From: Legionella beliardensis
GTDB taxonomy: Bacteria > Pseudomonadota > Gammaproteobacteria > Legionellales > Legionellaceae
NCBI RefSeq assembly: GCF_900452395.1
Contig: NZ_UGNV01000001.1
Span: 2,839,501-2,903,500 of the forward strand
Length of the DNA stretch: 64,000 nt
Reading direction: 5' to 3'
Part shown: one piece after another, positions 1 to 64,000 of the stretch
How positions within the stretch are numbered: the first letter of the stretch is position 1
Layout of the letters: each line of letters opens with the position of its first letter
The notes under the pieces: generated by a model
Databases searched by the model: none
Seen by the model: only the letters and a program-made list of their open reading frames with translations
Told to the model about the DNA's origin: nothing
Made by a program: the position numbers and the translations under genes

Positions 1-473
1 CTATTATAACAGCCTGTCAGTATGTCCACGAAACTGCTTTGTTCAAATTTTGCAGCGATGGTCATAAGCGTATTTTTTAGGTGAACTCTTTGAGTGACAT
101 CTTTAATTATTATTAATGCCAGGTTGTCATCATCATAAATGGGTAAAATATGAATTTCCTGCTGCATTTTATCTAATTCTCCGAAAGGGCCTTTAACTAT
201 TGGCACTGGAAAAAGGTATTCATTGAGCGTGGAGGATAAAATTTGTGGGTGACTGTAATTAAGCACTTGCTCTAAAGCCCAATTAAAACGAGAACTAAAA
301 TAATTCTCACCAAACATGGCTTTTAAAGTTTTTCCAATAGCTTGCTCCTCAGTAATCTGAGTGTTATTAACTAGCCACTTATTCCAAGATTTGATTGTAG
401 AAGCTTTATCTACAATCATAAGGCCAAAAGGTAGGCTATTATAAATTTTTTCAAAAACAGCTTGGTTAATCAT
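1..473 (-). CDS. PAS-GGDEF signalling protein (probable diguanylate cyclase), C-terminus outside window
   Basis: The minus-strand frame opens at an ATG at 473 and runs off the window start. The roughly 157 visible residues resemble a PAS sensor domain (about residues 5-130) with a PAS-like end (IIIKDVTQR). They are followed by FVDILTGCYN, which matches the DPLTGLYN-like start of GGDEF domains. The GGDEF active site itself is not visible, so c-di-GMP synthesis is inferred. The start overlaps the end of the CheC gene by 8 bases, so it is translationally coupled to the chemosensory operon and probably its last gene, an output or modulator module. A degenerate, non-catalytic GGDEF cannot be excluded. 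Confidence 0.7.
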   Translation of the reverse strand, partial: MINQAVFEKIYNSLPFGLMIVDKASTIKSWNKWLVNNTQITEEQAIGKTLKAMFGENYFSSRFNWALEQVLNYSHPQILSSTLNEYLFPVPIVKGPFGELDKMQQEIHILPIYDDDNLALIIIKDVTQRVHLKNTLMTIAAKFEQSSFVDILTGCYN

Positions 474-1083
474 TTTCATTAATCAATTCTTTAATTGCCA
501 TTAATATGGTTTGAGTAGAATCATTGGTTAATATTAAAAATAAATTTCCTGAGATCGTATCTTTTTGCATATCTAAAATGGTAGATACAATAAGTACTTT
601 CTCTAATGGATTAGGAAACGAAGCAGATAAATGCTTCAATAACGTGACGATATTATTTTCATCATAATGGGGTAGCGTTACGCCCACTTTTTTTGCCATT
701 AAGTCTACTATCGTGGTAATACATGAACTAATAATAATATTGCCAATTTCTAAAAGCGCTTCTTGCTCACATGCCCGTGCTTCTTCTTGAGTAAGTTGAG
801 GAATTTTGCCTAACACTGACATCGTTAACAGGTTTGTTTGTTCACGTTTTAATGCTAAAGCAACGTAGCCTTGTAAATCCTCTGAAAGCAGCTGGTAAAC
901 GAAAGAAAAGGTTTCATCTTTTTGTCCAAAATCACCAATTTCTTGTAATTTTACAAAAGAGATTTGAGGAATTGAAATTTTAATCGGTGATTGCAGTAAT
1001 AAAGAAAGTTGTTTGGCTGCTTTACTTACGCCAATATTCCCTATCTCTTTAAGCGCATCTTCCTGACTTGCTGTTAGAATCAT
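466..1083 (-). CDS. cheC: CheC-family CheY-P phosphatase
   Basis: The product is 205 aa, the usual CheC length. CheC proteins dephosphorylate CheY-P and carry two pseudo-symmetric D/SxxxExxN motifs. The first is intact (D9, E13, N16 in DALKEIGN). The second (EALLEIGN, E112 and N115) keeps Glu and Asn but has Glu108 in place of Asp/Ser. The gene starts 4 bases inside the upstream response regulator (ATGA-type overlap), which fits CheY as its substrate. No CheD partner is present in the window, so deamidase coupling, if any, lies elsewhere. A CheX-type assignment is less likely because both helices and motifs are recognisable. Confidence 0.85.
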   Translation of the reverse strand: MILTASQEDALKEIGNIGVSKAAKQLSLLLQSPIKISIPQISFVKLQEIGDFGQKDETFSFVYQLLSEDLQGYVALALKREQTNLLTMSVLGKIPQLTQEEARACEQEALLEIGNIIISSCITTIVDLMAKKVGVTLPHYDENNIVTLLKHLSASFPNPLEKVLIVSTILDMQKDTISGNLFLILTNDSTQTILMAIKELINEND

Positions 1084-1433
1084 TTTAACCTTGCTAATAA
1101 TGAATCAATACTTTCTAAAGAAACAGGCTTTTCAATAACATCTAAAAACCCTAAAGCTTTTGCTTCATCAACAACTGATTGCTGCGTATTAGCTGTTAAG
1201 AGAACAAATTGCCCTTTTACACCATTTTTTTTCATTATTTGGGCAGCTTCGCTCCCAGTAAGCTCTGGCATGTTATAATCTAGAACAATTAAATCCGGCT
1301 GATTCATTTTGGCCTTTTCCAGCGCTTCATCTATATGCTTTACTTCAATGATTTCATAATCTGGTTTATTGCGAAAACAGGCCTTAAATAAAGCACGCGC
1401 TGTAGCACTGTCATCCATGATTAAAATTTTCAT
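1080..1433 (-). CDS. cheY: CheY-like single-domain response regulator
   Basis: This is a 117-aa stand-alone receiver domain with the acidic pair D7-D8, phosphoacceptor D52 (LIVLDYNMP), T80 (LLTAN) and K102 (IEKP), so all catalytic receiver residues are present. It has no output domain and must act by protein-protein contact. It lies between cheB (10-base gap) and cheC (4-base overlap), which makes it the likely diffusible output of the CheA below and the likely substrate of CheC. The motor or other target is unknown, as no flagellar or pilus gene lies nearby. Confidence 0.9.
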   Translation of the reverse strand: MKILIMDDSATARALFKACFRNKPDYEIIEVKHIDEALEKAKMNQPDLIVLDYNMPELTGSEAAQIMKKNGVKGQFVLLTANTQQSVVDEAKALGFLDVIEKPVSLESIDSLLARLK

Positions 1434-1443
1434 TTCTCCTCCA

Positions 1444-2484
1444 TTATTTACAAATTTTAGCTAAAAATTTGGAAATTTGCTCAAGATCAATGATTTTATT
1501 AATCGCTTGCATTTCCACAGCGGCACCCGGCATACCGAATACGACAGAAGTAGATTTCGATTGGGCAAAAGTATAGCAGCCAGATTTCTTCATTAAAAGT
1601 AAGCCTTCTGCCCCATCCCGACCCATACCGGTCAAAATACCGCCTATGGCTTTATTGGGATAACTTTCTGCAATGGATGTAAATAATACATTGGCAGAAG
1701 GCTTGAAATGGTTAATTGGCATACTATCTTCTAGTATAGCAATTGGCTCTACTAAACCTCTTGCAACAGTAAGATGAAAATCATCCGGGGCAAAATAGAC
1801 ATGCCCAGGTTTAAGTAGTTGACGGTGTTTAGCAATTTCTAATTTTAGTGGCGTTTGATGTTGTAACCAGCTGATTAATCCTTCCAAAAACCCTTTAGTA
1901 ATATGCTGAGTTATAACAATAGGGAGATTAAAATCACTTGATAAACCTTGCAATATACAACTTAGGGCTGCAGGACCTCCTGTTGATGAGCCTAAAGCTA
2001 GAATTTTAAAATTTTGTTCAATGTTAGGTTCTGGAGGAGATGAGTCTAAGGGTTTAGTTCGTTTTCGAGTTACTACAGGTACACCGGCCAAAGCACGTAT
2101 TGAATGGAGAATGAATTTTTTGGCTTCTGCAAAATCGTTTGCAGCAGGACCTTTAGGTTTTTCAATGATGGATAAAGCGCCGGCTTCTAATGCATTAAAG
2201 CTATTTTCAGCCATCGTTTTATTATATTGCGAGCTTATTATGATAATAGGGGTAGGACATTCTGCCATAATTGTTCTGGTAGCATCAATCCCATCCATAT
2301 TTGGCATAAATATATCCATGGTGATTAGATCAGGCTTAAGTTGCTTGGTAAGTTGAATAGCCTCAATTCCATCTCTAGCTGTTGCAATCACTTGTATATC
2401 GCTTGCCTCTTCAAGTATGGCGGCAAGAAGTTGGGTAGAGACTTTTGAATCATCGGCAATGAGTACTTTAATAGGTTTATTCAT
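1444..2484 (-). CDS. cheB: CheB chemoreceptor methylesterase/glutamine deamidase
   Basis: The 346-aa protein has the standard CheB architecture. A receiver domain (about 1-120, phosphoacceptor D57 in TMDIFMP) joins through a Pro/Arg-rich linker to a C-terminal methylesterase domain (about 160-346). The catalytic triad is visible: S167 in GSSTGG, H194 in ITQH and D290 in GMGRDG. It removes receptor methyl groups added by CheR and is activated by CheA. The start overlaps the end of cheA by 4 bases, and the response-regulator gene follows 10 bases downstream. Confidence 0.95.
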   Translation of the reverse strand: MNKPIKVLIADDSKVSTQLLAAILEEASDIQVIATARDGIEAIQLTKQLKPDLITMDIFMPNMDGIDATRTIMAECPTPIIIISSQYNKTMAENSFNALEAGALSIIEKPKGPAANDFAEAKKFILHSIRALAGVPVVTRKRTKPLDSSPPEPNIEQNFKILALGSSTGGPAALSCILQGLSSDFNLPIVITQHITKGFLEGLISWLQHQTPLKLEIAKHRQLLKPGHVYFAPDDFHLTVARGLVEPIAILEDSMPINHFKPSANVLFTSIAESYPNKAIGGILTGMGRDGAEGLLLMKKSGCYTFAQSKSTSVVFGMPGAAVEMQAINKIIDLEQISKFLAKICK

Positions 2485-4550
2485 AGTAATAAGCTCATTG
2501 TTTCAATCAATGAATGGGTATCAAACTCATTTTTGGCAAAAAATGCATTGGCTCCTGCGTCCAAGCCACGTTCCTTATCTTCCGTAGAATTTAACAATGA
2601 AATAATAATAACGGGAATTTGCGCGAGTTTTTTATTTTTTTTGATTAATCTAGTGAGTTCAAACCCATCAAGATTTGGCATAACTAGATCAGTAATCACA
2701 CAGTCAAAAGAATGTTTTTGTAATAGTTCCCACGCTTTTTTGCCATCGACAGCAGTCATGGTACTAAATCCAGCAGCTTCTAATGAATTTGCACAGAGGC
2801 TACGGGTAGTAAAAGAGTCATCTACAATGAGCACTTTTTTGCGAGAGCCTTCTTTGGATTCTTGGATTTGATATAGTTTTTCTTTGTGAAGGCCTTCGGA
2901 TAAAGCCATCTCGATAATTTTGTGGGGTTCTAAGGCTAAAACCAGGGTACTATCGCCCGTTAATGTTGTCCCAATGTATTGTGGCAATTGGGAGAAAGGC
3001 GATGGAAGCGGCTTAATGACACACTCATGCTCACTGACGATAGAATTAACCCATAAAATAAGATCAACTCCAGGGTAATCAATATATAAGCCGCAATAAT
3101 CTTGTTCACTATCTAACGCTTCTTCTGCACGAGTTAAAAGATAATTTAAGCTCACTACAGGAACAGGTGTATGGTTAACGACATAAGTCAACTGATTATT
3201 AACCCACTTTAAGTCTTTAACTTTTATGTCATAAAGTGCTTTTAGAGATAAACTAGGGAGCATAAACGTTTGTTCGCTTAGTTTGAAAAATACACCTCGT
3301 GTTGTAGCCAACGTTAGTGGCAGCGTGAGAGTAAAACAAGTACCTTGACGTTCAACCGTCTTAACTTCAATACTTGCTTTTAATTTCTGTAAATCATTTT
3401 TAACGGCATCAAGGCCCACACCCCGCCCAGAAATTTCAGTTACCCCTTTATGTAGCGAAAAGCCAGACGCAAAAATACAATCTAAGATTTGCTCATCGCT
3501 TGCATGTAATAACTCATTTTCCGAATATAATCCCGTGTCTATCGCATGTTGCTTCACTTGCGAAATATTTATCCCTTTGCCGTCATCAATGATTTTTAAA
3601 ATGATTTTTCCTGAACTTTGCGATACTTCCATACGCAATTTTGCAGGAATTGGTTTATTTGCTTTTTTACGCTCACGATCGTCTTCAATGCCATGATCAA
3701 TGGCATTTCTTATTAAATGTTGTAATGAGTCTCTAACGGCATCTAAGATAGCTTTGTCTAATTCAATATTGCCACCATAGACTTCAAATTCAACTGATTT
3801 ATTTAATTTTGTTGAGATATCACGAACAGTTCTACTTAAGGGGGTTAATAGCATTGAGGCAGGAATCATTCGCATCGTTTTCACTTCTTCTTGTAAACAC
3901 TGTATCGCTCGTGAAAATTCACCTAGAAATTGTCCACTTTCTGCAGACATATTATTTAACGTTTTAATAGCAGGCAATAACGATAAGGATTTAAATTCCA
4001 GTGAATTATTCATCTCTTTAAGGCAAAATTCTAAAGTCTTAAACCAATTCATCAATTTCAGACGATAGATGATAAACTCATTGGCTTTGGCATTGGCCCT
4101 TTCAATGCGATGAAGAGGAATTTTTATAAAATCATCGAATTTGGCATTTTCAAAAGATGCACTCTCTTTTTCTCCTTTAAGGGGCGCTAGAAAATGATCT
4201 GTATCAATGGTTTCCCCTTTATCAAATTGATTCAAAGCCAATAACAGATTATCAGAGACTTGCAGACAGGCATCAATTTCATCTCGCACAGGGAAATGAT
4301 TTTTTTCTCGCCATTCTTGAAATAAATCCTCTAACCCATGAGCTATCGTTGCAATAGCAGGAATAGATGCCGAAGCTGCAGCTCCTTTAATATTATGAGA
4401 ATAGCGAAATAATTCTTTTAACGTGGCTTTTAATGCACCCTCTTTATTGATTTTTTCAATCGAAAGCAAGGCGTTTATAAGGGATTGATGAATCTCTTGT
4501 AATTGAACCTTAAAAGTCTCTAATAGAATTTTTTGAAGTTTTTCATCCAT
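2481..4550 (-). CDS. cheA: Hybrid CheA histidine kinase with C-terminal receiver domain
   Basis: The 689-aa protein reads HPt domain (about 1-110, phosphorylatable H52 in RYSHNIKGA), dimerisation helices (about 130-235), HATPase domain (N-box HLIRNAIDHG, DDGKGI, GRGVGLDAV), CheW-like regulatory domain (about 420-560) and a full receiver (571-689, phosphoacceptor about D621 in TDLVMPNLDG). A clear CheY-binding P2 domain is not seen; the HPt-dimerisation linker is short. A receiver fused to CheA is typical of FrzE-like and alternative-function chemosensory systems rather than E. coli chemotaxis, and it may act as a phosphate sink. The gene is coupled to cheB by a 4-base overlap. Confidence 0.93.
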   Translation of the reverse strand: MDEKLQKILLETFKVQLQEIHQSLINALLSIEKINKEGALKATLKELFRYSHNIKGAAASASIPAIATIAHGLEDLFQEWREKNHFPVRDEIDACLQVSDNLLLALNQFDKGETIDTDHFLAPLKGEKESASFENAKFDDFIKIPLHRIERANAKANEFIIYRLKLMNWFKTLEFCLKEMNNSLEFKSLSLLPAIKTLNNMSAESGQFLGEFSRAIQCLQEEVKTMRMIPASMLLTPLSRTVRDISTKLNKSVEFEVYGGNIELDKAILDAVRDSLQHLIRNAIDHGIEDDRERKKANKPIPAKLRMEVSQSSGKIILKIIDDGKGINISQVKQHAIDTGLYSENELLHASDEQILDCIFASGFSLHKGVTEISGRGVGLDAVKNDLQKLKASIEVKTVERQGTCFTLTLPLTLATTRGVFFKLSEQTFMLPSLSLKALYDIKVKDLKWVNNQLTYVVNHTPVPVVSLNYLLTRAEEALDSEQDYCGLYIDYPGVDLILWVNSIVSEHECVIKPLPSPFSQLPQYIGTTLTGDSTLVLALEPHKIIEMALSEGLHKEKLYQIQESKEGSRKKVLIVDDSFTTRSLCANSLEAAGFSTMTAVDGKKAWELLQKHSFDCVITDLVMPNLDGFELTRLIKKNKKLAQIPVIIISLLNSTEDKERGLDAGANAFFAKNEFDTHSLIETMSLLL

Positions 4551-4564
4551 ACATTATCTTTTAC

Positions 4565-6058
4565 TTATTGCCACTCTTTAAGCCCATATTGACTTGCGGT
4601 TGTTTTTAATGAATCAGCAATTTTGCTTAAGTTAATCGTTGAATTTTTAGTTTGCTCTGTAGCAGAACTAAATAGATTGGTTACTTTATTGATCTCTTTA
4701 ATGCTGACATCTACTTGCTCAATAGCAATCGCTTCTTCACGAACGGCTGAAACAATTTGCATAGATGCTATTGATGTTTCTTCAATGACGTTGCCCAAAG
4801 AATTGATTATTTCATCAGTTAGCTTAACCTGTTTAGAATTTTCCTCCACACTTTTGTTTCCTGCTTCAGTTACCATAACCGCATGTTCGGCAGTTTGGCG
4901 AATATCTTGTAGAATCTTTTGAACACGCTCCGTAGATTGTTGTGAGCGCTCTGCTAAATCCTTAACTTCGCCAGCAACTACTGCAAAACCTTTACCTGAT
5001 TCTCCAGCTTTTGCTGCTTCTATAGATGCATTTAAGGCTAACATTTTAGATTGCTTGGCAATGTCTGCTACGGCTTCGGTAATTTCACTGATCTGCTGTG
5101 TTTTGTCATTCAAACTTAAAATTGTTGCTGAAATTTGCTGCATTTTATTTTGTAGTGTTTCAATAAACGTGGTCATGACCTTAATGGCTTGCCGACCTTT
5201 CTCGCTCACTGTGGTCGTGGTGTTGGCAGATTCGCCTAATTGCTTAGCTTTTTCCTTCGTTTGGCTGGTTGTGGCTTTTATCTGTTCGATAGTTGTACTG
5301 ATTTGCGTGACGGCTGCCGCTTGCTGTGAAGCACTAGTCACTTGCTCGGAAACGGTAGATTCAAGTTGTTGTACACCTACAGAAATTTCACTGCTTTCTT
5401 CCATGATTTTTATACCGATTTCTCTAAGTTTCCTAGACACGTTTTCCAAATCGATACGTTGCTTTTTTTGTTCTGTAATGTCAGTGGCCACTTTAATGAC
5501 TTTTATTGGTTTGCCTTGACGGTTAAAAATTGGGCTATATGACGATAATAGCCATACTTCTTTATTATTTTTGCCAATTCGTTTAAATTCTGCTTGAATA
5601 TTTTCGCCTCGGTTTAATTTTGCCCAAAAAACTTGATACTCTTCAGAATTGATATATTTTTCATCAATAAAAATTTTGTGATGTTTGCCTTTAATTTCAT
5701 CTAAGGTGTACCCTAAGGTTTTTAAGAATTTTTCATTCGCCGTAATAATGGTGCCGTCCATGTTGAGCTCAATGATGGCTTGCGATCTTGAAATAGCATC
5801 TAGTTTAGCATTTAATTCATCAAACAAGTCCTCATCAGACCGTCTAAGCCTATATAAGGAATAAATGAGCAATAAAGTCATAAAAATAGATAATGATAAA
5901 ATGACCAAATTAGTAGACTTTAGTAACAGGTAGTCAAACTGAAAGGTAATACAACGAATAATAAAACTAATCACTAAAAAAATTGCAAGCACGATACTTA
6001 GTTTAAATGGGCCACTCTTATATTTTTCTTTCTGACTTTCCAACATGATTGCTTCCAT
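4565..6058 (-). CDS. Methyl-accepting chemotaxis protein with two TM helices and a PAS domain
   Basis: This is a 497-aa chemoreceptor. Two hydrophobic segments (about 19-38 and 50-70) are separated by only about 12 residues, so there is no periplasmic ligand domain. A cytoplasmic PAS domain (about 92-197, ending IKVATDITEQ) follows, then a coiled coil and the conserved signalling hairpin (DIAKQSKMLALNASIEAAKA region). Sensing is therefore probably intracellular or membrane-associated, as in Aer-like or BdlA-like receptors. No C-terminal CheR/CheB pentapeptide is present (the end is GLKEWQ). It is the only receptor in the operon, 14 bases upstream of cheA. An internal ATG at codon 5 is an alternative start. 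Confidence 0.93.
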   Translation of the reverse strand: MEAIMLESQKEKYKSGPFKLSIVLAIFLVISFIIRCITFQFDYLLLKSTNLVILSLSIFMTLLLIYSLYRLRRSDEDLFDELNAKLDAISRSQAIIELNMDGTIITANEKFLKTLGYTLDEIKGKHHKIFIDEKYINSEEYQVFWAKLNRGENIQAEFKRIGKNNKEVWLLSSYSPIFNRQGKPIKVIKVATDITEQKKQRIDLENVSRKLREIGIKIMEESSEISVGVQQLESTVSEQVTSASQQAAAVTQISTTIEQIKATTSQTKEKAKQLGESANTTTTVSEKGRQAIKVMTTFIETLQNKMQQISATILSLNDKTQQISEITEAVADIAKQSKMLALNASIEAAKAGESGKGFAVVAGEVKDLAERSQQSTERVQKILQDIRQTAEHAVMVTEAGNKSVEENSKQVKLTDEIINSLGNVIEETSIASMQIVSAVREEAIAIEQVDVSIKEINKVTNLFSSATEQTKNSTINLSKIADSLKTTASQYGLKEWQ

Positions 6059-6141
6059 TCATGAGTTTGCTGAAACGTTCTCCAATAAAATACTAAAAAA
6101 TCATACAGATTCTAGCTAAGCAATTAATTTCCCTGTCTACA

Positions 6142-6711
6142 TCAGATTACACTGAATTTTTTCACTACATTAAATATAGCTTCTATATCAATTATTGCTA
6201 TGTCAGTTCGGTAAATTCCACGAATATAAGTATTTCCATCCATCACTTGTTCATTGGCAAAATGAGTGAGTTCCTCGGAATTTTGCATAGTCATTTGATC
6301 TAAAACTTCATGTACTGATAAGGCAAGCTGCTGCATGCCTTTTTTACATAAGATAAACGATGAAATAGACTCTTCATTTTGTATTTGAAAAAGTCGCGCG
6401 CAACTAATTACAGGCCATACTTCAGTATTATAATAAATTATCCCTAGAAAAATTGGAGCAGCCCCAGGCACGTAAGTGACTTGTTGAAAAGGTATGACAC
6501 GTTCAATTTGTTGATAAGGAAGGGCATATTTTTGCAGACTATCTATTTTAAAAAGTAAAATAGAGCTCTCTTCTTGATAGGTAAAATCCAGTTTTTTCTC
6601 AGCAATAATTGCTTTTCGACTTGCTAAAATGGCTTTGGCTTTTTCACTTATTAATAATTGATCCTTCATAGCCTCATCTCTCATAATAGGAGATACTCGA
6701 GCAAATAGCAT
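6142..6711 (-). CDS. cheW: CheW-like coupling protein (second copy)
   Basis: The CheW-like SH3-type fold covers about residues 45-185 (LLFKIDSLQKYALPYQQIERVIP, then FLGIIYYNTEVWPVI). It would dock receptor and CheA. An N-terminal extension of about 40 residues precedes the fold. The longest frame overlaps cheR by 38 bases. Later in-frame ATGs at 6684 and 6669 exist, and the last has a purine-rich GAGATGAGG just upstream, so the true start may be 6669 (175 aa). Two different CheW proteins in one operon, this one and 8019-8480, may couple different partners. Confidence 0.85.
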   Translation of the reverse strand: MLFARVSPIMRDEAMKDQLLISEKAKAILASRKAIIAEKKLDFTYQEESSILLFKIDSLQKYALPYQQIERVIPFQQVTYVPGAAPIFLGIIYYNTEVWPVISCARLFQIQNEESISSFILCKKGMQQLALSVHEVLDQMTMQNSEELTHFANEQVMDGNTYIRGIYRTDIAIIDIEAIFNVVKKFSVI

Positions 6712-8038
6712 TGATAAAATTTTCTCGCGTATCTAAAGTATATAAAATGGAGCCCTCATTTAATTTTTCGGCAAATTGCAAGGCTTTCCTAAGCCACTTA
6801 GTCCCCTCCCCTTTATCCTCCTCTTGTAAATAAATTAAGCCAAGATAATAAGCTGCTTCGGGAAAATTATTTTTTATATATAACGCCTTTTTTAACGAAA
6901 TCATTGCAGCCCTTGCGTCTTTTGTCTCAAGTTCGATTAAGCCTTTAAAGAAGAAACTAACCGGATTAAGAGGATCAAATTTAAGGGATTCTATTAAACA
7001 CAAGTGGGCAGCGGATAGTTCATTCCGTTGTAATAAGCATTCTCCTTTATATCTTAATAAAAGACCTGTTTTAGGCCAGTTTATAAGGTACAGATTAATT
7101 TCTTCTAAGGCTTGAGTATAGTCCCTCTTTTGCAAATGAGATTCAATCGTTGCTAGCAACGAGTGACTAGTTAATTCCAATTCCTTTTTTTCTTCCTGCT
7201 TGATTACTGGCAGGGATAAATTTTTAATTTCTCCCTGTTTTTTAAGAAAACAAACATCATTTTCTAAGCAAATAGCCAATTTTGATGAATATTGGTGCGG
7301 GTATTCTGAATGGCCTAAAAACAAAATTCCATCTTCCATTAAGCTGTCATAAAAATACCTAAGTGAGCTATTAATTACTTCAGGCGTTAAATAAATAAAA
7401 ACATTGCGACAAATAATTAAATCAAATTGACGCGTCATTTTTTGCGGATTGGCTAGATTATGATATTTAAATTGAACTAAGTCGCGAATGGTTGGAATTA
7501 AGGAATACATATTGTGATGCGTTGTAAAATAGGTATCTTTAAGCTTCGTTTCAGTTGCGCGTAAGTTTGTTTTTGTATAGGTAGCTTTTGTTGCGTCATT
7601 AAGTATATTTTTATTGATATCTGTGCCAAGCAAATTAAGAGTCCAGTGCTTTAAATCAGGCAAAAGCTCTACTAAAAGAATGGCAATGGAGTAAATTTCT
7701 TCCCCTCGTGCACAGCCTGCACTCCAAATAGTTATATTTAAATGGTGATTAAGTCTTTTTTTAAGAATTAGATTGGGTAAATAATGATTTTTTAAAAAAG
7801 CAAAAAGTACAGAATCTCGAAAAAAATAGCTTTCTGGTACCGTTAAAATATCAATTACAATTTGAGTTAATTCTGATTGGCCTGAGCTTAATTGTTCAAA
7901 AAACGTTTTTTCATCTAAATTTCTTATAGTTAATAAATGCTTTAGTTTATGCTGGACGGGCTCTAAGGTATGGTTGTGAATACAAAGGCCATAATGTTCT
8001 TTAGCCCATTTTTCAAGCTTAAGAAGAAACGGGTTCAT
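6674..8038 (-). CDS. cheR: CheR chemoreceptor methyltransferase with C-terminal TPR repeats
   Basis: The 454-aa protein combines a CheR methyltransferase (about 1-270) with a TPR region (about 290-440). SAM-binding motif WSAGCARGEE (about 106-114), the TVPESYFFRD motif and LIICRNVFIYL are all seen. It transfers methyl groups from SAM to receptor glutamates. TPR-bearing CheR proteins (FrzF type) do not rely on a receptor pentapeptide tether, which agrees with the missing pentapeptide on the MCP of this operon. It overlaps the cheW gene upstream by 20 bases. Confidence 0.93.
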   Translation of the reverse strand: MNPFLLKLEKWAKEHYGLCIHNHTLEPVQHKLKHLLTIRNLDEKTFFEQLSSGQSELTQIVIDILTVPESYFFRDSVLFAFLKNHYLPNLILKKRLNHHLNITIWSAGCARGEEIYSIAILLVELLPDLKHWTLNLLGTDINKNILNDATKATYTKTNLRATETKLKDTYFTTHHNMYSLIPTIRDLVQFKYHNLANPQKMTRQFDLIICRNVFIYLTPEVINSSLRYFYDSLMEDGILFLGHSEYPHQYSSKLAICLENDVCFLKKQGEIKNLSLPVIKQEEKKELELTSHSLLATIESHLQKRDYTQALEEINLYLINWPKTGLLLRYKGECLLQRNELSAAHLCLIESLKFDPLNPVSFFFKGLIELETKDARAAMISLKKALYIKNNFPEAAYYLGLIYLQEEDKGEGTKWLRKALQFAEKLNEGSILYTLDTRENFINAICSSISYYER

Positions 8039-8480
8039 GGCGGCGTTTAAGTTTAAGTTGGTGAAAATGCATTAATTCTTCTACATCAAGAAACCAAGCA
8101 GACGCTTTCTTGTCTTTTAATATGCCAGCTACATAAGAGCAAGGCGAGGATAATGTAGATTTTTGAATATTATCTATTGAGATAAAACATACTTCTATTA
8201 CCTCAGAGACCAACATCCCTATTAGTCCTCCTTTTAAGGAACAAATAATGATTGGCGTATTTAAATCATAAACCGGTTTTGGTTCATCAATAAGGCTTGC
8301 CAGATGATAAACGGGAATAAATTGCGTGTGAAAATTGAGTAAACCCGCAATAGCCTCATCTTCATTAGGTAGGTTATCTAATTCTGGAATTGCTAAAACC
8401 ACTTCAACTTGATTTAAATCAATAAGGATTTGCTCTTCATTTAGTCTTAATTTTAGGCAAGTAATAGACATATCTTCCAT
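8019..8480 (-). CDS. cheW: CheW-like coupling protein (first gene of operon)
   Basis: This 153-aa protein is made almost entirely of a CheW fold (CLKLRLNEEQILIDLNQVEVVL, then IAGLLNFHTQFIPVYHLASLI). It is the promoter-proximal gene of the chemosensory operon and overlaps cheR by 20 bases. Start at 8480 or at the ATG three codons later (8471) cannot be settled; the former has a GGG purine run about 10 bases upstream, the latter GGAAG very close. The C-terminus is basic (LKLKRRHEP). Confidence 0.87.
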   Translation of the reverse strand: MEDMSITCLKLRLNEEQILIDLNQVEVVLAIPELDNLPNEDEAIAGLLNFHTQFIPVYHLASLIDEPKPVYDLNTPIIICSLKGGLIGMLVSEVIEVCFISIDNIQKSTLSSPCSYVAGILKDKKASAWFLDVEELMHFHQLKLKRRHEPVSS

Positions 8481-8554
8481 GATTATTGACCCTAGTATAA
8501 AATTAATTTTATTTTCAATAACTTAATTAAAAAGGGATTAAAATAATTCTTTAA

Positions 8555-8583
8555 TAGATACTATAGCATAGTAAATTGAGCAA
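8555..8583 (-). promoter_or_regulatory. Possible sigma-70 promoter of the chemosensory operon
   Basis: Reading the minus strand, TTGCTC (8583-8578) and TATCTA (8560-8555) are separated by 17 bases and lie about 75 bases upstream of the first cheW. No sigma-28-type motif was noticed. The assignment rests only on a consensus match of moderate quality. Confidence 0.35.
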
Positions 8584-8657
8584 AAATGAAACAAGGGGTA
8601 CGCATCTATTAAAATCTATAACTGAATGTTTAAATTAATAAGGTAAGCAGATTTATC

Positions 8658-8737
8658 AAGGTAGGCTGAACTAAACATCGCTCAGCCTACAGATTGTTTG
8701 TTAGTTGTACTTCATTTAGCCCAAATCTCGTTTACTA
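8658..8737. repeat. Degenerate palindromic repeat, family B (copy 1)
   Basis: The sequence AAGGTAGGCTGAACTAA ... TTTAGCCCA resembles, with substitutions, the better preserved 87-bp palindrome at 37514-37600 (same order of blocks: AAGGTAGG, CTAA, CGC/CAGCC, TTAGTTG, CTTC, TTTAGCCCA). It fills the space directly after the stop codon of the 1325-aa gene and may end its transcript. Confidence 0.6.
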
Positions 8738-11700
8738 CTAAAACGCAGGGGCGGGCGGTAACTCTTCATCATTTAGCATTTTATTCGCATCATTAAATTG
8801 ATCGACTAAACGCTCTTCTGTTTTACATGCCCCTAATGTTGTGCTGAACGCATAGCGATTTGAGGAAACGTGCGCCCCATTATTGGCAGGTGCAGGTGCT
8901 TCTACGTTACTTTTAAATACACTAGTTATTGCTCGTATGAGCTTAGCATACCAAGGGCGCTTATTTTCAGAGATATCATGCAATTCATTGCGTTGTAGCG
9001 ATTGAATTGTATTATTTAATGCTTCTCTATATGTTTGAGTGGCATTTTCTGAATGATTTTCAAAATAACTATCATTTATAGCTGAAAATTCACTATATAT
9101 CTTTGCTAACTTAGACAGACGGGGATCAATCGCGCTACGCTGTGCTTCATATTGATTATCTCGTAAATGCTCTGAAGACTTTTTGTCTTTATTAGCATCT
9201 ACAAATAAGGTCATCATGGGCCCTATTGTTGCCGCCTCTTCACCAGAGCTCTTAAGATAACGTTTATTTAAAATTCGACTATATTCTTGTTCAATAACTT
9301 TTAAAATTTTAACACAAGCTTTGTGTTCTTTACTTAAAAACTTATCCCTAACTTTCTGTTCATTTTCTAGAGCAGTATTAACTGCAGTTATTTTAAGGTT
9401 TATATCACTCAGTGCCTCAGAAAGGTCTTCCACTGAACTTTTCTGTTTGAATGTAGAAATAGCGCGCCCAAGCTCACTTGTAGAGGTATTAATTTCGTCT
9501 AATGAGTCTTTTAAATACTTGTTGTCCTGCAGCCTATCTAAATCCGCATATGCCTCCTCTTGAGCTGCCTGGACTTTCAGTATGCTCTGTTGAATTTGCT
9601 CTAGCTCAGCCTTTTTAGAGTCTTCTATTGCCCATTTGATCTGCTTAAACAGAAATTTTACATCTTCTAGTGTGGAAGCCATGCCTTTTGTAAAGCTATT
9701 TATGTGCATTCTCTTCGATTGTAATTCTTTAACGGCTACTTGAAGTCCATCTAGGGTTGATTGAAAGTTTTCTTTTTTCTCACCCTCATACAATTCTAAA
9801 AGGCTTTCAGCTTGACTAACCTCATTATTAAATTGTGCAACTAAAGTTTCTTTTTCTTCTTTCTCCTTGTCGTATAACGCTGTAAGCTCGAGGCTATACT
9901 TACTATCTTGCCTTTCATTTATAGCTTTAAATTCAGTCAAAATTTCATCTTGTTTCGATAAAATTTCTTGCTGTTGATTGACTATCTCATCATGTTTAAG
10001 AGTAGAGCTGTTTATAGACCATGTAGGTCGAGACTTAAAAATAGCATCGAGGTCTCTTCTTGCTAAGGATAGTAAATTTACATGTGAACGAGCTGCACGC
10101 ACGCTAGGTTCTTTCGAATAATCCGGAAACCGACCAAGATTAACCTCTAAATCTTGCTTACTTTTATCCAGAGCTTGAGAAATTTCCCTGTATTTATCTG
10201 CTATTGCTTTATTATTTTCTTCGAATTGCTGTTTTGATATAGCACTTTGTAATAAAAAAGCCTCAGCAGTAAGGCTGGTTAAAGGTGCGTTTTGCCTACT
10301 GGTGCTATCTTTAGGTGTGTGCATATCTGGAGAGTTAGACATTAAAGTATCTTCTAAAGCAACAATTTTCTCTTGTTGCTGCTTAGCTGCTTGACTGTGT
10401 AATTCTTTAAGTTTTTCGGTTAAATCACTAAGTTTATTAGATATATTATCAGTTTCTGATAGTTTCTTTAATGCTGGTTTAAACCTATCCAAAACTTTTT
10501 TCTGCTCTAAAACTTTATCTTCAGTACTAATTTGTTGTTGCTTATATTTTTGATAAAATCGGTAACCGTCTTGTATTAGAGAATTAATTTTAGACAATTC
10601 TTTTACAAGTAGCCTTGCTTCTTTCACTGTTTCATCTTGTAGGCTTTCAGGAAATTGCCTAACTTGTGCGGCTAACTCTTTTAATTGCGATGCATATTGG
10701 TTTACCTCTTGATACTGCTTTTGTATTGATTGCTCTTGTAGTTCATATCGTTTATTGTTTACTTTCGCTCTGCGCTTTAATAAATCTTCTCCCAGCTGCG
10801 CTTCTAAAGCAGGTAAATTTACGAGTTTATCAGAAGCAAGAAATTCTTTAACTTTCTCATCAACTTCATGCATTATTAAATCTACAAATAGAGAAGTGTC
10901 ATATAGTTCTTCTTCTACTGCCTCCAAAGTTTTACTTAATAGATCATCAATAGCTAGTTTATATCCTTCAACTAGCTCATTTTTTGCTTCTAAATATGCC
11001 TTTTTTATATTTTCAAAAGAAGCAGTTTTAGTTAAATTATTTCTTCTAACCTTCAATGCACTAAGTTTCTCTAATACTTCTTTCTGTAGTTGAACAATTT
11101 CTTTCAAAGAGCTTACAGAAGTAACTGAATTTTCCTTTCTAGCTAACTCTAACTCGCTCTTATAAGTCTGGTAAACTTCTTCCAACTCGCTCTTAATTTG
11201 AATTAACTGTTCCCTACGTTCAGATACTTGTCTCATAATAGCTACGTAATTGCTATTATTCGCTTGAGGGGCAAATAACTCACTAATTACTTCTAATCGG
11301 TGTAAACCAAAATTAAGCCTATCCATAAGACCATTAATTTCTCTTTCTATTCTAGGGTTTTGATCCACTAGGTCTGAATCTTTTGACTTTGAAAGTTCAA
11401 AATCTTCAAGGTACTCTGTAAGATCGTAAAGAGATTTGACGTGACGTGACAAAGCCTCAGTATCATCCGTAGGAAAATTGAGGACTAAATTAGATAAATT
11501 AAATGAAGTTCTTTGCCCAAAAGATAGTAGTGATGACATGTTAGACAGCATGCTCTCATTCTCTACTATACCAATTTTACTTAAAAGAGAGTGCCGTAAG
11601 GCCTTAACCTGTTCTTTATTAAAGGACGGCTCTTTAGATAATTTTTCAGTAAAATCTCTTATAAAATTTTCTGCGATATTTTTGACTACCTTATTATCTG

Positions 11701-12715
11701 AGTCTAGCTTTTCAATTTTTTCAAAGAAAATTTTTAAATTAGCTTTAAAATTCTCTATTGCATTGTCATGTTCTGCTTTAATTTGTTCAAGAGAACGAGG
11801 TGAATTAAGAAGATTTTCAGCGCGAGATATAATTTCAACCTTTGCCAATTTTATTTCATTATGTAATAGGTTGATTTTTTTATTAAAGTCAGCCAAAACT
11901 TCTAGTCGTTCATTATTAAGGCTATTAGACGTTTGATTAGAATTAAATTTTTTCCATTCGTTTAGGATTTTATCTGCATCCTTAATCAATTCATTAAATC
12001 TCTTAATTTCTTGTCTAATAGTTAAATCTGCTAATATTTTAGGAGACGTAAGTATATCATTATCAAATTCTTTAAGAGAACTGTGTAGCTCAAGAGCTTC
12101 TTCAAGCGTAGTAAGCTTGCTAAATTTTTGCTTAAGCTCAGCTTCCATATTTGTAGCTAAATGAGCTAAGTTTTGGTCAATTTCGTTAGTTGCTTCCGCT
12201 TTCTCGTTTGCTGTACTAGGTGCAGTAGTAACCTCATTCTTTCTCTTTGGGGGTTTTTTCTTTTCTACAGCTGCTACAAAGCCGTTACCCTTGTCATCGA
12301 ATTTAATAATTCTTTTAACTCGAGATTCTTTTACTGGCTCATCACTTGTTGTCTTTGTCTTATCATTTATTTTTGGAAATAGGTCTTTTATTGCAGAATT
12401 AAAGCAATCAATCTGCTCTTTTAGAGAAGTCTTTCTAGTTGGTGCAACCCATGTGATAGATTGGCTAGCAGCAATTTGTTCAATCTCAAATTCAAGTCTT
12501 GCAAATAATGCGTCAAAGTTTGATAACACGATTTCATCGGGTATATCGGTATACTTATCTAATCGCTGTGCCCATGATGTGACCGTGAGAGCCAAATTTG
12601 CCAAATTTTCTGGAGAAGAAGGGCGATCAAGAGCACTCTTTTGCTTGGCTCTAACTAATTTAATTAACTCGGCGATATCTTCTTTAATATAATTAATAAC
12701 TTCATATTGATACAT
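8738..12715 (-). CDS. Large coiled-coil protein, candidate Dot/Icm effector
   Basis: The product is 1325 aa, almost entirely charged, helix-prone sequence rich in E, K, Q, L and S over about residues 150-1200, with long predicted coiled coils. There is no signal peptide and no transmembrane segment. I recognise no enzymatic motif. A basic/Pro stretch (KKKPPKRK) lies near residue 155, and the C-terminus is acidic (NDEELPPAPAF), similar in style to the E-rich tails of Legionella type IV secretion substrates. Effector status is inferred from size, composition, lack of conserved context and the probable genus. It stands alone between the chemosensory operon and repeat element A. A structural or cytoskeletal role is the main alternative. 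Confidence 0.7.
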   Translation of the reverse strand: MYQYEVINYIKEDIAELIKLVRAKQKSALDRPSSPENLANLALTVTSWAQRLDKYTDIPDEIVLSNFDALFARLEFEIEQIAASQSITWVAPTRKTSLKEQIDCFNSAIKDLFPKINDKTKTTSDEPVKESRVKRIIKFDDKGNGFVAAVEKKKPPKRKNEVTTAPSTANEKAEATNEIDQNLAHLATNMEAELKQKFSKLTTLEEALELHSSLKEFDNDILTSPKILADLTIRQEIKRFNELIKDADKILNEWKKFNSNQTSNSLNNERLEVLADFNKKINLLHNEIKLAKVEIISRAENLLNSPRSLEQIKAEHDNAIENFKANLKIFFEKIEKLDSDNKVVKNIAENFIRDFTEKLSKEPSFNKEQVKALRHSLLSKIGIVENESMLSNMSSLLSFGQRTSFNLSNLVLNFPTDDTEALSRHVKSLYDLTEYLEDFELSKSKDSDLVDQNPRIEREINGLMDRLNFGLHRLEVISELFAPQANNSNYVAIMRQVSERREQLIQIKSELEEVYQTYKSELELARKENSVTSVSSLKEIVQLQKEVLEKLSALKVRRNNLTKTASFENIKKAYLEAKNELVEGYKLAIDDLLSKTLEAVEEELYDTSLFVDLIMHEVDEKVKEFLASDKLVNLPALEAQLGEDLLKRRAKVNNKRYELQEQSIQKQYQEVNQYASQLKELAAQVRQFPESLQDETVKEARLLVKELSKINSLIQDGYRFYQKYKQQQISTEDKVLEQKKVLDRFKPALKKLSETDNISNKLSDLTEKLKELHSQAAKQQQEKIVALEDTLMSNSPDMHTPKDSTSRQNAPLTSLTAEAFLLQSAISKQQFEENNKAIADKYREISQALDKSKQDLEVNLGRFPDYSKEPSVRAARSHVNLLSLARRDLDAIFKSRPTWSINSSTLKHDEIVNQQQEILSKQDEILTEFKAINERQDSKYSLELTALYDKEKEEKETLVAQFNNEVSQAESLLELYEGEKKENFQSTLDGLQVAVKELQSKRMHINSFTKGMASTLEDVKFLFKQIKWAIEDSKKAELEQIQQSILKVQAAQEEAYADLDRLQDNKYLKDSLDEINTSTSELGRAISTFKQKSSVEDLSEALSDINLKITAVNTALENEQKVRDKFLSKEHKACVKILKVIEQEYSRILNKRYLKSSGEEAATIGPMMTLFVDANKDKKSSEHLRDNQYEAQRSAIDPRLSKLAKIYSEFSAINDSYFENHSENATQTYREALNNTIQSLQRNELHDISENKRPWYAKLIRAITSVFKSNVEAPAPANNGAHVSSNRYAFSTTLGACKTEERLVDQFNDANKMLNDEELPPAPAF

Positions 12716-12848
12716 GATTGAGCCACAAATAGTTTTCTTGTATAAAAATATAGCATTTAAAACTTAAGGAAAGATTAACTATTAACAAATATTGTTAAAA
12801 AATGCACATCAAATAAAGCCAATAAGCCGCCATAGCCTAGCAAGCGTA

Positions 12849-13019
12849 GCCTGGGAGAAGGGCACAGCCCGTATCCCAGGTTTACCTTTAACACCAGCTA
12901 CTCACAAAACTCTTCGCATGGAAGCCTTGCCCAATTCTTATTTAATAACCAAATAGCAGTTTCTGACTTCAAAAAATTTATTGAAAACCTGGGATACGGG
13001 CTACGCCTTCCTCCCAGGC
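12849..13019. repeat. Interspersed inverted-repeat element A, copy 1
   Basis: The ~171-bp element has ~35-bp imperfect inverted ends: GCCTGGGAGAAGGGC plus CCGTATCCCAGGTTT on the left, mirrored by AAACCTGGGATACGGGC plus CTTCCTCCCAGGC on the right. Each end is itself a small palindrome (GGGC/GCCC within GGGA/TCCC). The middle is similar in all three copies of the window (TACCTTTAACRCC block, CCCAATTCTTAT block, GACTTCAAAA block). It ends 4 bases before the stop codon of the endonuclease gene. It encodes nothing and looks like a MITE or a REP/BIME-type element. Confidence 0.85.
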
Positions 13020-13023
13020 ACGC

Positions 13024-13839
13024 TTACTTAAATAAGACTGGTAGTATGTTAAACAAATTATTATGTGATTTAAGAAAAGTGGGGATTTCATTAATTAAAT
13101 TTAAATAATCATCTTCTCTGTTGAAGATATAAGGATTCTCATAGCCTTCTATTTTTGCAACTGCTTGAGCCCATTGTATCTCTATATCAGTAGGTGGGAA
13201 TTGTTTATTCCAAGTTAAAAATAATGTACGTTGTTCTTCACTTAACCGAATATTATATTTATACGACATAAATAAATTTGCTCTTGCCACAATCCCTTTA
13301 GCATAATCAGCTGGCTCTACGCGCCTAGTAAACGAATCAATTGTAATAGGACACCCATAAAAAGTGGTATGAGTATCTAACATACTATAGCGATAATTTG
13401 AGCGAGCTTGGTTAACTAAGCCTACTGCAGGCCATAGGTTATAAAGCTCAGCTTCGGCTTGTCTAAACTTAGGATCAATACGCTCGCAGCAAGCCCGGCC
13501 TCTATAGAGTTTACCGTTTCGCTTCTTGCATAGTAGTTCACGCCAGCAATTAAACTGATGGCCGAAATTCTCGGCAGGCATCATATGTTCCCACTCAACT
13601 CGGTGCGCTCGCTTAAATTTAGCTGCTGATTGCATATTGCAGCTTTTTAAATCAACTTGCAGGCGCGCATCAAAACGACAATGGCAATAGAGTGTTTCCC
13701 GATGAAATGCAAAAAGTATTCGGGCAGCTTTTTTAGCTTGCCCAAAGTTTTTAAGCTGACTGACAACTACAGCTGAAATAAGTAAAAGACATATAATGCT
13801 ACATATCTTTCGCAGTAATGTCATAGCAATATTTTTCAA
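13024..13839 (-). CDS. Endonuclease I (EndA/Dns family), secreted or periplasmic
   Basis: The 271-aa protein belongs to the endonuclease I family of non-specific, Mg-dependent His-Asn nucleases. The catalytic block VEWEHMMPAENFG (H85) and the downstream NLWPAVGLVNQARSNYRY block are both intact. Several Cys residues (C52, C54, C68, C99, C104 area) suggest disulphides outside the cytoplasm. A hydrophobic N-terminal segment (about 8-27, after a basic start) is a signal peptide or anchor. Two copies of element A flank the gene at 4 and about 170 bases, in the same orientation. Likely roles are DNA degradation outside the cell or nutrient scavenging. Confidence 0.88.
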   Translation of the reverse strand: MKNIAMTLLRKICSIICLLLISAVVVSQLKNFGQAKKAARILFAFHRETLYCHCRFDARLQVDLKSCNMQSAAKFKRAHRVEWEHMMPAENFGHQFNCWRELLCKKRNGKLYRGRACCERIDPKFRQAEAELYNLWPAVGLVNQARSNYRYSMLDTHTTFYGCPITIDSFTRRVEPADYAKGIVARANLFMSYKYNIRLSEEQRTLFLTWNKQFPPTDIEIQWAQAVAKIEGYENPYIFNREDDYLNLINEIPTFLKSHNNLFNILPVLFK

Positions 13840-14012
13840 TCCTTTGAAATTTTAGTGTAGCAAGTCCTTGGTAATTATGCAGCTAAACAGAATAGAATTA
13901 TGATTAATCTAAAGAATAGGCAGGACTACGGGTTAGTTTTTTAAATTAATGTGTTTTTATTGCACATAACTTCTAGATTAATTAGATTTTTAGTAATTTA
14001 TTAGCCCGCGTA

Positions 14013-14185
14013 GCCTGGGAGAAGGGCTGCGCCCGTATCCCAGGTTTACCTTTAACACCAACTACTCACCAAACTCTCTTCCCATGGAGGCACTCCCAAT
14101 TCTTATCTAATAACCCAAATAGCAATTCTTGACTTCAAAAAATCCATTGAAAACTTAGGATATGGGCTACGCCCTCCTACCAGGC
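14013..14185. repeat. Interspersed inverted-repeat element A, copy 2
   Basis: This 173-bp copy has the same layout and orientation as copy 1, starting GCCTGGGAGAAGGGCTGCGCCC and ending CTCCTACCAGGC. The inner right arm has diverged (AAAACTTAGGATATGGGC). It lies upstream of the endonuclease gene, so copies 1 and 2 bracket that gene as direct repeats. Confidence 0.85.
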
Positions 14186-14255
14186 TACTTACTGGTTCAC
14201 TTAAAGGCCTAAGTCAAATCACATTACTTATCTAGAGAGAAAATAAACCGTTAGC

Positions 14256-14429
14256 TTATGATTTTTCGAGTGCAGGAAAACGCTCTAGCAAATGATCGAC
14301 AAGACAGTAAATCTTTACTAAATTATATGTTAAGGGCTTTAAATCAATTTTGCTAAGTAAAGAGCTCAACAAATTTGATATAGAAGGACGCTCTTTCAAC
14401 TCCTTAAATAAAAATAATATTGAATTCAT
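14256..14429 (-). CDS. Possible 57-aa hypothetical protein or gene remnant
   Basis: A minus-strand frame from ATG at 14429 to TAA encodes about 57 residues (MNSILFLFKELKERPSISNL...). The composition is protein-like, but there is no convincing ribosome binding site. It is divergent from the 178-aa gene with only an 18-base gap. It may be a remnant of a larger gene damaged during insertion of element A. Function unknown. Confidence 0.25.
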   Translation of the reverse strand: MNSILFLFKELKERPSISNLLSSLLSKIDLKPLTYNLVKIYCLVDHLLERFPALEKS

Positions 14430-14447
14430 GTTAATTAAGGAATAGCT

Positions 14448-14984
14448 ATGACGCCAGAGCTAAAAACGATGATACTTTTTCAAAACCTAAAACCAGGTAC
14501 GCCTGATTCTTCTTTAGTAAAGGACTTTAAAGAGGAGTGCATTGATAAAGAGGAAAAAGAAGATACAGTTGAGCAGCAAAGAGAGCAACTCCTTAATAAC
14601 TTTCCACCTATTCTTGCTTTCCGTGGTCAAAAACAAGAAAAAGATTTTTATAAACGTAAGGCAGAAGAAATGTGTGACTTTTGTTGCGCCGGTGTTGCTG
14701 ATGTAGGGGGTGAATTGTCACTTCAAGACAATTATAAACTTTCAATAGGCACAGGTACGCTCTATGAAGGTAGTGCAGACTCTATAAGAGAGCAAGTACA
14801 ACAAGATATTCGCAAAGAGCCGTTTGGTAGTCTTAAGCAGGAACAAGGTCTTGAGAGTCTTAAAGAATTCAATAATCTTGTCAAACAAGTTGAACAACAA
14901 GGTTTAACAAGTGCCTCAACTCAAGAACGTAATACATCCATTCCTAATCCATTTGAGATTATACCTAAGCCGGAGAAAGATTAA
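14448..14984 (+). CDS. Hypothetical 178-aa protein, possible effector
   Basis: I do not recognise this protein. It starts at ATG 14448 behind AAGGAATAGCT. It is hydrophilic and lacks a signal peptide or TM segment. The N-terminal third is strongly acidic/charged (KEECIDKEEKEDTVEQQREQ), a Cys cluster (CDFCC) lies near residue 77, and the C-terminus is Gln/Ser/Pro-rich (SIPNPFEIIPKPEKD). It lies between element A copy 2 and truD with no operon partner. A secreted Legionella-type substrate is possible but unsupported by any motif. Confidence 0.6.
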   Translation: MTPELKTMILFQNLKPGTPDSSLVKDFKEECIDKEEKEDTVEQQREQLLNNFPPILAFRGQKQEKDFYKRKAEEMCDFCCAGVADVGGELSLQDNYKLSIGTGTLYEGSADSIREQVQQDIRKEPFGSLKQEQGLESLKEFNNLVKQVEQQGLTSASTQERNTSIPNPFEIIPKPEKD

Positions 14985-15232
14985 TCATCATATAGGAAAT
15001 AACTTTTATAAATCTAGATTTCCACGTTCCTAATTTGTCCCTTTTTTGTTTCCTGCCGAGGAAAAAATTTAAAAGGGGACTCTAGCTTTTTTAATTAATA
15101 ATTCAATACATTAGTTAATTCTTTTATTGCTTAGCCTGACGGCTATGGGCACTTCGCCCGATATTTCCTTTTTCTTCTTGCTCAAACAAATCAAAAAGGG
15201 TATATACCCTTTTCATATTGGGAGTTGTTTGT

Positions 15233-16246
15233 ATGTATTCATTAAATTGGTCTTATGCTTATGGTAAGCCTGAGTCCACGGCTTTATTTAAATTTAAACC
15301 AGAAGATTTCCAAGTGACCGAAATTTATGCTGGAGAGTTTAGTGGTGAAGGTGAACATATTTTAATTAAAATTGAAAAGCATGGGTTAACAACTGAGGAA
15401 GTCGTTAAATCGTTAAGTCGCTTAATTAATAAACCAGTTAAAGCGATCAGCTACGCAGGCTTAAAAGATCGTCAAGCTGTTGCTATTCAATGGTTAAGTA
15501 TTCATGCGCCTGGTGAAGTAATTTCTGGTATTGAAACGTTACAAGACTCTGGATGGAAAATATTAGCACTTACTCGCCATAACAAAAAGTTAAAGCCAGG
15601 ATTTTTAGCAGGCAATCATTTTAAAATCAAACTAAGAAACCTAACTAATGAAACGCTGTTTAGGCAGCGTATTGAACAAATAAAATTAACAGGAGTGCCT
15701 AATTATTTTGGCGAGCAACGTTTTGGTCGTGATGGTGGAAATGTGGCTAAAGCGCATGCAATGTTAATTGAAGGACGTAAGGTTAAGGACAGATTCCTAA
15801 AGGGAATGTATTACTCAGCCGCACGTTCATGGCTTTATAATTTAATTCTTTCAAGGCGTGTTAGCCAAAACAATTGGAATGTACCTATTAATGGTGATGT
15901 GATGCAATTAAGTGGGTCAAACAGTATTTTTACTATCGAGAATGTAGAAGAAAATATTATTAAGCGCGTACAAGAAAAAGATCTCTCACCTGCTAGCCCC
16001 TTACCAGGTAAAACTAAAAACAAAGTTAAACATGATGCCCTAATACTAATAAATGACGTGTATAAAGAATGGCAGCCTTGGTTAACAAGCTTAGCAGAAC
16101 ATGGCCTAGAAGAGGCTTGGCGCGCTAATATTCTTAGCTTGCAAAACCTTGAATATAGCTTTCTAAATAATAGTGCTGAATTATCCTTTACTCTACCTGC
16201 AGGCTCTTATGCAACTGCCGTGTTGCGTGAATTAGTACAGTATTAA
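15233..16246 (+). CDS. truD: tRNA pseudouridine synthase D
   Basis: TruD converts U13 of tRNA-Glu to pseudouridine. The 337-aa product carries the family signature [12 protein letters not shown] with catalytic Asp (about D79), plus [12 protein letters not shown] and a TRUD insertion domain. Start chosen at ATG 15233: a GGGAG sits 8 bases upstream, and the protein then begins [14 protein letters not shown] as in homologues. A TTG-initiated frame 15 bases earlier would put the start within that ribosome binding site. In many gammaproteobacteria truD sits in an ispF-truD-surE-pcm operon; here it is isolated between repeats. Confidence 0.93.
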
Positions 16247-16271
16247 TATCGAAATTAAGTCAGTCGGTGTA

Positions 16272-16443
16272 GCCTGGGAAAAGGGCTGCGCCTTCCTCCC
16301 AGGTTTACCTTTAACGCCAACTACTTAACAAACTCGTCTCATGGAAGCACCTCCCCAATTTTTATCTAATAACCTAAATAGCAGTTCTTGACTTCGAAAA
16401 CTCATTGAAAACCTGGGATACAGGCTACGCCCTCCTCCCAGGC
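16272..16443. repeat. Interspersed inverted-repeat element A, copy 3
   Basis: This 172-bp copy starts GCCTGGGAAAAGGGCTGCGCC and ends CCTCCTCCCAGGC, with the same central blocks and the same orientation as copies 1 and 2. It lies 25 bases after truD and 19 bases before the remnant regulator gene. Confidence 0.85.
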
Positions 16444-16462
16444 TACTTGCTGCGAAATAAAA

Positions 16463-17111
16463 ATGGCTCGATTTAGAGGACGCACTAAAATAGAAGGATT
16501 TATTGATAATCAATGGGAAAGAGGAAATGCTTTTCAACTCATCACCCTTGCCCATCATTTTGCCAACCGCCATTTGCCATAAAGATTATAGTGTTCGCGC
16601 AGCAACAACCAGTTTCGCAATTTACGATGATCGTTTAGAACTATGGAATCCAGGCGGATTACTTCCTGAAATCAAAATAGAACAACTTAAAGAACCGCAT
16701 AATTCATATCCACGCAATGAATTAATTGCAGATGTATTTTATAAAAGAGGCTGGATAGAAAAATGGGGCACAGGCACTACTCGAATGATAGAGTACTGCA
16801 GAAAAAATAATACTCCCGAACCTGAGTTTACTGATAGTTATCACGGTTTTTCAGTTATTTTCAGTTTTAAGGAAACAATGAATACAGGAATCTCTCTAGA
16901 ACCAACGATGAATTTAACTCAACGTCAAATGGAAATTATCTCTCTTTTAAAGAATGCAGAAGAGATGTCTCTAAAAGAAATTAGGAAAAAGTTACCAGTG
17001 TTGCTTGCTGAAAGCACCATTCGTGAGAACTTAAATCACTTAAAGACAAAAGGGATAGTTACCACCCGAGGTCAAGCTAGATTAACAAGATGGTTATTAA
17101 TCAATAAATAG
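16463..17111 (+). pseudogene. Remnant of a Schlafen AlbA_2/RecG-like ATP-binding transcriptional regulator
   Basis: The larger frame (coding to 17111) carries the C-terminal part of this family: AICHKDYSVR, YDDRLELWNPGGLLPE, PRNELIADVFYKRGWIEKWGTGTTRMIEYC, then a winged-helix tail (LTQRQMEIISLLKNAEEMSLKEI). A separate frame from ATG 16463 reads MARFRGRTKIEGFIDNQWE...ANRHLP, the segment that normally comes before it, then stops at 16580. The two frames overlap on the same bases around 16560-16590. About 30-40 residues that normally join them are missing, and the N-terminal AlbA_2 domain is absent. Element A copy 3 abuts the broken 5' end. The gene is probably inactive, although the C-terminal frame could yield a fragment. 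Confidence 0.8.
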
Positions 17112-17344
17112 GTTGCGATCGGTATCCAACAGTATCCGCCATGGTATATTGATCCAGTTATTCGATTCAATAATTTTAATATTCGCGTTTATTAGGATAT
17201 TGCATATTCGGACTCAATGTGAAGCAATAGAAATTTGATATATAATAAAGCGCAATCCACCTCTCCTATTTTATGACATATTCTAGACTTAAGGCGACAA
17301 TCATTATCCTTGCCCTATTACTCAACTGATAAAGGATCTTACAC

Positions 17345-18394
17345 ATGCAGCAGTTAATCCTTCCTAAAAAACTTAATCCTGGAGATAAAGTTGCTGTAAT
17401 TAGTGCTTCCTGGGGTGGCCCAGGAGCTTATCCTTATCGGTATGAGGTGGGCAAGCAACGACTTGAATCTATTTTTGGGCTTAAAGTGATTGAAATGCCT
17501 CATGCCTTAAAGGATCCTGACTGGGTTTACCGTAATCCTAAAGCACGTGCCGAAGATTTAATGCAAGCCTTTTTAGACCCTGCGATTAAAGCAATCTTTT
17601 CAAGTATCGGTGGAGATGATGCAATACGATTATTACCTTACATTGATTTTGAAATTATTCGCAAAAATCCAAAAGTTGTTTTAGGTTATTCAGACAGTAC
17701 TGTCTTGCATTTTATTTGTTTAAAAGCTGGTATTGCTAGTTTTTACGGCACGGCTGTAATGACAGGATTTGCTGAGAATGTAAAAATGCATGATTATACA
17801 ATTAGCGCCATTAAGCAGAGTTTTTTTTCGACAGCTAAAATAGGCCGAATTCCTGAGCCCTCAGGGTGGACTAAGGAACACTTAAATTGGCAATATCCTT
17901 CAAATCAAGCTATTCAGAGAAAACTTGAGCCTGCAATTAAATGGGAATTTATTGGGTGCACTGACAAGATTGTTCAAGGCCGATTATTAGGAGGTTGCGT
18001 TGAGGTTCTACAGTTTATTAACGCCACTGATATCTGGCCTTCATTAAATATTTGGGAAGGATGTATTCTCTTTCTGGAAACCTCAGAAGAAGGCGTATCT
18101 TCTTTATTTTTGAAACGGTTTTTAAGAAATTTAGCTGCCCAAGGTGTGCTAGCTAAACTTGCAGGTATTTTATTTAGTAAACCAGGCGGTTCAACTATTC
18201 TGGCATCACAATTTAACGATTATGCTAACGTCATCTTAGAGGTTTTTAATGAATATGAATTACCACAAATTTCTGTAGTGGTTAATATGGATTTCGGGCA
18301 TTCAGACCCTATGTGGGTTATGCCATACAGCTGCTTAGCTGAAATCAACCCTCTTGAGAAAACGGTAAGCCTGCTAGAGGGAATGGTTATTTAA
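17345..18394 (+). CDS. S66-family peptidase (LD-carboxypeptidase/MccF-like)
   Basis: The 349-aa serine peptidase of the S66 family includes LdcA, which trims L,D-bonds of murein tetrapeptides, and MccF, which inactivates microcin C-like compounds. The nucleophile is S116 in LGYSDST; candidate Glu (LFLETSEEG) and His (FGHSDP) complete the Ser-Glu-His triad. The GGDDAIRLLPYID segment is typical. No signal peptide is present, so the enzyme is cytoplasmic. Sequence style is closer to the MccF branch (HALKDPDWVYRNPKARAEDLM), but substrate cannot be fixed. It is monocistronic, with a possible TATAAT at 17241-17246. Confidence 0.88.
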   Translation: MQQLILPKKLNPGDKVAVISASWGGPGAYPYRYEVGKQRLESIFGLKVIEMPHALKDPDWVYRNPKARAEDLMQAFLDPAIKAIFSSIGGDDAIRLLPYIDFEIIRKNPKVVLGYSDSTVLHFICLKAGIASFYGTAVMTGFAENVKMHDYTISAIKQSFFSTAKIGRIPEPSGWTKEHLNWQYPSNQAIQRKLEPAIKWEFIGCTDKIVQGRLLGGCVEVLQFINATDIWPSLNIWEGCILFLETSEEGVSSLFLKRFLRNLAAQGVLAKLAGILFSKPGGSTILASQFNDYANVILEVFNEYELPQISVVVNMDFGHSDPMWVMPYSCLAEINPLEKTVSLLEGMVI

Positions 18395-18784
18395 TGTGTT
18401 ACTGCTAAATTATTTTTCAAGCCATATTTTGTTTTGAGAAAATATAAAAGCGTACTAAAAAAACTTATTAAAGTTAGTAAGGTTAACGATAAAATAATAA
18501 CTTTGTTCCCAAAATTATTGAGCAAAGCACCAATCAAATAAAATGCAATGATCGATAGCGATGAAGTAGAACAATGGATTGAGAAAACTATTTTAAATAG
18601 TGAGAAAGATGCTTCCTAACATCTCCAATGTATTAAACGGCAGACTTCAAGTCTGCTTGATTTAAAACGAATTTAATAGTAGCCAAAGATAGAGTCGAAC
18701 CACTGAAGAATGCTTTATTATGAAATTGCTATTAACCCGTCTAATCAGCTAGTACACTAATTATTATTTCTAACTAATAAACTT
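18395..18784. other. 390-base gene-free stretch with a ghost frame and a hairpin
   Basis: Directly after the S66 peptidase stop, the same frame stays open for about 45 codons (ending LFPKLLSKAPIK) and, after one stop, about 26 more codons (MIDSDEVEQWIEKTILNSEKDAS). This is protein-like but has no usable start for the first part, so a decayed gene tail is possible. A 17-base palindrome, GCAGACTT-C-AAGTCTGC, at 18640-18656 may be a terminator. Nothing else is recognised. Confidence 0.35.
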
Positions 18785-19939
18785 ATGTCCCAATCAAAAT
18801 CATTTTATAATTTAGAAACATTAGGTGGAATTTTACTTTTTATTGCTGCGGTCATAGCAATTTTAATTGCTAACTCACCACTTCAATCTATATATGAGCA
18901 TGTATTGCAAGTTAAAGGGACCGTAAGTATAGGAACTTTCTTTATTAAAAAGCCTATGCTGTTATGGATTAATGATGGCTTAATGGCTATTTATTTTATG
19001 TTAATCGGCCTTGAGATTAAACGAGAAATTAGGCGAGGCGTGTTAAGTGATAAACGTAATCTCATTGTCCCTGTTATCACAGCATTAAGTGGATTATTAC
19101 TACCTGCTGCTATCTTTGCTTACTTTAATGCACATAACCCGATCTTTTTAAATGGGTGGGCTATACCTACGGCCACGGATATTGCGTTCACTTTAGGGAT
19201 CGTTTCTTTATTAGGCTCTCGTGTACCGCTTTCATTAAAAATTCTACTTACAGCCATTGCTATTTTTGATGATATTGCAGCAATTGTTATCATTGCTATT
19301 TTTTATACGAAAAAATTATCCTTATTATCACTATCTTTTGCTCTTTTCTTCACTTTAATTTTAGTAAGCCTAAATTATTTTAAAAACCGTCGTATCTCCT
19401 TATTTATGGTTGTTGGTGTTGCGCTATGGATTGCTGTTTTAAAATCAGGCGTTCATGCAACATTAGCAGGAATTATCATTGCCATGACAATTCCTGACGA
19501 TGGAAAAAGATCTATGTTAACTCGTCTTGAGAATAGTCTGCATCCTTGGATTGTTTTCTTAATTTTGCCTTTATTTGCTTTTGCTAATGCAGGAATTAGC
19601 TTTATTGGTCTTGATAGGTCGATGTTTATGCATCCTATTGTTCTTGGGATAGCATTAGGCTTGTTTGTTGGTAAGCAAATCGGTATCTTTTTGTCATTAG
19701 GCTATTTTGTTAAATTTAAAAAGCTTCTTAAAAAAGATAATATTAACCTTAGGCAAGTCTATGGCATTGCGCTAATTTGTGGGGTAGGTTTCACTATGAG
19801 CTTATTTATTGGCTCATTAGCCTACCTAAATACTGATTTAGACCTAATGCCTATGGTAAAAATTGGTGTTGTACTTGGTTCTTTAATGGCAGGAAGCATA
19901 GGTTTTATTGTCTTAAAAAGCACAAAGCCTTCTTTATAA
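18785..19939 (+). CDS. nhaA: Na+/H+ antiporter NhaA
   Basis: The 384-aa inner-membrane antiporter exchanges Na+ or Li+ for protons at alkaline pH. The hydrophobic profile fits 11-12 TM helices. The ion-binding aspartates are present: ATDIAFTLG (equivalent of D133) and FDDIAAIVIIAIFY (equivalents of D163 and D164), and the discontinuous helix IV/XI motifs are conserved. The gene is monocistronic; its ATG at 18785 lacks a strong Shine-Dalgarno (upstream AACTAATAAACTT). Confidence 0.95.
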   Translation: MSQSKSFYNLETLGGILLFIAAVIAILIANSPLQSIYEHVLQVKGTVSIGTFFIKKPMLLWINDGLMAIYFMLIGLEIKREIRRGVLSDKRNLIVPVITALSGLLLPAAIFAYFNAHNPIFLNGWAIPTATDIAFTLGIVSLLGSRVPLSLKILLTAIAIFDDIAAIVIIAIFYTKKLSLLSLSFALFFTLILVSLNYFKNRRISLFMVVGVALWIAVLKSGVHATLAGIIIAMTIPDDGKRSMLTRLENSLHPWIVFLILPLFAFANAGISFIGLDRSMFMHPIVLGIALGLFVGKQIGIFLSLGYFVKFKKLLKKDNINLRQVYGIALICGVGFTMSLFIGSLAYLNTDLDLMPMVKIGVVLGSLMAGSIGFIVLKSTKPSL

Positions 19940-20280
19940 CCTAGGTTGATTTTCTAAACTGTTCTAAATAATTAATTTAGCTTTATCTTTATAAAGTGCT
20001 GTAAGGGATTGATTGGGTCATTTCAGCGACGTGCTTATGGCTTTAGAAATGTTTAAAATTACAAAACCCGTGTTAAGGCCCACTGCGGATGATTAACAAT
20101 GCCCTACGTAAATGAGGAAGCCCCAAAAAACACTAAAATTAAATAATCCAAATTGTTGAAATAACCCAGATTATTATTTTATTTATAAAAAGTGTACCTA
20201 TAAGTGTACTTAAAAAGAAATTGTCGAATAAAAAAATTTAGATATTACTGTTTAATTTGCTAATTTTAAAAGGATTTTTT
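19940..20280. other. Gene-free stretch left of attL, resembling an old element end
   Basis: No gene is seen. At 20190-20212 two GTAC-containing motifs (AGTGTACC and AAGTGTACTT) lie about 70 bases left of the attL core. The same distance separates the paired GTACACC motifs at 26772 from the attR core. The 19 bases just left of attL (20262-20280) also resemble those left of attR (26845-26863), for example TTTTAAA followed by GGA. This suggests a decayed right end of an earlier element. Confidence 0.45.
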
Positions 20281-20325
20281 TGGTCGGGACGGAAGGATTT
20301 GAACCTTCGACCACTAGCACCCCAT
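20281..20325. repeat. attL: truncated 3' copy of tRNA-Pro(GGG)
   Basis: 45 bases identical to 26864-26908. The match ends abruptly within the anticodon stem (TC here versus GC in the intact gene), so this copy cannot make a tRNA. Confidence 0.92.
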
Positions 20326-20453
20326 TCTAAAATTGGCCTGTTGCAAACAAGATCATTTAGTAGCAAATATTTCAATAACCCTTTGTATTTTAATCATTTT
20401 ATTTCTTTACTATACGTCAAACAGTAGCAAATGATATCATGTCAGATCATGGC

Positions 20454-20477
20454 AAAGTACACCCAGAAGTACACCTA
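20454..20477 (+). repeat. Paired AGTACACC motifs, left end of element
   Basis: AAAGTACACC-CAGA-AGTACACCTA, identical over 24 bases to 26772-26795 at the other end. Position close to both att cores and to the integrase start suggests arm-type integrase or excisionase binding sites; the site also overlaps the likely integrase promoter region. Confidence 0.6.
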
Positions 20478-20494
20478 ATTTTTGAGTAATAAAA

Positions 20495-21730
20495 ATGGAA
20501 AGACATTTTACGGATGCTTATATCAAAGCACTAAAACCTCGTTCTGTACGTTACGAAGAATTTAAAGATGGCGGGTTTGGAATTCGAGTTACGCCTAAAG
20601 GACTTAAAATATGGATATATCGCTACAAAATAAATGGGCAACGGCATTTCATCACTCTAGGCTATTACCCGGCTATGAGCTTATCAGAGGCTAAGAAGCG
20701 CTTTATTGATTTAAGTGATATGCGCCATGGTGCTATTAACCCTAAAGACCATCTTGAAGAAGCAAAACAAAAAGAGCAGCAAACCATAAAAAATTTAATG
20801 CTAAACTGGTACAAGAGCTATATTGAAAAACATCGTGCTCAGCCCCAACAAATCTGGCAACTCATCAAAGCAGATATTATCCCTCTTCTTGGTGATAAAA
20901 AGCTTGAAACTTTAAAGACTAGAGAAATCACCCAAGCATTAGATAAAATTGTAGACCGTGGTGCACCTATTCATGCCAATAAAGTTTTAAGCACACTTAA
21001 GCAAGCCTTTAATTATGCCGTAAGTCGCGGCGAGATGATGAATAATCCTGCCATGAGCATTCGTTCACGAGACATTGGCGGATTAGAGAAAGCAAGAGAG
21101 CGGTATTTATCACTCGACGAAATTAAAACCCTATGGCAATTTTTAGAAAGTGAAGAGCACGATACTTCCATCCAAATTAGAAGCGCTCTAAAAATCATCC
21201 TGCTTACCGGCGTACGTACGGGTGAAATCAGAGTAGCTAAATGGTCAGAGTTTGATTTTGAAAATTCCTTATGGACTATTCCTGCTGAGCATACTAAAAC
21301 TAATATCACAATGCGCATTCATTTAAGTGAAATGACCAAAAAGGTCTTATTAGAACTTCAAGAATACAGTGACTCAGATTATGTCATTACAGGTGTTGAT
21401 GAGCGTAGTCCTTTATCAGATAAAGCCATGCCAAGAGCTGTAATTAGGATTCAATCTAGAGTAGGCATTCCTCACTGGACAGCACATGATCTTCGCCGCA
21501 CCTTTGCAACTCAACTTGGCGAAGCCCTGCATATTGATCCAGTAGTTATAGAAAAATGCTTGGGTCATAAAATGCCTAAGATCATGGCCACCTACAATAA
21601 AAATGAAATGTTACCACAAAGAAAAGAGGCATTGGATCGCTGGGCCACGTTTATTGAAAGCATATTACAAGATAATATTATTCCTATTCATACCGGGAAA
21701 TCAGGTAACAATTTATTATATGCTAATTAA
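20495..21730 (+). CDS. int: Tyrosine recombinase/integrase (DUF4102 arm-binding type)
   Basis: The 411-aa P4-like integrase has an N-terminal arm-DNA-binding DUF4102 domain (about 5-85), a SAM-like core-binding domain (about 95-190) and a catalytic domain (about 205-385). The catalytic residues are in place: R241 (GVRTGE), K268 (HTKT), H331 and R334 (HDLRR), H358 (LGHK) and nucleophile Y367 (MATYNK). It would integrate and excise the element at tRNA-Pro(GGG). The start follows attL by 169 bases. The C-terminal tail (IIPIHTGKSGNNL) is not conserved in the family. Confidence 0.95.
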   Translation: MERHFTDAYIKALKPRSVRYEEFKDGGFGIRVTPKGLKIWIYRYKINGQRHFITLGYYPAMSLSEAKKRFIDLSDMRHGAINPKDHLEEAKQKEQQTIKNLMLNWYKSYIEKHRAQPQQIWQLIKADIIPLLGDKKLETLKTREITQALDKIVDRGAPIHANKVLSTLKQAFNYAVSRGEMMNNPAMSIRSRDIGGLEKARERYLSLDEIKTLWQFLESEEHDTSIQIRSALKIILLTGVRTGEIRVAKWSEFDFENSLWTIPAEHTKTNITMRIHLSEMTKKVLLELQEYSDSDYVITGVDERSPLSDKAMPRAVIRIQSRVGIPHWTAHDLRRTFATQLGEALHIDPVVIEKCLGHKMPKIMATYNKNEMLPQRKEALDRWATFIESILQDNIIPIHTGKSGNNLLYAN

Positions 21731-21762
21731 ACCTAAAGATAGATAAACAGCTTCTCCTGTGT

Positions 21763-21828
21763 TTGTACATTTCTTATAAATCAGACATAATCTCACCAGT
21801 TATAAATAAATGGTGAGGATTTGTCTGA
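21763..21828 (+). promoter_or_regulatory. abiE promoter with an 18-bp inverted-repeat operator
   Basis: Arms TCAGACATAATCTCACCA (21781-21798) and TGGTGAGGATTTGTCTGA (21811-21828) are inverted repeats, perfect in the outer 7 and inner 6 bases, with a 12-base spacer. A CATAAT -10 (21786-21791) with TTGTAC 17 bases upstream (21763-21768) lies in the left arm. AbiEi antitoxins are known to repress their own operon by binding inverted repeats, so this is the likely autoregulatory site. Confidence 0.65.
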
Positions 21829-21830
21829 TT

Positions 21831-22427
21831 ATGGCTAATAAAGATCCGGAGGCCGTTTTTCGGCAATACGGCGGACAACTTAGAATGAGCGACGCACTAA
21901 AAAACGGTATAACGCGTTATATGCTCTATTCTCTAAGAGATAAAGGAAAGATAGAGCAAATTAGCAGAGGCGTATACCGACTCACTAACCTTCCACCACT
22001 AAGTAACCAAGATCTGGCTACAGTAAGTCTTCGCTTTCCTAACGCAGTTATTTGCCTTACATCAGCTCTGTCTTATCACGATCTAACAACACAAATACCA
22101 CATTTTATTTCTATAGCTGTACCTAGAGGAGCTTATCTTCCTAACCTCTCTTACCCTCCTATACAAAATCACCGTTTTTCCAAAAGCGCTTACCATGCAG
22201 GGATAGAAGAACATAATATTGATGAGGTCGTGGTGAAAATCTATTCTGCTGAAAAAACGATTGCTGACTGTTTTAAATATAGAAATAAAATCGGCATGGA
22301 TATAGTACTAGAAGCACTAAAATTTTACCGCGCCCGAAAACAATTTAATCTACAGGCGCTCCTTAAATACGCCGAACTTTGTAGAGTTGAAAAGGTTATG
22401 GCGCCTTACCTGGAAACGATTATATGA
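21831..22427 (+). CDS. abiEi: AbiEi-family antitoxin/transcriptional repressor
   Basis: The protein is about 198 aa: an N-terminal winged helix (QYGGQLRMSDALKNGITRYMLYSLRDKGKIEQISRGVYRL) followed by the AbiEi C-terminal domain (FPNAVICLTSALSYHDLTTQIP ... YSAEKTIADCFKYRNKIG). It is the antitoxin of a type IV toxin-antitoxin system that counters AbiEii without binding it and represses transcription. Start chosen at ATG 21831 because the earlier ATG at 21810 lies inside the operator and GGTGAGGA precedes 21831. The stop overlaps the start of the toxin gene by 4 bases. Confidence 0.87.
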   Translation: MANKDPEAVFRQYGGQLRMSDALKNGITRYMLYSLRDKGKIEQISRGVYRLTNLPPLSNQDLATVSLRFPNAVICLTSALSYHDLTTQIPHFISIAVPRGAYLPNLSYPPIQNHRFSKSAYHAGIEEHNIDEVVVKIYSAEKTIADCFKYRNKIGMDIVLEALKFYRARKQFNLQALLKYAELCRVEKVMAPYLETII

Positions 22428-23329
22428 AGCCACCACAAAATGTTGCTGCATCGATTCGACAACGCTTATTAAATTACTCTAAAGCTCATCAAAGACCATT
22501 TATTGAAATCCTACAATATTATGCAATGGAGCGATTCCTCTATCGTTTATCGCTATCTCCCTACAAAGATCAATTTATATTAAAAGGTGCCTTGATGCTA
22601 AGGATATGGAATGCACCCATATCAAGGCCAACGATGGATATTGATATGCTAGGGAAAACAAGTAATGAAGAAGCCAATATTTTTCAGCAAATGAAGGAAA
22701 TACTTTCACTTGATGTGATAACCGATGGGCTAGTTTTTGATATAACATCACTTACAACTGAACGCATTAAAGAAGATGCCGACTATCAAGGTATCCGAGT
22801 GCTGTTTAAAGGTAATTTAGAAACGGCTAAGATTCATATGCAAATAGATATTGGTTTTGGCGATATCGTTTATCCCATTCCTGAAAAAGCAACAATGCCC
22901 ACCCTTTTAGATCTCCCTGCGCCTAAACTTTTAACTTATAGCCGTGAAACAGCTATTGCTGAAAAGTTTGAAGCGATGATTAAGTTAGGTATCCTTAATA
23001 GTCGGATGAAAGATTTTTATGATATTTGGATGTTATCTCGGCAATTTAATTTTACAGGGACTGAGCTTGCTGAAGCTATTCGCCTAACGTTTAAAAATCG
23101 CGGTACTACTTTACCAACTAAAGATGAACTTTTTACAGAGCAATTTATCCAATCCAAGCAAATTCAATGGACAGCTTTTACAAAGCGACTTAACCAAGAA
23201 CATATACCAACTCAATTTCATGAGATTGTAGCAGATATACAATCTTTTCTATCCCCAATTGCCGCTGCTCTCACTAGTCAAAACCCGACACCTAAGCTAT
23301 GGAATAATTCGGATAAATGGACATCATAA
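22424..23329 (+). CDS. abiEii: AbiEii-family nucleotidyltransferase toxin
   Basis: The 301-aa protein is a DNA-polymerase-beta-superfamily nucleotidyltransferase. Motif I is LKGALMLRIW (K54-G55) with catalytic RPTMDIDML (D72, D74), followed by later conserved SRETAIAEKFEAMIKLG and MKDFYDIW. AbiEii toxins transfer nucleotides, probably to tRNA acceptor ends, and cause growth arrest or abortive infection. The gene is translationally coupled to abiEi (ATGA overlap). In the element it may serve both stabilisation and phage defence; both roles are inferred. Confidence 0.9.
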   Translation: MKPPQNVAASIRQRLLNYSKAHQRPFIEILQYYAMERFLYRLSLSPYKDQFILKGALMLRIWNAPISRPTMDIDMLGKTSNEEANIFQQMKEILSLDVITDGLVFDITSLTTERIKEDADYQGIRVLFKGNLETAKIHMQIDIGFGDIVYPIPEKATMPTLLDLPAPKLLTYSRETAIAEKFEAMIKLGILNSRMKDFYDIWMLSRQFNFTGTELAEAIRLTFKNRGTTLPTKDELFTEQFIQSKQIQWTAFTKRLNQEHIPTQFHEIVADIQSFLSPIAAALTSQNPTPKLWNNSDKWTS

Positions 23330-24102
23330 TATTACTAGGGTAATTAGTAGCATTTAATACTTTGCTAAAAGATGAGACCTCCGCAAAGCTCCCATAGAAA
23401 CTTAACGGCTAGAGTTACGGCCAGAGTCGCGGCTAGAGTCAAATAAGTAGTTTCAGGTTCGACCATGCAATAACAAGAAACTAGATTGACAGTTTCTTAT
23501 AACCTATTACAATGTTTAATTGAAGAATTTTGTAGATTATTCTGATTTAAGTGAAGAAACTTAGATAAGTTTAACAGTAATTATTCCATTTTTAAGCCTT
23601 TTCTATAACAAGGCTAACACCGTCCAAAACTAGGCCGACCCTAACCCGTCATCCAAACCCGACATAAAGCCGTCATACTAAGAAGTAGTCTAAATAACGC
23701 GTATAAAATCTCACCTTTCTAAAACTAGTCATAGGCCAAATGGCTTAGGCCGACCCACCTCATAACTCAATAATTATTTATATATATTTATATCAGAAAT
23801 TAAAAAAATTTAGACAAGGTTATCCACAATACTGAAGCTAAATGCCTTAGTAGGAAGTTATTGCAAAGTTCGAATTATCAAGCACAAAAGCAAATTTAAA
23901 AATTATCTAAAATGTAACCTACAGTCCGTTACACTCTATCTTCTGTCATGGGTTTATTAACACGCATCTAATCTTTATTGACATAAACAAATAGAGCATT
24001 AAAATAAATTAATTTTAAAACAAATTGAATTATTAAATATCACTATTTGCTATTGTTTGATATCGTTTGCAACTGATTAATGCGTTAAGCGAGGAATAGA
24101 AA
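23330..24102. other. 773-base origin-like region of the element
   Basis: No gene fits here. Three 12-base iteron-like units lie at 23406-23441 (CGGCTAGAGTTA, CGGCCAGAGTCG, CGGCTAGAGTCA). TAGGCCGACCC occurs twice (23631-23641, 23746-23756). An AT-rich tract follows (about 23767-23812) and then a perfect DnaA box, TTATCCACA, at 23820-23828. Near the right end, TTTGCTATTG and GTTTGATATCGTTTGC form further short repeats ahead of the winged-helix gene. Iterons, AT-rich DNA and a DnaA box together resemble a theta-type replication origin. Confidence 0.45.
23820..23828 (+). promoter_or_regulatory. DnaA box
   Basis: TTATCCACA matches the DnaA-box consensus TTATNCACA exactly. It directly follows an AT-rich stretch within the integrated element. 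A single 9-mer can occur by chance. Confidence 0.5.
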
Positions 24103-24423
24103 GTGGATTTTTTATTTATTAATAGAAGAGAATTGGACGCCTTAATAGAGTTACCTCTCATCCAACGCGTCGTTTATATAATGGGAATTCGGCCTTATAT
24201 GGATAGGGCAACTTTTATTGTAGGCATTAAGCGTAGGATAAGTTACCAATCGCTAAGAGAAACCTGTTATGTCGCGCCTATTCCCGGTGTTAAAGCAGAA
24301 TATCCTAGCTATCAACAGATGAAACGAGTAGTGAAATCATTAGCGAGAGTTGGGCTTTTAGAAATTCGATCGACGCCGAGGAATTTGATTGTGAGGTGTT
24401 TGCTTGCGGATACGAAAGCTTAG
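24103..24423 (+). CDS. Small hypothetical protein, possible winged-helix DNA-binding/replication protein
   Basis: The 106-aa protein starts at GTG 24103 with GAGGAA 6 bases upstream. The C-terminal half reads like a winged helix (YPSYQQMKRVVKSLARVGLLEIRSTPRNLIVRCLL), and the basic middle part (GIKRRISYQSLRE) could contact DNA. I do not recognise a named family. Its position right after the iteron/DnaA-box region suggests replication control or regulation of the element. It is monocistronic. Confidence 0.65.
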   Translation: MDFLFINRRELDALIELPLIQRVVYIMGIRPYMDRATFIVGIKRRISYQSLRETCYVAPIPGVKAEYPSYQQMKRVVKSLARVGLLEIRSTPRNLIVRCLLADTKA

Positions 24424-24637
24424 AAAAATAAGAAAATAATAGGTTCTATAGATCAGCCATCAACTATTAAACACCTAAATTACTAAGCTAGATTAAAACT
24501 CTAACCAAATTACTATTCTTTGAAGCTCTTAAGCTATCAAATAAATAGAGAAATTATTGCCCCTTTTTTAAAAAACTTTAATTTATAATTAAATAGGAAT
24601 CTAAATAATTTATTATTTGTTGACTTAAGGAAAAGCG

Positions 24638-25549
24638 ATGAATGATTCAACTACTAATTCTACAGAAATAAATGATGATAACTTACCAAAATATGATCTA
24701 TCTAAATTAGAACACTTATTTAAATTAATACGCAATGAAGACAGCAATGTAATCAAGCATTATATTATTGAACATCTAAATAAGTTTCTAGGAAATAAAA
24801 AATATTTTTACCTTTTTTTATATAAGCCAGAGGAGTCAATAACTAACTTTGATTCTGATAGGATTTATTGGGCTACAGATAATAAAAAAACTCAAGATAT
24901 TTTATTAATAATGCATAGCTTAGGTGGTCTAATTGAACCGGCATACTTTATATCTAAAATTTGTAAGGAGCAATCAAAGAAGAAATTTATAGTTGTAATT
25001 CCAAGTAGAGCTAAATCTGCTGCTACTTTAATAGCATTAGGAGCAGACGAAATTCATATGGGCTTATTAAGTGAACTCGGGCCGATAGATCCTCAAATTA
25101 ATAAGAACCCTGCTTTAAGCCTGAGTAGTGCGTTAGAATGTATTTGTAATCTCACAGAAAAATTTCCCAATACTTCAAGTATGTTTGCAGAATATTTGGC
25201 TAAAACATTGCCCTTACAACAATTAGGTTACTTTGAGAGAATTTCAGATTCAGCTCAACATTACGCTGTACGGTTATTAGAAAGTAAAAAAGAAATTTTA
25301 AAAAATAGTCCACATGCTATTGCCCAAAGGCTAGTCTATGAATATAAAGATCACTCTTTTGTAATAGATAAAGATGAGGCCACCGAAATATTTGGCGAAA
25401 AAGTTATTAAATTGAATACTGATGAATATAAGGCTGGCTCAGAAGTTTATCATTTTCTTGAAAAAGTAAGCCTCATCTTAAAATATGAAAAGAAGCTAGA
25501 TATAAATATTGTTGGTTCAGTTGATCAGATAAATTTTACAAATTGTTAA
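24638..25549 (+). CDS. SDH-type Clp-fold serine protease
   Basis: The 303-aa protein has a ClpP/crotonase-type fold in the middle (about 75-200): LLIMHSLGGLIEPAYFISKICK, then VIPSRAKSAATLIALGADEI with the likely nucleophile S127, then SELGPIDPQI with D151. This matches the SDH_protease family of stand-alone Clp-fold proteases. It has no signal peptide or TM segment and appears cytosolic, without an ATPase partner in the window. ATG at 24638 follows AAGGAAA. Similar proteases occur in mobile islands, so phage defence or toxin control is a reasonable but unproven role. The C-terminus (about 205-303) is unassigned. Confidence 0.8.
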   Translation: MNDSTTNSTEINDDNLPKYDLSKLEHLFKLIRNEDSNVIKHYIIEHLNKFLGNKKYFYLFLYKPEESITNFDSDRIYWATDNKKTQDILLIMHSLGGLIEPAYFISKICKEQSKKKFIVVIPSRAKSAATLIALGADEIHMGLLSELGPIDPQINKNPALSLSSALECICNLTEKFPNTSSMFAEYLAKTLPLQQLGYFERISDSAQHYAVRLLESKKEILKNSPHAIAQRLVYEYKDHSFVIDKDEATEIFGEKVIKLNTDEYKAGSEVYHFLEKVSLILKYEKKLDINIVGSVDQINFTNC

Positions 25550-25828
25550 TTTACCGCCAAAGCCAACAAAGTTACTAAAGAATTTCAATCCTTATAAAAT
25601 TCTGGTTATTTTCGAATTCTTCTACTTTAATTTAAAAGCAAAGCTCCATTAAATTGCTATATTTTTCTTCTAACAAGTTATTTAAACTTAACTAAAGCAA
25701 TAAGTATAACCCTGAATGAAGGATATTTCCTATAGCCAGTGTAGACTAAGTAAAGCGAAAATATATTAAGCTGAAAACTTGAATAGCAAAAAGCATCTAC
25801 TAATAAAGATATTGCTCTAGCGGATGCT

Positions 25829-25854
25829 AAGCTGCTCGCTTAATTGAGCAGCTT
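25829..25854. terminator. Bidirectional rho-independent terminator
   Basis: AAGCTGCTC and GAGCAGCTT form a 9-bp stem with an 8-base loop, followed by an AT-rich run on both sides. It lies between the convergent protease and DUF2158 genes. The 386-base gap around it (25550-25935) holds nothing else I can identify. Confidence 0.65.
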
Positions 25855-25935
25855 AATCAATTTTAAATTTTGTATAAACGTCTACCATAAAATGTTAAAT
25901 ATTTAGAGCAGCCATAAATAGGTTGCTAACTTAAT

Positions 25936-26136
25936 TCACCCTTTTTTTACCCTTAATGGATTACTACTACTATCATCAAGCTTTACCGAGTCTTTATGAA
26001 AATAACCTTTAGATTTATTATTTCCGTCAAACCAGATACATTCTATTTGCTCCTCTTTTCCTAAATATGAAATTGTCATTCTAGGGCCCCCAGATTTTAA
26101 TTTAACCACATCTCCAACTTTAAGTTGTGTCTCCAT
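25936..26136 (-). CDS. DUF2158/YodC-family small protein
   Basis: The 66-aa protein begins METQLKVGDVVKLKSGGPRMTI and contains the family's IWFDG core. The family is small, beta-rich and of unknown function, and common in mobile DNA. Start chosen at ATG 26136 because AGGAG stands 5 bases upstream; the longer frame to 26175 would span that ribosome binding site. It is convergent with the Clp-fold protease, and a long palindrome (26184-26222) lies in its promoter region. Confidence 0.8.
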   Translation of the reverse strand: METQLKVGDVVKLKSGGPRMTISYLGKEEQIECIWFDGNNKSKGYFHKDSVKLDDSSSNPLRVKKG

Positions 26137-26183
26137 TAGAACTCCTGTCAATTTTAATAATATAACTATAGACAATAATTTTA

Positions 26184-26222
26184 GTTATATGCGTCACTGC
26201 TTAAAGCAGTGACGCACATAAC
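26184..26222. repeat. 39-bp near-perfect palindrome
   Basis: Arms GTTATATGCGTCACTGCTT and AAGCAGTGACGCACATAAC pair over 19 bp with one mismatch and a single-base centre. It lies 48 bases upstream of the DUF2158 start, with no T-run, so it is more likely an operator, recombination site or replication hairpin than a terminator. Confidence 0.75.
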
Positions 26223-26261
26223 CAACTTTATTCCAACCCAATAAAATCAACGCTTTCAGCC

Positions 26262-26298
26262 ATTTTGTCCTGTCGGACAAAATCCGATAGGACAAAAT
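26262..26298. repeat. 37-bp hairpin, second palindrome
   Basis: Arms ATTTTGTCCTGTCGGA and TCCGATAGGACAAAAT pair over 16 bp with one mismatch around a 5-base loop (CAAAA). It is 39 bases from the previous palindrome and 52 bases upstream of the hammerhead on the plus strand. Confidence 0.75.
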
Positions 26299-26350
26299 TT
26301 CTCTCTTAAACTGATTGTCTATAGAGCAACATTTTGCTAATTTCTAATTA

Positions 26351-26403
26351 AGCATAACTGATGAGCCTGGGCAGTTCAGGCGAAACCTTTTAGGTCTTAT
26401 GCT
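26351..26403 (+). ncRNA. Type I hammerhead self-cleaving ribozyme
   Basis: All hammerhead parts are in order. Stem I 5' strand AGCATAA (26351-26357) and core CTGATGA (26358-26364) come first. Stem II is GCCTG/CAGGC (26365-26369, 26377-26381) with a 7-base loop and the canonical G10.1-C11.1 pair. GAAA (26382-26385) follows. Stem III is ACC/GGT (26385-26387, 26393-26395) with loop TTTTA. Cleavage-site C17 is at 26396 within GTC, and stem I 3' strand TTATGCT (26397-26403) pairs perfectly over 7 bp. Stem I is the open one, hence type I. Predicted cleavage is between 26396 and 26397. No conserved core residue deviates. Function in the element is unknown. Confidence 0.88.
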
Positions 26404-26745
26404 AAGCCACCTTGTCCCTTAACCTAGTGGCTGGACGTTTAAGTTGGGAAACCCTTCATGGATACCTGCCGTTCGGCAGCGTAATTTTAGAAACTTACTG
26501 TCATTACAATTTTATGACCTAGTCAGGCGCTTAGAATAATTCTTTGCCTATCTATTAATCTATCTGAAAGTAAAAAGGAGAAAGTCACTAAAACCCGCTG
26601 TAGACCGGCCCATCGTTTGCCTTATAGCGTTTGATTTGCCCCTAACTTGAGCCTTGCGGATAAAACCGGGTATCGCCTTTGAGTGAGCCGCTCGACCAAC
26701 ACTAAACCAAAGCCAGGGCAAATAATTTATGATTCAAGAAAAATT
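26404..26745. other. Structured, GC-richer non-coding region downstream of the hammerhead
   Basis: Several stems follow the ribozyme: AGCCAC/GTGGCT (26405-26410, 26427-26432), GTTT/AAAC (26437-26440, 26449-26452) and the tight CTGCCG-TT-CGGCAG (26466-26479). Farther on, ATTTGCCC (26634-26641) pairs with GGGCAAAT (26716-26723) around about 74 bases that hold GAG/CTC and GATA/TATC minor stems. No open frame of note. GC content is visibly higher than in the rest of the element. A functional RNA, a transfer origin or a replication hairpin region are the options. Confidence 0.5.
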
Positions 26746-26771
26746 TAATTTTAGCGATTTTAAACTATTTG

Positions 26772-26795
26772 AAAGTACACCCAGAAGTACACCTA
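26772..26795 (+). repeat. Paired AGTACACC motifs, right end of element
   Basis: 24 bases identical to 20454-20477, located 68 bases before the attR core. Probable integrase arm-type or excisionase site. Confidence 0.6.
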
Positions 26796-26863
26796 GAGAA
26801 ATTATTGACTTAAATGAGATTTAAATTTTATGATTCAACTTATTGATTTTAAATGGAATTAAC

Positions 26864-26908
26864 TGGTCGGGACGGAAGGATTTGAACCTTCGACCACTAG
26901 CACCCCAT
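26864..26908. repeat. attR: core repeat within the intact tRNA-Pro gene
   Basis: Identical to attL (20281-20325). Integration replaced the 3' part of the tRNA by an identical copy, so the tRNA remains intact here. Confidence 0.92.
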
Positions 26909-26940
26909 GCTAGTGCGCTACCAGGCTGCGCTACGCCCCG
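26864..26940 (-). tRNA. proL: tRNA-Pro(GGG)
   Basis: The 77-nt tRNA has encoded CCA. Acceptor stem CGGGGCG pairs with CGTCCCG (one G-T pair), D-arm GCGCAGCCTGGTAGCGC, anticodon stem CTAGC/GCTAG with loop ATGGGGT (anticodon GGG), and T-loop GGTTCGAATCC. It reads proline codons CCC/CCU. It is the integration target of the element to its left. Confidence 0.95.
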
Positions 26941-27030
26941 ACTTGGGTTTGAATAATAGCTTTTCTTGGCTGGAATAACAAGCTACTGTTTTGCTAGTGA
27001 GCGAATTAAAGTAGAAAATTTAACTTAAAG

Positions 27031-27399
27031 TCATTTTTTAAAAGGACTTTGCTGCATTTCAATATTATTGGCCACTTCATCGATGGCATGGTCTTCGCCG
27101 GTTACTTGGTAGCCAGGTATGCCGTTGTCTAAGGAATTGACCATGTCGGTGCCAAGGCTTTGCTTCTGAGTCATTTCATTGGTTGTACCAGAAAGTGCGA
27201 GTTCATTTCTTACCTTTTCTGCTAATTCAGCAGCACCTTCTACAGGTTTCAGTGAATCTTCAAGCATTTTTTTAAGCTCAAGACCTATCGACTTAAGTTT
27301 GCCTTCTTCTTGTTCTGGCGTATCTTTTCCGGGATTCTTACCCTTTACTTTCGTTTTAACTTTATCTTTATCTTTGTCTTTATCTTTAAATATTGCCAT
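27031..27399 (-). CDS. Hypothetical 122-aa protein with a DK-repeat N-terminus
   Basis: I do not recognise this protein. It begins MAIFKDKDKDKDKVK, encoded by about five copies of a 6-base unit (27361-27390), then a Lys-rich stretch, a short amphipathic helix (KSIGLELKKMLEDSLKPVEGAAEL) and a polar tail ending NIEMQQSPFKK. No signal peptide or TM segment is present. Start at ATG 27399 is preferred to a TTG four codons earlier. Repeat-unit gain or loss would keep the frame, so only the length of the KD stretch would vary. It stands alone beside the tRNA and may be a small secreted substrate. Confidence 0.6.
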   Translation of the reverse strand: MAIFKDKDKDKDKVKTKVKGKNPGKDTPEQEEGKLKSIGLELKKMLEDSLKPVEGAAELAEKVRNELALSGTTNEMTQKQSLGTDMVNSLDNGIPGYQVTGEDHAIDEVANNIEMQQSPFKK

Positions 27400-27573
27400 A
27401 GTACTTACCAATATAGGTTTCTCTTTTACATTATACCTGCTTTTGCGAGAAAATTGATCAATTTATGCTTAATTTATATTAAGCACTGCCTTTGTATAAA
27501 CGTAGTATGTAGATGAAGTGAATGCAAGTGAGCCTATCGATACTTATGTTGGTTAATCTGATAGCTTAACTAA

Positions 27574-27595
27574 CCGGATTAATTGCTTAATCCGG
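27574..27595. terminator. Hairpin after the acyl-CoA dehydrogenase gene
   Basis: CCGGATTAA and TTAATCCGG form a perfect 9-bp stem with a TTGC loop, 12 bases downstream of the dehydrogenase stop. The T-run is weak, so termination efficiency is uncertain. Confidence 0.5.
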
Positions 27596-27607
27596 CTAAA
27601 GAAACCC

Positions 27608-28765
27608 TCAACCAAAAGCATTAATACCGGTAATATGGCGGCCTAAAACCAGAGTATGCACATTATCTGTGCCTTCGTAGGTGAAGACTGATTCTAAATT
27701 TAGCATGTGGCGAATCACCGGATACTCTAAACTGATGCCATTGCCACCTAACAGGTTGCGGCATTTGCGAGCAATGTTTAATGCTTCTCGGCAACCATTT
27801 CTTTTTGCTAAAGAAATCATGACTGGCGTTTCACGGCCTTCATCTTTTAAGCGCCCTATTTGTAAATTTAGACATTGGGCCTTAATAATTTCGCTATACA
27901 TTTGTGCTAAATCGGCTTGCACTAGCTGAAAAGATGCCAATGGTTTATCAAATTGTTTACGTTCTAACAAATAATCACGCGTAATATCAAAGCACGCCAT
28001 AGCAGCACCCATAGCGCCCCAAGCGATACCATAACGAGCCTGGCTTAAACAGCTCAACGCTGCCCCTAATCCCTTTACCGTACCGGCTAACAGATTTTCT
28101 TCAGGCACAAACACATCTTCAAAGACTAATTCACCCGTTATCGATGCGCGTAAAGACATTTTATGTTTGATTTCAGGGCGACTAAATCCTGCAAACTCTT
28201 TTTCAACAATAAAACCACGAATACCTTCTTCTGTTTTAGCCCATACGATAGCAATATCAGCAATAGGCGCATTTGTAATCCACATTTTAGCGCCATTTAA
28301 TTTCCACCCACCAGGCACTTTTCTAGCTTGCGTGCGCATGCTGCCAGGATCGGAACCCGAATCAGGTTCAGTTAACCCAAAACACCCAATGATTTCTCCA
28401 GCAGCCATGCCCGGTAAAAAACGCTTTTTTTGTTCTTCATTACCGTAGCGAAAGATAGGGTACATGCATAATGAGCTTTGCACCGATACAAAACTACGCA
28501 AGCCACTGTCACCGCGCTCCAACTCCTGGCAAACTAAACCATAAGCAACATAAGACGCCTCCGCCCCACCATACTCTGCTGGCAAGGTTAGACCTAATAA
28601 ACCTAAATCGGCTGACTTTTGAATTAATTCTCTTGGAAACTCTCCCTTTTCAAATGCATCTGCCATTAACGGCACTACATCGTTACTAACAAAGCGAGTA
28701 ACACTTTCTCGAATTAATCGCTCATCATCTTGTAATTGCTCATCAAGAAACAACAAATCGTCCAC
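27608..28765 (-). CDS. Acyl-CoA dehydrogenase, glutaryl-CoA dehydrogenase type
   Basis: The 385-aa FAD enzyme would oxidise and possibly decarboxylate glutaryl-CoA to crotonyl-CoA. Seen: SVQSSLCMYPIFRYG, FGLTEPDSGSDPGSM, WITNAPIADIAIVWAK, LSQARYGIAWGAMGAAM and the base-bearing YEGTDNVHTL (about E364). These blocks match the GcdH subgroup more than short- or medium-chain enzymes. Its start overlaps the end of the fused E1 gene by 23 bases, so the two are translationally coupled and probably work in one catabolic path, such as lysine/tryptophan via 2-oxoadipate. Substrate is inferred. Confidence 0.87.
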   Translation of the reverse strand: MDDLLFLDEQLQDDERLIRESVTRFVSNDVVPLMADAFEKGEFPRELIQKSADLGLLGLTLPAEYGGAEASYVAYGLVCQELERGDSGLRSFVSVQSSLCMYPIFRYGNEEQKKRFLPGMAAGEIIGCFGLTEPDSGSDPGSMRTQARKVPGGWKLNGAKMWITNAPIADIAIVWAKTEEGIRGFIVEKEFAGFSRPEIKHKMSLRASITGELVFEDVFVPEENLLAGTVKGLGAALSCLSQARYGIAWGAMGAAMACFDITRDYLLERKQFDKPLASFQLVQADLAQMYSEIIKAQCLNLQIGRLKDEGRETPVMISLAKRNGCREALNIARKCRNLLGGNGISLEYPVIRHMLNLESVFTYEGTDNVHTLVLGRHITGINAFG

Positions 28766-31046
28766 GCTTTTTCTCCCCTTTAACAGAGTGTAATGCTAAT
28801 GTCGCCGCAACAATAGAATCGCGACTTGGTAATAAATACTGCCAAGCATTGCCTAATGGAATAAAGCAATCCTCACCAGTTAGCCTTTTTATTTTTAAAT
28901 CAGTTGCTGCTTGCTCAACTAACAGTGTCATTAATCCCTCGCTGACAGAAGCACTGCGCCGTCCTTCGTCAACGATTAAAACGCGACTTGCATTGGTTAA
29001 TTCCCGTAAAATCGCTTCTGTCGGTAGCGGGCTTAACCACCGCAGATCCACAACTTTGACATCAATCTGATGCTTTTCTTTTAAAATTTTAGCGGCCTGC
29101 AGTGATAAATAAAAACCATTGGCATAAGTTAAAATCACCGTTTCGCCTTCACCAACAACGCCCACTTCTCCTAAGGCAATCGTTTGGTCTATAGATGGGT
29201 ATTCAAACAGCCATTCATTATCACCGGGCGTGTGTAAATCTTTAGTCATATACAAAGCGATTGGCTCTAGAAACACAACAATTCGGCCCTGATCATGGGC
29301 TAATTTTAAACAAGTACGCAATAGCTTCGCAGCATCAGGGCCATTGGAAGGGCAAGCCACAATAACGCCTGGCAAGTCACGCAGTATGGCAATGGAATTA
29401 TCATTATGGAAATGGCCGCCAAACCCTTTTTGATAAGCTAAGGAAGCAATACGAATGACCATAGGATTTTTATACTGGCCTGAAGAAAAGAAAGACAACG
29501 TTGCCGCCTCACCCCGCAATTGATCTTCGGCATTGTGTAAATAAGCTAAAAATTGAATTTCAGGAACAGGTAAAAAACCATTATGCGCAAAGCCAATGGC
29601 AGTTCCTAAAATAGTTGTTTCATCTAATAAGGTATCAAATACTCGACGCTGCCCAAAGCGCTTTTGTAAATCGGCAGTTACCCGATAAACACCGCCTTTT
29701 CTGCCAACATCCTCACCAAAAATTAGCATATGTGGGTATTGCAGCATTAAATCGGTTAAAGCGAAGTTAATGTGCTGTGATAAATTACGCTTTATAGTTA
29801 ATTGATTATAAACACTACCAAATACGACTTCGCGCTTGCTTTCTGCGGGCAGTAGACAAACACTATTATTTTGTGCTTTTGGTATGATGGATGCCATAAT
29901 TTCAGTGGCGCTACTTAATTTAGGCAACTGAATTACTTCCATCGCTTTGGCTTCAATTAAAGAGCGATTGGTTTGATAAAGTTCAATGATTGCTTCTAAG
30001 CTCATCCACCCTTCTTCATAAAGCATTCGTGCCGTATGTAGTAATGGGTCATTGGCCTCGGTGGCTTCGATTTCAACTTGTTTAAGATATTGTGATTCAA
30101 TATCAGAACCCGCATGCCCAAGTAATCGTACGCATTTTACATGTAAAAAAACGGGTTGTTTTTTAAGGCGTGCTAGCTGTTGTGCTTGCATTGATTTTAA
30201 ATAAACATCCGCAATATTTAAGCCATCACATGTTAAATAATGTAAGCCTGGGCGTGCCTTAACCGATGCCTCAATCCACGCGGCTGGTGTAGGAACAGAA
30301 ATACCAATGCCATTGTCTTCACAAATAAAAACCAGGGGTAGCGGGTAATTTTGAGTAGCTAACCAAGAACAAGCATTAAAGGTCGTTTGTGCGGACGCAT
30401 GATTGGTTGAAGCATCGCCAAAGGAACATAAAATGACCGAGTCGGTAGCTAATTTACTAGGAATATGCAACTCTTTTGCCCGCGTAATGGATACAGCAGT
30501 GCCCAGGGCTTTTGGCAAATGAGATGCTATGGTTGAAGTTTGTGGCGGAATAGTTAATGGCACACTCCCAAACACTTTATGGCGGCCACCTGAAATAGGA
30601 TCATCTGCTGAGGCAACAAGAGATAATAAAATATCCCGCACGCCATCACAGCTAGGAACTTGCTTAGCTCGCTGCAAATAAAAAGCCCCGCTGCGGTAAT
30701 GTAAGAAAGCCATGTCGGTGTGGCGAAAAACATAAGCAATAACCGCATTACCTTCATGGCCACTACTGCCAATGGTATAAAATGATAAGCCTTTTTCTTT
30801 TAACTCACGTGCAATTAAATCCAGCAAGCGCGATTTAATTTGCGAATCAAATAATTCAATGGCAGTTTTTTTATCTAAACCTGAAGCAGACAACGTTAGG
30901 GTATTTCTGGGATTAGGAAAGTGACCTTCCTTGACGCGTTTAATAAATTGCTCATTAACTACACTTGCTCTATCTAACATATTCACATCCTGAAATAGAT
31001 CTCTTTCAAAACAATCATCACTTAAGCCTAGGTTATCTTGTGACAC
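28743..31046 (-). CDS. Fused E1 alpha/beta thiamine-pyrophosphate 2-oxoacid dehydrogenase
   Basis: The 767-aa protein combines E1-alpha (about 60-400) and E1-beta (about 420-750) domains. TPP/Mg motif: FGDASTNHASAQTTFNAC, with the family Gly replaced by Ala. HAGSDIESQY is the phosphorylation-loop-like segment. The beta part has FGEDVGRKGGVYRVT and ANGFYLSLQAA. It would decarboxylate a branched-chain or dicarboxylic 2-oxoacid and pass the acyl group to an E2 lipoyl enzyme; no E2 or E3 gene lies beside it. The fused form occurs in several bacteria. Overlap with the GcdH-like gene points to an acyl-CoA product oxidised by that enzyme. Confidence 0.85.
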   Translation of the reverse strand: MSQDNLGLSDDCFERDLFQDVNMLDRASVVNEQFIKRVKEGHFPNPRNTLTLSASGLDKKTAIELFDSQIKSRLLDLIARELKEKGLSFYTIGSSGHEGNAVIAYVFRHTDMAFLHYRSGAFYLQRAKQVPSCDGVRDILLSLVASADDPISGGRHKVFGSVPLTIPPQTSTIASHLPKALGTAVSITRAKELHIPSKLATDSVILCSFGDASTNHASAQTTFNACSWLATQNYPLPLVFICEDNGIGISVPTPAAWIEASVKARPGLHYLTCDGLNIADVYLKSMQAQQLARLKKQPVFLHVKCVRLLGHAGSDIESQYLKQVEIEATEANDPLLHTARMLYEEGWMSLEAIIELYQTNRSLIEAKAMEVIQLPKLSSATEIMASIIPKAQNNSVCLLPAESKREVVFGSVYNQLTIKRNLSQHINFALTDLMLQYPHMLIFGEDVGRKGGVYRVTADLQKRFGQRRVFDTLLDETTILGTAIGFAHNGFLPVPEIQFLAYLHNAEDQLRGEAATLSFFSSGQYKNPMVIRIASLAYQKGFGGHFHNDNSIAILRDLPGVIVACPSNGPDAAKLLRTCLKLAHDQGRIVVFLEPIALYMTKDLHTPGDNEWLFEYPSIDQTIALGEVGVVGEGETVILTYANGFYLSLQAAKILKEKHQIDVKVVDLRWLSPLPTEAILRELTNASRVLIVDEGRRSASVSEGLMTLLVEQAATDLKIKRLTGEDCFIPLGNAWQYLLPSRDSIVAATLALHSVKGEKKRGRFVVS

Positions 31047-31312
31047 TTAGATTAAGTATTGTTTAAAATTAAAGCTTCAATTTTGAAAAAAATCTAGATT
31101 GACATCCTTAAGCTAATAGCACTAGCCATCTACTATTTTCTAACCACTTAGCAAGCTAATTTATTAGTCCTTAAAATTGCTTAGGCGTCAGTATAGTGAA
31201 TGGGCTTAAGCCCTGACAAGCAAATTTATACTTTGCTGTAAAAACATCATTAAACTGGCTTAAAGTGACTACATAATCTACAATTTATACAAAAGATTGC
31301 CGGAGATCGACG

Positions 31313-31483
31313 ATGAAATGGATAGCCTTATTTCCGATGATTTTCTTAACTGCTTGTGGCTATTACAACTCAGAAGTGGTTGATTACAGAGAAGTTGTTG
31401 TCACACCTCCACCCTATCACTCAGTGACTGTAGTCGATGAGGAGCCTGTTAATGTGACGACCACCGAGATTGACTATTATTAA
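31313..31483 (+). CDS. Small lipoprotein (56 aa)
   Basis: ATG 31313 follows GGAG by 8 bases. The product MKWIALFPMIFLTACGYYN... has a short lipoprotein signal peptide with lipobox LTAC (Cys15). The mature part is about 42 residues, acidic and Val/Thr/Pro/Tyr-rich, ending TTEIDYY. Outer-membrane attachment is likely, since residue +2 is Gly rather than Asp. No family recognised. A perfect palindrome, GGGCTTAAGCCC, lies about 100 bases upstream (31202-31213). Confidence 0.7.
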   Translation: MKWIALFPMIFLTACGYYNSEVVDYREVVVTPPPYHSVTVVDEEPVNVTTTEIDYY

Positions 31484-31629
31484 TAAGCTCTTTCGCAAGG
31501 TAAAACAATTAACTTAACAAATTTTAATTAATTTGTCACACATCTTTTATCAATTTTGCGCTCTAATTATCACTCAATTTGTGGCAATCATTTTTTGCCA
31601 TTTCAATTTAAAAAATTTAATTTAAAGTA

Positions 31630-31704
31630 TTGACATAATTGTCATGTGTGTTAAGTTGTTAATTACCAGATGTTATTGACTTAAGTGTCAAATAAATTTT
31701 GACA
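31630..31704. promoter_or_regulatory. Cluster of TGACA palindromes upstream of the KGG gene
   Basis: TGACA-TAAT-TGTCA (31631-31644), TTGAC-TTAAGT-GTCAA (31676-31691) and a TTGACA half-site (31699-31704) precede the KGG gene. These look like operators for one dimeric regulator. AAGGAG (31728-31733) is the ribosome binding site, 7 bases before ATG 31741. Confidence 0.5.
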
Positions 31705-31740
31705 TCCGGTGTTTGTTAATTAAATTTAAGGAGAATTATT

Positions 31741-31935
31741 ATGACTGGAACAACACAAGGTGGTAAAAAAGCAGCTGCAACACGGGGACATGAGGCGTTA
31801 AGTGCAGCTGGTCGCAAAGGTGGGCAACATTCTGATCATCGCCAAACAGCTAAGAGCCGCAGTCATGAAAGCTCAACCTCAAGCAGTAAGAAAAGTAGCA
31901 GTAACAGTCGAAGTAGTAGGAACCATGATGAATAA
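31741..31935 (+). CDS. KGG-type stress-induced protein
   Basis: The 64-aa hydrophilic protein begins GTTQGGKKAAATRGHEAL and continues AAGRKGGQHSDH, two copies of the KGG/RGHEA motif known from general-stress and sporulation-type proteins (GsiB/con-10 like). The second half is a Ser/Lys low-complexity tail. It is probably disordered and acts in stress tolerance. The AAGGAG ribosome binding site is strong, and palindromes upstream suggest tight control. A terminator follows within 60 bases. Confidence 0.75.
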   Translation: MTGTTQGGKKAAATRGHEALSAAGRKGGQHSDHRQTAKSRSHESSTSSSKKSSSNSRSSRNHDE

Positions 31936-31959
31936 AGGTGTTTTTTGTTTAGCTTTAGT

Positions 31960-31992
31960 AAAAAGCCTTTCCAATTTACGGGGAGGCTTTTT
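31960..31992. terminator. Bidirectional rho-independent terminator
   Basis: AAAAAGCCT and AGGCTTTTT pair over 9 bp with a 15-base loop, with A-run on one side and T-run on the other. It serves the convergent KGG gene and the 1240-aa gene, whose stop is 10 bases away. Confidence 0.8.
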
Positions 31993-32001
31993 AGATATTG
32001 A

Positions 32002-35000
32002 CTAATTAAGAGCCGGGCTATCTGTAGATTTTTCTACTACTGGATTATTTTTTAACTTATTAAGTAATTCTGTAAATAGCTCTTTGAAGATTTGTGCCAA
32101 TCCAGCTTTATGCGCCTGCATACCACCCGCATTTTTTTGTTTTAACGAAGTCAAATGCCCTGTTTCAGCAACGTTAGTATTAAAGGGTGAAAAAATATAA
32201 CCGCGGCTAAAAAATCGATTGACAGCAGCTGTTACTTTGAAACTACCCCCTTGATCTTGTGGTGAGACATTGGCGCTATATAATTTATGTTTATTGTAGG
32301 CCCTATCCACGGCTTTTTGGACTTTATTAATTGAGACATCATTTAAAACATAGCCTTTTAAGCTTTGTATTACCTGTTTTTGTTCAGGAGAAAGTTTATC
32401 ATTAGTCTTTTCACTCATACTCTTTAATAAATTAACCCGGCCCGCAACCGATTGATAACGCTCGTTAGCACTCTTACAACCAGCTTCCGAGACAGGTTCA
32501 ACAAAAACTGATAACGCTTGTACTAACAGGCCGAATTGCGAGTCATGATAATCATCACTAACCATCATTTTAAATAGAGCCTGCATAACTAAGGTTTCTA
32601 ACGTCATATTATCCAATTTGGCTTCAGCAGCATCGCGAGCGATAGATTTCTTATCTGACTTTTTATCCTTAGATTTCTCATCTGATTTTTTATCAGCAGT
32701 AAACGGTCGGCAGATAGACTGTGCCCAGAATGCTTTCTTCTCTTCCAACTCTTTAATTAATCGCTCCCCTTGCCGGCTGTCTTTAAAATAGCCTAATTTG
32801 CCATCCTTTGATGTTGATAAGAAGTGTACATAACGTGCCTGCGCTCTTTCATAAAAACTTGCAATTTCCATGCTGATGGCTGGCGGAAAGAACGCACTGT
32901 GTTGATTAAACGTGGCTAGCAAGGCTAAATCTGTCATCAGTGCTGCTTCTGCCGTGGCGTCATCAAAACTATGGTAATCCAGCTCTTTAGTGTGTTGATT
33001 AACAGGCACATTCTGCACAAACACTAATTGCGAGGGCTTGCCTGCTTTGACTTGCGTCTGATTAAATTGGTGCGTACCTAAGAGTATATATTCCGCACTC
33101 GTACGCTGCTTATTTTTGCTTTCAAAAATTTCATAAAATTCGGTATGCAACGACGTTAATAGGTTATAAATGATGGGCGCATCTTGCGAGTGTTTAGACG
33201 CAAGTAATTGGTAACTATGTTGTAACTTATCCGCAACATCTTCTATTGCTGTTGTAGAGTCTTTTGCTGCAAATACCGCGATTGATGGTACACGAGCTTC
33301 TTGTGTTACGTTATGGTAAGGCGCTACTTGTTGTAAGGGGCCATTGGTCGTAAGGTGATTACGATTAATTAAACGCAGAGCCTGTTTATCGCGACCAATG
33401 CCTTTATCATGTGCCGTAAAGTCAGTTGCCGTGATTCTAACTACCGTTTCATTTTGCGTATCTGTGTGTAAATAATCAAGATTAGTTGCGGTGGTGCTAG
33501 TAAAATCATGTTTATTAAGAACATTGACCACCTTATCACAAAGTTCCTCTACTTCATTCTCGTTTAGCCCCTTACCTAATTGAGCAACCAAAATCTCTCT
33601 AGCTTCTTCTGCTAATGTTAGGCGCGCTTTATCTAAGGCAGTATTAAGGCTGCTAAAAAAATCCTCATTATTTGCATTGGGACTATCTTGATAAGCGGGC
33701 TTAGCTTCCTCAAAAGCTTTTTTGAATTTTTCTAAGACCTTAGCGTTTATAGTTACTATTGTGTCCTTTAAAGCTTCTTTATAATCAAGACTAAATGACA
33801 GCCCCTTTCCCTGTGCAGCCTTTTCTTGTTCAGCCTTTTCCAATGCACGACAACAAAGACTAACATGCATACTCATTTCTTCTTGTAAGGGGATAATGCA
33901 GCTGCGGCTATGGTTATTTGATGTCAAAAATTGGCATAGTGAATCTGTATTATTAACACCTAACTTGGCAAAAAATTGATCTCTTAATCTTTGATCATGC
34001 ATGATATCTAAACTACAGAGCGTTTGGCTGGTAATTTTTGAGCCGCCTAGTAATTCGGAAAGCACTACGCTTAAATTTAAATCGGTAACTGAACTGAAAT
34101 CTGTACGAGGAGCAATCCTGCGTAAAATTTTATGTAAGTCATGAAGTCCTAGATCAACGGTAATTAACACATGGCCTTGAGGATCAAAAATATTGTCATT
34201 CTTTCCCTTGGCTAACTCTAATCCTTTTTCAACTATATATTGTTGGTAAATGGCTTCCGCGCGATTATGCTGGTAATTTTTTTCATGCTGCTCTAAGTGG
34301 TACACGGCTTGTAAAGAGGATAGTTCCCGCTCAAACACATGCCCAAACTCTGAATACTTGGCTTGTTCTGGGTGCTTAAGAAATTCAGTTACTCGTTCAT
34401 TAATCCAGTCAGTTTCACTGTTAATTTTTTCAGCTGGTAATGTACCCGTATCTAATAAAGCTTGCCGTCCATTTTCTGGAAATTTTTCATTATCGAGTGC
34501 ATTGCTTGCTAGTTGATAAAGCTCCTTGATAAGCTCTTCGCTACGCGATTGATCGCTAAGCCACACGGAAAATAATTTCTTTCTATCGGTTAGTTGTAAT
34601 TTTTCTTGTAAAAGCCTAACTGTTAAGCCTTGTTTAGCAATGCTCTCTTTAAGATCTCTAAAAAAATCTGCTTTATAATCGTCGGGAATTTTTCTTAAGT
34701 AATTATCAATTAAAATAAATGCTTTTCTTTTCTTATCATTTGCTAAAGCATCCCCCTGTAGAGAATCAATTTGCTCCAAAATAAAGTCTGTAAGCAATTG
34801 CTTATCGCTATTAGCTATTGGCTTCGTGCTATCACAATCATTATAAGCCTCTAAAGCATTTAGTAGATCTTCTTTTGGCCCCCCTAAATCTAAGCTTCCG
34901 CCTCCCCTTATAAGAACAGGCAAGCCTCTTAACTCTAAAATTGTTTCTCTATTAGGTTCCACCTGCTCTAAATTCGCTAATACAGCCTGCTGCATAGAAT

Positions 35001-35724
35001 GAGACATGTGGAAAAAAATATAAGGTCTTTTTTGAACTAGCGCTGTTGAACATTCTACATTAGCACTTGTTAAGGGCTTTATAAATTGAGGATTAAAAAT
35101 AGCAAATTGGGCAAGCTCTATACTCAAACTAGCTTTTTCTGCCTCGGGTACTATGGCGTATAAATTATCTATAAAGATGGGAAGATAACTGGGCGCCCGC
35201 TCATAAATTTTAGTTAAGCTCCTAATTAGATTGCGGGGATCATCATATATTGCCTGCGCTAATGAAATAGTAGGGTCAGTTGGCTTTGTAAAGCCAATAA
35301 AGTCTTTTAACTCCCGCTCAAGGCGTTCAATATTTTCAGGTAAAAACTTATTCGCTTTCCATTCATGATAAGCAAAATTTTTTAAAGCGTTTTGTAAATC
35401 CTCTGGTATATCTTGATGAACAATTCTTGTTAATAAATTATCGTCTAAAGGGACACCTAACTCAATATATAATTTTTTAACTAATTGCGCGGCTCTACTG
35501 TCTATCGAAGGGCCACGTGAGCGCCCCCGATAAAATAAATCAGCGAATTGGGAATGTTTAGCCGCTAATTGTTCGGTCAGCTTGGCTATTGTAAGATTTT
35601 CTTGGCTGCTTAAGTTCTGAATATCTTCAAAAAATGATTTTTTTCTTACATCAATTTCAGACGCACTTTTACTAGCAATATAGCCTTGAATTTCGCTTCC
35701 TAAAACTGCATTGGAATTTGCCAT
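32002..35724 (-). CDS. Large 1240-aa hypothetical protein, candidate Dot/Icm effector
   Basis: No known domain recognised. It lacks signal peptide and TM segments. Residues 1-800 look globular and helix-rich, with less charge bias than a pure coiled coil. A Lys/Ser/Asp low-complexity linker (KKSDEKSKDKKSDKKS) lies near residue 1025. The last 30 residues contain KELFTELLNKLKNNPVVEKSTDSPALN, polar and partly acidic, compatible with a type IV secretion signal. Size, solitary position and probable genus support effector status; this is inference. It is monocistronic, ending at the shared terminator. Confidence 0.7.
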   Translation of the reverse strand: MANSNAVLGSEIQGYIASKSASEIDVRKKSFFEDIQNLSSQENLTIAKLTEQLAAKHSQFADLFYRGRSRGPSIDSRAAQLVKKLYIELGVPLDDNLLTRIVHQDIPEDLQNALKNFAYHEWKANKFLPENIERLERELKDFIGFTKPTDPTISLAQAIYDDPRNLIRSLTKIYERAPSYLPIFIDNLYAIVPEAEKASLSIELAQFAIFNPQFIKPLTSANVECSTALVQKRPYIFFHMSHSMQQAVLANLEQVEPNRETILELRGLPVLIRGGGSLDLGGPKEDLLNALEAYNDCDSTKPIANSDKQLLTDFILEQIDSLQGDALANDKKRKAFILIDNYLRKIPDDYKADFFRDLKESIAKQGLTVRLLQEKLQLTDRKKLFSVWLSDQSRSEELIKELYQLASNALDNEKFPENGRQALLDTGTLPAEKINSETDWINERVTEFLKHPEQAKYSEFGHVFERELSSLQAVYHLEQHEKNYQHNRAEAIYQQYIVEKGLELAKGKNDNIFDPQGHVLITVDLGLHDLHKILRRIAPRTDFSSVTDLNLSVVLSELLGGSKITSQTLCSLDIMHDQRLRDQFFAKLGVNNTDSLCQFLTSNNHSRSCIIPLQEEMSMHVSLCCRALEKAEQEKAAQGKGLSFSLDYKEALKDTIVTINAKVLEKFKKAFEEAKPAYQDSPNANNEDFFSSLNTALDKARLTLAEEAREILVAQLGKGLNENEVEELCDKVVNVLNKHDFTSTTATNLDYLHTDTQNETVVRITATDFTAHDKGIGRDKQALRLINRNHLTTNGPLQQVAPYHNVTQEARVPSIAVFAAKDSTTAIEDVADKLQHSYQLLASKHSQDAPIIYNLLTSLHTEFYEIFESKNKQRTSAEYILLGTHQFNQTQVKAGKPSQLVFVQNVPVNQHTKELDYHSFDDATAEAALMTDLALLATFNQHSAFFPPAISMEIASFYERAQARYVHFLSTSKDGKLGYFKDSRQGERLIKELEEKKAFWAQSICRPFTADKKSDEKSKDKKSDKKSIARDAAEAKLDNMTLETLVMQALFKMMVSDDYHDSQFGLLVQALSVFVEPVSEAGCKSANERYQSVAGRVNLLKSMSEKTNDKLSPEQKQVIQSLKGYVLNDVSINKVQKAVDRAYNKHKLYSANVSPQDQGGSFKVTAAVNRFFSRGYIFSPFNTNVAETGHLTSLKQKNAGGMQAHKAGLAQIFKELFTELLNKLKNNPVVEKSTDSPALN

Positions 35725-35826
35725 GATGAGTCACTTTTTAAAAGTCTATACTTATTATAGTAAAATAACTAAATTAGCTTAAGGAATTGTTAAATTTAGC
35801 TTAAAAAATTAATTTTTACTCTTTCT

Positions 35827-36618
35827 TTACACATTTAAGATTTTTTTAAGAAATGCTCTAATTTCTTTTAAAATAAGTTGCTTATCTTGTCTAATAGGCG
35901 AATGTCCTGCGTGAGGTAATTTAATGTCTTTAAGCTTAGGCAATAATGTTTTAACTTGCTCAACTTCAGCATCATTAACTAGGCTCCCACGTATGGTATT
36001 ACCCCGAATTAAAAGGATAGGACACTTAATTTTGGGAAAGAGTTCTTCAATGCTGTATTGATGAAATGTCGCCTCAAAATCATTAATGATTGCATGCAAC
36101 ATATCAGGGTCACATTGACTTAAGCTTTCAGGTATAGCGCCATTATTAAACGAGGTGACATTTAAAAACTTACTAATTTTCAACCACTGGATTAACTGAT
36201 TAGCAAAGGCTCCTTGCTCTTGGGCAAGTTTGCGCAAAGAAGCAGTTGTCAGAGGCGCATCAATAATAATTAGTGATGACACCAACTGCGGATATTTCGC
36301 TGCTGCCATAAGCCCAATCATGCCGCCTAAGGAATGGCCTAAAATAATTGTCGGCTGCTTTATGTACTCCATTATAAAGCATTGCGTATCCATTAAATAA
36401 TCTTGTAATTTATAAGCGCCTGCCATGTGTTTAGATTTACCATGGCCGCGAAAATCAATGGCTAACACATGTAAATAGGCCATTAAATCATTGATTAACG
36501 GTGAAAATGACTGCCAATTTTTTGTAGCGCCATGGAGTAAAAGAATAGGCAAACCATTAGGTGGGCCTTCAATAAAATTAAGCTCAGCAGACTCGCAGTG
36601 AAACCTATTTTCTTTCAT
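35827..36618 (-). CDS. Alpha/beta-hydrolase fold protein
   Basis: The product is about 263 aa from ATG 36618; a longer frame to 36666 starts in a hydrophobic stretch not seen in homologues. The fold signature is clear: LLLHGATKNWQSF (oxyanion loop), DFRGHGKS, nucleophile elbow GHSLGGMIG, late Asp region (ILLIRGNTIRGSLVNDAE) and His (AGHSPIRQ). It could be an esterase, lipase or C-C hydrolase; no substrate can be read. It stands alone between the large effector-like gene and the DUF4949 gene. Confidence 0.82.
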   Translation of the reverse strand: MKENRFHCESAELNFIEGPPNGLPILLLHGATKNWQSFSPLINDLMAYLHVLAIDFRGHGKSKHMAGAYKLQDYLMDTQCFIMEYIKQPTIILGHSLGGMIGLMAAAKYPQLVSSLIIIDAPLTTASLRKLAQEQGAFANQLIQWLKISKFLNVTSFNNGAIPESLSQCDPDMLHAIINDFEATFHQYSIEELFPKIKCPILLIRGNTIRGSLVNDAEVEQVKTLLPKLKDIKLPHAGHSPIRQDKQLILKEIRAFLKKILNV

Positions 36619-36902
36619 AGATATACCTATTAAATACCCTTTTAAAAAAGGAAAAATTACTGCCAACTTGGATCACTTTTTTATTTAAAAATATGAAATT
36701 TATAAATAAATATGGATAAATAAAAATGATGAATTATTAAACGAATATAAGTATAGTTTATATAAAAAATTTTTTATAAAAATTAGCTTTACTAAGCATT
36801 AGAATTCTGAAAATTTGAGCCTATTCTTAAGCACGCCACCTAGCTATTTAGCCATTTCCATTAGGATTGAGGCCATTGATTAATGGCTTTTATCAGTAAC
36901 TA

Positions 36903-36932
36903 TTGACACAGTAGGGGCAATTTACATACCAT
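36903..36932 (+). promoter_or_regulatory. Likely sigma-70 promoter of the DUF4949-like gene
   Basis: A perfect TTGACA (36903-36908) and TACCAT (36927-36932) with an 18-base spacer, about 60 bases before the ATG at 36994. The stretch 36667-36902 is AT-rich and holds no gene. Confidence 0.55.
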
Positions 36933-36993
36933 GCGTAAGCTTAAACTAAATGCTTACAGCTTCATGAATGGAAGTAAAATTAAGGAGTTATCA

Positions 36994-37425
36994 ATGAAGT
37001 TTCAAAAATTAGCCTTTGCCCTGCCCTTTTTAATTTCTCAATCTGTTTTTGCCGTCTCCCCTGACCAACCTGATGCTTGCCCGCAACCAGAAGCTTTTGC
37101 TGCTGTAGGTGTAAACGAAGTTGAGTTCGATGAACTAAGCAGTATGTGGGCAGCTTACCGTACAAGCAGCAGCTTTGAAACAGCGCACCAATGGACATTA
37201 ATTGTTGCACCAATAGATGCTGAAAATGCTAGTGATGCGCTAAACCAAGCCAATAAAGCGTTACCAGGCTTAACATTAAATTATGGCCCTGAAGGAGAAG
37301 ACGGCATGTGGGCTTGTTTATACAGTAATGCTAACGAATCTTTAATGGCTATTGCCGTGACACCACCTGTTTTAGGTGACGTGAAGCGCTTAATTAATAA
37401 ATTTAACTTAAAAGCTATTCATTAA
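36994..37425 (+). CDS. DUF4949-like secreted protein
   Basis: The 143-aa product has a clean Sec signal peptide (MKFQKLAFALPFLISQSVFA, cleavage before VSPD). The mature domain has two Cys (in DACPQP and WACLYS) that may form a disulphide. It resembles the Legionella DUF4949 proteins, some of which are annotated as haemin-binding Hbp; haemin binding is not demonstrable here. Start chosen at ATG 36994 because AAGGAG precedes it by 8 bases; the upstream in-frame ATG would add 21 residues before the signal peptide. Confidence 0.75.
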   Translation: MKFQKLAFALPFLISQSVFAVSPDQPDACPQPEAFAAVGVNEVEFDELSSMWAAYRTSSSFETAHQWTLIVAPIDAENASDALNQANKALPGLTLNYGPEGEDGMWACLYSNANESLMAIAVTPPVLGDVKRLINKFNLKAIH

Positions 37426-37513
37426 ACGTTCTATAAATGCTTTTCTGACAGGAAAGCTATCCTCTTTTAAATTCTATATCTCTACGTACCGCGCTTTATG
37501 CGCGGGTATCCAG

Positions 37514-37600
37514 TAGTAAGGTAGGTTGGGCTAAGCAGAGCGCAGCCCAACGATTAGTTAGTTGTTGGGCTGCACTTCGTTTAGCCCACCTACCTTACTA
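37514..37600. repeat. Palindromic repeat, family B (copy 2, well preserved)
   Basis: The outer arms TAGTAAGGTAGGTTGGGCTAA and TTAGCCCACCTACCTTACTA are inverted repeats, with an inner pair GCAGCCCAAC/GTTGGGCTGC, so the whole 87 bases can fold into a long hairpin. A decayed relative lies at 8658-8737. Confidence 0.85.
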
Positions 37601-37664
37601 AAACTCGGGTTTCACTTAGGCTAACCTACGGCTTGATGACATCAAATAAATAGCCTAGAGATTA

Positions 37665-37809
37665 TGGATACCGTGGTCAAGCCACGGTATTTCGGGCTTA
37701 GGTAGGTAATATAAATAAAGAAAAAAACCCGAATTACCGCGGCTTGACCGCGGTAACCAAAGGTGGAGCGCAAGGGCTATGGATATCTTGATTAAGTCGT
37801 AATATTTCG
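37665..37809. repeat. Palindromic repeat, family C, with a degenerate extra half-copy
   Basis: The left arm TGGATACCGTGGTCAAGCCA and following GGTATTTCGGG (37665-37696) is the inverted repeat of CCCGAATTACCGCGG... TAACCA (37728-37759); each arm is itself a palindrome (CCGTGG/CCACGG, CCGCGG/CCGCGG). A worn half-copy (TATGGATATCTTGATTAAG...) lies at 37778-37809. With family B this makes a repeat island in the 409-base gap before PBP4. Confidence 0.8.
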
Positions 37810-37834
37810 ATCGTTACAATAGTTTATTTATGTA

Positions 37835-39631
37835 TTAGCTTGCTGCTTCGCGGATTGTCCATACGCGCTTAGTTTGTGGTGGCAGTAGCGCTGCCTCTAT
37901 CCATAAGAAAAAGGTTCTTCCATTTATGGCCGGCATAGACTTAGAGGCTAATGCCACTGAAAAGGGATATTTTTTGCGTATTGCTTGTAAAACAGCCAAG
38001 ACATGGCCAATATCAGCCTGATTGTCATGCAGTACTAATTCATTATTGCGATAAATTACTGTGACCGGCTGCCCCTTTAACGTTTGCTTTATTGCAGTTT
38101 CTAGTCTTCGCCACTTAGCTTGATTACCTCGTTGTTGCTCTGCTTGTGTTGGATTTTGTTGGAATTTAATGCGAGCTTGCGGCATAAATACTTTCGCCCA
38201 CGTGTTATTACTTGGTTTTTGCTGTAAAAAATAAGTACATAAGGCATCGACTAAATAGCGGTATCGGCCAGAAACGTTGGGACTTGTGCCACGACGCGTA
38301 TTTACATAAATAGCGAAGGCAAGCGTATGCGCGTTAACTGTGTATAGATAGCCAGATAGGCTAATGATCCCACGCATGGTTCCCGTTTTAGCGCGAACTA
38401 AATCTTGTTGATTTGGTTTTTTAAACCGCCGTTGTAGAGTACCATCCCGGCCAGAAACAGGTAATGCTGCAATGTATTCATAAGCAAGGGGGAAACGGTC
38501 AAAGAGAAAGCGCAGTAAACTAACTGTCTGATTTGGTGTTAATAAGTCATAACGTGATAAACCAGAGCCATCGGTTAAAATGGCTTGTTTGAGCGGAATA
38601 CCCGTTTGCTGTTGTAAAAATTGCTTGATGATTGTTTGTGCTTCAGTCCAGTTAACTGGCGCACCATTTAGCTTATCTGCGGCATGTAAAAATAAGCTGT
38701 CGGCATATAAATTATCAGAAGGTTTTAAGGTATCTGCCATGAGTTGAGCAATTGGCTTTGAGGCATCTGTTGCAATTAACATGGTGCCTGCAGGCGCTTT
38801 GTCTAATAATACATTGCCTTCCAACACAATATTAGCTTTGTATAATTGCTGTCTAACTAACCCCTGCGCATAGAGTAAGGGATTACGAATAGCCATTTTC
38901 TGTTGAATTGCCCATTGGCCAACGCCAATACAGCCATGAACTGCCAGATGATTCTCTTTATCCATAATAAAGCTAACACCACAATGAGCAGCGGTATCGT
39001 TGGTTTTTACTTGGTTATTGACAATAATACTGCCACTATCATCATCTACCTCAACAATAGCAGGCAGACCCGGTTTATCAGCGGGATTGACCGTAACCGT
39101 CATTCTATTAGCATCAATCATAACAGGCGCTAGTGGAGCGCCATAACTATAAGCTAAATCTTCATTTAGCCAACCAGGCGCATACGGGTCAACAGCCGCA
39201 TGGCTACTATCTATAATCACATTGCCTTGAATACGGCTAATATGCCATGCTTTTAACTCGCCAATGAGCTCGCCTAAACGATTACGACTAAAAGATGGAT
39301 CGCCAGACAGGTGCAGGTACAGATTTCCCTTTAGGATACCCTGCTGTATTTGCGAAGAATTGATGCTTAGCTTGTTTTTAAAACGATAATCAGGCCCTAA
39401 TACCATTAAAGCTGCAGCATCTGAGAACAATTTCATATTACTTGCAGGAATAAATAGCTGGGATTTATTACGCTCGTAAAGTGTCACGCCTGTTGTTAAA
39501 TCAACCACTTCAATGCCCATATTAATTTTAGGATCAACTTGATTAATTAATTTATCAGCGCCACCTTGAATACTTGCATATAAAATAGTCGGACTTAACA
39601 GCAAAGCTGCTTGGGTTAAAATCCTTTTCAT
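37835..39631 (-). CDS. dacB: Penicillin-binding protein 4, D-Ala-D-Ala carboxypeptidase/endopeptidase (S13)
   Basis: The periplasmic 598-aa S13 peptidase trims and cleaves murein crosslinks. Signal peptide about 1-19. SxxK motif PASNMK (S64, K67), SxN in KPSDNLYAD and KTG in AKTGTMRG are all present. E. coli PBP4 is 477 aa; here about 130 extra residues follow the catalytic core (from about 465), rich in Gln/Lys and ending with an alpha/beta-like region (TVIYRNNELVLHDNQADIGHVLAVLQAI), which I do not recognise. The gene is followed downstream by the family C repeats and preceded by an orphan parB, 27 bases away. Confidence 0.9.
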   Translation of the reverse strand: MKRILTQAALLLSPTILYASIQGGADKLINQVDPKINMGIEVVDLTTGVTLYERNKSQLFIPASNMKLFSDAAALMVLGPDYRFKNKLSINSSQIQQGILKGNLYLHLSGDPSFSRNRLGELIGELKAWHISRIQGNVIIDSSHAAVDPYAPGWLNEDLAYSYGAPLAPVMIDANRMTVTVNPADKPGLPAIVEVDDDSGSIIVNNQVKTNDTAAHCGVSFIMDKENHLAVHGCIGVGQWAIQQKMAIRNPLLYAQGLVRQQLYKANIVLEGNVLLDKAPAGTMLIATDASKPIAQLMADTLKPSDNLYADSLFLHAADKLNGAPVNWTEAQTIIKQFLQQQTGIPLKQAILTDGSGLSRYDLLTPNQTVSLLRFLFDRFPLAYEYIAALPVSGRDGTLQRRFKKPNQQDLVRAKTGTMRGIISLSGYLYTVNAHTLAFAIYVNTRRGTSPNVSGRYRYLVDALCTYFLQQKPSNNTWAKVFMPQARIKFQQNPTQAEQQRGNQAKWRRLETAIKQTLKGQPVTVIYRNNELVLHDNQADIGHVLAVLQAIRKKYPFSVALASKSMPAINGRTFFLWIEAALLPPQTKRVWTIREAAS

Positions 39632-39658
39632 TAAAATAATTTCCTTATTAAAGATTTT

Positions 39659-40441
39659 CTAATCATACCGCAAGCCCATTCGCTCCAGAAGACCCGCAAG
39701 TGTGTCATTGTCAAAAAATTTTATTTGTAACCACCCACCTCTACCTTGGGCAACAATCTGCACAGGCGCGCCTACTTGTTCAGCTAATTGCACTTCTAAA
39801 TGCTTAATATTTAAATCCGTTTTTTCTGGCTCTTCCCTAGCTGTTTTTTTTAGCTGTTTAACTTTCTCTTCCAACGTGCGCACCGACCAGTCATTATTTA
39901 TAATCTGCGCTGTCAATTCAATTTGTACTGTAGGCGCCATGCCTACCAGTAAACGCGCATGACCTAAGGCAAGCTTACCGTTAATAATTTGCTCTTGTAC
40001 CTGTGAACACAGGTTAAGTAAACGCAAAATGTTAGCAATATGACTACGAGATTTACTCACTAAACTCGCTATCTCATCTTGATGAAAATTAAATTCATCA
40101 CGTAAACGACGATAACCACAGGCTTCTTCGATTAAATTTAGCTCCTCGCGCTGAATATTTTCAACGAGGGTCAGTGCAGCAGCCTGCTTATCAGTATAAG
40201 TACCAACTATACAAGGTACCTCAGTTAATTTAACAATCTTTGCTGCTCGCCAGCGTCTTTCACCAGCAATAATTTCATAGCGGCCCGTGATAATTTCCCG
40301 AACGATTAAGGGCTCAATTAAACCTTGCGTTAAGATAGAGTCAGCAAGCTCTTGTAATGAGGCATCATTGAAATGAAGACGAGGTTGATAACGGCCACGT
40401 TGCAATGCGTCAATGGGTAAAAGCTGATAGGCAGTAGCCAT
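39659..40441 (-). CDS. ParB/Spo0J-family partition protein, without adjacent parA
   Basis: The 260-aa protein has an N-terminal ParB/sulfiredoxin-like CTPase domain (about 5-95: box II GERRWRAAK, ENIQREELN), a central HTH domain (about 100-180: FHQDEIASLVSKSRSHIANILRLL) and a C-terminal dimerisation segment (about 215-260). It binds parS and spreads by CTP-dependent clamping. No parA, gidA/gidB or parS candidate is visible here, so it is an orphan or secondary copy. It lies between dacB and a CPBP protease gene, same strand. Confidence 0.85.
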   Translation of the reverse strand: MATAYQLLPIDALQRGRYQPRLHFNDASLQELADSILTQGLIEPLIVREIITGRYEIIAGERRWRAAKIVKLTEVPCIVGTYTDKQAAALTLVENIQREELNLIEEACGYRRLRDEFNFHQDEIASLVSKSRSHIANILRLLNLCSQVQEQIINGKLALGHARLLVGMAPTVQIELTAQIINNDWSVRTLEEKVKQLKKTAREEPEKTDLNIKHLEVQLAEQVGAPVQIVAQGRGGWLQIKFFDNDTLAGLLERMGLRYD

Positions 40442-40509
40442 TTGTCTTCCTAGGATGATTTAATGGGTATATACCTTTGACTAGAATTTTTGCAGCCTAA
40501 GGTAATAGC

Positions 40510-41250
40510 TTACGTTTTATCATAAGCATACCAACCTAAATAAAAAAGCATATGCGAAAAGATGGCAGATAATAATCCGTAATGCCAAAAAACCCAACCA
40601 AAAAGAATGGTTTGAGTGATATGCAAGAGCAGCATAGTGTAAATGAAACGTTTCGTTATTAAACAGCCAGCGGCTATAAAAGCTGGTAAATGTCCAAAGG
40701 TTACTATTAAACCATTGAGTAAAATAGCAGCCCAAATTAATATAGGCTGTTTTTCATCGGCGTATAAAAAAACAAAAAACGTAATAACATTCAGTAGCCC
40801 CCAACGGGCTAAAATTTCTTCAACCACACTACCATATAACAAACAGCCATCAATACCAAAGGTCGTACGTAGTTTCTTCATAATAGCTAAAGTCTTGTCA
40901 TCAAGCACTTTGGTAGCAATCCCATAATAAAGGACAAGAAATAAGATAAGCCCTAAGCCGGTGGCAATTAAAACAGGCAATAATTCAATAGAATCTAAGA
41001 CTGACTTTCCCTGTAAAAGGGCATCGAGAATTGGATCCCCAAGCCCTGTTACTAGTGATAAAACACTTCCTGCCGAACTCATTAATAAAACCATGAGCAA
41101 CGTTTGTACCGTAACAATTCGAGTAAAGCGGCTTTTTAATTCCTTACTATTATGTGGAATCATTAAATTGATTAAACGGGGAATGACAATATAAACACCA
41201 GGCAATGCTAGGAAAAAAAGAAAAGCAGTGATAGCCCAATTAAATGTCAT
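40510..41250 (-). CDS. CPBP-family intramembrane metalloprotease
   Basis: The 246-aa membrane protein has about 7-8 hydrophobic segments. CPBP/Abi motifs: EEILARWG (EExxxR), FGHLPA (FxxxH) and AIFSHMLFYLG (HxxxN-like). The family includes CAAX proteases and immunity proteins such as SkkI. Third-motif Asn is replaced (Leu/Tyr), so activity is uncertain. Its start lies 11 bases inside the end of rsmB, so it is co-transcribed with the def-fmt-rsmB operon. Confidence 0.82.
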   Translation of the reverse strand: MTFNWAITAFLFFLALPGVYIVIPRLINLMIPHNSKELKSRFTRIVTVQTLLMVLLMSSAGSVLSLVTGLGDPILDALLQGKSVLDSIELLPVLIATGLGLILFLVLYYGIATKVLDDKTLAIMKKLRTTFGIDGCLLYGSVVEEILARWGLLNVITFFVFLYADEKQPILIWAAILLNGLIVTFGHLPAFIAAGCLITKRFIYTMLLLHITQTILFGWVFWHYGLLSAIFSHMLFYLGWYAYDKT

Positions 41251-42523
41251 GTTTTACCTTGGTTAAAACACTATAAAAAAACCCATCGCAATTATTTAAG
41301 CCTGGCAAAAGCTGATAGCCATAATCAGTTGCTATCCCCCAAGGCTGCTTTTCCATACTATATAATGCATCTTTCTGCTGCGCTATAAATTGAGCGATTT
41401 GTCTTGTGTTTTCTTGTTGTAGTACTGAACAAGTAGCATATACTAAAAGGCCACCTGGTTTTAATACTGTCCAAAGCTTTTGCAACAAGGCTGCTTGCAA
41501 CGTAACAACAGTTTGAATCTCAGCGTCAGTCCGTAGCAACTTAATATCAGGATGCCTTCTAATAACACCCGTAGCTGAGCAAGGCGCATCCAATAGAATT
41601 CGATCAAATAATATGCCATCCCACCACGATTCAAGATCAAGCACATCACCCTGACAAATAGTCGCTTTTAACTGCATGCGCTCTAGGTTTTCCCGTACAC
41701 GCTGTAAGCGTTTAGCGTCAATATCTAAAGCAATGCATTCTTTTAAGCCTGGTTCTGATTCTAAAATATGACATGTTTTTCCACCAGGTGCGGCACAAGC
41801 GTCTAAAATACGCAATCCTGGCTTTAAAGCAAGTAGAGGCGCCGCTAATTGTGCAGCCTCATCCTGCACGGCTATATCTCCATTCGCAAAACCAGGGAGC
41901 TCTTGCACCTCACACGGTGCCTCTAAAGCAATTCCTACGCTTGAATAAGTCAGAGATTTTCCTGGTAAACCTACCTGCTGCAGGCGCTCTAAATAAATAC
42001 TGCGAGTCACATGACGCTGATTCACTCTTAAGCTCATTGGCGGGTGAGTATCATTATTTAATAAAATACTCTGCCAATCATTGGGCCAGTCTTGTTTTAT
42101 TTTTTTAATGAGCCAGTCGGGATGGCCAAAAATAAATTTAGTTTGTTTTTCTAAATTCTCTAATAGTGCTACTTTTTCACGACAAAACCGTCTCAAAACG
42201 GCATTTACTAATCCTTTTGCCCAGGCTTTTTGCTTTTTATCAAGCATGGCAACTGTTTCTTGTACCACAGCATACTCAGGCTTATTTAAAAACTGTAATT
42301 GATAAAGACCAATCAACAACGTTAACCAAATGTCTAATTGTTTAGGGCGTTTGTTAAGTAAATAATCAGCAATCGCTTCTAAGCGATAGTAATGACGACA
42401 AACGCCAAAGCAAATTGCTTTAGTCAAGGGCGCTTGCTCTTTTTGTAATAATTGCGTGAGAGAGGCTTTGTTTTGCAGTAATTTTAATAAAATTTGCAGC
42501 GCATCTAAACGAGGGTTACTCAT
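41240..42523 (-). CDS. rsmB: 16S rRNA m5C967 methyltransferase RsmB
   Basis: The 427-aa enzyme has an N-terminal NusB-like RNA-binding domain (about 1-130) and a SAM methyltransferase domain (about 150-427). Seen: [17 protein letters not shown] (SAM motif I), [17 protein letters not shown] with catalytic Cys, and [12 protein letters not shown] with the second Cys. Family length is about 429 aa. It overlaps fmt by 4 bases in the classic def-fmt-rsmB order. Confidence 0.96.
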
Positions 42524-43464
42524 TGAAGAACCTGACCGACTTCAAGCTGTAAGCGCCCTGAATTGAACCAATCCGCAACTGATAATACTTTCCCACCCGC
42601 AAATTGCAAACGTAAAACACGCACTAATGCGTCGCTTGTCGCAACTAAAACACCTTGTTTATCGATAGCGACAATGGTACCAGGTTTTGCTGTGGCGTGA
42701 GCTTGCTCGATATTGGCTTGATGAATACGAATAGGGTCTGAGCCCGCATAAGTATAAGCGATTGGCCAAGGATTATAAGCGCATATTTGCCTAACAATAT
42801 CACTCGCCTTTTGCTGCCAATTAATTAAGGCATCTTGTTTATTAATTTTTCCCGCATACGTGGCTAAATCATTATCTTGCGGGACAGGATGACTATGGCC
42901 CGCGGCCAATGCATCTACTGTTTCTAATAAGGGCTTTACCGCTAGCTCAGCTAATTTGTCATGCAATGAGCCAGCTGTTTCATTTGGACTGATACGATAT
43001 TGCGCTTTAGCCAGCATATCCCCAGTATCCATGCCTACATCCATTTGCATAATGGTAACGCCGGAATACTCATCACCATGTAAAATGGCTTGCTGGATTG
43101 GCGAGGCACCCCGCCAGCGCGGTAGCAAGGAAGCATGGACATTAACGCAACCTAAACGAGGAATAGATAGAACCTGTCTTGGCAAGATAAGGCCATAGGC
43201 AATCACAATTAATAGATCAGGTTTAAGATCAGCTAATGCGGTAACCTCAGAAGCATTGCGAAAATTAACGGGTTGAAAAACGGGAAGCTGGTGCGTTATA
43301 GCCCAAGTCTTTACCGCGGAAGGTTGTAGCTTACGGCCGCGACCTGCAGGTCTATCAGGTTGAGTATAAATAGCTAACACTTGATGTGTTGAATGGAAAA
43401 GCGCATCTAAGCAAGGTAAACCAAACTCTGGCGTACCCGCAAACACAATTTTTAAATCAGCCAT
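42520..43464 (-). CDS. fmt: Methionyl-tRNA formyltransferase
   Basis: The 314-aa enzyme formylates initiator Met-tRNA with 10-formyl-THF. Seen: [14 protein letters not shown] at the start, the folate/active site block [20 protein letters not shown] with Asn-His, and [12 protein letters not shown]. The C-terminal OB-like domain is complete. Length matches E. coli Fmt (315). The start overlaps the def stop by one base. Confidence 0.97.
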
Positions 43465-43976
43465 TATTTACTACGCACCTGTTGCCGTTTGAATTTATCT
43501 AATTTTCTTCTTGCCATAGCGCGCTTTAATGGAGAGAGCAGATCAATAAATAACTTGCCATTTAGGTGGTCAATTTCATGCTGAAAACATTCACCTAATA
43601 CACCCTCACCATCCATTTCATAAAATTCACCAAAGCGGTCTTGCGCCCTAATTGTTACTTTTTGGGCTCGCTTAACTATATCGTAAGCGCCTGGCACAGA
43701 TAGGCAACCTTCTTGGTAGTCTGCTGTGCCTTCTGAAGCAATAATCTCTGGATTTGCTAATACGAGTTGTTGTTTTCTGTCACCCACAATATCAATCACT
43801 GATAAACGTAAGCTAACGCCAATCTGCGGTGCTGCAAGTCCTACACCTTCGGCAGCATACATCGTCTCGAACATATCTTCGATAAGACTATGTAATTGCT
43901 CATCAAATTGCTCTACCGGTTTTGCAACTTGCCTTAAACAAGCATCAGGTAAATAAAGAATTTTTCGAATAGCCAT
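43464..43976 (-). CDS. def: Peptide deformylase
   Basis: The 170-aa metalloenzyme removes N-formyl groups from nascent proteins. All three PDF motifs are present: [18 protein letters not shown] (Cys metal ligand) and HEIDHLNG (two His and catalytic Glu). It heads the def-fmt-rsmB-CPBP operon and is divergent from the LysM gene. Confidence 0.97.
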
Positions 43977-44087
43977 AACGTTCTACATAATAATAAAATG
44001 CCTGCTATTATCACCAATACGCCTAGCCTCTGCAAGATACTCCTGCTGTGAGCTAGTAATTCCTGCCAAACTTTCACAGATAATGAT

Positions 44088-44203
44088 AACAAAGGCTTAA
44101 AGCTTAGGGTCTCGTAAACCGGCAAAGCAAAGAAATGTGCTTTGAGAGCGTCAGGATAGCTTTATGTGTGTTTGCAACAAAGCTTAAGCTTTAAGCCTTT
44201 GTT
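44088..44203. repeat. Perfect 19-bp inverted repeats enclosing 78 bases
   Basis: AACAAAGGCTTAAAGCTTA (44088-44106) and its exact reverse complement (44185-44203) lie in the 481-base gap between the divergent def and LysM genes. The inside has no frame. Looks like a small mobile repeat or a long hairpin in one of the two leaders. The remaining gap (44204-44457) is AT-rich promoter-like sequence. Confidence 0.8.
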
Positions 44204-44457
44204 ATTTTAATTATTTTTAAACAACCCTTGCTACTGTAAACTTCCAATCGTTTAAACCTGTAAAGAGGAAATTCATGCATAGACAAAATAGCCTCTTATT
44301 TATATAGTGGTGGATTATTATAAAATAACTTTAAAAAGATTTTAATTTTGTTTGTTATAAAAGTAGTAAAGTAGCAAATCATTTAATAAAATTGATTGTC
44401 TCCTTAAACGCAGCTAAGAATCACAACGCTTGGTGGTTTTTCTTCAAGGATTGATTA

Positions 44458-45501
44458 ATGCGATACATGCTGATTGTGGTTTGTTTATTATTACCTTTCT
44501 ATACTGAAGCGATTACATTACGCGCTGACTACCCTAAACGCTATGTGGTTCAACCTGGCGATACCTTATGGAGTATTGCAAACCGTTACCTGCATCAACC
44601 CTGGGAATGGAAAGCGTTATGGCATGCTAACCCTCAAATCAAACATCCCGACCGTCTCTATGCAGGTGCGGTATTAGAACTGCGTTTTTTTAAAAAAAAT
44701 CCTTATATTCGCGTACTTTCTAATGGAACAATAAAACTATCCCCTTACGTACGACCTTATCTTTTAGGGGACCCAATTCCCCCTATCCCCTTAACCGAAA
44801 TTAAGCCTTTTTTAAATGAATCACTCATCATGGATGATAATCGCTTAGCAAGAGCACCTTATGTTGTCGCTTATGTCGGCGAACATATGCTAGGTGGACA
44901 AGGCGATGAAGTCTATGTGCGAAGATTACATCGGGCGCCTGAAGCCTGTGATGATACGACCGTTGCTTATGCTATTTACCGCCCTAATTGCCCCTATAAA
45001 GACCCTAAAACAAAAAAAATCCTAGGTTATAAAGCAAGCTTAATTGGCTATGGGCAATTATCAAAAGGCGGAGAACCCGCCACCGTGTTATTAACCGAAA
45101 TCACCAAAGGCGTACGTATAGGTGATCGGGTGCTATTAAATGACTTTCCATCCTTTAATCTAAATTTTGAACCTAAAACACCACTTTATCCTTTAAGGGG
45201 AGTCATTATTGATGTCTTACCTGAATTCACGCAAGGGGCAGTTGGTTTGGTAGCTGTGATTAATCGGGGTCAAGATGCTGGGTTAGAGTCTGGCGATGTA
45301 TTAGGTATTTATTCACCAGCCCACCTCATTCGTGATCCTAAAGATTGCTTTAATCCATTAAAATGCTCTAAATCGGTTCTTCTACCCAGAGAGCGCTTAG
45401 GTGAAGCAATGGTATTTCGAGTCTTTACGCAAACAAGCTTTGCCTTGGTAGTTCGCTCTATTCGTGCTATTCATTTAGGAGATATAGTTACAAATCCATG
45501 A
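44458..45501 (+). CDS. tsaP: LysM-domain protein, TsaP-like
   Basis: The 347-aa protein has a signal peptide (about 1-18, MRYMLIVVCLLLPFYTEA) and a LysM murein-binding domain (about 28-77: YVVQPGDTLWSIANRYL ... ANPQIKHPDRLYAGAVLEL). A long C-terminal beta-rich region follows. In Pseudomonas the gene at this position, beside dprA and def-fmt-rsmB, encodes TsaP, which anchors the type IV pilus secretin PilQ to murein. The symbol rests on this synteny and domain layout. Stop overlaps the dprA start by 4 bases. Confidence 0.75.
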   Translation: MRYMLIVVCLLLPFYTEAITLRADYPKRYVVQPGDTLWSIANRYLHQPWEWKALWHANPQIKHPDRLYAGAVLELRFFKKNPYIRVLSNGTIKLSPYVRPYLLGDPIPPIPLTEIKPFLNESLIMDDNRLARAPYVVAYVGEHMLGGQGDEVYVRRLHRAPEACDDTTVAYAIYRPNCPYKDPKTKKILGYKASLIGYGQLSKGGEPATVLLTEITKGVRIGDRVLLNDFPSFNLNFEPKTPLYPLRGVIIDVLPEFTQGAVGLVAVINRGQDAGLESGDVLGIYSPAHLIRDPKDCFNPLKCSKSVLLPRERLGEAMVFRVFTQTSFALVVRSIRAIHLGDIVTNP

Positions 45502-46565
45502 ATAAAATTTATTTGCTTGCCCTCAACCGTATCCCACAGATTGGGCCTCGAAGTATAAAAAAACTATTAGGCCATTGGCCTTCGCTGGCCGATATGTTTG
45601 CGCTATCACAACTTCAATTAGAAGCTGCTGGCGTACCCTCTAAGTTAGCTGCTGCTATTAAAGAATTTGATTTCAAACAAGTTGATGCTGATTTAAATTG
45701 GGAAAAAATACCAAATCATCATTTAATTACTTGGGATGACCCGAATTACCCGAGCCTGCTTAAACAAATTTATGATGCGCCACCGATATTGTATGCTATT
45801 GGCGATTTAACCTGTTTCAAGCAATTAACTGTTGCCATGGTTGGCACACACAAACCCTCAGTAACAGGTGCTCAAACAGCATGGCAATTCGCCTTTGATT
45901 TAGCAGCAAACCAAATTACAGTGGTTAGTGGGCTTGCACTAGGAATCGATGCGCAAGCGCACCAAGGCTGTATAGCAGCAAAAGGTAAAACCATCGCGGT
46001 GTTAGGGACAGGCATTGATTGTATTTATCCTAAAAGCCATCTTCAATTAGCCAATCAAGTCACTGATGAGGGCTTATTAATTTCTGAATTTCCGTTAAAA
46101 AGCCCACCAATTGCTGGACATTTCCCTCGAAGAAACCGTATAATAAGCGGTTTGTCTTTAGCCACACTGGTCGTAGAAGCTGCAGTTCGTAGCGGCTCAT
46201 TGATTACAGCGCGTTTGGCTTTAGAACAAAACCGAGAGGTTATGGCAATACCAGGTTCTATTAATAATCCACAAGCCAAAGGTTGTCATTATTTATTACA
46301 ACAAGGGGCAAAACTAGTTACCTCTATTCATGATATTCTTGCTGAATTAGACATTGAGCATACTTTGTCTAGTAAAGAAGAATCCGCAATCAACCTTGCA
46401 ACCCATGATGAAAACCTAGTAAAGTGCCTAGGTTTTGAAATAGCGACTATTGATCAAATCATTCAGCGCAGTGGATTAAGTATTGAAACGGTCACCTGCA
46501 ATTTAACTGAATTAGAATTGCAGGGAATTATCAAAGCAGTGCCTGGCGGCTATATAAGGTGTTGA
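45498..46565 (+). CDS. dprA: DNA processing protein DprA
   Basis: The 355-aa protein loads RecA on incoming single-stranded DNA during natural transformation. It has an N-terminal SAM/HhH-like domain (PQIGPRSIKKLLGHWPS), the Rossmann DprA core (VSGLALGIDAQAHQGC, VLGTGIDCIYPKSH, FPRRNRIISGLS) and a C-terminal winged helix (ATIDQIIQRSGLSIETV). It is coupled to the LysM gene by a 4-base overlap, and smg follows after one base. Confidence 0.95.
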   Translation: MNKIYLLALNRIPQIGPRSIKKLLGHWPSLADMFALSQLQLEAAGVPSKLAAAIKEFDFKQVDADLNWEKIPNHHLITWDDPNYPSLLKQIYDAPPILYAIGDLTCFKQLTVAMVGTHKPSVTGAQTAWQFAFDLAANQITVVSGLALGIDAQAHQGCIAAKGKTIAVLGTGIDCIYPKSHLQLANQVTDEGLLISEFPLKSPPIAGHFPRRNRIISGLSLATLVVEAAVRSGSLITARLALEQNREVMAIPGSINNPQAKGCHYLLQQGAKLVTSIHDILAELDIEHTLSSKEESAINLATHDENLVKCLGFEIATIDQIIQRSGLSIETVTCNLTELELQGIIKAVPGGYIRC

Positions 46566-46566
46566 T

Positions 46567-47016
46567 ATGAAAGATAACCTATTAGAACTATTGATGAATT
46601 TCTTTGAGAAAAGCTTATCTAAGCTAACCCGAGGACAAACAGAAAACAATACAACAACCGATATCACAGCAAATAATGAATCAGATGACAATGAATTAGA
46701 AAGTAACGAAAATTCAGCCCTCATTATACGAGCAGCTCGTAATACATCAATTCGTATTTTTACAGCGCATGAACAAATTAAATTTACCAAAGCCAGTTAT
46801 CAGTTTCTAACTCGCATGTTACTGTGGGGTATCATTGCGTCTGAAACATTAGAATTAGTCATTAATCAACTGAGTAACTCTGAGTCACGTTTTGTGACCT
46901 TACAGGAAACTAAATGGACTATTCGCAATCTTTTAGCAGAAAATTTGGATGAATCTCAACTCGCTTTTCTTGATCTTGTGCTATACCAAAAGGAAGATAA
47001 GTTACCCCTGCACTAG
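46567..47016 (+). CDS. smg: Smg family protein (DUF494)
   Basis: The 149-aa acidic protein starts MKDNLLELLMNFFEKS and has the C-terminal QETKWTIRNLLAENLDESQLAFLDLVLYQKEDKL block typical of Smg/DUF494. Function unknown in the family. The dprA-smg-topA order is common in gammaproteobacteria and supports the call. About 15 residues around 30-50 (ENNTTTDITANNESDDNELESNEN) are low complexity. Confidence 0.88.
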   Translation: MKDNLLELLMNFFEKSLSKLTRGQTENNTTTDITANNESDDNELESNENSALIIRAARNTSIRIFTAHEQIKFTKASYQFLTRMLLWGIIASETLELVINQLSNSESRFVTLQETKWTIRNLLAENLDESQLAFLDLVLYQKEDKLPLH

Positions 47017-47145
47017 ATTTCTTAGGATTTATCTTCAAATGAGATGAGTAAATATAATTTTTAGTCTATAAAATAATCATTGAATGGCATTGTATTTATT
47101 TACCACTATTAGCAATTTAAGAGCCGTTAAGGAAAGGTTAACTTT

Positions 47146-49422
47146 ATGAGTAAACATTTGGTAATCGTAGAATCGCCTGCAAAGGCTAAAACGATTCAAA
47201 AATATTTAGGCAAGGACTATGAAGTTTTAGCATCATACGGCCACGTTCGTGATTTAGCACCACGTAAAGGCTCAGTAGATCCTGCTAAAGATTTTACAAT
47301 GTCTTATACTCCCGTTGAGAAAAATATACGGCACATCGATTCTATTGCTAAAACATTAAAAAATTCGCAATCTTTACTGCTGGCTACTGACCCTGATCGG
47401 GAAGGGGAAGCCATTTCATGGCATATCTTTGAGTTGATGCGCGAGCGCAATTTATTAAAAAATAAAGAAGTTCATCGAATTTTTTTCAATGAGATTACTA
47501 AATCAGCTATTCAAGAGGCCGTTAATAATCCTCGTGATATTTCTATGGATTTAGTTAATGCCCAACAAGCGAGACGAGCACTTGATTATTTAGTAGGCTT
47601 TAATCTTTCTCCTTTATTATGGAAAAAAATAAGACGCGGATTATCTGCGGGACGCGTGCAAAGTCCAGCACTGCGTTTAATTGTCGAACGTGAAGAAGAA
47701 ATTGAACGCTTTGTGCCTCAAGAATATTGGCGAATACTGGCTAAGTGTCAACATAAAAATGCCCCCTTTACAGCTAAACTTACTCACTATGAAGAAGAAA
47801 AATTACAGCAATTTACTATTCAAGGTTCAGAGCAAGCTCATCAGATTCGCGATAACCTGTTAAAGCTTGCACAAGGTCAATTATTAGTTACTAAGGTTGA
47901 GAAAAAACAACGTAAAAGAAAGCCTGCTTCGCCATTTATTACTTCTACCCTACAGCAGGAAGCCGCCCGTAAATTAGGTTTTACTGCACGTAAAACCATG
48001 ATGGTTGCTCAACAGCTTTATGAAGGAATTGATATTGGTACAGGAACGGTTGGTCTAATTACTTATATGCGTACAGATTCCGTTAACCTATCGCTAGAGG
48101 CTGTTCATGAAATCCGTGACTTCATTGAAAAACGTTATGGTAAGAATAATTGCCCACCAAACCCACGTATTTATAAAACTAAATCTAAAAATGCACAAGA
48201 AGCACATGAAGCCATTCGCCCGACCTCTGTTTTACGTACCCCTGAAACCGTAGAAAAGGCGCTATCGCCTGATCAATATAAGCTCTATAATTTAATTTGG
48301 AAACGCAGTATTGCTTGTCAAATGGAAGATGCCCTAATCGATATGGTTGCCGTTGATTTAGCTTGCGGGGAAAAAAATATTTTTCGCGCTAATGGTTCCT
48401 CTATTGCTTTCCCAGGTTTTCTTGCCGTTTATGAAGAAAGTCTAGATGATATGGGTGACGATGAGCAACAAGGCGTGATGTTACCTAATTTGCAAGTAGG
48501 CGAGCAAGTTACGCTACATGATATTACGGCTAACCAACACTTTACTGAGCCGCCACCACGCTATTCTGAAGCATCCTTAGTTAAGGATTTAGAAGAATAT
48601 GATATTGGTAGGCCTTCAACTTATGCAACCATTATTCATACGTTACAACAACGTGAATACGTGACCGTTGAGAAAAAGCGCTTTGTTCCAACTGATGTTG
48701 GCCGTATTGTTAATCGTTTTCTGACGGGTCATTTTACTCGTTACGTTGATTATCAATTTACCGCCCAGCTTGAAGATACGTTAGATGCTATTTCACGTGG
48801 CGAAAAAGAATGGATTCCCGTATTAAAAGAATTTTGGCAGCCTTTTAACCAGCAAATTCATGATATCGATGAAAGTATTCAAAGAAAGGACGTAACGACC
48901 GAAGTACTCGAAGAAAAATGCCCTCAATGCGACAGACCCTTGTCTATTCGCCTCGGTAAACGCGGACGCTTCATTGGCTGCACGGGTTATCCAGAATGCG
49001 ATTACACCCAGGCTCTTAACAGCCAGGACAATGAAAAAAATGAGCCGACCGTTGTTGAAGGTCGAGTTTGCCCTGAGTGCTCTAGCCCTTTGCATATTAA
49101 ATCAGGTCGTTACGGACGCTTTATTGGTTGCAGCAATTATCCTGAATGCAAGCACATGGAGCCGTTAGAAAAGCCTGCCGATACTGGTGTTGAATGCCCT
49201 CAATGTCATTCAGCCAAAATTTTGCAGCGTAAATCTCGTAAAGGTAAAATCTTTTTTTCATGCGGCAGTTACCCTAAATGTAATTATGCGCTCTGGAATG
49301 AACCCATTGATAGGCCTTGTCCGCAATGCCATTGGCCTTTATTAACGGTTAAAGAAACAAAGCGCAATGGCCGCAAGATTTTATGTCCCAAAGAGGGATG
49401 TAACTATTCGGCAGACGAATAG
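47146..49422 (+). CDS. topA: DNA topoisomerase I
   Basis: The 758-aa type IA topoisomerase relaxes negative supercoils. TOPRIM domain: VIVESPAKAKTIQKYL and LLATDPDREGEAI (DxDxE). The active-site Tyr is in GLITYMRTDS. Toprim-gate blocks EAHEAIRPT and YDIGRPSTYATII are present. The C-terminus has zinc-ribbon repeats (CPQCDRP..CTGYPEC, CPECSSP..CSNYPEC, CPQC..CGSYPKC, CPQCHWP). It is about 100 residues shorter than E. coli TopA because the C-terminal ribbon region is smaller. A 129-base gap with promoter room separates it from smg. Confidence 0.97.
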   Translation: MSKHLVIVESPAKAKTIQKYLGKDYEVLASYGHVRDLAPRKGSVDPAKDFTMSYTPVEKNIRHIDSIAKTLKNSQSLLLATDPDREGEAISWHIFELMRERNLLKNKEVHRIFFNEITKSAIQEAVNNPRDISMDLVNAQQARRALDYLVGFNLSPLLWKKIRRGLSAGRVQSPALRLIVEREEEIERFVPQEYWRILAKCQHKNAPFTAKLTHYEEEKLQQFTIQGSEQAHQIRDNLLKLAQGQLLVTKVEKKQRKRKPASPFITSTLQQEAARKLGFTARKTMMVAQQLYEGIDIGTGTVGLITYMRTDSVNLSLEAVHEIRDFIEKRYGKNNCPPNPRIYKTKSKNAQEAHEAIRPTSVLRTPETVEKALSPDQYKLYNLIWKRSIACQMEDALIDMVAVDLACGEKNIFRANGSSIAFPGFLAVYEESLDDMGDDEQQGVMLPNLQVGEQVTLHDITANQHFTEPPPRYSEASLVKDLEEYDIGRPSTYATIIHTLQQREYVTVEKKRFVPTDVGRIVNRFLTGHFTRYVDYQFTAQLEDTLDAISRGEKEWIPVLKEFWQPFNQQIHDIDESIQRKDVTTEVLEEKCPQCDRPLSIRLGKRGRFIGCTGYPECDYTQALNSQDNEKNEPTVVEGRVCPECSSPLHIKSGRYGRFIGCSNYPECKHMEPLEKPADTGVECPQCHSAKILQRKSRKGKIFFSCGSYPKCNYALWNEPIDRPCPQCHWPLLTVKETKRNGRKILCPKEGCNYSADE

Positions 49423-49489
49423 ACTAGCTAAAGATAAGATTTGGAACCAAATTCATATAATCCAGCGCCATACAATTATTATTTACTTT

Positions 49490-49636
49490 TTGTCATTCCC
49501 GTGTAGACGGGCATCCATGGCTCGCATTGACATGATGCTAACTTTAAGAATGGATCTCCGCCTGCGCGGAGATGACAAACGATTTTTGACTAGCAGGATT
49601 TTTAACTAACATGGATTCCTGCCTGTAGAGATGACA
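49490..49636. repeat. Hairpin repeat, family D (GTCATTCCCG type), with an extra half
   Basis: TTGTCATTCCCGTGTAGACG... (49490-49517) is inverted against TGGATCTCCGCCTGCGCGGAGATGACAA (49551-49578, partly shown), each with an inner CCG/CGG stem. A further half-copy (ATGGATTCCTGCCTG ... GATGACAG) lies at 49611-49636. This is the widespread GTCATTCCCGC/GGGAATCCA-type repeat of many proteobacteria. It follows topA and probably ends its transcript. The rest of the 372-base gap has nothing recognisable. Confidence 0.8.
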
Positions 49637-49794
49637 GTTTTGGTAAAAACCGAAATTGTAGCTCTAAGTGGCGCTCGGCTGGCGAAGAAAGTGGAGAAGC
49701 CAAGCTATTTGTTGAATTATTTTTTATCAAAATGAATCAAATACGCTTGTTCAATCGCTTGAAACTTAAGTTGCTACATTGTTTAAATTTACTA

Positions 49795-50109
49795 CTAAAT
49801 ACCCCGACTAGTATTAATCATTACTACGCGCCCGCTTTGAAATAAGACTTCATAGATAAATTCATTTGATGAAAATTGATAAGTCCAAACTTCATAAATA
49901 TCCGTAGCAATACCGTAAGGTACATTAAATTGATTGATTAAAAGGTTGGGATCTTGATAGACATCTTTTGCTAAAGGCTCGCCACATTTTCTTAAAACTA
50001 AAAACTTACTATCTCCTTCATAAACTAATGCATTGCCACAACGCATAGCAAACACATTAACACAGCCCAATAGCATTAGGGCTGTTAGGAAAATTTTAAG
50101 ATTAGGCAT
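49795..50109 (-). CDS. DUF2845 secreted protein
   Basis: The 104-aa protein has a signal peptide (about 1-21, ALMLLGCVNVFA) followed by MRCGNALVYEGDSKFLVLRKCGEP, the Cys-containing start of DUF2845, and a beta-rich tail (YEVWTYQFSSNEFIYEVLFQSGRV). Cys24 and Cys42 may pair. The hydrophobic LLGC could also be read as a lipobox, but cleavage after VFA is more likely. Function unknown. It follows the homospermidine synthase gene by 39 bases on the same strand. Confidence 0.78.
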   Translation of the reverse strand: MPNLKIFLTALMLLGCVNVFAMRCGNALVYEGDSKFLVLRKCGEPLAKDVYQDPNLLINQFNVPYGIATDIYEVWTYQFSSNEFIYEVLFQSGRVVMINTSRGI

Positions 50110-50148
50110 AACCGTCCAAATAAAAGGATACCTTCGCTTGATTATAGC

Positions 50149-51555
50149 TTAATTTACCCGAATATTAAGGAATTGCCATGGATCACTGTGATCTATTGCC
50201 TCAGCAAATAATTCACTGCGTTTCTGTAAGGGCGTCCAATCAGTATAATACCCCCCTAAATTACCTAAATAAGGCTCGGCAATATCTAAAACATAACGAT
50301 AATCTAAATCTTCAGGCTCAACTATACCACAATCTGGATGCTCTAAAGCCCAAAGCACCCCTGCCAACGTGCCCGAAGCAACTTGTAAACTAGTGGCATT
50401 ATTATAGGGCACAAAATCTCTGGCTGTTTGAATTGAGAGTTGCGAGCCATACCAATAAGCGCCTTTGCTGTTACCCATTAATAATACGCCTAATTCATCT
50501 ATACCCTCCATGACTTCATCAACAATTAAGCGTTTTTTCTCTTGGGCCTCAAAATAATTGCCAGATAATTCATATAAAGACAAGACAGCATCTGGACAAG
50601 GATTATACGCATAATGCACGGTTGGACGATAATAAACGCCTTGGTCATCTTGCAACGTTAAATAATTTGCTAAACTAATCGCTTCAGCATGGGTAATTAA
50701 AAAACCATGGCATGCACCGCCTAATGGTGTCCAAGTACGAACAAGGGTAGCAGCACCTGGTCGCTTCAAATAAATAGCGCATTTAGGCCCAAATTTATGC
50801 TGCTCTGCGTCTCGTGGCCAATGACGTTCATGTGTGCCCCAGCCTAACTCGGCAGGTTGTAAACCTTCAGAAATAAGACCATCTACAGACCAAGTATTAA
50901 CAAATTCTTCAGATTTTTTAGGCTGGCGTGTGGTTTGAGTGTCATGTTCTGCAATATGAATACTTTTAATCTCTAAACGATGCGCAAGCTCTGCCCAGTC
51001 AGTAGCTGTTTCTAAACGAGACATAGCTATACCCGTATCATTTGCCATATTCAAAAGCGCTTGTTTAACAAAATGAGATACTAAACCCGGATTAGCACCA
51101 TGGGTAATCACCGCTGTCTTTTTTGCTTTATCTTTAAGCTTAAGAACCTCTTCACGAAGCGCATAATTGGTTCGCAAAGCAGGTGCAATAGAGCCATCTA
51201 GATAAATTCCATCCCAGGGCTCAGAACAGGTATCAAGATATAAGGCACCCTTCTCTTGACAAAGTTTAATCAAATCAACACTTGAAACACCTAAAGAAAG
51301 ATTTAATAAAAAATCACCTTCTTGTAAGAATCCTCCGAGGATTTCATAATAATTTTCTTCAGTGATGGTTTGATGGTGAAAGTTAACTTGAAATTGTTGT
51401 GCGATTTTAAGCCCTTCATTGTCTTTACTAATGATTGTTATTTGTTCAGGCTGAAAGATTAAATGTCGAAAAAGTAACGGTAAGATCGCTTGTCCAATAC
51501 TGCCAAAACCCAAAATTAAGATTCTTTTTTGTAATTGAACTTTTCTTATTACCAT
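50149..51555 (-). CDS. hss: Homospermidine synthase
   Basis: The 468-aa NAD-dependent enzyme forms sym-homospermidine from putrescine (and spermidine). Rossmann start: ILILGFGSIGQAILPLL. Family blocks: LDTCSEPWDG, ITHGANPGLVSHFVKQAL, LGWGTHERHWPRDA and EGIDELGVLLMGNSKGAYWYGSQLSI. It matches bacterial HSS length. Homospermidine synthase is known from Legionella and supports the assignment of the window. It is monocistronic or with the DUF2845 gene. Confidence 0.92.
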   Translation of the reverse strand: MVIRKVQLQKRILILGFGSIGQAILPLLFRHLIFQPEQITIISKDNEGLKIAQQFQVNFHHQTITEENYYEILGGFLQEGDFLLNLSLGVSSVDLIKLCQEKGALYLDTCSEPWDGIYLDGSIAPALRTNYALREEVLKLKDKAKKTAVITHGANPGLVSHFVKQALLNMANDTGIAMSRLETATDWAELAHRLEIKSIHIAEHDTQTTRQPKKSEEFVNTWSVDGLISEGLQPAELGWGTHERHWPRDAEQHKFGPKCAIYLKRPGAATLVRTWTPLGGACHGFLITHAEAISLANYLTLQDDQGVYYRPTVHYAYNPCPDAVLSLYELSGNYFEAQEKKRLIVDEVMEGIDELGVLLMGNSKGAYWYGSQLSIQTARDFVPYNNATSLQVASGTLAGVLWALEHPDCGIVEPEDLDYRYVLDIAEPYLGNLGGYYTDWTPLQKRSELFAEAIDHSDPWQFLNIRVN

Positions 51556-51759
51556 TTCGATCCTTGGTTAATTAAAATGAATAGATTAATTGTTTGATAT
51601 TTTTACAATAAGTATAAGTACTTAATTTAGCGAGTATTTTTTCTAAATTAATCACCTTATACTTTGCTAAAGAATAATAAAAAAAAATAATAAAAGTAAA
51701 CTTTTTAAAAATAAAAAATATAAATCATTTAAATTTGGCTCACTATAGCTTCATTTAAC

Positions 51760-52641
51760 TTAGCTTTTATAAAGGTGTCTTAAGCAATTTTGCTTATTTT
51801 TAAGTAGGTGTAATGTAGTTTCAGTAGCCAATATTTCCTCACTTAACTGTTGTTTAACAACAAAGCGATACCATAAAAGCCAGCTCTGCCAAATTAAATG
51901 CCAATCATCATTTGCTATCGCTGGAATAGCTCTAAACTGCCTATACCCTTGTAGCGTTGCTAAAAATAACTGCTCTGAGAAATAACCACGAGTGATACCG
52001 GCACAATTACAGGCAAGCCCTACTAACTCAATGCCTGGATGAATAAGGCCTGCACTTTCCCAATCTATTAGGTGTAATCTATTGTGAGCTTGCCAAACAA
52101 TGTTGGTAGCATGAATGTCTCGATGACTAACTAACCAGGACTCGGCGGCTAAGCTGGCATTGCATTGATTAATAATGTCTCGCAGCCAATTTGGGCAAGG
52201 AGTAGTCTTTGGCCAATTTATAGCCGGAAATGGCAAGGCATTTTCTGTCGTTAAATTTAATAAGTGAATACGAGCTAATACCCCGCCAAGGATATGCGCT
52301 TGCCTAATTGAGATAATAGAGCTTATATTTCCTTCATAAAAAGGGCGAATTATTCCATACCCTTTTTTTAGGGTTAAAATAGGTGAGCTATTTACAGGAC
52401 ATAAAGCGCGATAAGTTAGGTTCAATTCGTCAGCTATAAGGCTGGTTATTTTTTCTGTTGCTAATAATTGCTGGTAAGTTACCTGACCTAACCAAGTTCG
52501 ACTAGAAAATGCTTTACAAACCCATTGACTACCATCTGCTAACTTAATTAAGTCAAGATGATGTTGTAAACCACCTTGTAATGCAGCAATGGTAATTATT
52601 TCTTGATTAAAAAAATTACAAGCCCAATGCTCAGTCCGCAT
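51760..52641 (-). CDS. Aminoglycoside/choline phosphotransferase-family kinase
   Basis: The 293-aa protein has the APH fold: N-lobe about 1-105, catalytic loop LVSHRDIHATNIVW (HxDxxxxN, Asp and Asn present) and metal-binding LIDWESAG. The substrate could be choline, ethanolamine, thiamine, a sugar or an antibiotic; nothing in the sequence decides. The N-lobe nucleotide-binding region (LADGSQWVCKAFSS) is plausible. It overlaps the PH-domain gene by 11 bases, suggesting a shared transcript. Confidence 0.82.
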   Translation of the reverse strand: MRTEHWACNFFNQEIITIAALQGGLQHHLDLIKLADGSQWVCKAFSSRTWLGQVTYQQLLATEKITSLIADELNLTYRALCPVNSSPILTLKKGYGIIRPFYEGNISSIISIRQAHILGGVLARIHLLNLTTENALPFPAINWPKTTPCPNWLRDIINQCNASLAAESWLVSHRDIHATNIVWQAHNRLHLIDWESAGLIHPGIELVGLACNCAGITRGYFSEQLFLATLQGYRQFRAIPAIANDDWHLIWQSWLLWYRFVVKQQLSEEILATETTLHLLKNKQNCLRHLYKS

Positions 52642-53077
52642 TCATAAGTTGCTCAATATAACGCCGGCAGGTTAAAGGCTTGTTTAAAAAATTAATATCT
52701 TGTTTCGTACCGCCTGTCCCAATAATAGTAATTGAGCCATAATTAAAGATACTGCCTAACAATGATTGGCTAATATTAATGCTTTCAATTTTATTTAAAG
52801 GAATATCGACTGTTTGCCTTACTAAGACCCCTTTGCGCAGCAGCACTTGCTTTTTTTTAATGACTAATGAGGAAAAGTGATAATGCACCCAGGTAATTAA
52901 TAACCAGATTACACCGATAATGACAATGACTAAAGCAACTTCTTTGAGTTGTTCTACTTGTATACCTAAAAACAAGCCAATTGCTGTTAAAAGGCCAGGC
53001 CAGAGAAAAAGAAGCCAATGAAGTTTTGCAATATATACGACGTTATCACCCGCCATGTTCGCCATCAGTAACCTCAC
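52631..53077 (-). CDS. Membrane protein with bacterial PH (YdbS/DUF304-like) domain
   Basis: The 148-aa protein has two TM helices (about 20-40 and 46-65) followed by a bacterial PH domain (HFSSLVIKKKQVLLRKGVLVRQTVDIPLNKIESINISQSLLGSIFNYGSITIIGTGG). The NKIESI and FNYGSI pieces are typical of YdbS-type proteins. Start at 53077 or at ATG five codons later (MANMAGDN). Function unknown; members sit in the inner membrane. It overlaps the kinase gene. Confidence 0.83.
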   Translation of the reverse strand: MRLLMANMAGDNVVYIAKLHWLLFLWPGLLTAIGLFLGIQVEQLKEVALVIVIIGVIWLLITWVHYHFSSLVIKKKQVLLRKGVLVRQTVDIPLNKIESINISQSLLGSIFNYGSITIIGTGGTKQDINFLNKPLTCRRYIEQLMNAD

Positions 53078-53242
53078 TCATGAATAAGTCAATCATTATC
53101 GTTTAGATAGTTAAATGTATTAAAACCATCAATATCTTAAAAGAATTAAAAAAAATCTTAAACTTTCCTTCGAGTGACATTATGCTAAAATTTGAAAATT
53201 AAATACACTAATCATTTTATCCTTTTCTAAATTAAGGTAATT

Positions 53243-53665
53243 ATGCGTCCTATTAATCGTTGCTTAAATAAGCAATTAGTTACTCTTTGCCAACAAGTTA
53301 TGCAGTTAGATAGCCTTAATTCTAAATTAGCTCAGTTTATTCCCGCTCATTTACAACCTCATTGCTATGCAGGTAGTTTTAATAAGGGATGTCTTCTCCT
53401 TATCACTGACGATGCTGTGTGGGCTACTGAGATTCGCTATATTATACCTGAGTTACGGGATTACTTACGGAAAGAAGCCGGCCTTTATCAATTAATCAAT
53501 ATTAATGTACATGTCACACAATCTCAGGATGTGAAAAACACTAGAAAACCTTTAAAAGGTCAACCTATTTCTCCTAAAACGCGTCATACCATTCGAAATA
53601 TAGGTGATCTATGTCACTATAGTCCGTTAAAAGAAGCGTTATATCGCTTAGCAGATGAGCCTTAG
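53243..53665 (+). CDS. dciA: DciA-like DUF721 protein (DnaB helicase loader/operator)
   Basis: The 140-aa protein starts with an alpha/beta domain of DUF721 type (about 25-100: FIPAHLQPHCYAGSFNKGCLLLITDDAVWATEIRYIIPELRDYLRKE). It stands convergent to lpxC, the place where DUF721 is found in many gammaproteobacteria. DciA replaces DnaC/DnaI in loading DnaB in most bacteria. In DciA of Pseudomonas the KH-like domain is also N-terminal, followed by a flexible tail; the same is seen here. Confidence 0.8.
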   Translation: MRPINRCLNKQLVTLCQQVMQLDSLNSKLAQFIPAHLQPHCYAGSFNKGCLLLITDDAVWATEIRYIIPELRDYLRKEAGLYQLININVHVTQSQDVKNTRKPLKGQPISPKTRHTIRNIGDLCHYSPLKEALYRLADEP

Positions 53666-53723
53666 GCTTGTTTATTTAAACCTTAGATTGTTTAAGACTT
53701 TTTATTACAGTCACCTATAACTA

Positions 53724-54638
53724 CTACGCTTCAACAGGAATAGTGCTAAATCCAAAAGCGGGCTGATAAATTTCAGCATCAAAATAAGTATATTCCCATG
53801 CATCTTGCCGAACCATTAACTCTCGCAATAAGCGATTATTTAATTCGTGCCCTGATTTATAGCCTTCAAAAGCACCAATTAAACCACAGCCAAGCAAGTA
53901 TAAATCACCAATAGCATCTAATACTTTATGCGCTACAAACTCACTCTCAAAACGTAAACCGTCTTCATTTAAGATGCGATAATTATCTACGACAATAGCA
54001 TTATCTAAACTACCGCCTTTTGCTAAATCACATTCACGTAATTTTTCATAATCTGAAAGAAATCCAAATGTTCTAGCGCGGCAAACTTCTTTTACATAAG
54101 ACGTGGTAGAAAAATCAAAATTTGCCATTTGTGGTCTATCATTGAATACGGGATGATCGAAATCAATGGTAAACGAGATCTTATACCCATTATATGGCAA
54201 AAATTGCACATGCTTACCTTTGTCTTCTACACGAATGGGTTTTAAAATGCGGATAAACCGCTTAGCAGCACTTTGTTCCCGAATTCCCGCGGCCTGTATT
54301 AAAAATACAAAGGGCGCAGCACTTCCATCCATAATAGGAATCTCAGGGCCATTAATATCGATGTAGGCATTATCAATGCCTAAGCCTGCTAAGGCTGAGA
54401 GTAAATGCTCAACTGTAGCAACACGAACATTATTATAATGTAGTGACGTGCAAAGCATGGTATCGCTAACATTATCGTAACAGGCTGGGATTTCAACAAC
54501 GGGATTTAAATCAACACGTCTAAAAACAATACCCGTATTAATTGGGGCAGGTCTTATTTTAAGCTCGGCAGTTTCACCTGAATGTAAACCAACGCCTGTC
54601 AGTTGAACCATTTTCTTAGGAGTTCTTTGTTTCATCAT
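53724..54638 (-). CDS. lpxC: UDP-3-O-acyl-N-acetylglucosamine deacetylase LpxC
   Basis: The 304-aa Zn enzyme performs the committed step of lipid A synthesis. Zn ligands are in [28 protein letters not shown] (HKxxD) and the catalytic His in [16 protein letters not shown]. Length matches E. coli (305). It lies 114 bases downstream of ftsZ, the usual end of the dcw cluster. Confidence 0.97.
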
Positions 54639-54752
54639 TCGGTGATCACCTTATTGATAACCTATTTTTAGGCAACAGACAGTTCCAGAATAGCAAAAAT
54701 TTATTGGCTAGTCTAATTTCTTGATTGTTAAGAAGCAGCTTGACACTACTTC

Positions 54753-55937
54753 TTATTCATCAACCCGTTCCTCTTGTCGACGCAAGAAAGCTGGAATATC
54801 CAAATAATCGACATCTGGAACAGAGGATTCAGCAGGCTTCTTCGCAACGGGAGCCGCAACTGAGGCTTGTTTGCGCATGACAGCAGGCCTATCTAATTGA
54901 TGGTAATCAAGCGAACCATCCAAACGCATTGAGTCTGTTATTCTTGCTTTAGAAGTACCTCCTTGTGCTCTTACGCGCTCACTTCCACCTAAGCCTGTAA
55001 CAATGACTGTTACCCGCATCTCATCCGTCATGTCAGGATCAATCACAGTGCCTACTACAACTGTAGCGTCATCAGAAATAAATTCTTTAACGACATCACC
55101 TACTTCTTCAAACTCACCAATTGACATATTTAATCCAGCAGTAATATTGACCAATATGCCTTTTGCACCAGAAAAATTGACATCTTCTAACAGCGGCGAA
55201 GCAATTGCTGCTTCAGCAGCTTGGCGGGCGCGTTGTTCGCCTGTAGCGCTACCTGTGCCCATCATGGCCATACCCATTTCAGACATTACCGTTCTTACGT
55301 CAGCAAAGTCAACGTTAATTAAACCAGGTCTAGTGATTAGATCGGCAATCCCTTTCACAGCGCCAAGTAACACATTATTCGCTGCTTTAAATGCATTTAA
55401 AAGTGTAATATTTTTACCTAAAACACTTAACAGTTTATTATTAGGAATGGTAATTAAAGAATCAACATGCTCTGCTAAGCGCCGGATACCTTCATCTGCC
55501 GCTAAGGCACGTTGCTTGCCTTCAAATGAGAAAGGCTTGGTTACTACAGCGACTGTAAGGATATTTAATTCTTTAGCTACTTCAGCAAATACAGGTGCCG
55601 CGCCAGTACCTGTGCCTCCGCCCATACCTGCTGTAATAAATACCATGTCTGCGCCTTCAAGAACTTCCCGAATTCTTTCTTTATCCTCTTCCGCAGCTTC
55701 ACGACCAATTTTAGGATTAGCGCCTGCGCCTAATCCTTTCGTTAATTCTTCACCCAATTGAATATGGATTTTAGCACTTGAATTTTTTAAAGCTTGTGCG
55801 TCAGTATTTGCACAAATAAATTCTACACCTTCAATATTTTCACTTACCATGTGCTCAAGAGCGTTACCGCCACCGCCGCCAACGCCTACTACTTTGATAA
55901 TGGCACTGTTCTCCTGGCATTGCGTCAATTCAAACAT
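54753..55937 (-). CDS. ftsZ: Cell division protein FtsZ
   Basis: The 394-aa tubulin-like GTPase forms the division ring. GTP-binding: [14 protein letters not shown] and the tubulin signature [13 protein letters not shown]7-loop [11 protein letters not shown]. The C-terminal peptide [12 protein letters not shown] binds FtsA/ZipA. AGAGGAGAGG lies before the ATG. It is preceded by ftsA with a 100-base gap that may hold a promoter. Confidence 0.98.
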
Positions 55938-56037
55938 TACTGCCTCTCCTCTAAATTCTGTCGATTCGTTAAACCTAATTCGCTAATTTTAGTCAGCATC
56001 TATCTTGTAATTTGATATCTAACTTGCGTTAACTAGG

Positions 56038-57276
56038 TTAGAAATTACCTTGAAACCATTCCCTCATTCGCGACCAAACGCTTTTGCTTGTATCATTTAA
56101 AATAGGTGCACTATATCCACCTTCATACTGCTGCTTATAACCATGTAATAACAGACCAACGCCAGTCGCAAGAGCAGGATTAGCTGTCGCTTCAGCTAAA
56201 CCAGACACATGGTGTGCACAACCATGGCGGACAGGCATTTCAAATGTCATCTCTGCTAGCTCAATGCCTCCTTGTACACTTGCGCCACCCCCAGTCATCA
56301 CCATACCTGCTGCAATTCTGTCCTCAAAACCACTACGTCGTAATTCATTTCTTACTAAATAAAATAATTCTTCATAACGAGCAGAAACAACATCCGCAAG
56401 CGCTTTAGCAGATATTTTACGCCCTGGCCGTTCGTTTACGCTCATTACCTCTATCATGTTATTATCACTTGCTAATTCCGGCATTGCACAAGCATGCCTC
56501 ACTTTAATGGCTTCTGCAGCCTTTGTGGGGGTACGCAAAGCCATGGCAATATCATTGGTGACCTGATCACCTGCTATTGGAATAACCGCTGTATGTTGGA
56601 TAGCGCCCGCTGCAAAAACAGCAATATCGGTCGTACCGCCACCAATATCAATTAGGCAAACACCAAGTTCCTTTTCATCATCAGTTAATACGGCATGACT
56701 TGAGGCCAGTTGCTCAAGAATAATATCGCTTACCTCTAAGCCACAACGACGCACACATTTTGCAATATTTTGCGCAGCACTCACAGCCCCAGTTACAATA
56801 TGTACTCTTGCTTCTAAACGCACACCAGCCATGCCAGCTGGTTCACGTATACTGCCTTGGTTATCAATGATAAATTCTTGCGGCAGAATATGTAAAATTT
56901 TCTGATCAGCAGGAATAACAACCGCTTTTGCCGCTTCAATAACACGCTCTACGTCTGCCGGCGAAACCTCATGATCACGTATGGCAACAATCCCATGTGA
57001 ATTGAGGCTACGTATATGACTTCCTGCAATACCCGCATAAACAGTACGTACCTCACAACCTGCCATAAGTTCAGCTTCTTGTACAGCCCGTTGAATTGAA
57101 TTAACTGTTGCTTCAATATCAACAACAACGCCTCGCTTTAATCCTCGGGAGGGATGACGACCTATACCGATAATTTCAATAGCGCCATCTTGCGTCACTT
57201 CACCTATTAGAGCAACAACTTTTGAGGTACCTATATCCAAGCCGGTGATGATATTTCTTTCTGATTTTTTAGCCAT
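56038..57276 (-). CDS. ftsA: Cell division protein FtsA
   Basis: The actin-like membrane tether of FtsZ is 412 aa from ATG 57276, which has GGGAAG just upstream and lies 10 bases after the ftsQ stop. A longer frame to 57375 would overlap ftsQ and is not used. Seen: NIITGLDIGTSKVVALIGE, the 1C domain, IDIGGGTTDIAVF and VMTGGGASVQG. The C-terminal amphipathic helix is VWSRMREWFQGNF. Confidence 0.97.
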   Translation of the reverse strand: MAKKSERNIITGLDIGTSKVVALIGEVTQDGAIEIIGIGRHPSRGLKRGVVVDIEATVNSIQRAVQEAELMAGCEVRTVYAGIAGSHIRSLNSHGIVAIRDHEVSPADVERVIEAAKAVVIPADQKILHILPQEFIIDNQGSIREPAGMAGVRLEARVHIVTGAVSAAQNIAKCVRRCGLEVSDIILEQLASSHAVLTDDEKELGVCLIDIGGGTTDIAVFAAGAIQHTAVIPIAGDQVTNDIAMALRTPTKAAEAIKVRHACAMPELASDNNMIEVMSVNERPGRKISAKALADVVSARYEELFYLVRNELRRSGFEDRIAAGMVMTGGGASVQGGIELAEMTFEMPVRHGCAHHVSGLAEATANPALATGVGLLLHGYKQQYEGGYSAPILNDTSKSVWSRMREWFQGNF

Positions 57277-57286
57277 TATCTTCCCG

Positions 57287-58006
57287 TTATTTTTTCCATT
57301 GCACCGCCATGCCACGCGGATAACGTAAATCAACGCTTGCCATTTGTTCTGGCTTATCTGATAAAACGCCTGCAAAAACGGCAGGATATGCCTTACAGAA
57401 TCGATTTATTCTCATTTCAAGATCGCGTTTACCCAATCGCAACTGAATCCCATTAGAAAGTGTGAGGTCCCAAGCACCATTTTCACGCCATTCTAAAGCT
57501 GTTGCATATAAATCATAGTTATTTAATATCTTACTCATTTTTTTAAAAACTTGTAAGACTTGTTGATACTGATTCGCAGGTCCTTTTAATTGCGGCAATA
57601 ATGGGTCAACTAGTTCAGTTCCGCCATCAAATATTTCGCCCTCGTCAGTAAGCATTGCATTATTCCAAATTGCAATGGGTTTTTTTTCTATTAATTTAAT
57701 TTTTAAAGTATCTGGCCAAACCCGCTCTATTTGAACATGCTTAATCCAAGCTAAAGAGGAAAAGGCAGCATGTAGGCGATTAACTGATAATGAAAAAAAA
57801 CTAGCGTCACCAAATTCTTCTAAAATAGATTCTAATTGCTTATGAGAAATATGATTATAAGCAGCTGCTATTTTAACTGTATTAATGGGAAAACGTTCTG
57901 CGTCAGCAATAAATAAATAAATTAATCGAGCAGCAAGGCAAAGTGCACAAAGAACTAAAAAAGTCAGCAAACTTGCATAGCGTAATTGGCCTTTATGCGC
58001 ACTCAT
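57287..58006 (-). CDS. ftsQ: Cell division protein FtsQ
   Basis: The 239-aa bitopic inner-membrane protein has a short cytoplasmic start (SAHKGQLRYA), one TM helix (about 11-32), a POTRA domain (INTVKIAAAYNHISHKQLESILEE ... IERVWPDTLKIKLIEKKPIAIW) and the beta domain (LRLGKRDLEMRINRFCKAYPAV). It links FtsA/FtsK to FtsB/FtsL. Flanked by ddl and ftsA in the usual dcw order. Confidence 0.95.
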   Translation of the reverse strand: MSAHKGQLRYASLLTFLVLCALCLAARLIYLFIADAERFPINTVKIAAAYNHISHKQLESILEEFGDASFFSLSVNRLHAAFSSLAWIKHVQIERVWPDTLKIKLIEKKPIAIWNNAMLTDEGEIFDGGTELVDPLLPQLKGPANQYQQVLQVFKKMSKILNNYDLYATALEWRENGAWDLTLSNGIQLRLGKRDLEMRINRFCKAYPAVFAGVLSDKPEQMASVDLRYPRGMAVQWKK

Positions 58007-58071
58007 CTCTCTCTTGCCTATTTAATGATATGTATAAAATAATTAATTATATTAAACGAAAAACCACCTAA

Positions 58072-59169
58072 TTATTGATAGCTTGTTACTAAGTTTTTTC
58101 GGCAATTTTGATGCACCAACGCTAGATTAATTAATTGATCTAAAAGTGCTGGGTATTCTAATCCACTTGCCTGCCATAACTTAGGATACATGCTAATTGA
58201 GGTAAATCCGGGTAACGTATTTATTTCATTGAAATAAATTTTACCTGATTCTTCATTTACAAAAAAATCAATTCGCGCCATGCCCTTACACTTTAAATGA
58301 ATAAAAATATCAGCAGCTATTTTTTGTAATTGACTTAGCAAATCAGATGTTAAATTCGCTGGTATAAACAATTCTGTTTGGTGACTTTCTAAATATTTAG
58401 CAGTGTAAGAATAAAACCCATCTGGGTGATTAACTTTTATTTCACCTGCAATACTTACGTGAGGCGTACTATTTGGCTTTAAATTCTCAAGGGCCGCAAG
58501 TTCAATTTCACGTCCGTTAATATATTCCTCCACAAGGATGGTGTCATCATAACGAAATGCATCCTCTATTGCTAAGTACAAAGCGTCTAAATTAGTTACT
58601 TTATGAGTACCAACACTTGAGCCTAGAGAACATGGTTTAACAAATAAGGGCCAGCCCAACTCACTACTAACTTGCTGGCAGAATTGCTGCCTTTCAGCAT
58701 GATTACTATGCCAAGATAAAACCCGGTATTGAGCACAATGGATATCACCATTTACACAGACTAAGCGTCTAGCCATGTCTTTATCCATACCAATTGCTGA
58801 AGATAAAACATCGCAACCAACATAGGCAACACCAGCTAATTTTAATAGCCCTTGTAAACAACCATCTTCATACAATGGCCCATGCACAACTGGAAAAACA
58901 ACGTCAACATCAATGGCTGGATAACCATTTAAAAGAAAATTAGCAAGCGGTTTAGAGCGGGGAGTTACAACCGGTAAACGCTCTTTAAAGGCTAATAAGT
59001 CAGTATATTCATTTAAATAAAAACGACCTTCTTTATCCATGCCTATTGGAATAATATTATATTTAGTACTATCAAGTTCAGATAAAACAGATGCTGCAGA
59101 AATTAAAGAGATTTCATGCTCGCCTGACTTACCTCCGTATAAGAGGGCTAGGTTAATAAGTTTAGACAT
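58072..59169 (-). CDS. ddl: D-alanine--D-alanine ligase
   Basis: The 365-aa ATP-grasp ligase makes D-Ala-D-Ala for murein. Seen: [62 protein letters not shown] and [19 protein letters not shown]. About 60 residues longer than E. coli DdlB (306) and closer to the DdlA-type length (364). It follows murB with a 1-base overlap. Confidence 0.96.
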
Positions 59170-60080
59170 TAATGGTCTCCAATGATATGTACTTCACGGA
59201 TAAGTTCGATTGAGGTTTGCTGGCTGACAGTATCGCGAACCAAAATAATTAGCGCCTCAATATCCTTTGCTGACGCCTGCCCTTCTTGATTAATAATGAA
59301 ATTTGCATGCTTAGTAGAGACAGTGGCGCCTCCTAGTTGCTTGCCTTTAAGTCCACACGACTCAATAAGAATAGCTGCATAATTGGCAGGAGGGTTTCTA
59401 AAGACTGAACCACAATTATATTCATTTGTTGGCTGCGTATTAGCTCGGTGTGCTAACAATTCTTTAATCATTTGCAAGGATTTTTCTTTTTCTCCTTTAA
59501 CAAGCTTACACGTTGCCGCCACAAACCATTCATCTTCGGCTAAACCGTCAACATGACGATACGCAATGGTAAATTCTTCTGGCTTACGAATACGTCGAAT
59601 ACCTTGGCGATTAATTGTTTCTACCTCAGCAATAAATTGCCAAGTTTCACTGCCAAAACAACCAGCATTCATACGTAAAGCCCCGCCCATGGTGCCTGGT
59701 ATACCCGCCCAAAATTCACCACCTGAGAGTGAATTACGAGCGCAGAACCTAGCCATGGTTGCACAAGAAACGCCCGCTTCAACACGTATATAATTTTCAT
59801 TCAAAATAGCTATTTCTTTTAAACACCCTTGAGTTAGGATAACTGTTCCGGCAAAACCGCCATCTCTAATTAGTGAATTACTGCCTAATCCTAACCATAA
59901 AATAGGCTCTCCCGGGGGAAGTTGCTTAAGAAATGATGCTAAATCATCAATATTAACTGGTTTATATAGCTGTCGTGCCTTGCCTCCTACACGCCACGTC
60001 GTATATGAAGCTAATGATTCATTAAACAGCAACTGGCCTTGATAACCCCTGTTATCTATTGAATTTAAATTATTATTCAT
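59169..60080 (-). CDS. murB: UDP-N-acetylenolpyruvoylglucosamine reductase MurB
   Basis: The 303-aa FAD enzyme completes UDP-MurNAc. Type II MurB (length about 300, lacks the type I insertion): [58 protein letters not shown] with catalytic Ser and [14 protein letters not shown]. It overlaps murC by 4 bases and ddl by 1. Confidence 0.95.
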
Positions 60081-61498
60081 GCTGTTTCTCGTAAAGTTTG
60101 CAATAGACTTACTGCTAATTGCCCTACATTACCTGCACCTTGCATTAAAATAACATCATTATCTGTCACTAATTCATCTAACGTCTGGCTAAGATTTTTC
60201 TCATTAACTAACTGCGCATTTGGACATTTTATGCGTATTTTTGCCAGCAGTGCTTGGCTAGATACCTCAGGAATTGCTGGTTCGCCAGCTGAATAAATAT
60301 CCATTAATAATAATTGATCTGCTAAACCTAATGCATTAACAAATTGCTCAAACAGAGCCTGCGTTCGGCTATAACGATGGGGTTGGAAAACATGAATTAA
60401 GCGTTTATCAGGCCAAACTTGGCGAAATGCTTTAAGTGTTGAGATAATTTCTTTTGGGTGATGCCCGTAATCATCTACAATAATTGCCTTACCTTTTTCA
60501 AATTTTCTCTCTCCAAGTATTTGAAAACGGCGGCCGACCCCTTGAAATTTTGCCAAACCTTGGATGATTGAGTTGTCATCCACACCTAACTCAGTTGCTA
60601 TTGTAATTGCAGCTAAAGCATTTAAAACATTATGCTGACCTGGCCAATGAAATTTAATGGTTAATGGTTGATGCGGGCTTGGCCTTTGTACTGTAAATTC
60701 ACTTAATAGCCCATTTTGAGTCCAACTCACGGCGCGATAATGCGCTTCTTCACGAAAACCATAGGTCAATGTTGGTCGCTCGATTGCTGGCATGATACGC
60801 CTTACTTCTTCATCTTCAAGACATACCACAGCAAGCCCATAAAAAGGTAGGTGATGTAGAAACTCAATAAAAGTATTACGTAAATTATCAAAATTATTAT
60901 TGTAAGTTCCCATATGATCAGCATCAATGTTAGTAACCACAGCCATCATAGGCTTTAAGTAAAGAAAAGATGCATCACTTTCATCGGCTTCTGCAACTAA
61001 ATACGCCGACTTACCTAACTGTGCATTTGTACCAGAACTATTTAATTTACCACCAATAATAAAACTGGGATCATAGCCGCCTTCCGCTAGCAAGCTACTG
61101 ACTAAGCTTGTTGTGGTTGTTTTTCCGTGCGTACCAGCAATCGCAATACCATGACGGAATCGCATTAATTCAGCAAGCATGACAGCGCGAGGAATAACAG
61201 GAATAAATTGCTCATGCGCTGCAATAATCTCTGGGTTATCAGTTAAAATTGCTGTAGAACGCACAACAACATCAGCGCCAACAATATTCTCGGCTCGATG
61301 ACCTATGAAAACAGTAATCCCGAGCGCTTGCAAATGTTGCACAGCACGATTTTCACTGATATCAGAACCCGTAATTCGATAACCATCATTATGTAGAACT
61401 TCAGCAATGCCACACATACCGGCACCACCAATTCCTACAAAATGAATTTGTTCTACACGCCCCATCCTTGGCGGAAGAAAATGTCCTAAACTTTCCAC
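60077..61498 (-). CDS. murC: UDP-N-acetylmuramate--L-alanine ligase MurC
   Basis: The 473-aa ATP-dependent ligase adds L-Ala to UDP-MurNAc. Seen: HFVGIGGAGMCGIAEVL (Rossmann-like), P-loop GTHGKTTTTSL, EADESDASFL and DDYGHHPKEI. The start lies 12 bases after the ftsW stop, so the usual murG is missing from between them. Confidence 0.97.
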   Translation of the reverse strand: MESLGHFLPPRMGRVEQIHFVGIGGAGMCGIAEVLHNDGYRITGSDISENRAVQHLQALGITVFIGHRAENIVGADVVVRSTAILTDNPEIIAAHEQFIPVIPRAVMLAELMRFRHGIAIAGTHGKTTTTSLVSSLLAEGGYDPSFIIGGKLNSSGTNAQLGKSAYLVAEADESDASFLYLKPMMAVVTNIDADHMGTYNNNFDNLRNTFIEFLHHLPFYGLAVVCLEDEEVRRIMPAIERPTLTYGFREEAHYRAVSWTQNGLLSEFTVQRPSPHQPLTIKFHWPGQHNVLNALAAITIATELGVDDNSIIQGLAKFQGVGRRFQILGERKFEKGKAIIVDDYGHHPKEIISTLKAFRQVWPDKRLIHVFQPHRYSRTQALFEQFVNALGLADQLLLMDIYSAGEPAIPEVSSQALLAKIRIKCPNAQLVNEKNLSQTLDELVTDNDVILMQGAGNVGQLAVSLLQTLRETA

Positions 61499-61510
61499 AA
61501 CATTCCCCTT

Positions 61511-62692
61511 TTATAAAGTCGGCGATCGCAATCCAAGTGATTGCCAACGATTCTCGTGATCAATGCGTAATAATAAAGCAATAACCACACAATTGACCAC
61601 CACACTAGCACCACCATAACTTAACATTGGCAATGTTAAACCCTTTGTTGGTAGTAGCCCAGAATTTACGCCCATATTAATAGCTGCTTGTAACCCTAGC
61701 CAAAAGGTCAAACCATAAGCAGTAAAAGCAGAAAAGAAACGATCTTGGCTGTAGGCTGTGTAACCGATTGATAAGCCTCGCAGCACCAGTATACTATACA
61801 AAGCAAGAACTAATAGAACACCTAAAAGTCCTAATTCTTCCGCTAAAACTGCGAAGAGAAAATCTGTATGCGCTTCAGGTAAATAAAATAATTTTTGTAC
61901 GCTATCACCTAATCCTACCCCAAGCCAACCTCCGCGTCCAAAAGCGATTAAAGATTGGGTTAATTGATACCCACTATTAAATTGATCAGCCCACGGATCA
62001 AGAAAAGCGGTTAAGCGAGCAACGCGATAGGGCGAAGAGACAGCGAGAATAGCTAAGCAACAGACGACACCTATAAGCAGACCTACATAATAACGTAATT
62101 TCACGCCTGCTAAAAATAGCATAGCCATCACTGTTCCAGCAATAACCACGGTCGCACCAAAATCCGGCTCCATTAAAAGTAACACAGCGATTAAGCTTAA
62201 AATAATCATAGGCTTAACGAAGCCAAAAATCGATTTTTCAATTGTTTTTTGCTGGCGAACTAAATAACCGGCAATGTAAAAAATCATAATTAATTTCGTT
62301 AATTCTGAAACTTGAATACCAATAGGGCCTAATGACAACCATCTGCGGCTGCCATTTACCGTATGACCAATGCCCGGGAGTAGAACGGCCATGAGCATAA
62401 GAAAACAAATTAAAAGCAGAGGCATGCTACTTTTTTCCCAAACACTACTGTCTATGCGCATTACAATTAAAGCAAGGAAAAGGCCAACAAAAAGATAGAT
62501 AAATTGACGAATCAAAAAGTGAAAAGGATTATGATAATATTTTGTCGAAATCATCACAGAACTTGACGCAACCATCATCAGTCCAATAATAATTAATCCA
62601 AGTACAGCGCTCATTAACCATTTATCATACAAAGCCAACGGCTTATTTGTTGGTTTACCTCGTTGCGTATAATGACGTGGTTGCATAGTCAC
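61511..62692 (-). CDS. ftsW: SEDS glycosyltransferase FtsW
   Basis: The 393-aa inner-membrane murein polymerase of the divisome has about 10 TM helices. Conserved SEDS blocks: LMVASSSVMIS near the start, GPIGIQVSELTKL, MEPDFGATVVI, SLIAFGRGGWLGVGLGDSVQKLFYLPEAHTDFLFAVLAEELG and GLLPTKGLTLPMLSYGGAS. Start overlaps the murD stop by 4 bases. Confidence 0.96.
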   Translation of the reverse strand: MTMQPRHYTQRGKPTNKPLALYDKWLMSAVLGLIIIGLMMVASSSVMISTKYYHNPFHFLIRQFIYLFVGLFLALIVMRIDSSVWEKSSMPLLLICFLMLMAVLLPGIGHTVNGSRRWLSLGPIGIQVSELTKLIMIFYIAGYLVRQQKTIEKSIFGFVKPMIILSLIAVLLLMEPDFGATVVIAGTVMAMLFLAGVKLRYYVGLLIGVVCCLAILAVSSPYRVARLTAFLDPWADQFNSGYQLTQSLIAFGRGGWLGVGLGDSVQKLFYLPEAHTDFLFAVLAEELGLLGVLLVLALYSILVLRGLSIGYTAYSQDRFFSAFTAYGLTFWLGLQAAINMGVNSGLLPTKGLTLPMLSYGGASVVVNCVVIALLLRIDHENRWQSLGLRSPTL

Positions 62693-64000
62693 AAGTTACC
62701 TACTAGGTTCATAAATACTTCTCCACGATGATTAAAATCGCGAAACATATCTTGACTTGCGCAAGCAGGTGATAATAAGACAATATCGCCAGGTTTGGCT
62801 TGTAAAGAAGCTATATCAATGGCTTCTTCTAAGCTTGTAGCATGTAATGAAGAAACGCTGCCTTTAATCGCTTGTTCAATTTTATGCGCATCTGCTCCAA
62901 TCAAAATAACTGCGCGAACAAACTGATTAAGCGCTGGTTTAAGCTCACTGAAATCCGCACCTTTCCCTAAGCCTCCTGCAATCAGAACTATTTTTCCTTG
63001 CATGGCACCGCCAATTCCTAAAACGGCGGAAATAGTTGCCCCTATGTTAGTGCCTTTTGAATCATTAATCCAATCAACCCCATTTAACGTTCTAACCCAT
63101 TGGCAACGATGAGTAAGCCCTGAGAAAGATTTTAAAATGGCTACCATAGCGTCTATTTTTATACCTGCTGTCGATGCCAGTGCACAGGCCGCTAACGCAT
63201 TCTGCCAATTATGCTTACCTTTTAAGCGCAGCAAATCAACAGCAAGAATAGGTTTATTACCTTGTGCTAAAAAATAAGTGCTATCTTTTTGTATAATACC
63301 CCAATTTTCTGCTTCTGGAGCATCTAAACCATAGCTAATTAACTTAGCATCCCTTGCAGCTTCAAGAGGATAAGTTTGCTTATCATCACGGTTATAAATA
63401 TTTACTTTCGAGCGTAAATAGATACGTTGTTTAGCGGCAATATAAGCGTTAAGGGTAAAATGCCTATCTAGATGATCAGGGGAAATATTTAAAATAGTAG
63501 CCGCAACTGGCGCTAATGAGAAAAGTAAATCTAATTGAAAACTAGATAATTCTAACACCCATAAATCATATTGTTCATCATTATCCAATAAATCAAGAAC
63601 CGGCAACCCAATATTGCCAGCTACGGCAACTTTTAGCCCTGCAGCGCGAGCCATTTCGCCAACCAAGGTCGTTACCGTAGATTTACCATTTGTCCCAGTA
63701 ATTGCAATAACAGGCGCGCTAACTTCTCTAGCAAAGCATTCTATATCGCCAATAATAGGAATACCTAAACGTCGAGCTTCCATAAAAACAGGTATATCTA
63801 AGGCGACACCGGGGCTTGCAATAATTTCTTTTAATTGCGGGTAAACACTGGCAGGCAAATCTTCCAAAAAGACCTCAACCCCAGGAAAATGATGAATAAA
63901 TTCATCTAAATTACCTACTTCCTTACGAGTATCATAAAAAATAAATGGTAATTGGCGTCTTTGCAAATAACTAGCAATTGAATGGCCTGTCTTGCCTAAA
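62689..64000 (-). CDS. murD: UDP-N-acetylmuramoylalanine--D-glutamate ligase MurD, N-terminus outside window
   Basis: The frame continues to the right edge, reading LGKTGHSIASYLQRRQ, so the true start lies beyond 64000. Seen: ATP-binding ITGTNGKSTVTTL, ELSSFQLD, NISPDHLDRH, INDSKGTNIGAT and LLSPACASQDMF. It adds D-Glu to UDP-MurNAc-L-Ala. About 437 residues are visible, so only a few N-terminal residues are missing. It is coupled to ftsW by a 4-base overlap. Confidence 0.96.
   Translation of the reverse strand, partial: LGKTGHSIASYLQRRQLPFIFYDTRKEVGNLDEFIHHFPGVEVFLEDLPASVYPQLKEIIASPGVALDIPVFMEARRLGIPIIGDIECFAREVSAPVIAITGTNGKSTVTTLVGEMARAAGLKVAVAGNIGLPVLDLLDNDEQYDLWVLELSSFQLDLLFSLAPVAATILNISPDHLDRHFTLNAYIAAKQRIYLRSKVNIYNRDDKQTYPLEAARDAKLISYGLDAPEAENWGIIQKDSTYFLAQGNKPILAVDLLRLKGKHNWQNALAACALASTAGIKIDAMVAILKSFSGLTHRCQWVRTLNGVDWINDSKGTNIGATISAVLGIGGAMQGKIVLIAGGLGKGADFSELKPALNQFVRAVILIGADAHKIEQAIKGSVSSLHATSLEEAIDIASLQAKPGDIVLLSPACASQDMFRDFNHRGEVFMNLVGNL

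What the first reader, a model, noticed from the sequence alone, without database searches (positions are those of the whole stretch)
26351..26403. Type I hammerhead ribozyme inside a tRNA-Pro integrative element
The plus strand contains the full hammerhead consensus: CTGATGA, a 5-bp stem II starting with the canonical G-C pair, GAAA, a 3-bp stem III and a GTC cleavage triplet, closed by a perfect 7-bp stem I. No core nucleotide is wrong. Hammerheads are known in bacteria and phages, but their roles in bacterial mobile elements are mostly unknown. Here it lies 460 bases from attR, after two palindromes and before more stems, so it may process an element transcript, for example in replication, excision control or antisense to the tRNA.
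Basis: partly seen in the sequence, partly recalled or inferred. Interest (0 to 1): 0.92.

Follow-up and report, generated by a model that had tools for sequence, protein, structure and literature searches.

The report
Self-cutting RNA heads mobile-island transcript
The sequence holds a hammerhead-type self-cleaving RNA that seems to be the very first stretch copied from a conserved promoter on bacterial mobile elements, which suggests a testable role for such ribozymes in bacteria.

Summary
In detail: 26351-26403 (+) is an intact type I hammerhead. In 55 relatives 98.5% of paired cells are standard pairs and 11 of 15 pairs change on both sides. Rfam's hammerhead models miss it (best 31.7 bits, cut-off 52). 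It opens a cassette: hammerhead, a pseudoknot that Rfam leaves out, RAGATH-32, RAGATH-13. R1 finds the hammerhead beside RAGATH-13 in 74 of 76 loci with enough upstream sequence; in 74 of 78 a recombinase-like gene follows. A second hammerhead, in 16 of 100 loci, is followed by ssb or ardA in the 11 of 14 examined that reach far enough; three loci in other gammaproteobacterial families put one before ardA, ssb or a recombinase-like gene. New here: 92 of 94 hammerheads sit just behind TTGnnn-N16-18-TAnnnT, so the predicted first base (A26351) is the first base of stem I. I read it as a promoter-coupled ribozyme leader, like the engineered insulator RiboJ, for establishment genes; this 6.6-kb tRNA-Pro island kept the cassette without the gene. 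Cleavage and start site were not measured.

The parts
20281..20325 (.). attL: copy of the last 45 bp of tRNA-Pro
   Evidence: perfect 45-bp direct repeat of 26864-26908
20495..21730 (+). tyrosine recombinase (integrase) of the island
   Evidence: Pfam Phage_integrase 7.4e-25, Arm-DNA-bind_3 1.7e-14
21810..23329 (+). AbiEi/AbiEii type IV toxin-antitoxin pair (cargo), two genes
   Evidence: Pfam AbiEi_4 8.7e-12, AbiEii 1.1e-46
24103..24423 (+). 106-aa protein of unknown function; longer relatives lie upstream of the cassette in L033, L048 and L118
   Evidence: 71% identical over 103 residues to a 274-aa protein of L048; clusters and frames; no Pfam match
24638..25549 (+). SDH-type serine protease-like protein (cargo)
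   Evidence: Pfam SDH_protease 8.2e-15
25936..26175 (-). small DUF2158 protein
   Evidence: Pfam DUF2158 1.2e-17
26190..26216 (.). palindrome A, TGCGTCACTGC..GCAGTGACGCA
   Evidence: inverted repeat of at least 9 bp at about the same distance upstream of the hammerhead in 76 of 82 distinct regions, loop 3-15 nt
26262..26298 (.). second inverted repeat, TTTTGTCC..GGACAAAA
   Evidence: a repeat of at least 8 bp in that place in 40 of 82 regions
26315..26343 (+). predicted promoter: TTGTCT, 17 nt, TAATTT, with TG in front of the second hexamer
   Evidence: pattern held in 92 of 94 hammerhead upstream regions; not listed by the simple promoter scan
26351..26403 (+). type I hammerhead ribozyme; A26351 is the predicted transcription start
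26405..26450 (+). pseudoknot: AGCCAC/GTGGCT helix 26405-26410 / 26427-26432; second helix TCCC 26415-26418 / GGGA 26446-26449
   Evidence: alignment A2 and pair counts; the same element lies behind second hammerheads
26427..26503 (+). RAGATH-32 RNA
   Evidence: Rfam RF02922, 55.6 bits, cut-off 41.8
26630..26723 (+). RAGATH-13 RNA
   Evidence: Rfam RF02688, 92.8 bits, cut-off 80
26864..26908 (.). attR, the 3' part of tRNA-Pro(ggg); gene at 26864-26940 on the minus strand

Best explanation
A sigma-70-type promoter (-35 at 26315, -10 at 26338) starts transcription at A26351, so the hammerhead is the first 53 nt of the RNA. Once transcribed it cuts itself after C26396 and sheds a 46-nt fragment that carries the 5'-triphosphate. 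What is left starts with a 5'-hydroxyl and about eight unpaired bases, then a pseudoknot, RAGATH-32 and RAGATH-13. In most relatives this leader sits in front of a tyrosine-recombinase-like gene (a tandem pair in 12 of the 19 larger loci that have it), and in some elements a second hammerhead-pseudoknot leader heads an ssb/ardA operon. By established knowledge of RNA decay, recalled (RppH and RNase E act on 5'-phosphorylated ends), a 5'-OH, structured end should give a long-lived, uniform leader, as in the engineered insulator RiboJ; this would suit establishment genes needed soon after transfer. The window's 6.6-kb island kept promoter, ribozyme and RNAs but has no recombinase-like gene behind them, so here the cassette acts alone, or reads through attP into the integrase gene when the island is circular. 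Shown by sequence: structure, covariation, conserved cassette, promoter pattern, gene order. Inferred: cleavage in the cell, the start site, stabilisation, use in establishment.
For: Covariation of the hammerhead. R1 hit beside RAGATH-13 in 74 of 76 pattern-found loci with at least 420 nt upstream (many of these rows helped to build R1), and the core motif upstream of all 22 RAGATH-13 copies of 11 genus genomes (some of these genomes are also among the 78). Promoter pattern with the -10 box at -26 to -17 of the core in 92 of 94 distinct upstream regions (72 of 74 first hammerheads, 16 of 16 second ones, 4 of 4 in other families); 200 dinucleotide-Markov resamplings give mean 1.34, maximum 5 of 94. 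The base in front of the six-pair stem I, about 7 nt behind the -10 box, is A in 55 of 55 and 29 of 29 rows, which the hammerhead core as I recall it does not demand. Recombinase-like gene next in 74 of 78 loci and in 19 of 21 larger loci. Second hammerhead followed by ssb or ardA in 11 of 14, the other three ending too soon (one ssb checked with Pfam, ardA of L131, the rest by eye), and no RAGATH-13 or RAGATH-32 behind any of these 11 second hammerheads. Other families: ardA 1.9e-37 (L149), ssb 4e-21 (L145), and a protein alignable to the first recombinase-like protein over 253 residues at 26% (L144). Hammerhead found in 5 of 6 loci that lack the recombinase-like gene: window, L030, L048, L117, L118; not L094.
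Against: No RNA data: neither cleavage nor start site was seen. The promoter pattern was defined after looking at some of the same sequences, and most of these are related. A first, freer scan separated only weakly from shuffles (mean 8.26 against 7.82, highest of 50 shuffles 8.05). By consensus the window's hexamers are weak (4 of 6 and 3 of 6) and the general scan does not list the promoter. In a further check 12 of 15 hammerheads had the pattern; besides a doubtful hit (L160), L036 10595 and L167 5693 lacked it. The full 26351-26723 RNA is predicted to mispair the hammerhead with RAGATH-13 at equilibrium, so activity would rely on folding during transcription. With a start at A26351 the usual stem I loop for the loop-loop contact is missing on the 5' side, so speed in low magnesium is uncertain. 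RAGATH-13 persists where the hammerhead is lost (L094, L100) or has a changed core (L097). L144 has no Pfam match. No gene on the leader's strand follows the cassette before attR in the window.
Confidence: 0.55

Rival explanations
1. The hammerhead trims the 5' end of a trans-acting non-coding RNA (pseudoknot, RAGATH-32, RAGATH-13) that serves as scaffold or guide for the element's recombinase-like proteins or for proteins of a helper element; leading an mRNA is secondary.
For: Hammerhead and RAGATH-13 persist in small islands without the gene; RAGATH-18 turned out to be a guide RNA for TnpB (PMC11061315, passages); RAGATH-13 passes its cut-off well in the window.
Against: The second hammerhead-pseudoknot unit heads ssb/ardA without RAGATH-13 or RAGATH-32 (11 loci); similarity to the recombinase-like gene begins mostly 50-77 nt from the start of the RAGATH-13 search motif, as behind a leader.
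Confidence: 0.25
2. The hammerheads cut long read-through transcripts of the element into pieces, wherever these start; closeness to a promoter is incidental.
For: Some elements have two to four hammerheads on one strand; the 2011 survey reported multiple hammerheads cutting polycistronic RNAs in Azorhizobium and Agrobacterium (PMC3088659, passages).
Against: Regular promoter spacing in 92 of 94 and a constant A at the predicted +1 are not needed for dicing.
Confidence: 0.15
3. The conserved block from palindrome A to RAGATH-13 marks the transfer origin and leading region; the palindrome is a single-strand hairpin used in transfer, and small islands carry the block to be mobilised by a resident conjugative element.
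For: Palindrome with a loop of 3-15 nt in 76 of 82 regions, which fits a hairpin better than a protein dyad of fixed spacing; in L. adelaidensis the block lies between traD (with one gene between) and the recombinase pair, with ardA beyond; islands of 6.4, 6.6 and 7.4 kb with att repeats carry it, and no transfer gene was recognised by Pfam among the genes tested: 6 of the window island, 6 of L048, 4 of L030; the own genome has a copy downstream of a coupling-protein gene (L024).
Against: No relaxase site of these elements is known to me and no nick motif was tested; 6 of 82 regions lack the palindrome as scored, two of them because a mobile element sits in its loop.
Confidence: 0.25
4. In this island the cassette promoter reads across attP into the integrase gene only when the island is circular, as the promoter Pcirc of ICEclc is recalled to do.
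For: Cassette at the right end and int at the left end, both on the plus strand; the same geometry in L048 and, with a shortened int frame, in L118.
Against: L030 has int on the other strand; genes on the other strand lie between cassette and attR in L048 and L118; it does not explain the other loci.
Confidence: 0.2
5. The window copy is a non-functional leftover of a larger element.
For: L033 has a larger element at the same tRNA-Pro, with the cassette followed by two recombinase-like genes and the tRNA about 7 kb further on, as if the island had lost its right part.
Against: Hammerhead core and stems intact, RAGATH-13 and RAGATH-32 above cut-off, promoter pattern kept; four other loci without the gene also keep the hammerhead.
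Confidence: 0.12

Closest known systems
Bacterial type I hammerhead ribozymes (Rfam clan CL00010; Perreault et al. 2011, PMC3088659)
   Same: Core, three stems, open stem I; the 2011 paper already notes ardA directly downstream of a hammerhead in three Legionella strains (passage).
   Different: Below Rfam cut-offs; predicted start of transcription at the first stem I base; pseudoknot directly behind; a fixed cassette with two RAGATH RNAs.
RAGATH-13 (RF02688) and RAGATH-32 (RF02922)
   Same: Both pass their cut-offs in the window.
   Different: Seen here as consecutive parts of one leader behind a hammerhead; RAGATH-32 extended at its 5' side by a helix and pseudoknot. A 2024 paper calls the functions of the remaining 33 RAGATH families unknown (PMC11061315, passage).
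RiboJ, engineered hammerhead insulator (recalled; search listing seen)
   Same: Hammerhead directly behind a promoter, followed by a structured element and a gene.
   Different: Natural, in mobile elements; effect on expression not measured.
Single-strand promoters (Frpo) of plasmid leading regions (PMC11541004, passages)
   Same: Serve ssb and other establishment genes; hairpins near the promoter.
   Different: Whether this promoter folds as a single strand was not examined; hammerhead and ribozyme do not occur in that paper's held main text.
Integrating conjugative elements with TIGR03759/PFL_4695-type transfer genes, as in L. adelaidensis
   Same: That element carries the cassette, a recombinase pair and ardA.
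   Different: No transfer gene was recognised in the window island.

Membership tests
Hammerhead ribozyme, type I | conserved core CUGANGA / GAAA / NUH cleavage triplet (recalled) | tested here: met
   invariant in the 55- and 29-row alignments, partly by preselection
Hammerhead ribozyme, type I | three helices, termini in stem I, supported by covariation | tested here: met
Hammerhead ribozyme, type I | score above an Rfam cut-off | tested here: not met
   31.7 bits against 52 for HH9; no gathering match in the window or in the 20 and 11 loci scanned. I take this as a limit of the models.
Hammerhead ribozyme, type I | loop-loop contact between stems I and II | tested here: inconclusive
   stem II loop partly conserved but no partner loop on the 5' side if +1 is A26351
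Hammerhead ribozyme, type I | self-cleavage | not testable with these tools
   needs a bench or RNA-seq test
RAGATH-13 and RAGATH-32 | match above gathering score | tested here: met
   92.8 and 55.6 bits
RiboJ-like promoter-coupled ribozyme leader | hammerhead starts at or next to the transcription start | tested here: inconclusive
   promoter pattern in 92 of 94 and 12 of 15 in a further check; start site not measured
RiboJ-like promoter-coupled ribozyme leader | changes mRNA level or uniformity | not testable with these tools
   no expression data
Integrative element at a tRNA | integrase and direct repeats of the tRNA end | tested here: met
Integrative conjugative element | relaxase and type IV secretion genes | tested here: not met
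   none recognised among the six island genes tested with Pfam
Frpo single-strand promoter | -35 and -10 within a folded single strand | not tested
   upstream hairpins noted; promoter folding not examined

The most novel reading that the evidence does not exclude
A clade of bacterial hammerheads is dedicated to establishment genes of conjugative and related elements: each is born as the first nucleotides of the transcript and turns a triphosphate mRNA into a 5'-OH, pseudoknot-headed one, a natural counterpart of RiboJ. Small passenger islands carry the whole promoter-ribozyme-RNA block as their only visible tie to the conjugative elements.
Probability: 0.35. Interest if true: 0.86.

Novelty: new variant of a known kind. 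Interest (0 to 1): 0.72.

Why it matters
Hundreds of bacterial hammerheads are known and many lie near integrase genes, but their precise functions were called unclear in 2011 (PMC3088659, passages). A regular place at the predicted start of transcription, in front of genes that a conjugative element needs on arrival, gives a concrete and testable role, places two RAGATH families of unknown function in one leader, and shows a clade that Rfam's hammerhead models score below their cut-offs.

Tried and rejected
Antisense to the tRNA: rejected as a general role, since of 22 short loci only the window's showed a tRNA within about 1.5 kb. Chance: rejected for the structure, although folding energy alone is not unusual. 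Phage origin: no match of 26330-26740 in the phage records and no exact pattern match in viral contigs. Wider spread: R2 over 398 phylum genomes gave two weak hits outside the own genome (32.1 and 31.5 bits), one without the promoter pattern and one without the core motif, which I do not count. RAGATH-13 and RAGATH-32 each hit 3 of 369 class genomes, all in the same family. Two archaeal pattern hits (L058, L107) have none of the cassette and were dropped before the counts. A first best-score promoter scan separated only weakly from 50 shuffles (8.26 against a mean of 7.82 and a highest of 8.05), so I tested a fixed pattern instead. One row (L143) was misplaced and in alignment A4; A4 was dropped for A5, and L143 was checked, where it has the pattern. 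L097 was left out of the promoter test for its changed core. Pseudoknot: moderately supported only; further pair types do not exceed shuffles (391 of 500 reach the observed number) and two of its own five pairs show double changes. Plasmid relatives of the recombinase outside Legionella (L168-L172, five fetched of 173 records) showed no hammerhead.

Full report
What is there. The plus strand at 26351-26403 reads exactly as described. It folds as a hammerhead, though its energy is not unusual, matches an Rfam hammerhead model below cut-off, and with a model of its own relatives is the only hit in the window, 82.5 bits. The element is a 6,583-bp island between 45-bp repeats at tRNA-Pro with an integrase, an AbiE pair, a 106-aa protein with relatives in other islands, an SDH-type protease-like protein and a DUF2158 protein.

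It is one part of a cassette. Rfam finds RAGATH-32 at 26427-26503 and RAGATH-13 at 26630-26723 on the same strand. The own genome has five RAGATH-13 matches, three above the cut-off, and 11 of 11 genus genomes have at least one, 22 in all. All 22 have the hammerhead core motif upstream, 20 at 322-378 nt and two at about 771 nt from the RAGATH-13 motif used as anchor. In 20 of these loci given to Rfam, RAGATH-32 passes its cut-off in 16, RAGATH-13 in 17 and a hammerhead family in none. A pattern search of a genome collection gave 82 stretches, 80 of them held as loci; without two archaeal hits that have nothing of the cassette, 78 remain; some come from the same genomes as the 22. R1 finds the hammerhead beside RAGATH-13 in 74 of the 76 with at least 420 nt upstream; L094 and L100 lack it, and L097 has a changed core. 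Many of these rows helped to build R1.

Covariation. In 55 distinct hammerheads, preselected as stated in the observation check, 98.5% of cells pair and 11 of 15 pairs change on both sides; in 29 more diverse ones, second copies and other families included, 97.5% and 9 of 14, the last figure being reached by 22 of 500 shuffles, the other measures by none. Between the hammerhead and RAGATH-32 lies a helix whose loop UUCCCUAA can pair with GGGAA: 93.5% of cells paired against 91.3% in shuffles, 17 cells changed on both sides against 3.7, covariation score 0.145 against 0.116, but further pair types no more than in shuffles. Rfam's RAGATH-32 starts at the 3' side of this helix and so leaves it out. 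In the window the second helix has four pairs.

Gene context. In 74 of 78 loci similarity to a recombinase-like gene begins right behind RAGATH-13; likewise in 19 of 21 larger loci, as two genes in 12 of these 19. In L. adelaidensis the first protein matches an N-terminal integrase domain only, the second Integrase_1 as well. In 16 of the 100 loci searched a second hammerhead lies about 2.2-5.9 kb from the first on the same strand (most loci held are 3-8 kb, so more may be cut off). Of 14 second hammerheads examined, 11 are followed by ssb or ardA within about 600 nt and three end too soon (partly by eye); none of these 11 has RAGATH-13 or RAGATH-32 behind it, but the pseudoknot is there. L036 has four hammerheads, and a 47-kb plasmid of L. 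israelensis two, one before the recombinase pair and one before ssb. In L. adelaidensis the cassette lies behind traD, with one gene on the other strand between, and ardA follows further on. Outside the family, R1 hit four of 369 class genomes in three other families: five loci, of which one precedes ardA, one ssb, one a protein alignable to the first recombinase-like protein at 26% over 253 residues (no Pfam match), one is cut by the contig end and one shows none of these.

Promoter. Upstream of 92 of 94 distinct hammerheads TTGnnn-N16-18-TAnnnT lies with the -10 box at -26 to -17 from the core; 200 dinucleotide-Markov resamplings reach at most 5 of 94. In the profile of 72 first hammerheads TTG and TTTGnTA stand out from a poorly conserved spacer. 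The base that would be +1 is a constant A in front of the six-pair stem I. I saw this pattern by eye first and then tested it; relatives are not independent; a further check, overlapping the first, gave 12 of 15. Upstream lies a palindrome with a loop of 3-15 nt in 76 of 82 regions.

Mechanism. If transcription starts at A26351 and the ribozyme acts, every RNA loses its triphosphate-bearing first 46 nt and keeps a 5'-OH followed, about eight bases on, by a pseudoknot. That such ends evade RppH and 5'-sensing by RNase E is established knowledge, recalled. It would make long-lived, uniform messages for genes needed on arrival in a new cell, as leading-region genes such as ssb and ardA are (PMC11541004, passages). 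This part is inference. Of six loci without the recombinase-like gene five keep a hammerhead (window, L030, L048, L117, L118; not L094), among them three islands with att repeats found (window, L048, L030), so the block seems to have a use beyond leading that gene: as a non-coding RNA, as part of a transfer origin, or, in this island, as a promoter for the integrase gene in the circular form.

Against. No RNA evidence; weak consensus hexamers and no call by the general scan; a predicted mispairing in the full-length RNA; an unknown tertiary contact; losses of the hammerhead with RAGATH-13 kept.

What is known. Hammerheads in Legionella with ardA downstream were reported in 2011 (PMC3088659, passages), so the association with ardA is not new. 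I found no held paper with the word RAGATH-13; the searches for hammerheads with integrative and conjugative elements, with transcription start sites and mRNA stability and with integrases in bacterial genomes listed none, by title, that describes this arrangement. Those are listings of a partial library; the original RAGATH papers are not held and may say more.

Noticed in passing
L037 (+ strand 14118, reverse strand 7381) and L038 (14114, 7385); also L018, L022: The same mobile element (483-aa transposase-like protein, by eye) sits in the loop of palindrome A at two places of one genome, and its own ends carry the same GCGTCACTGC 10-mer; the insertions seem to seek this hairpin.
   Followed up: partly
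L048 upstream of 5260: Palindrome A and the TTTTGTCC motif occur twice, 163 bp apart.
   Followed up: no
L033 (G007): A larger element at the same tRNA-Pro has the cassette plus two recombinase-like genes, with the tRNA about 7 kb further right.
   Followed up: partly
L130, 14.6-kb plasmid III of L. fallonii: A circular record with integrase, AAA ATPase plus helicase, cassette, one recombinase-like gene and a DUF927 protein: possibly an excised island.
   Followed up: no
window 26773-26796: Tandem AAGTACACCCAG / AAGTACACCTAG close to attR, possible integrase arm sites.
   Followed up: no
window 24103-24423: Unknown protein family upstream of the cassette in several islands; the window copy is 106 aa, relatives in L033, L118 and L048 are 244-274 aa.
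   Followed up: partly
L131 12396-14091: The first recombinase-like protein matches only N-terminal integrase domains in Pfam, the second also Integrase_1: a possibly inactive partner beside an active one.
   Followed up: no
L135 (G023:C1:2085774): A degenerate copy: hammerhead-like CTGACAA and RAGATH-32 without RAGATH-13.
   Followed up: no
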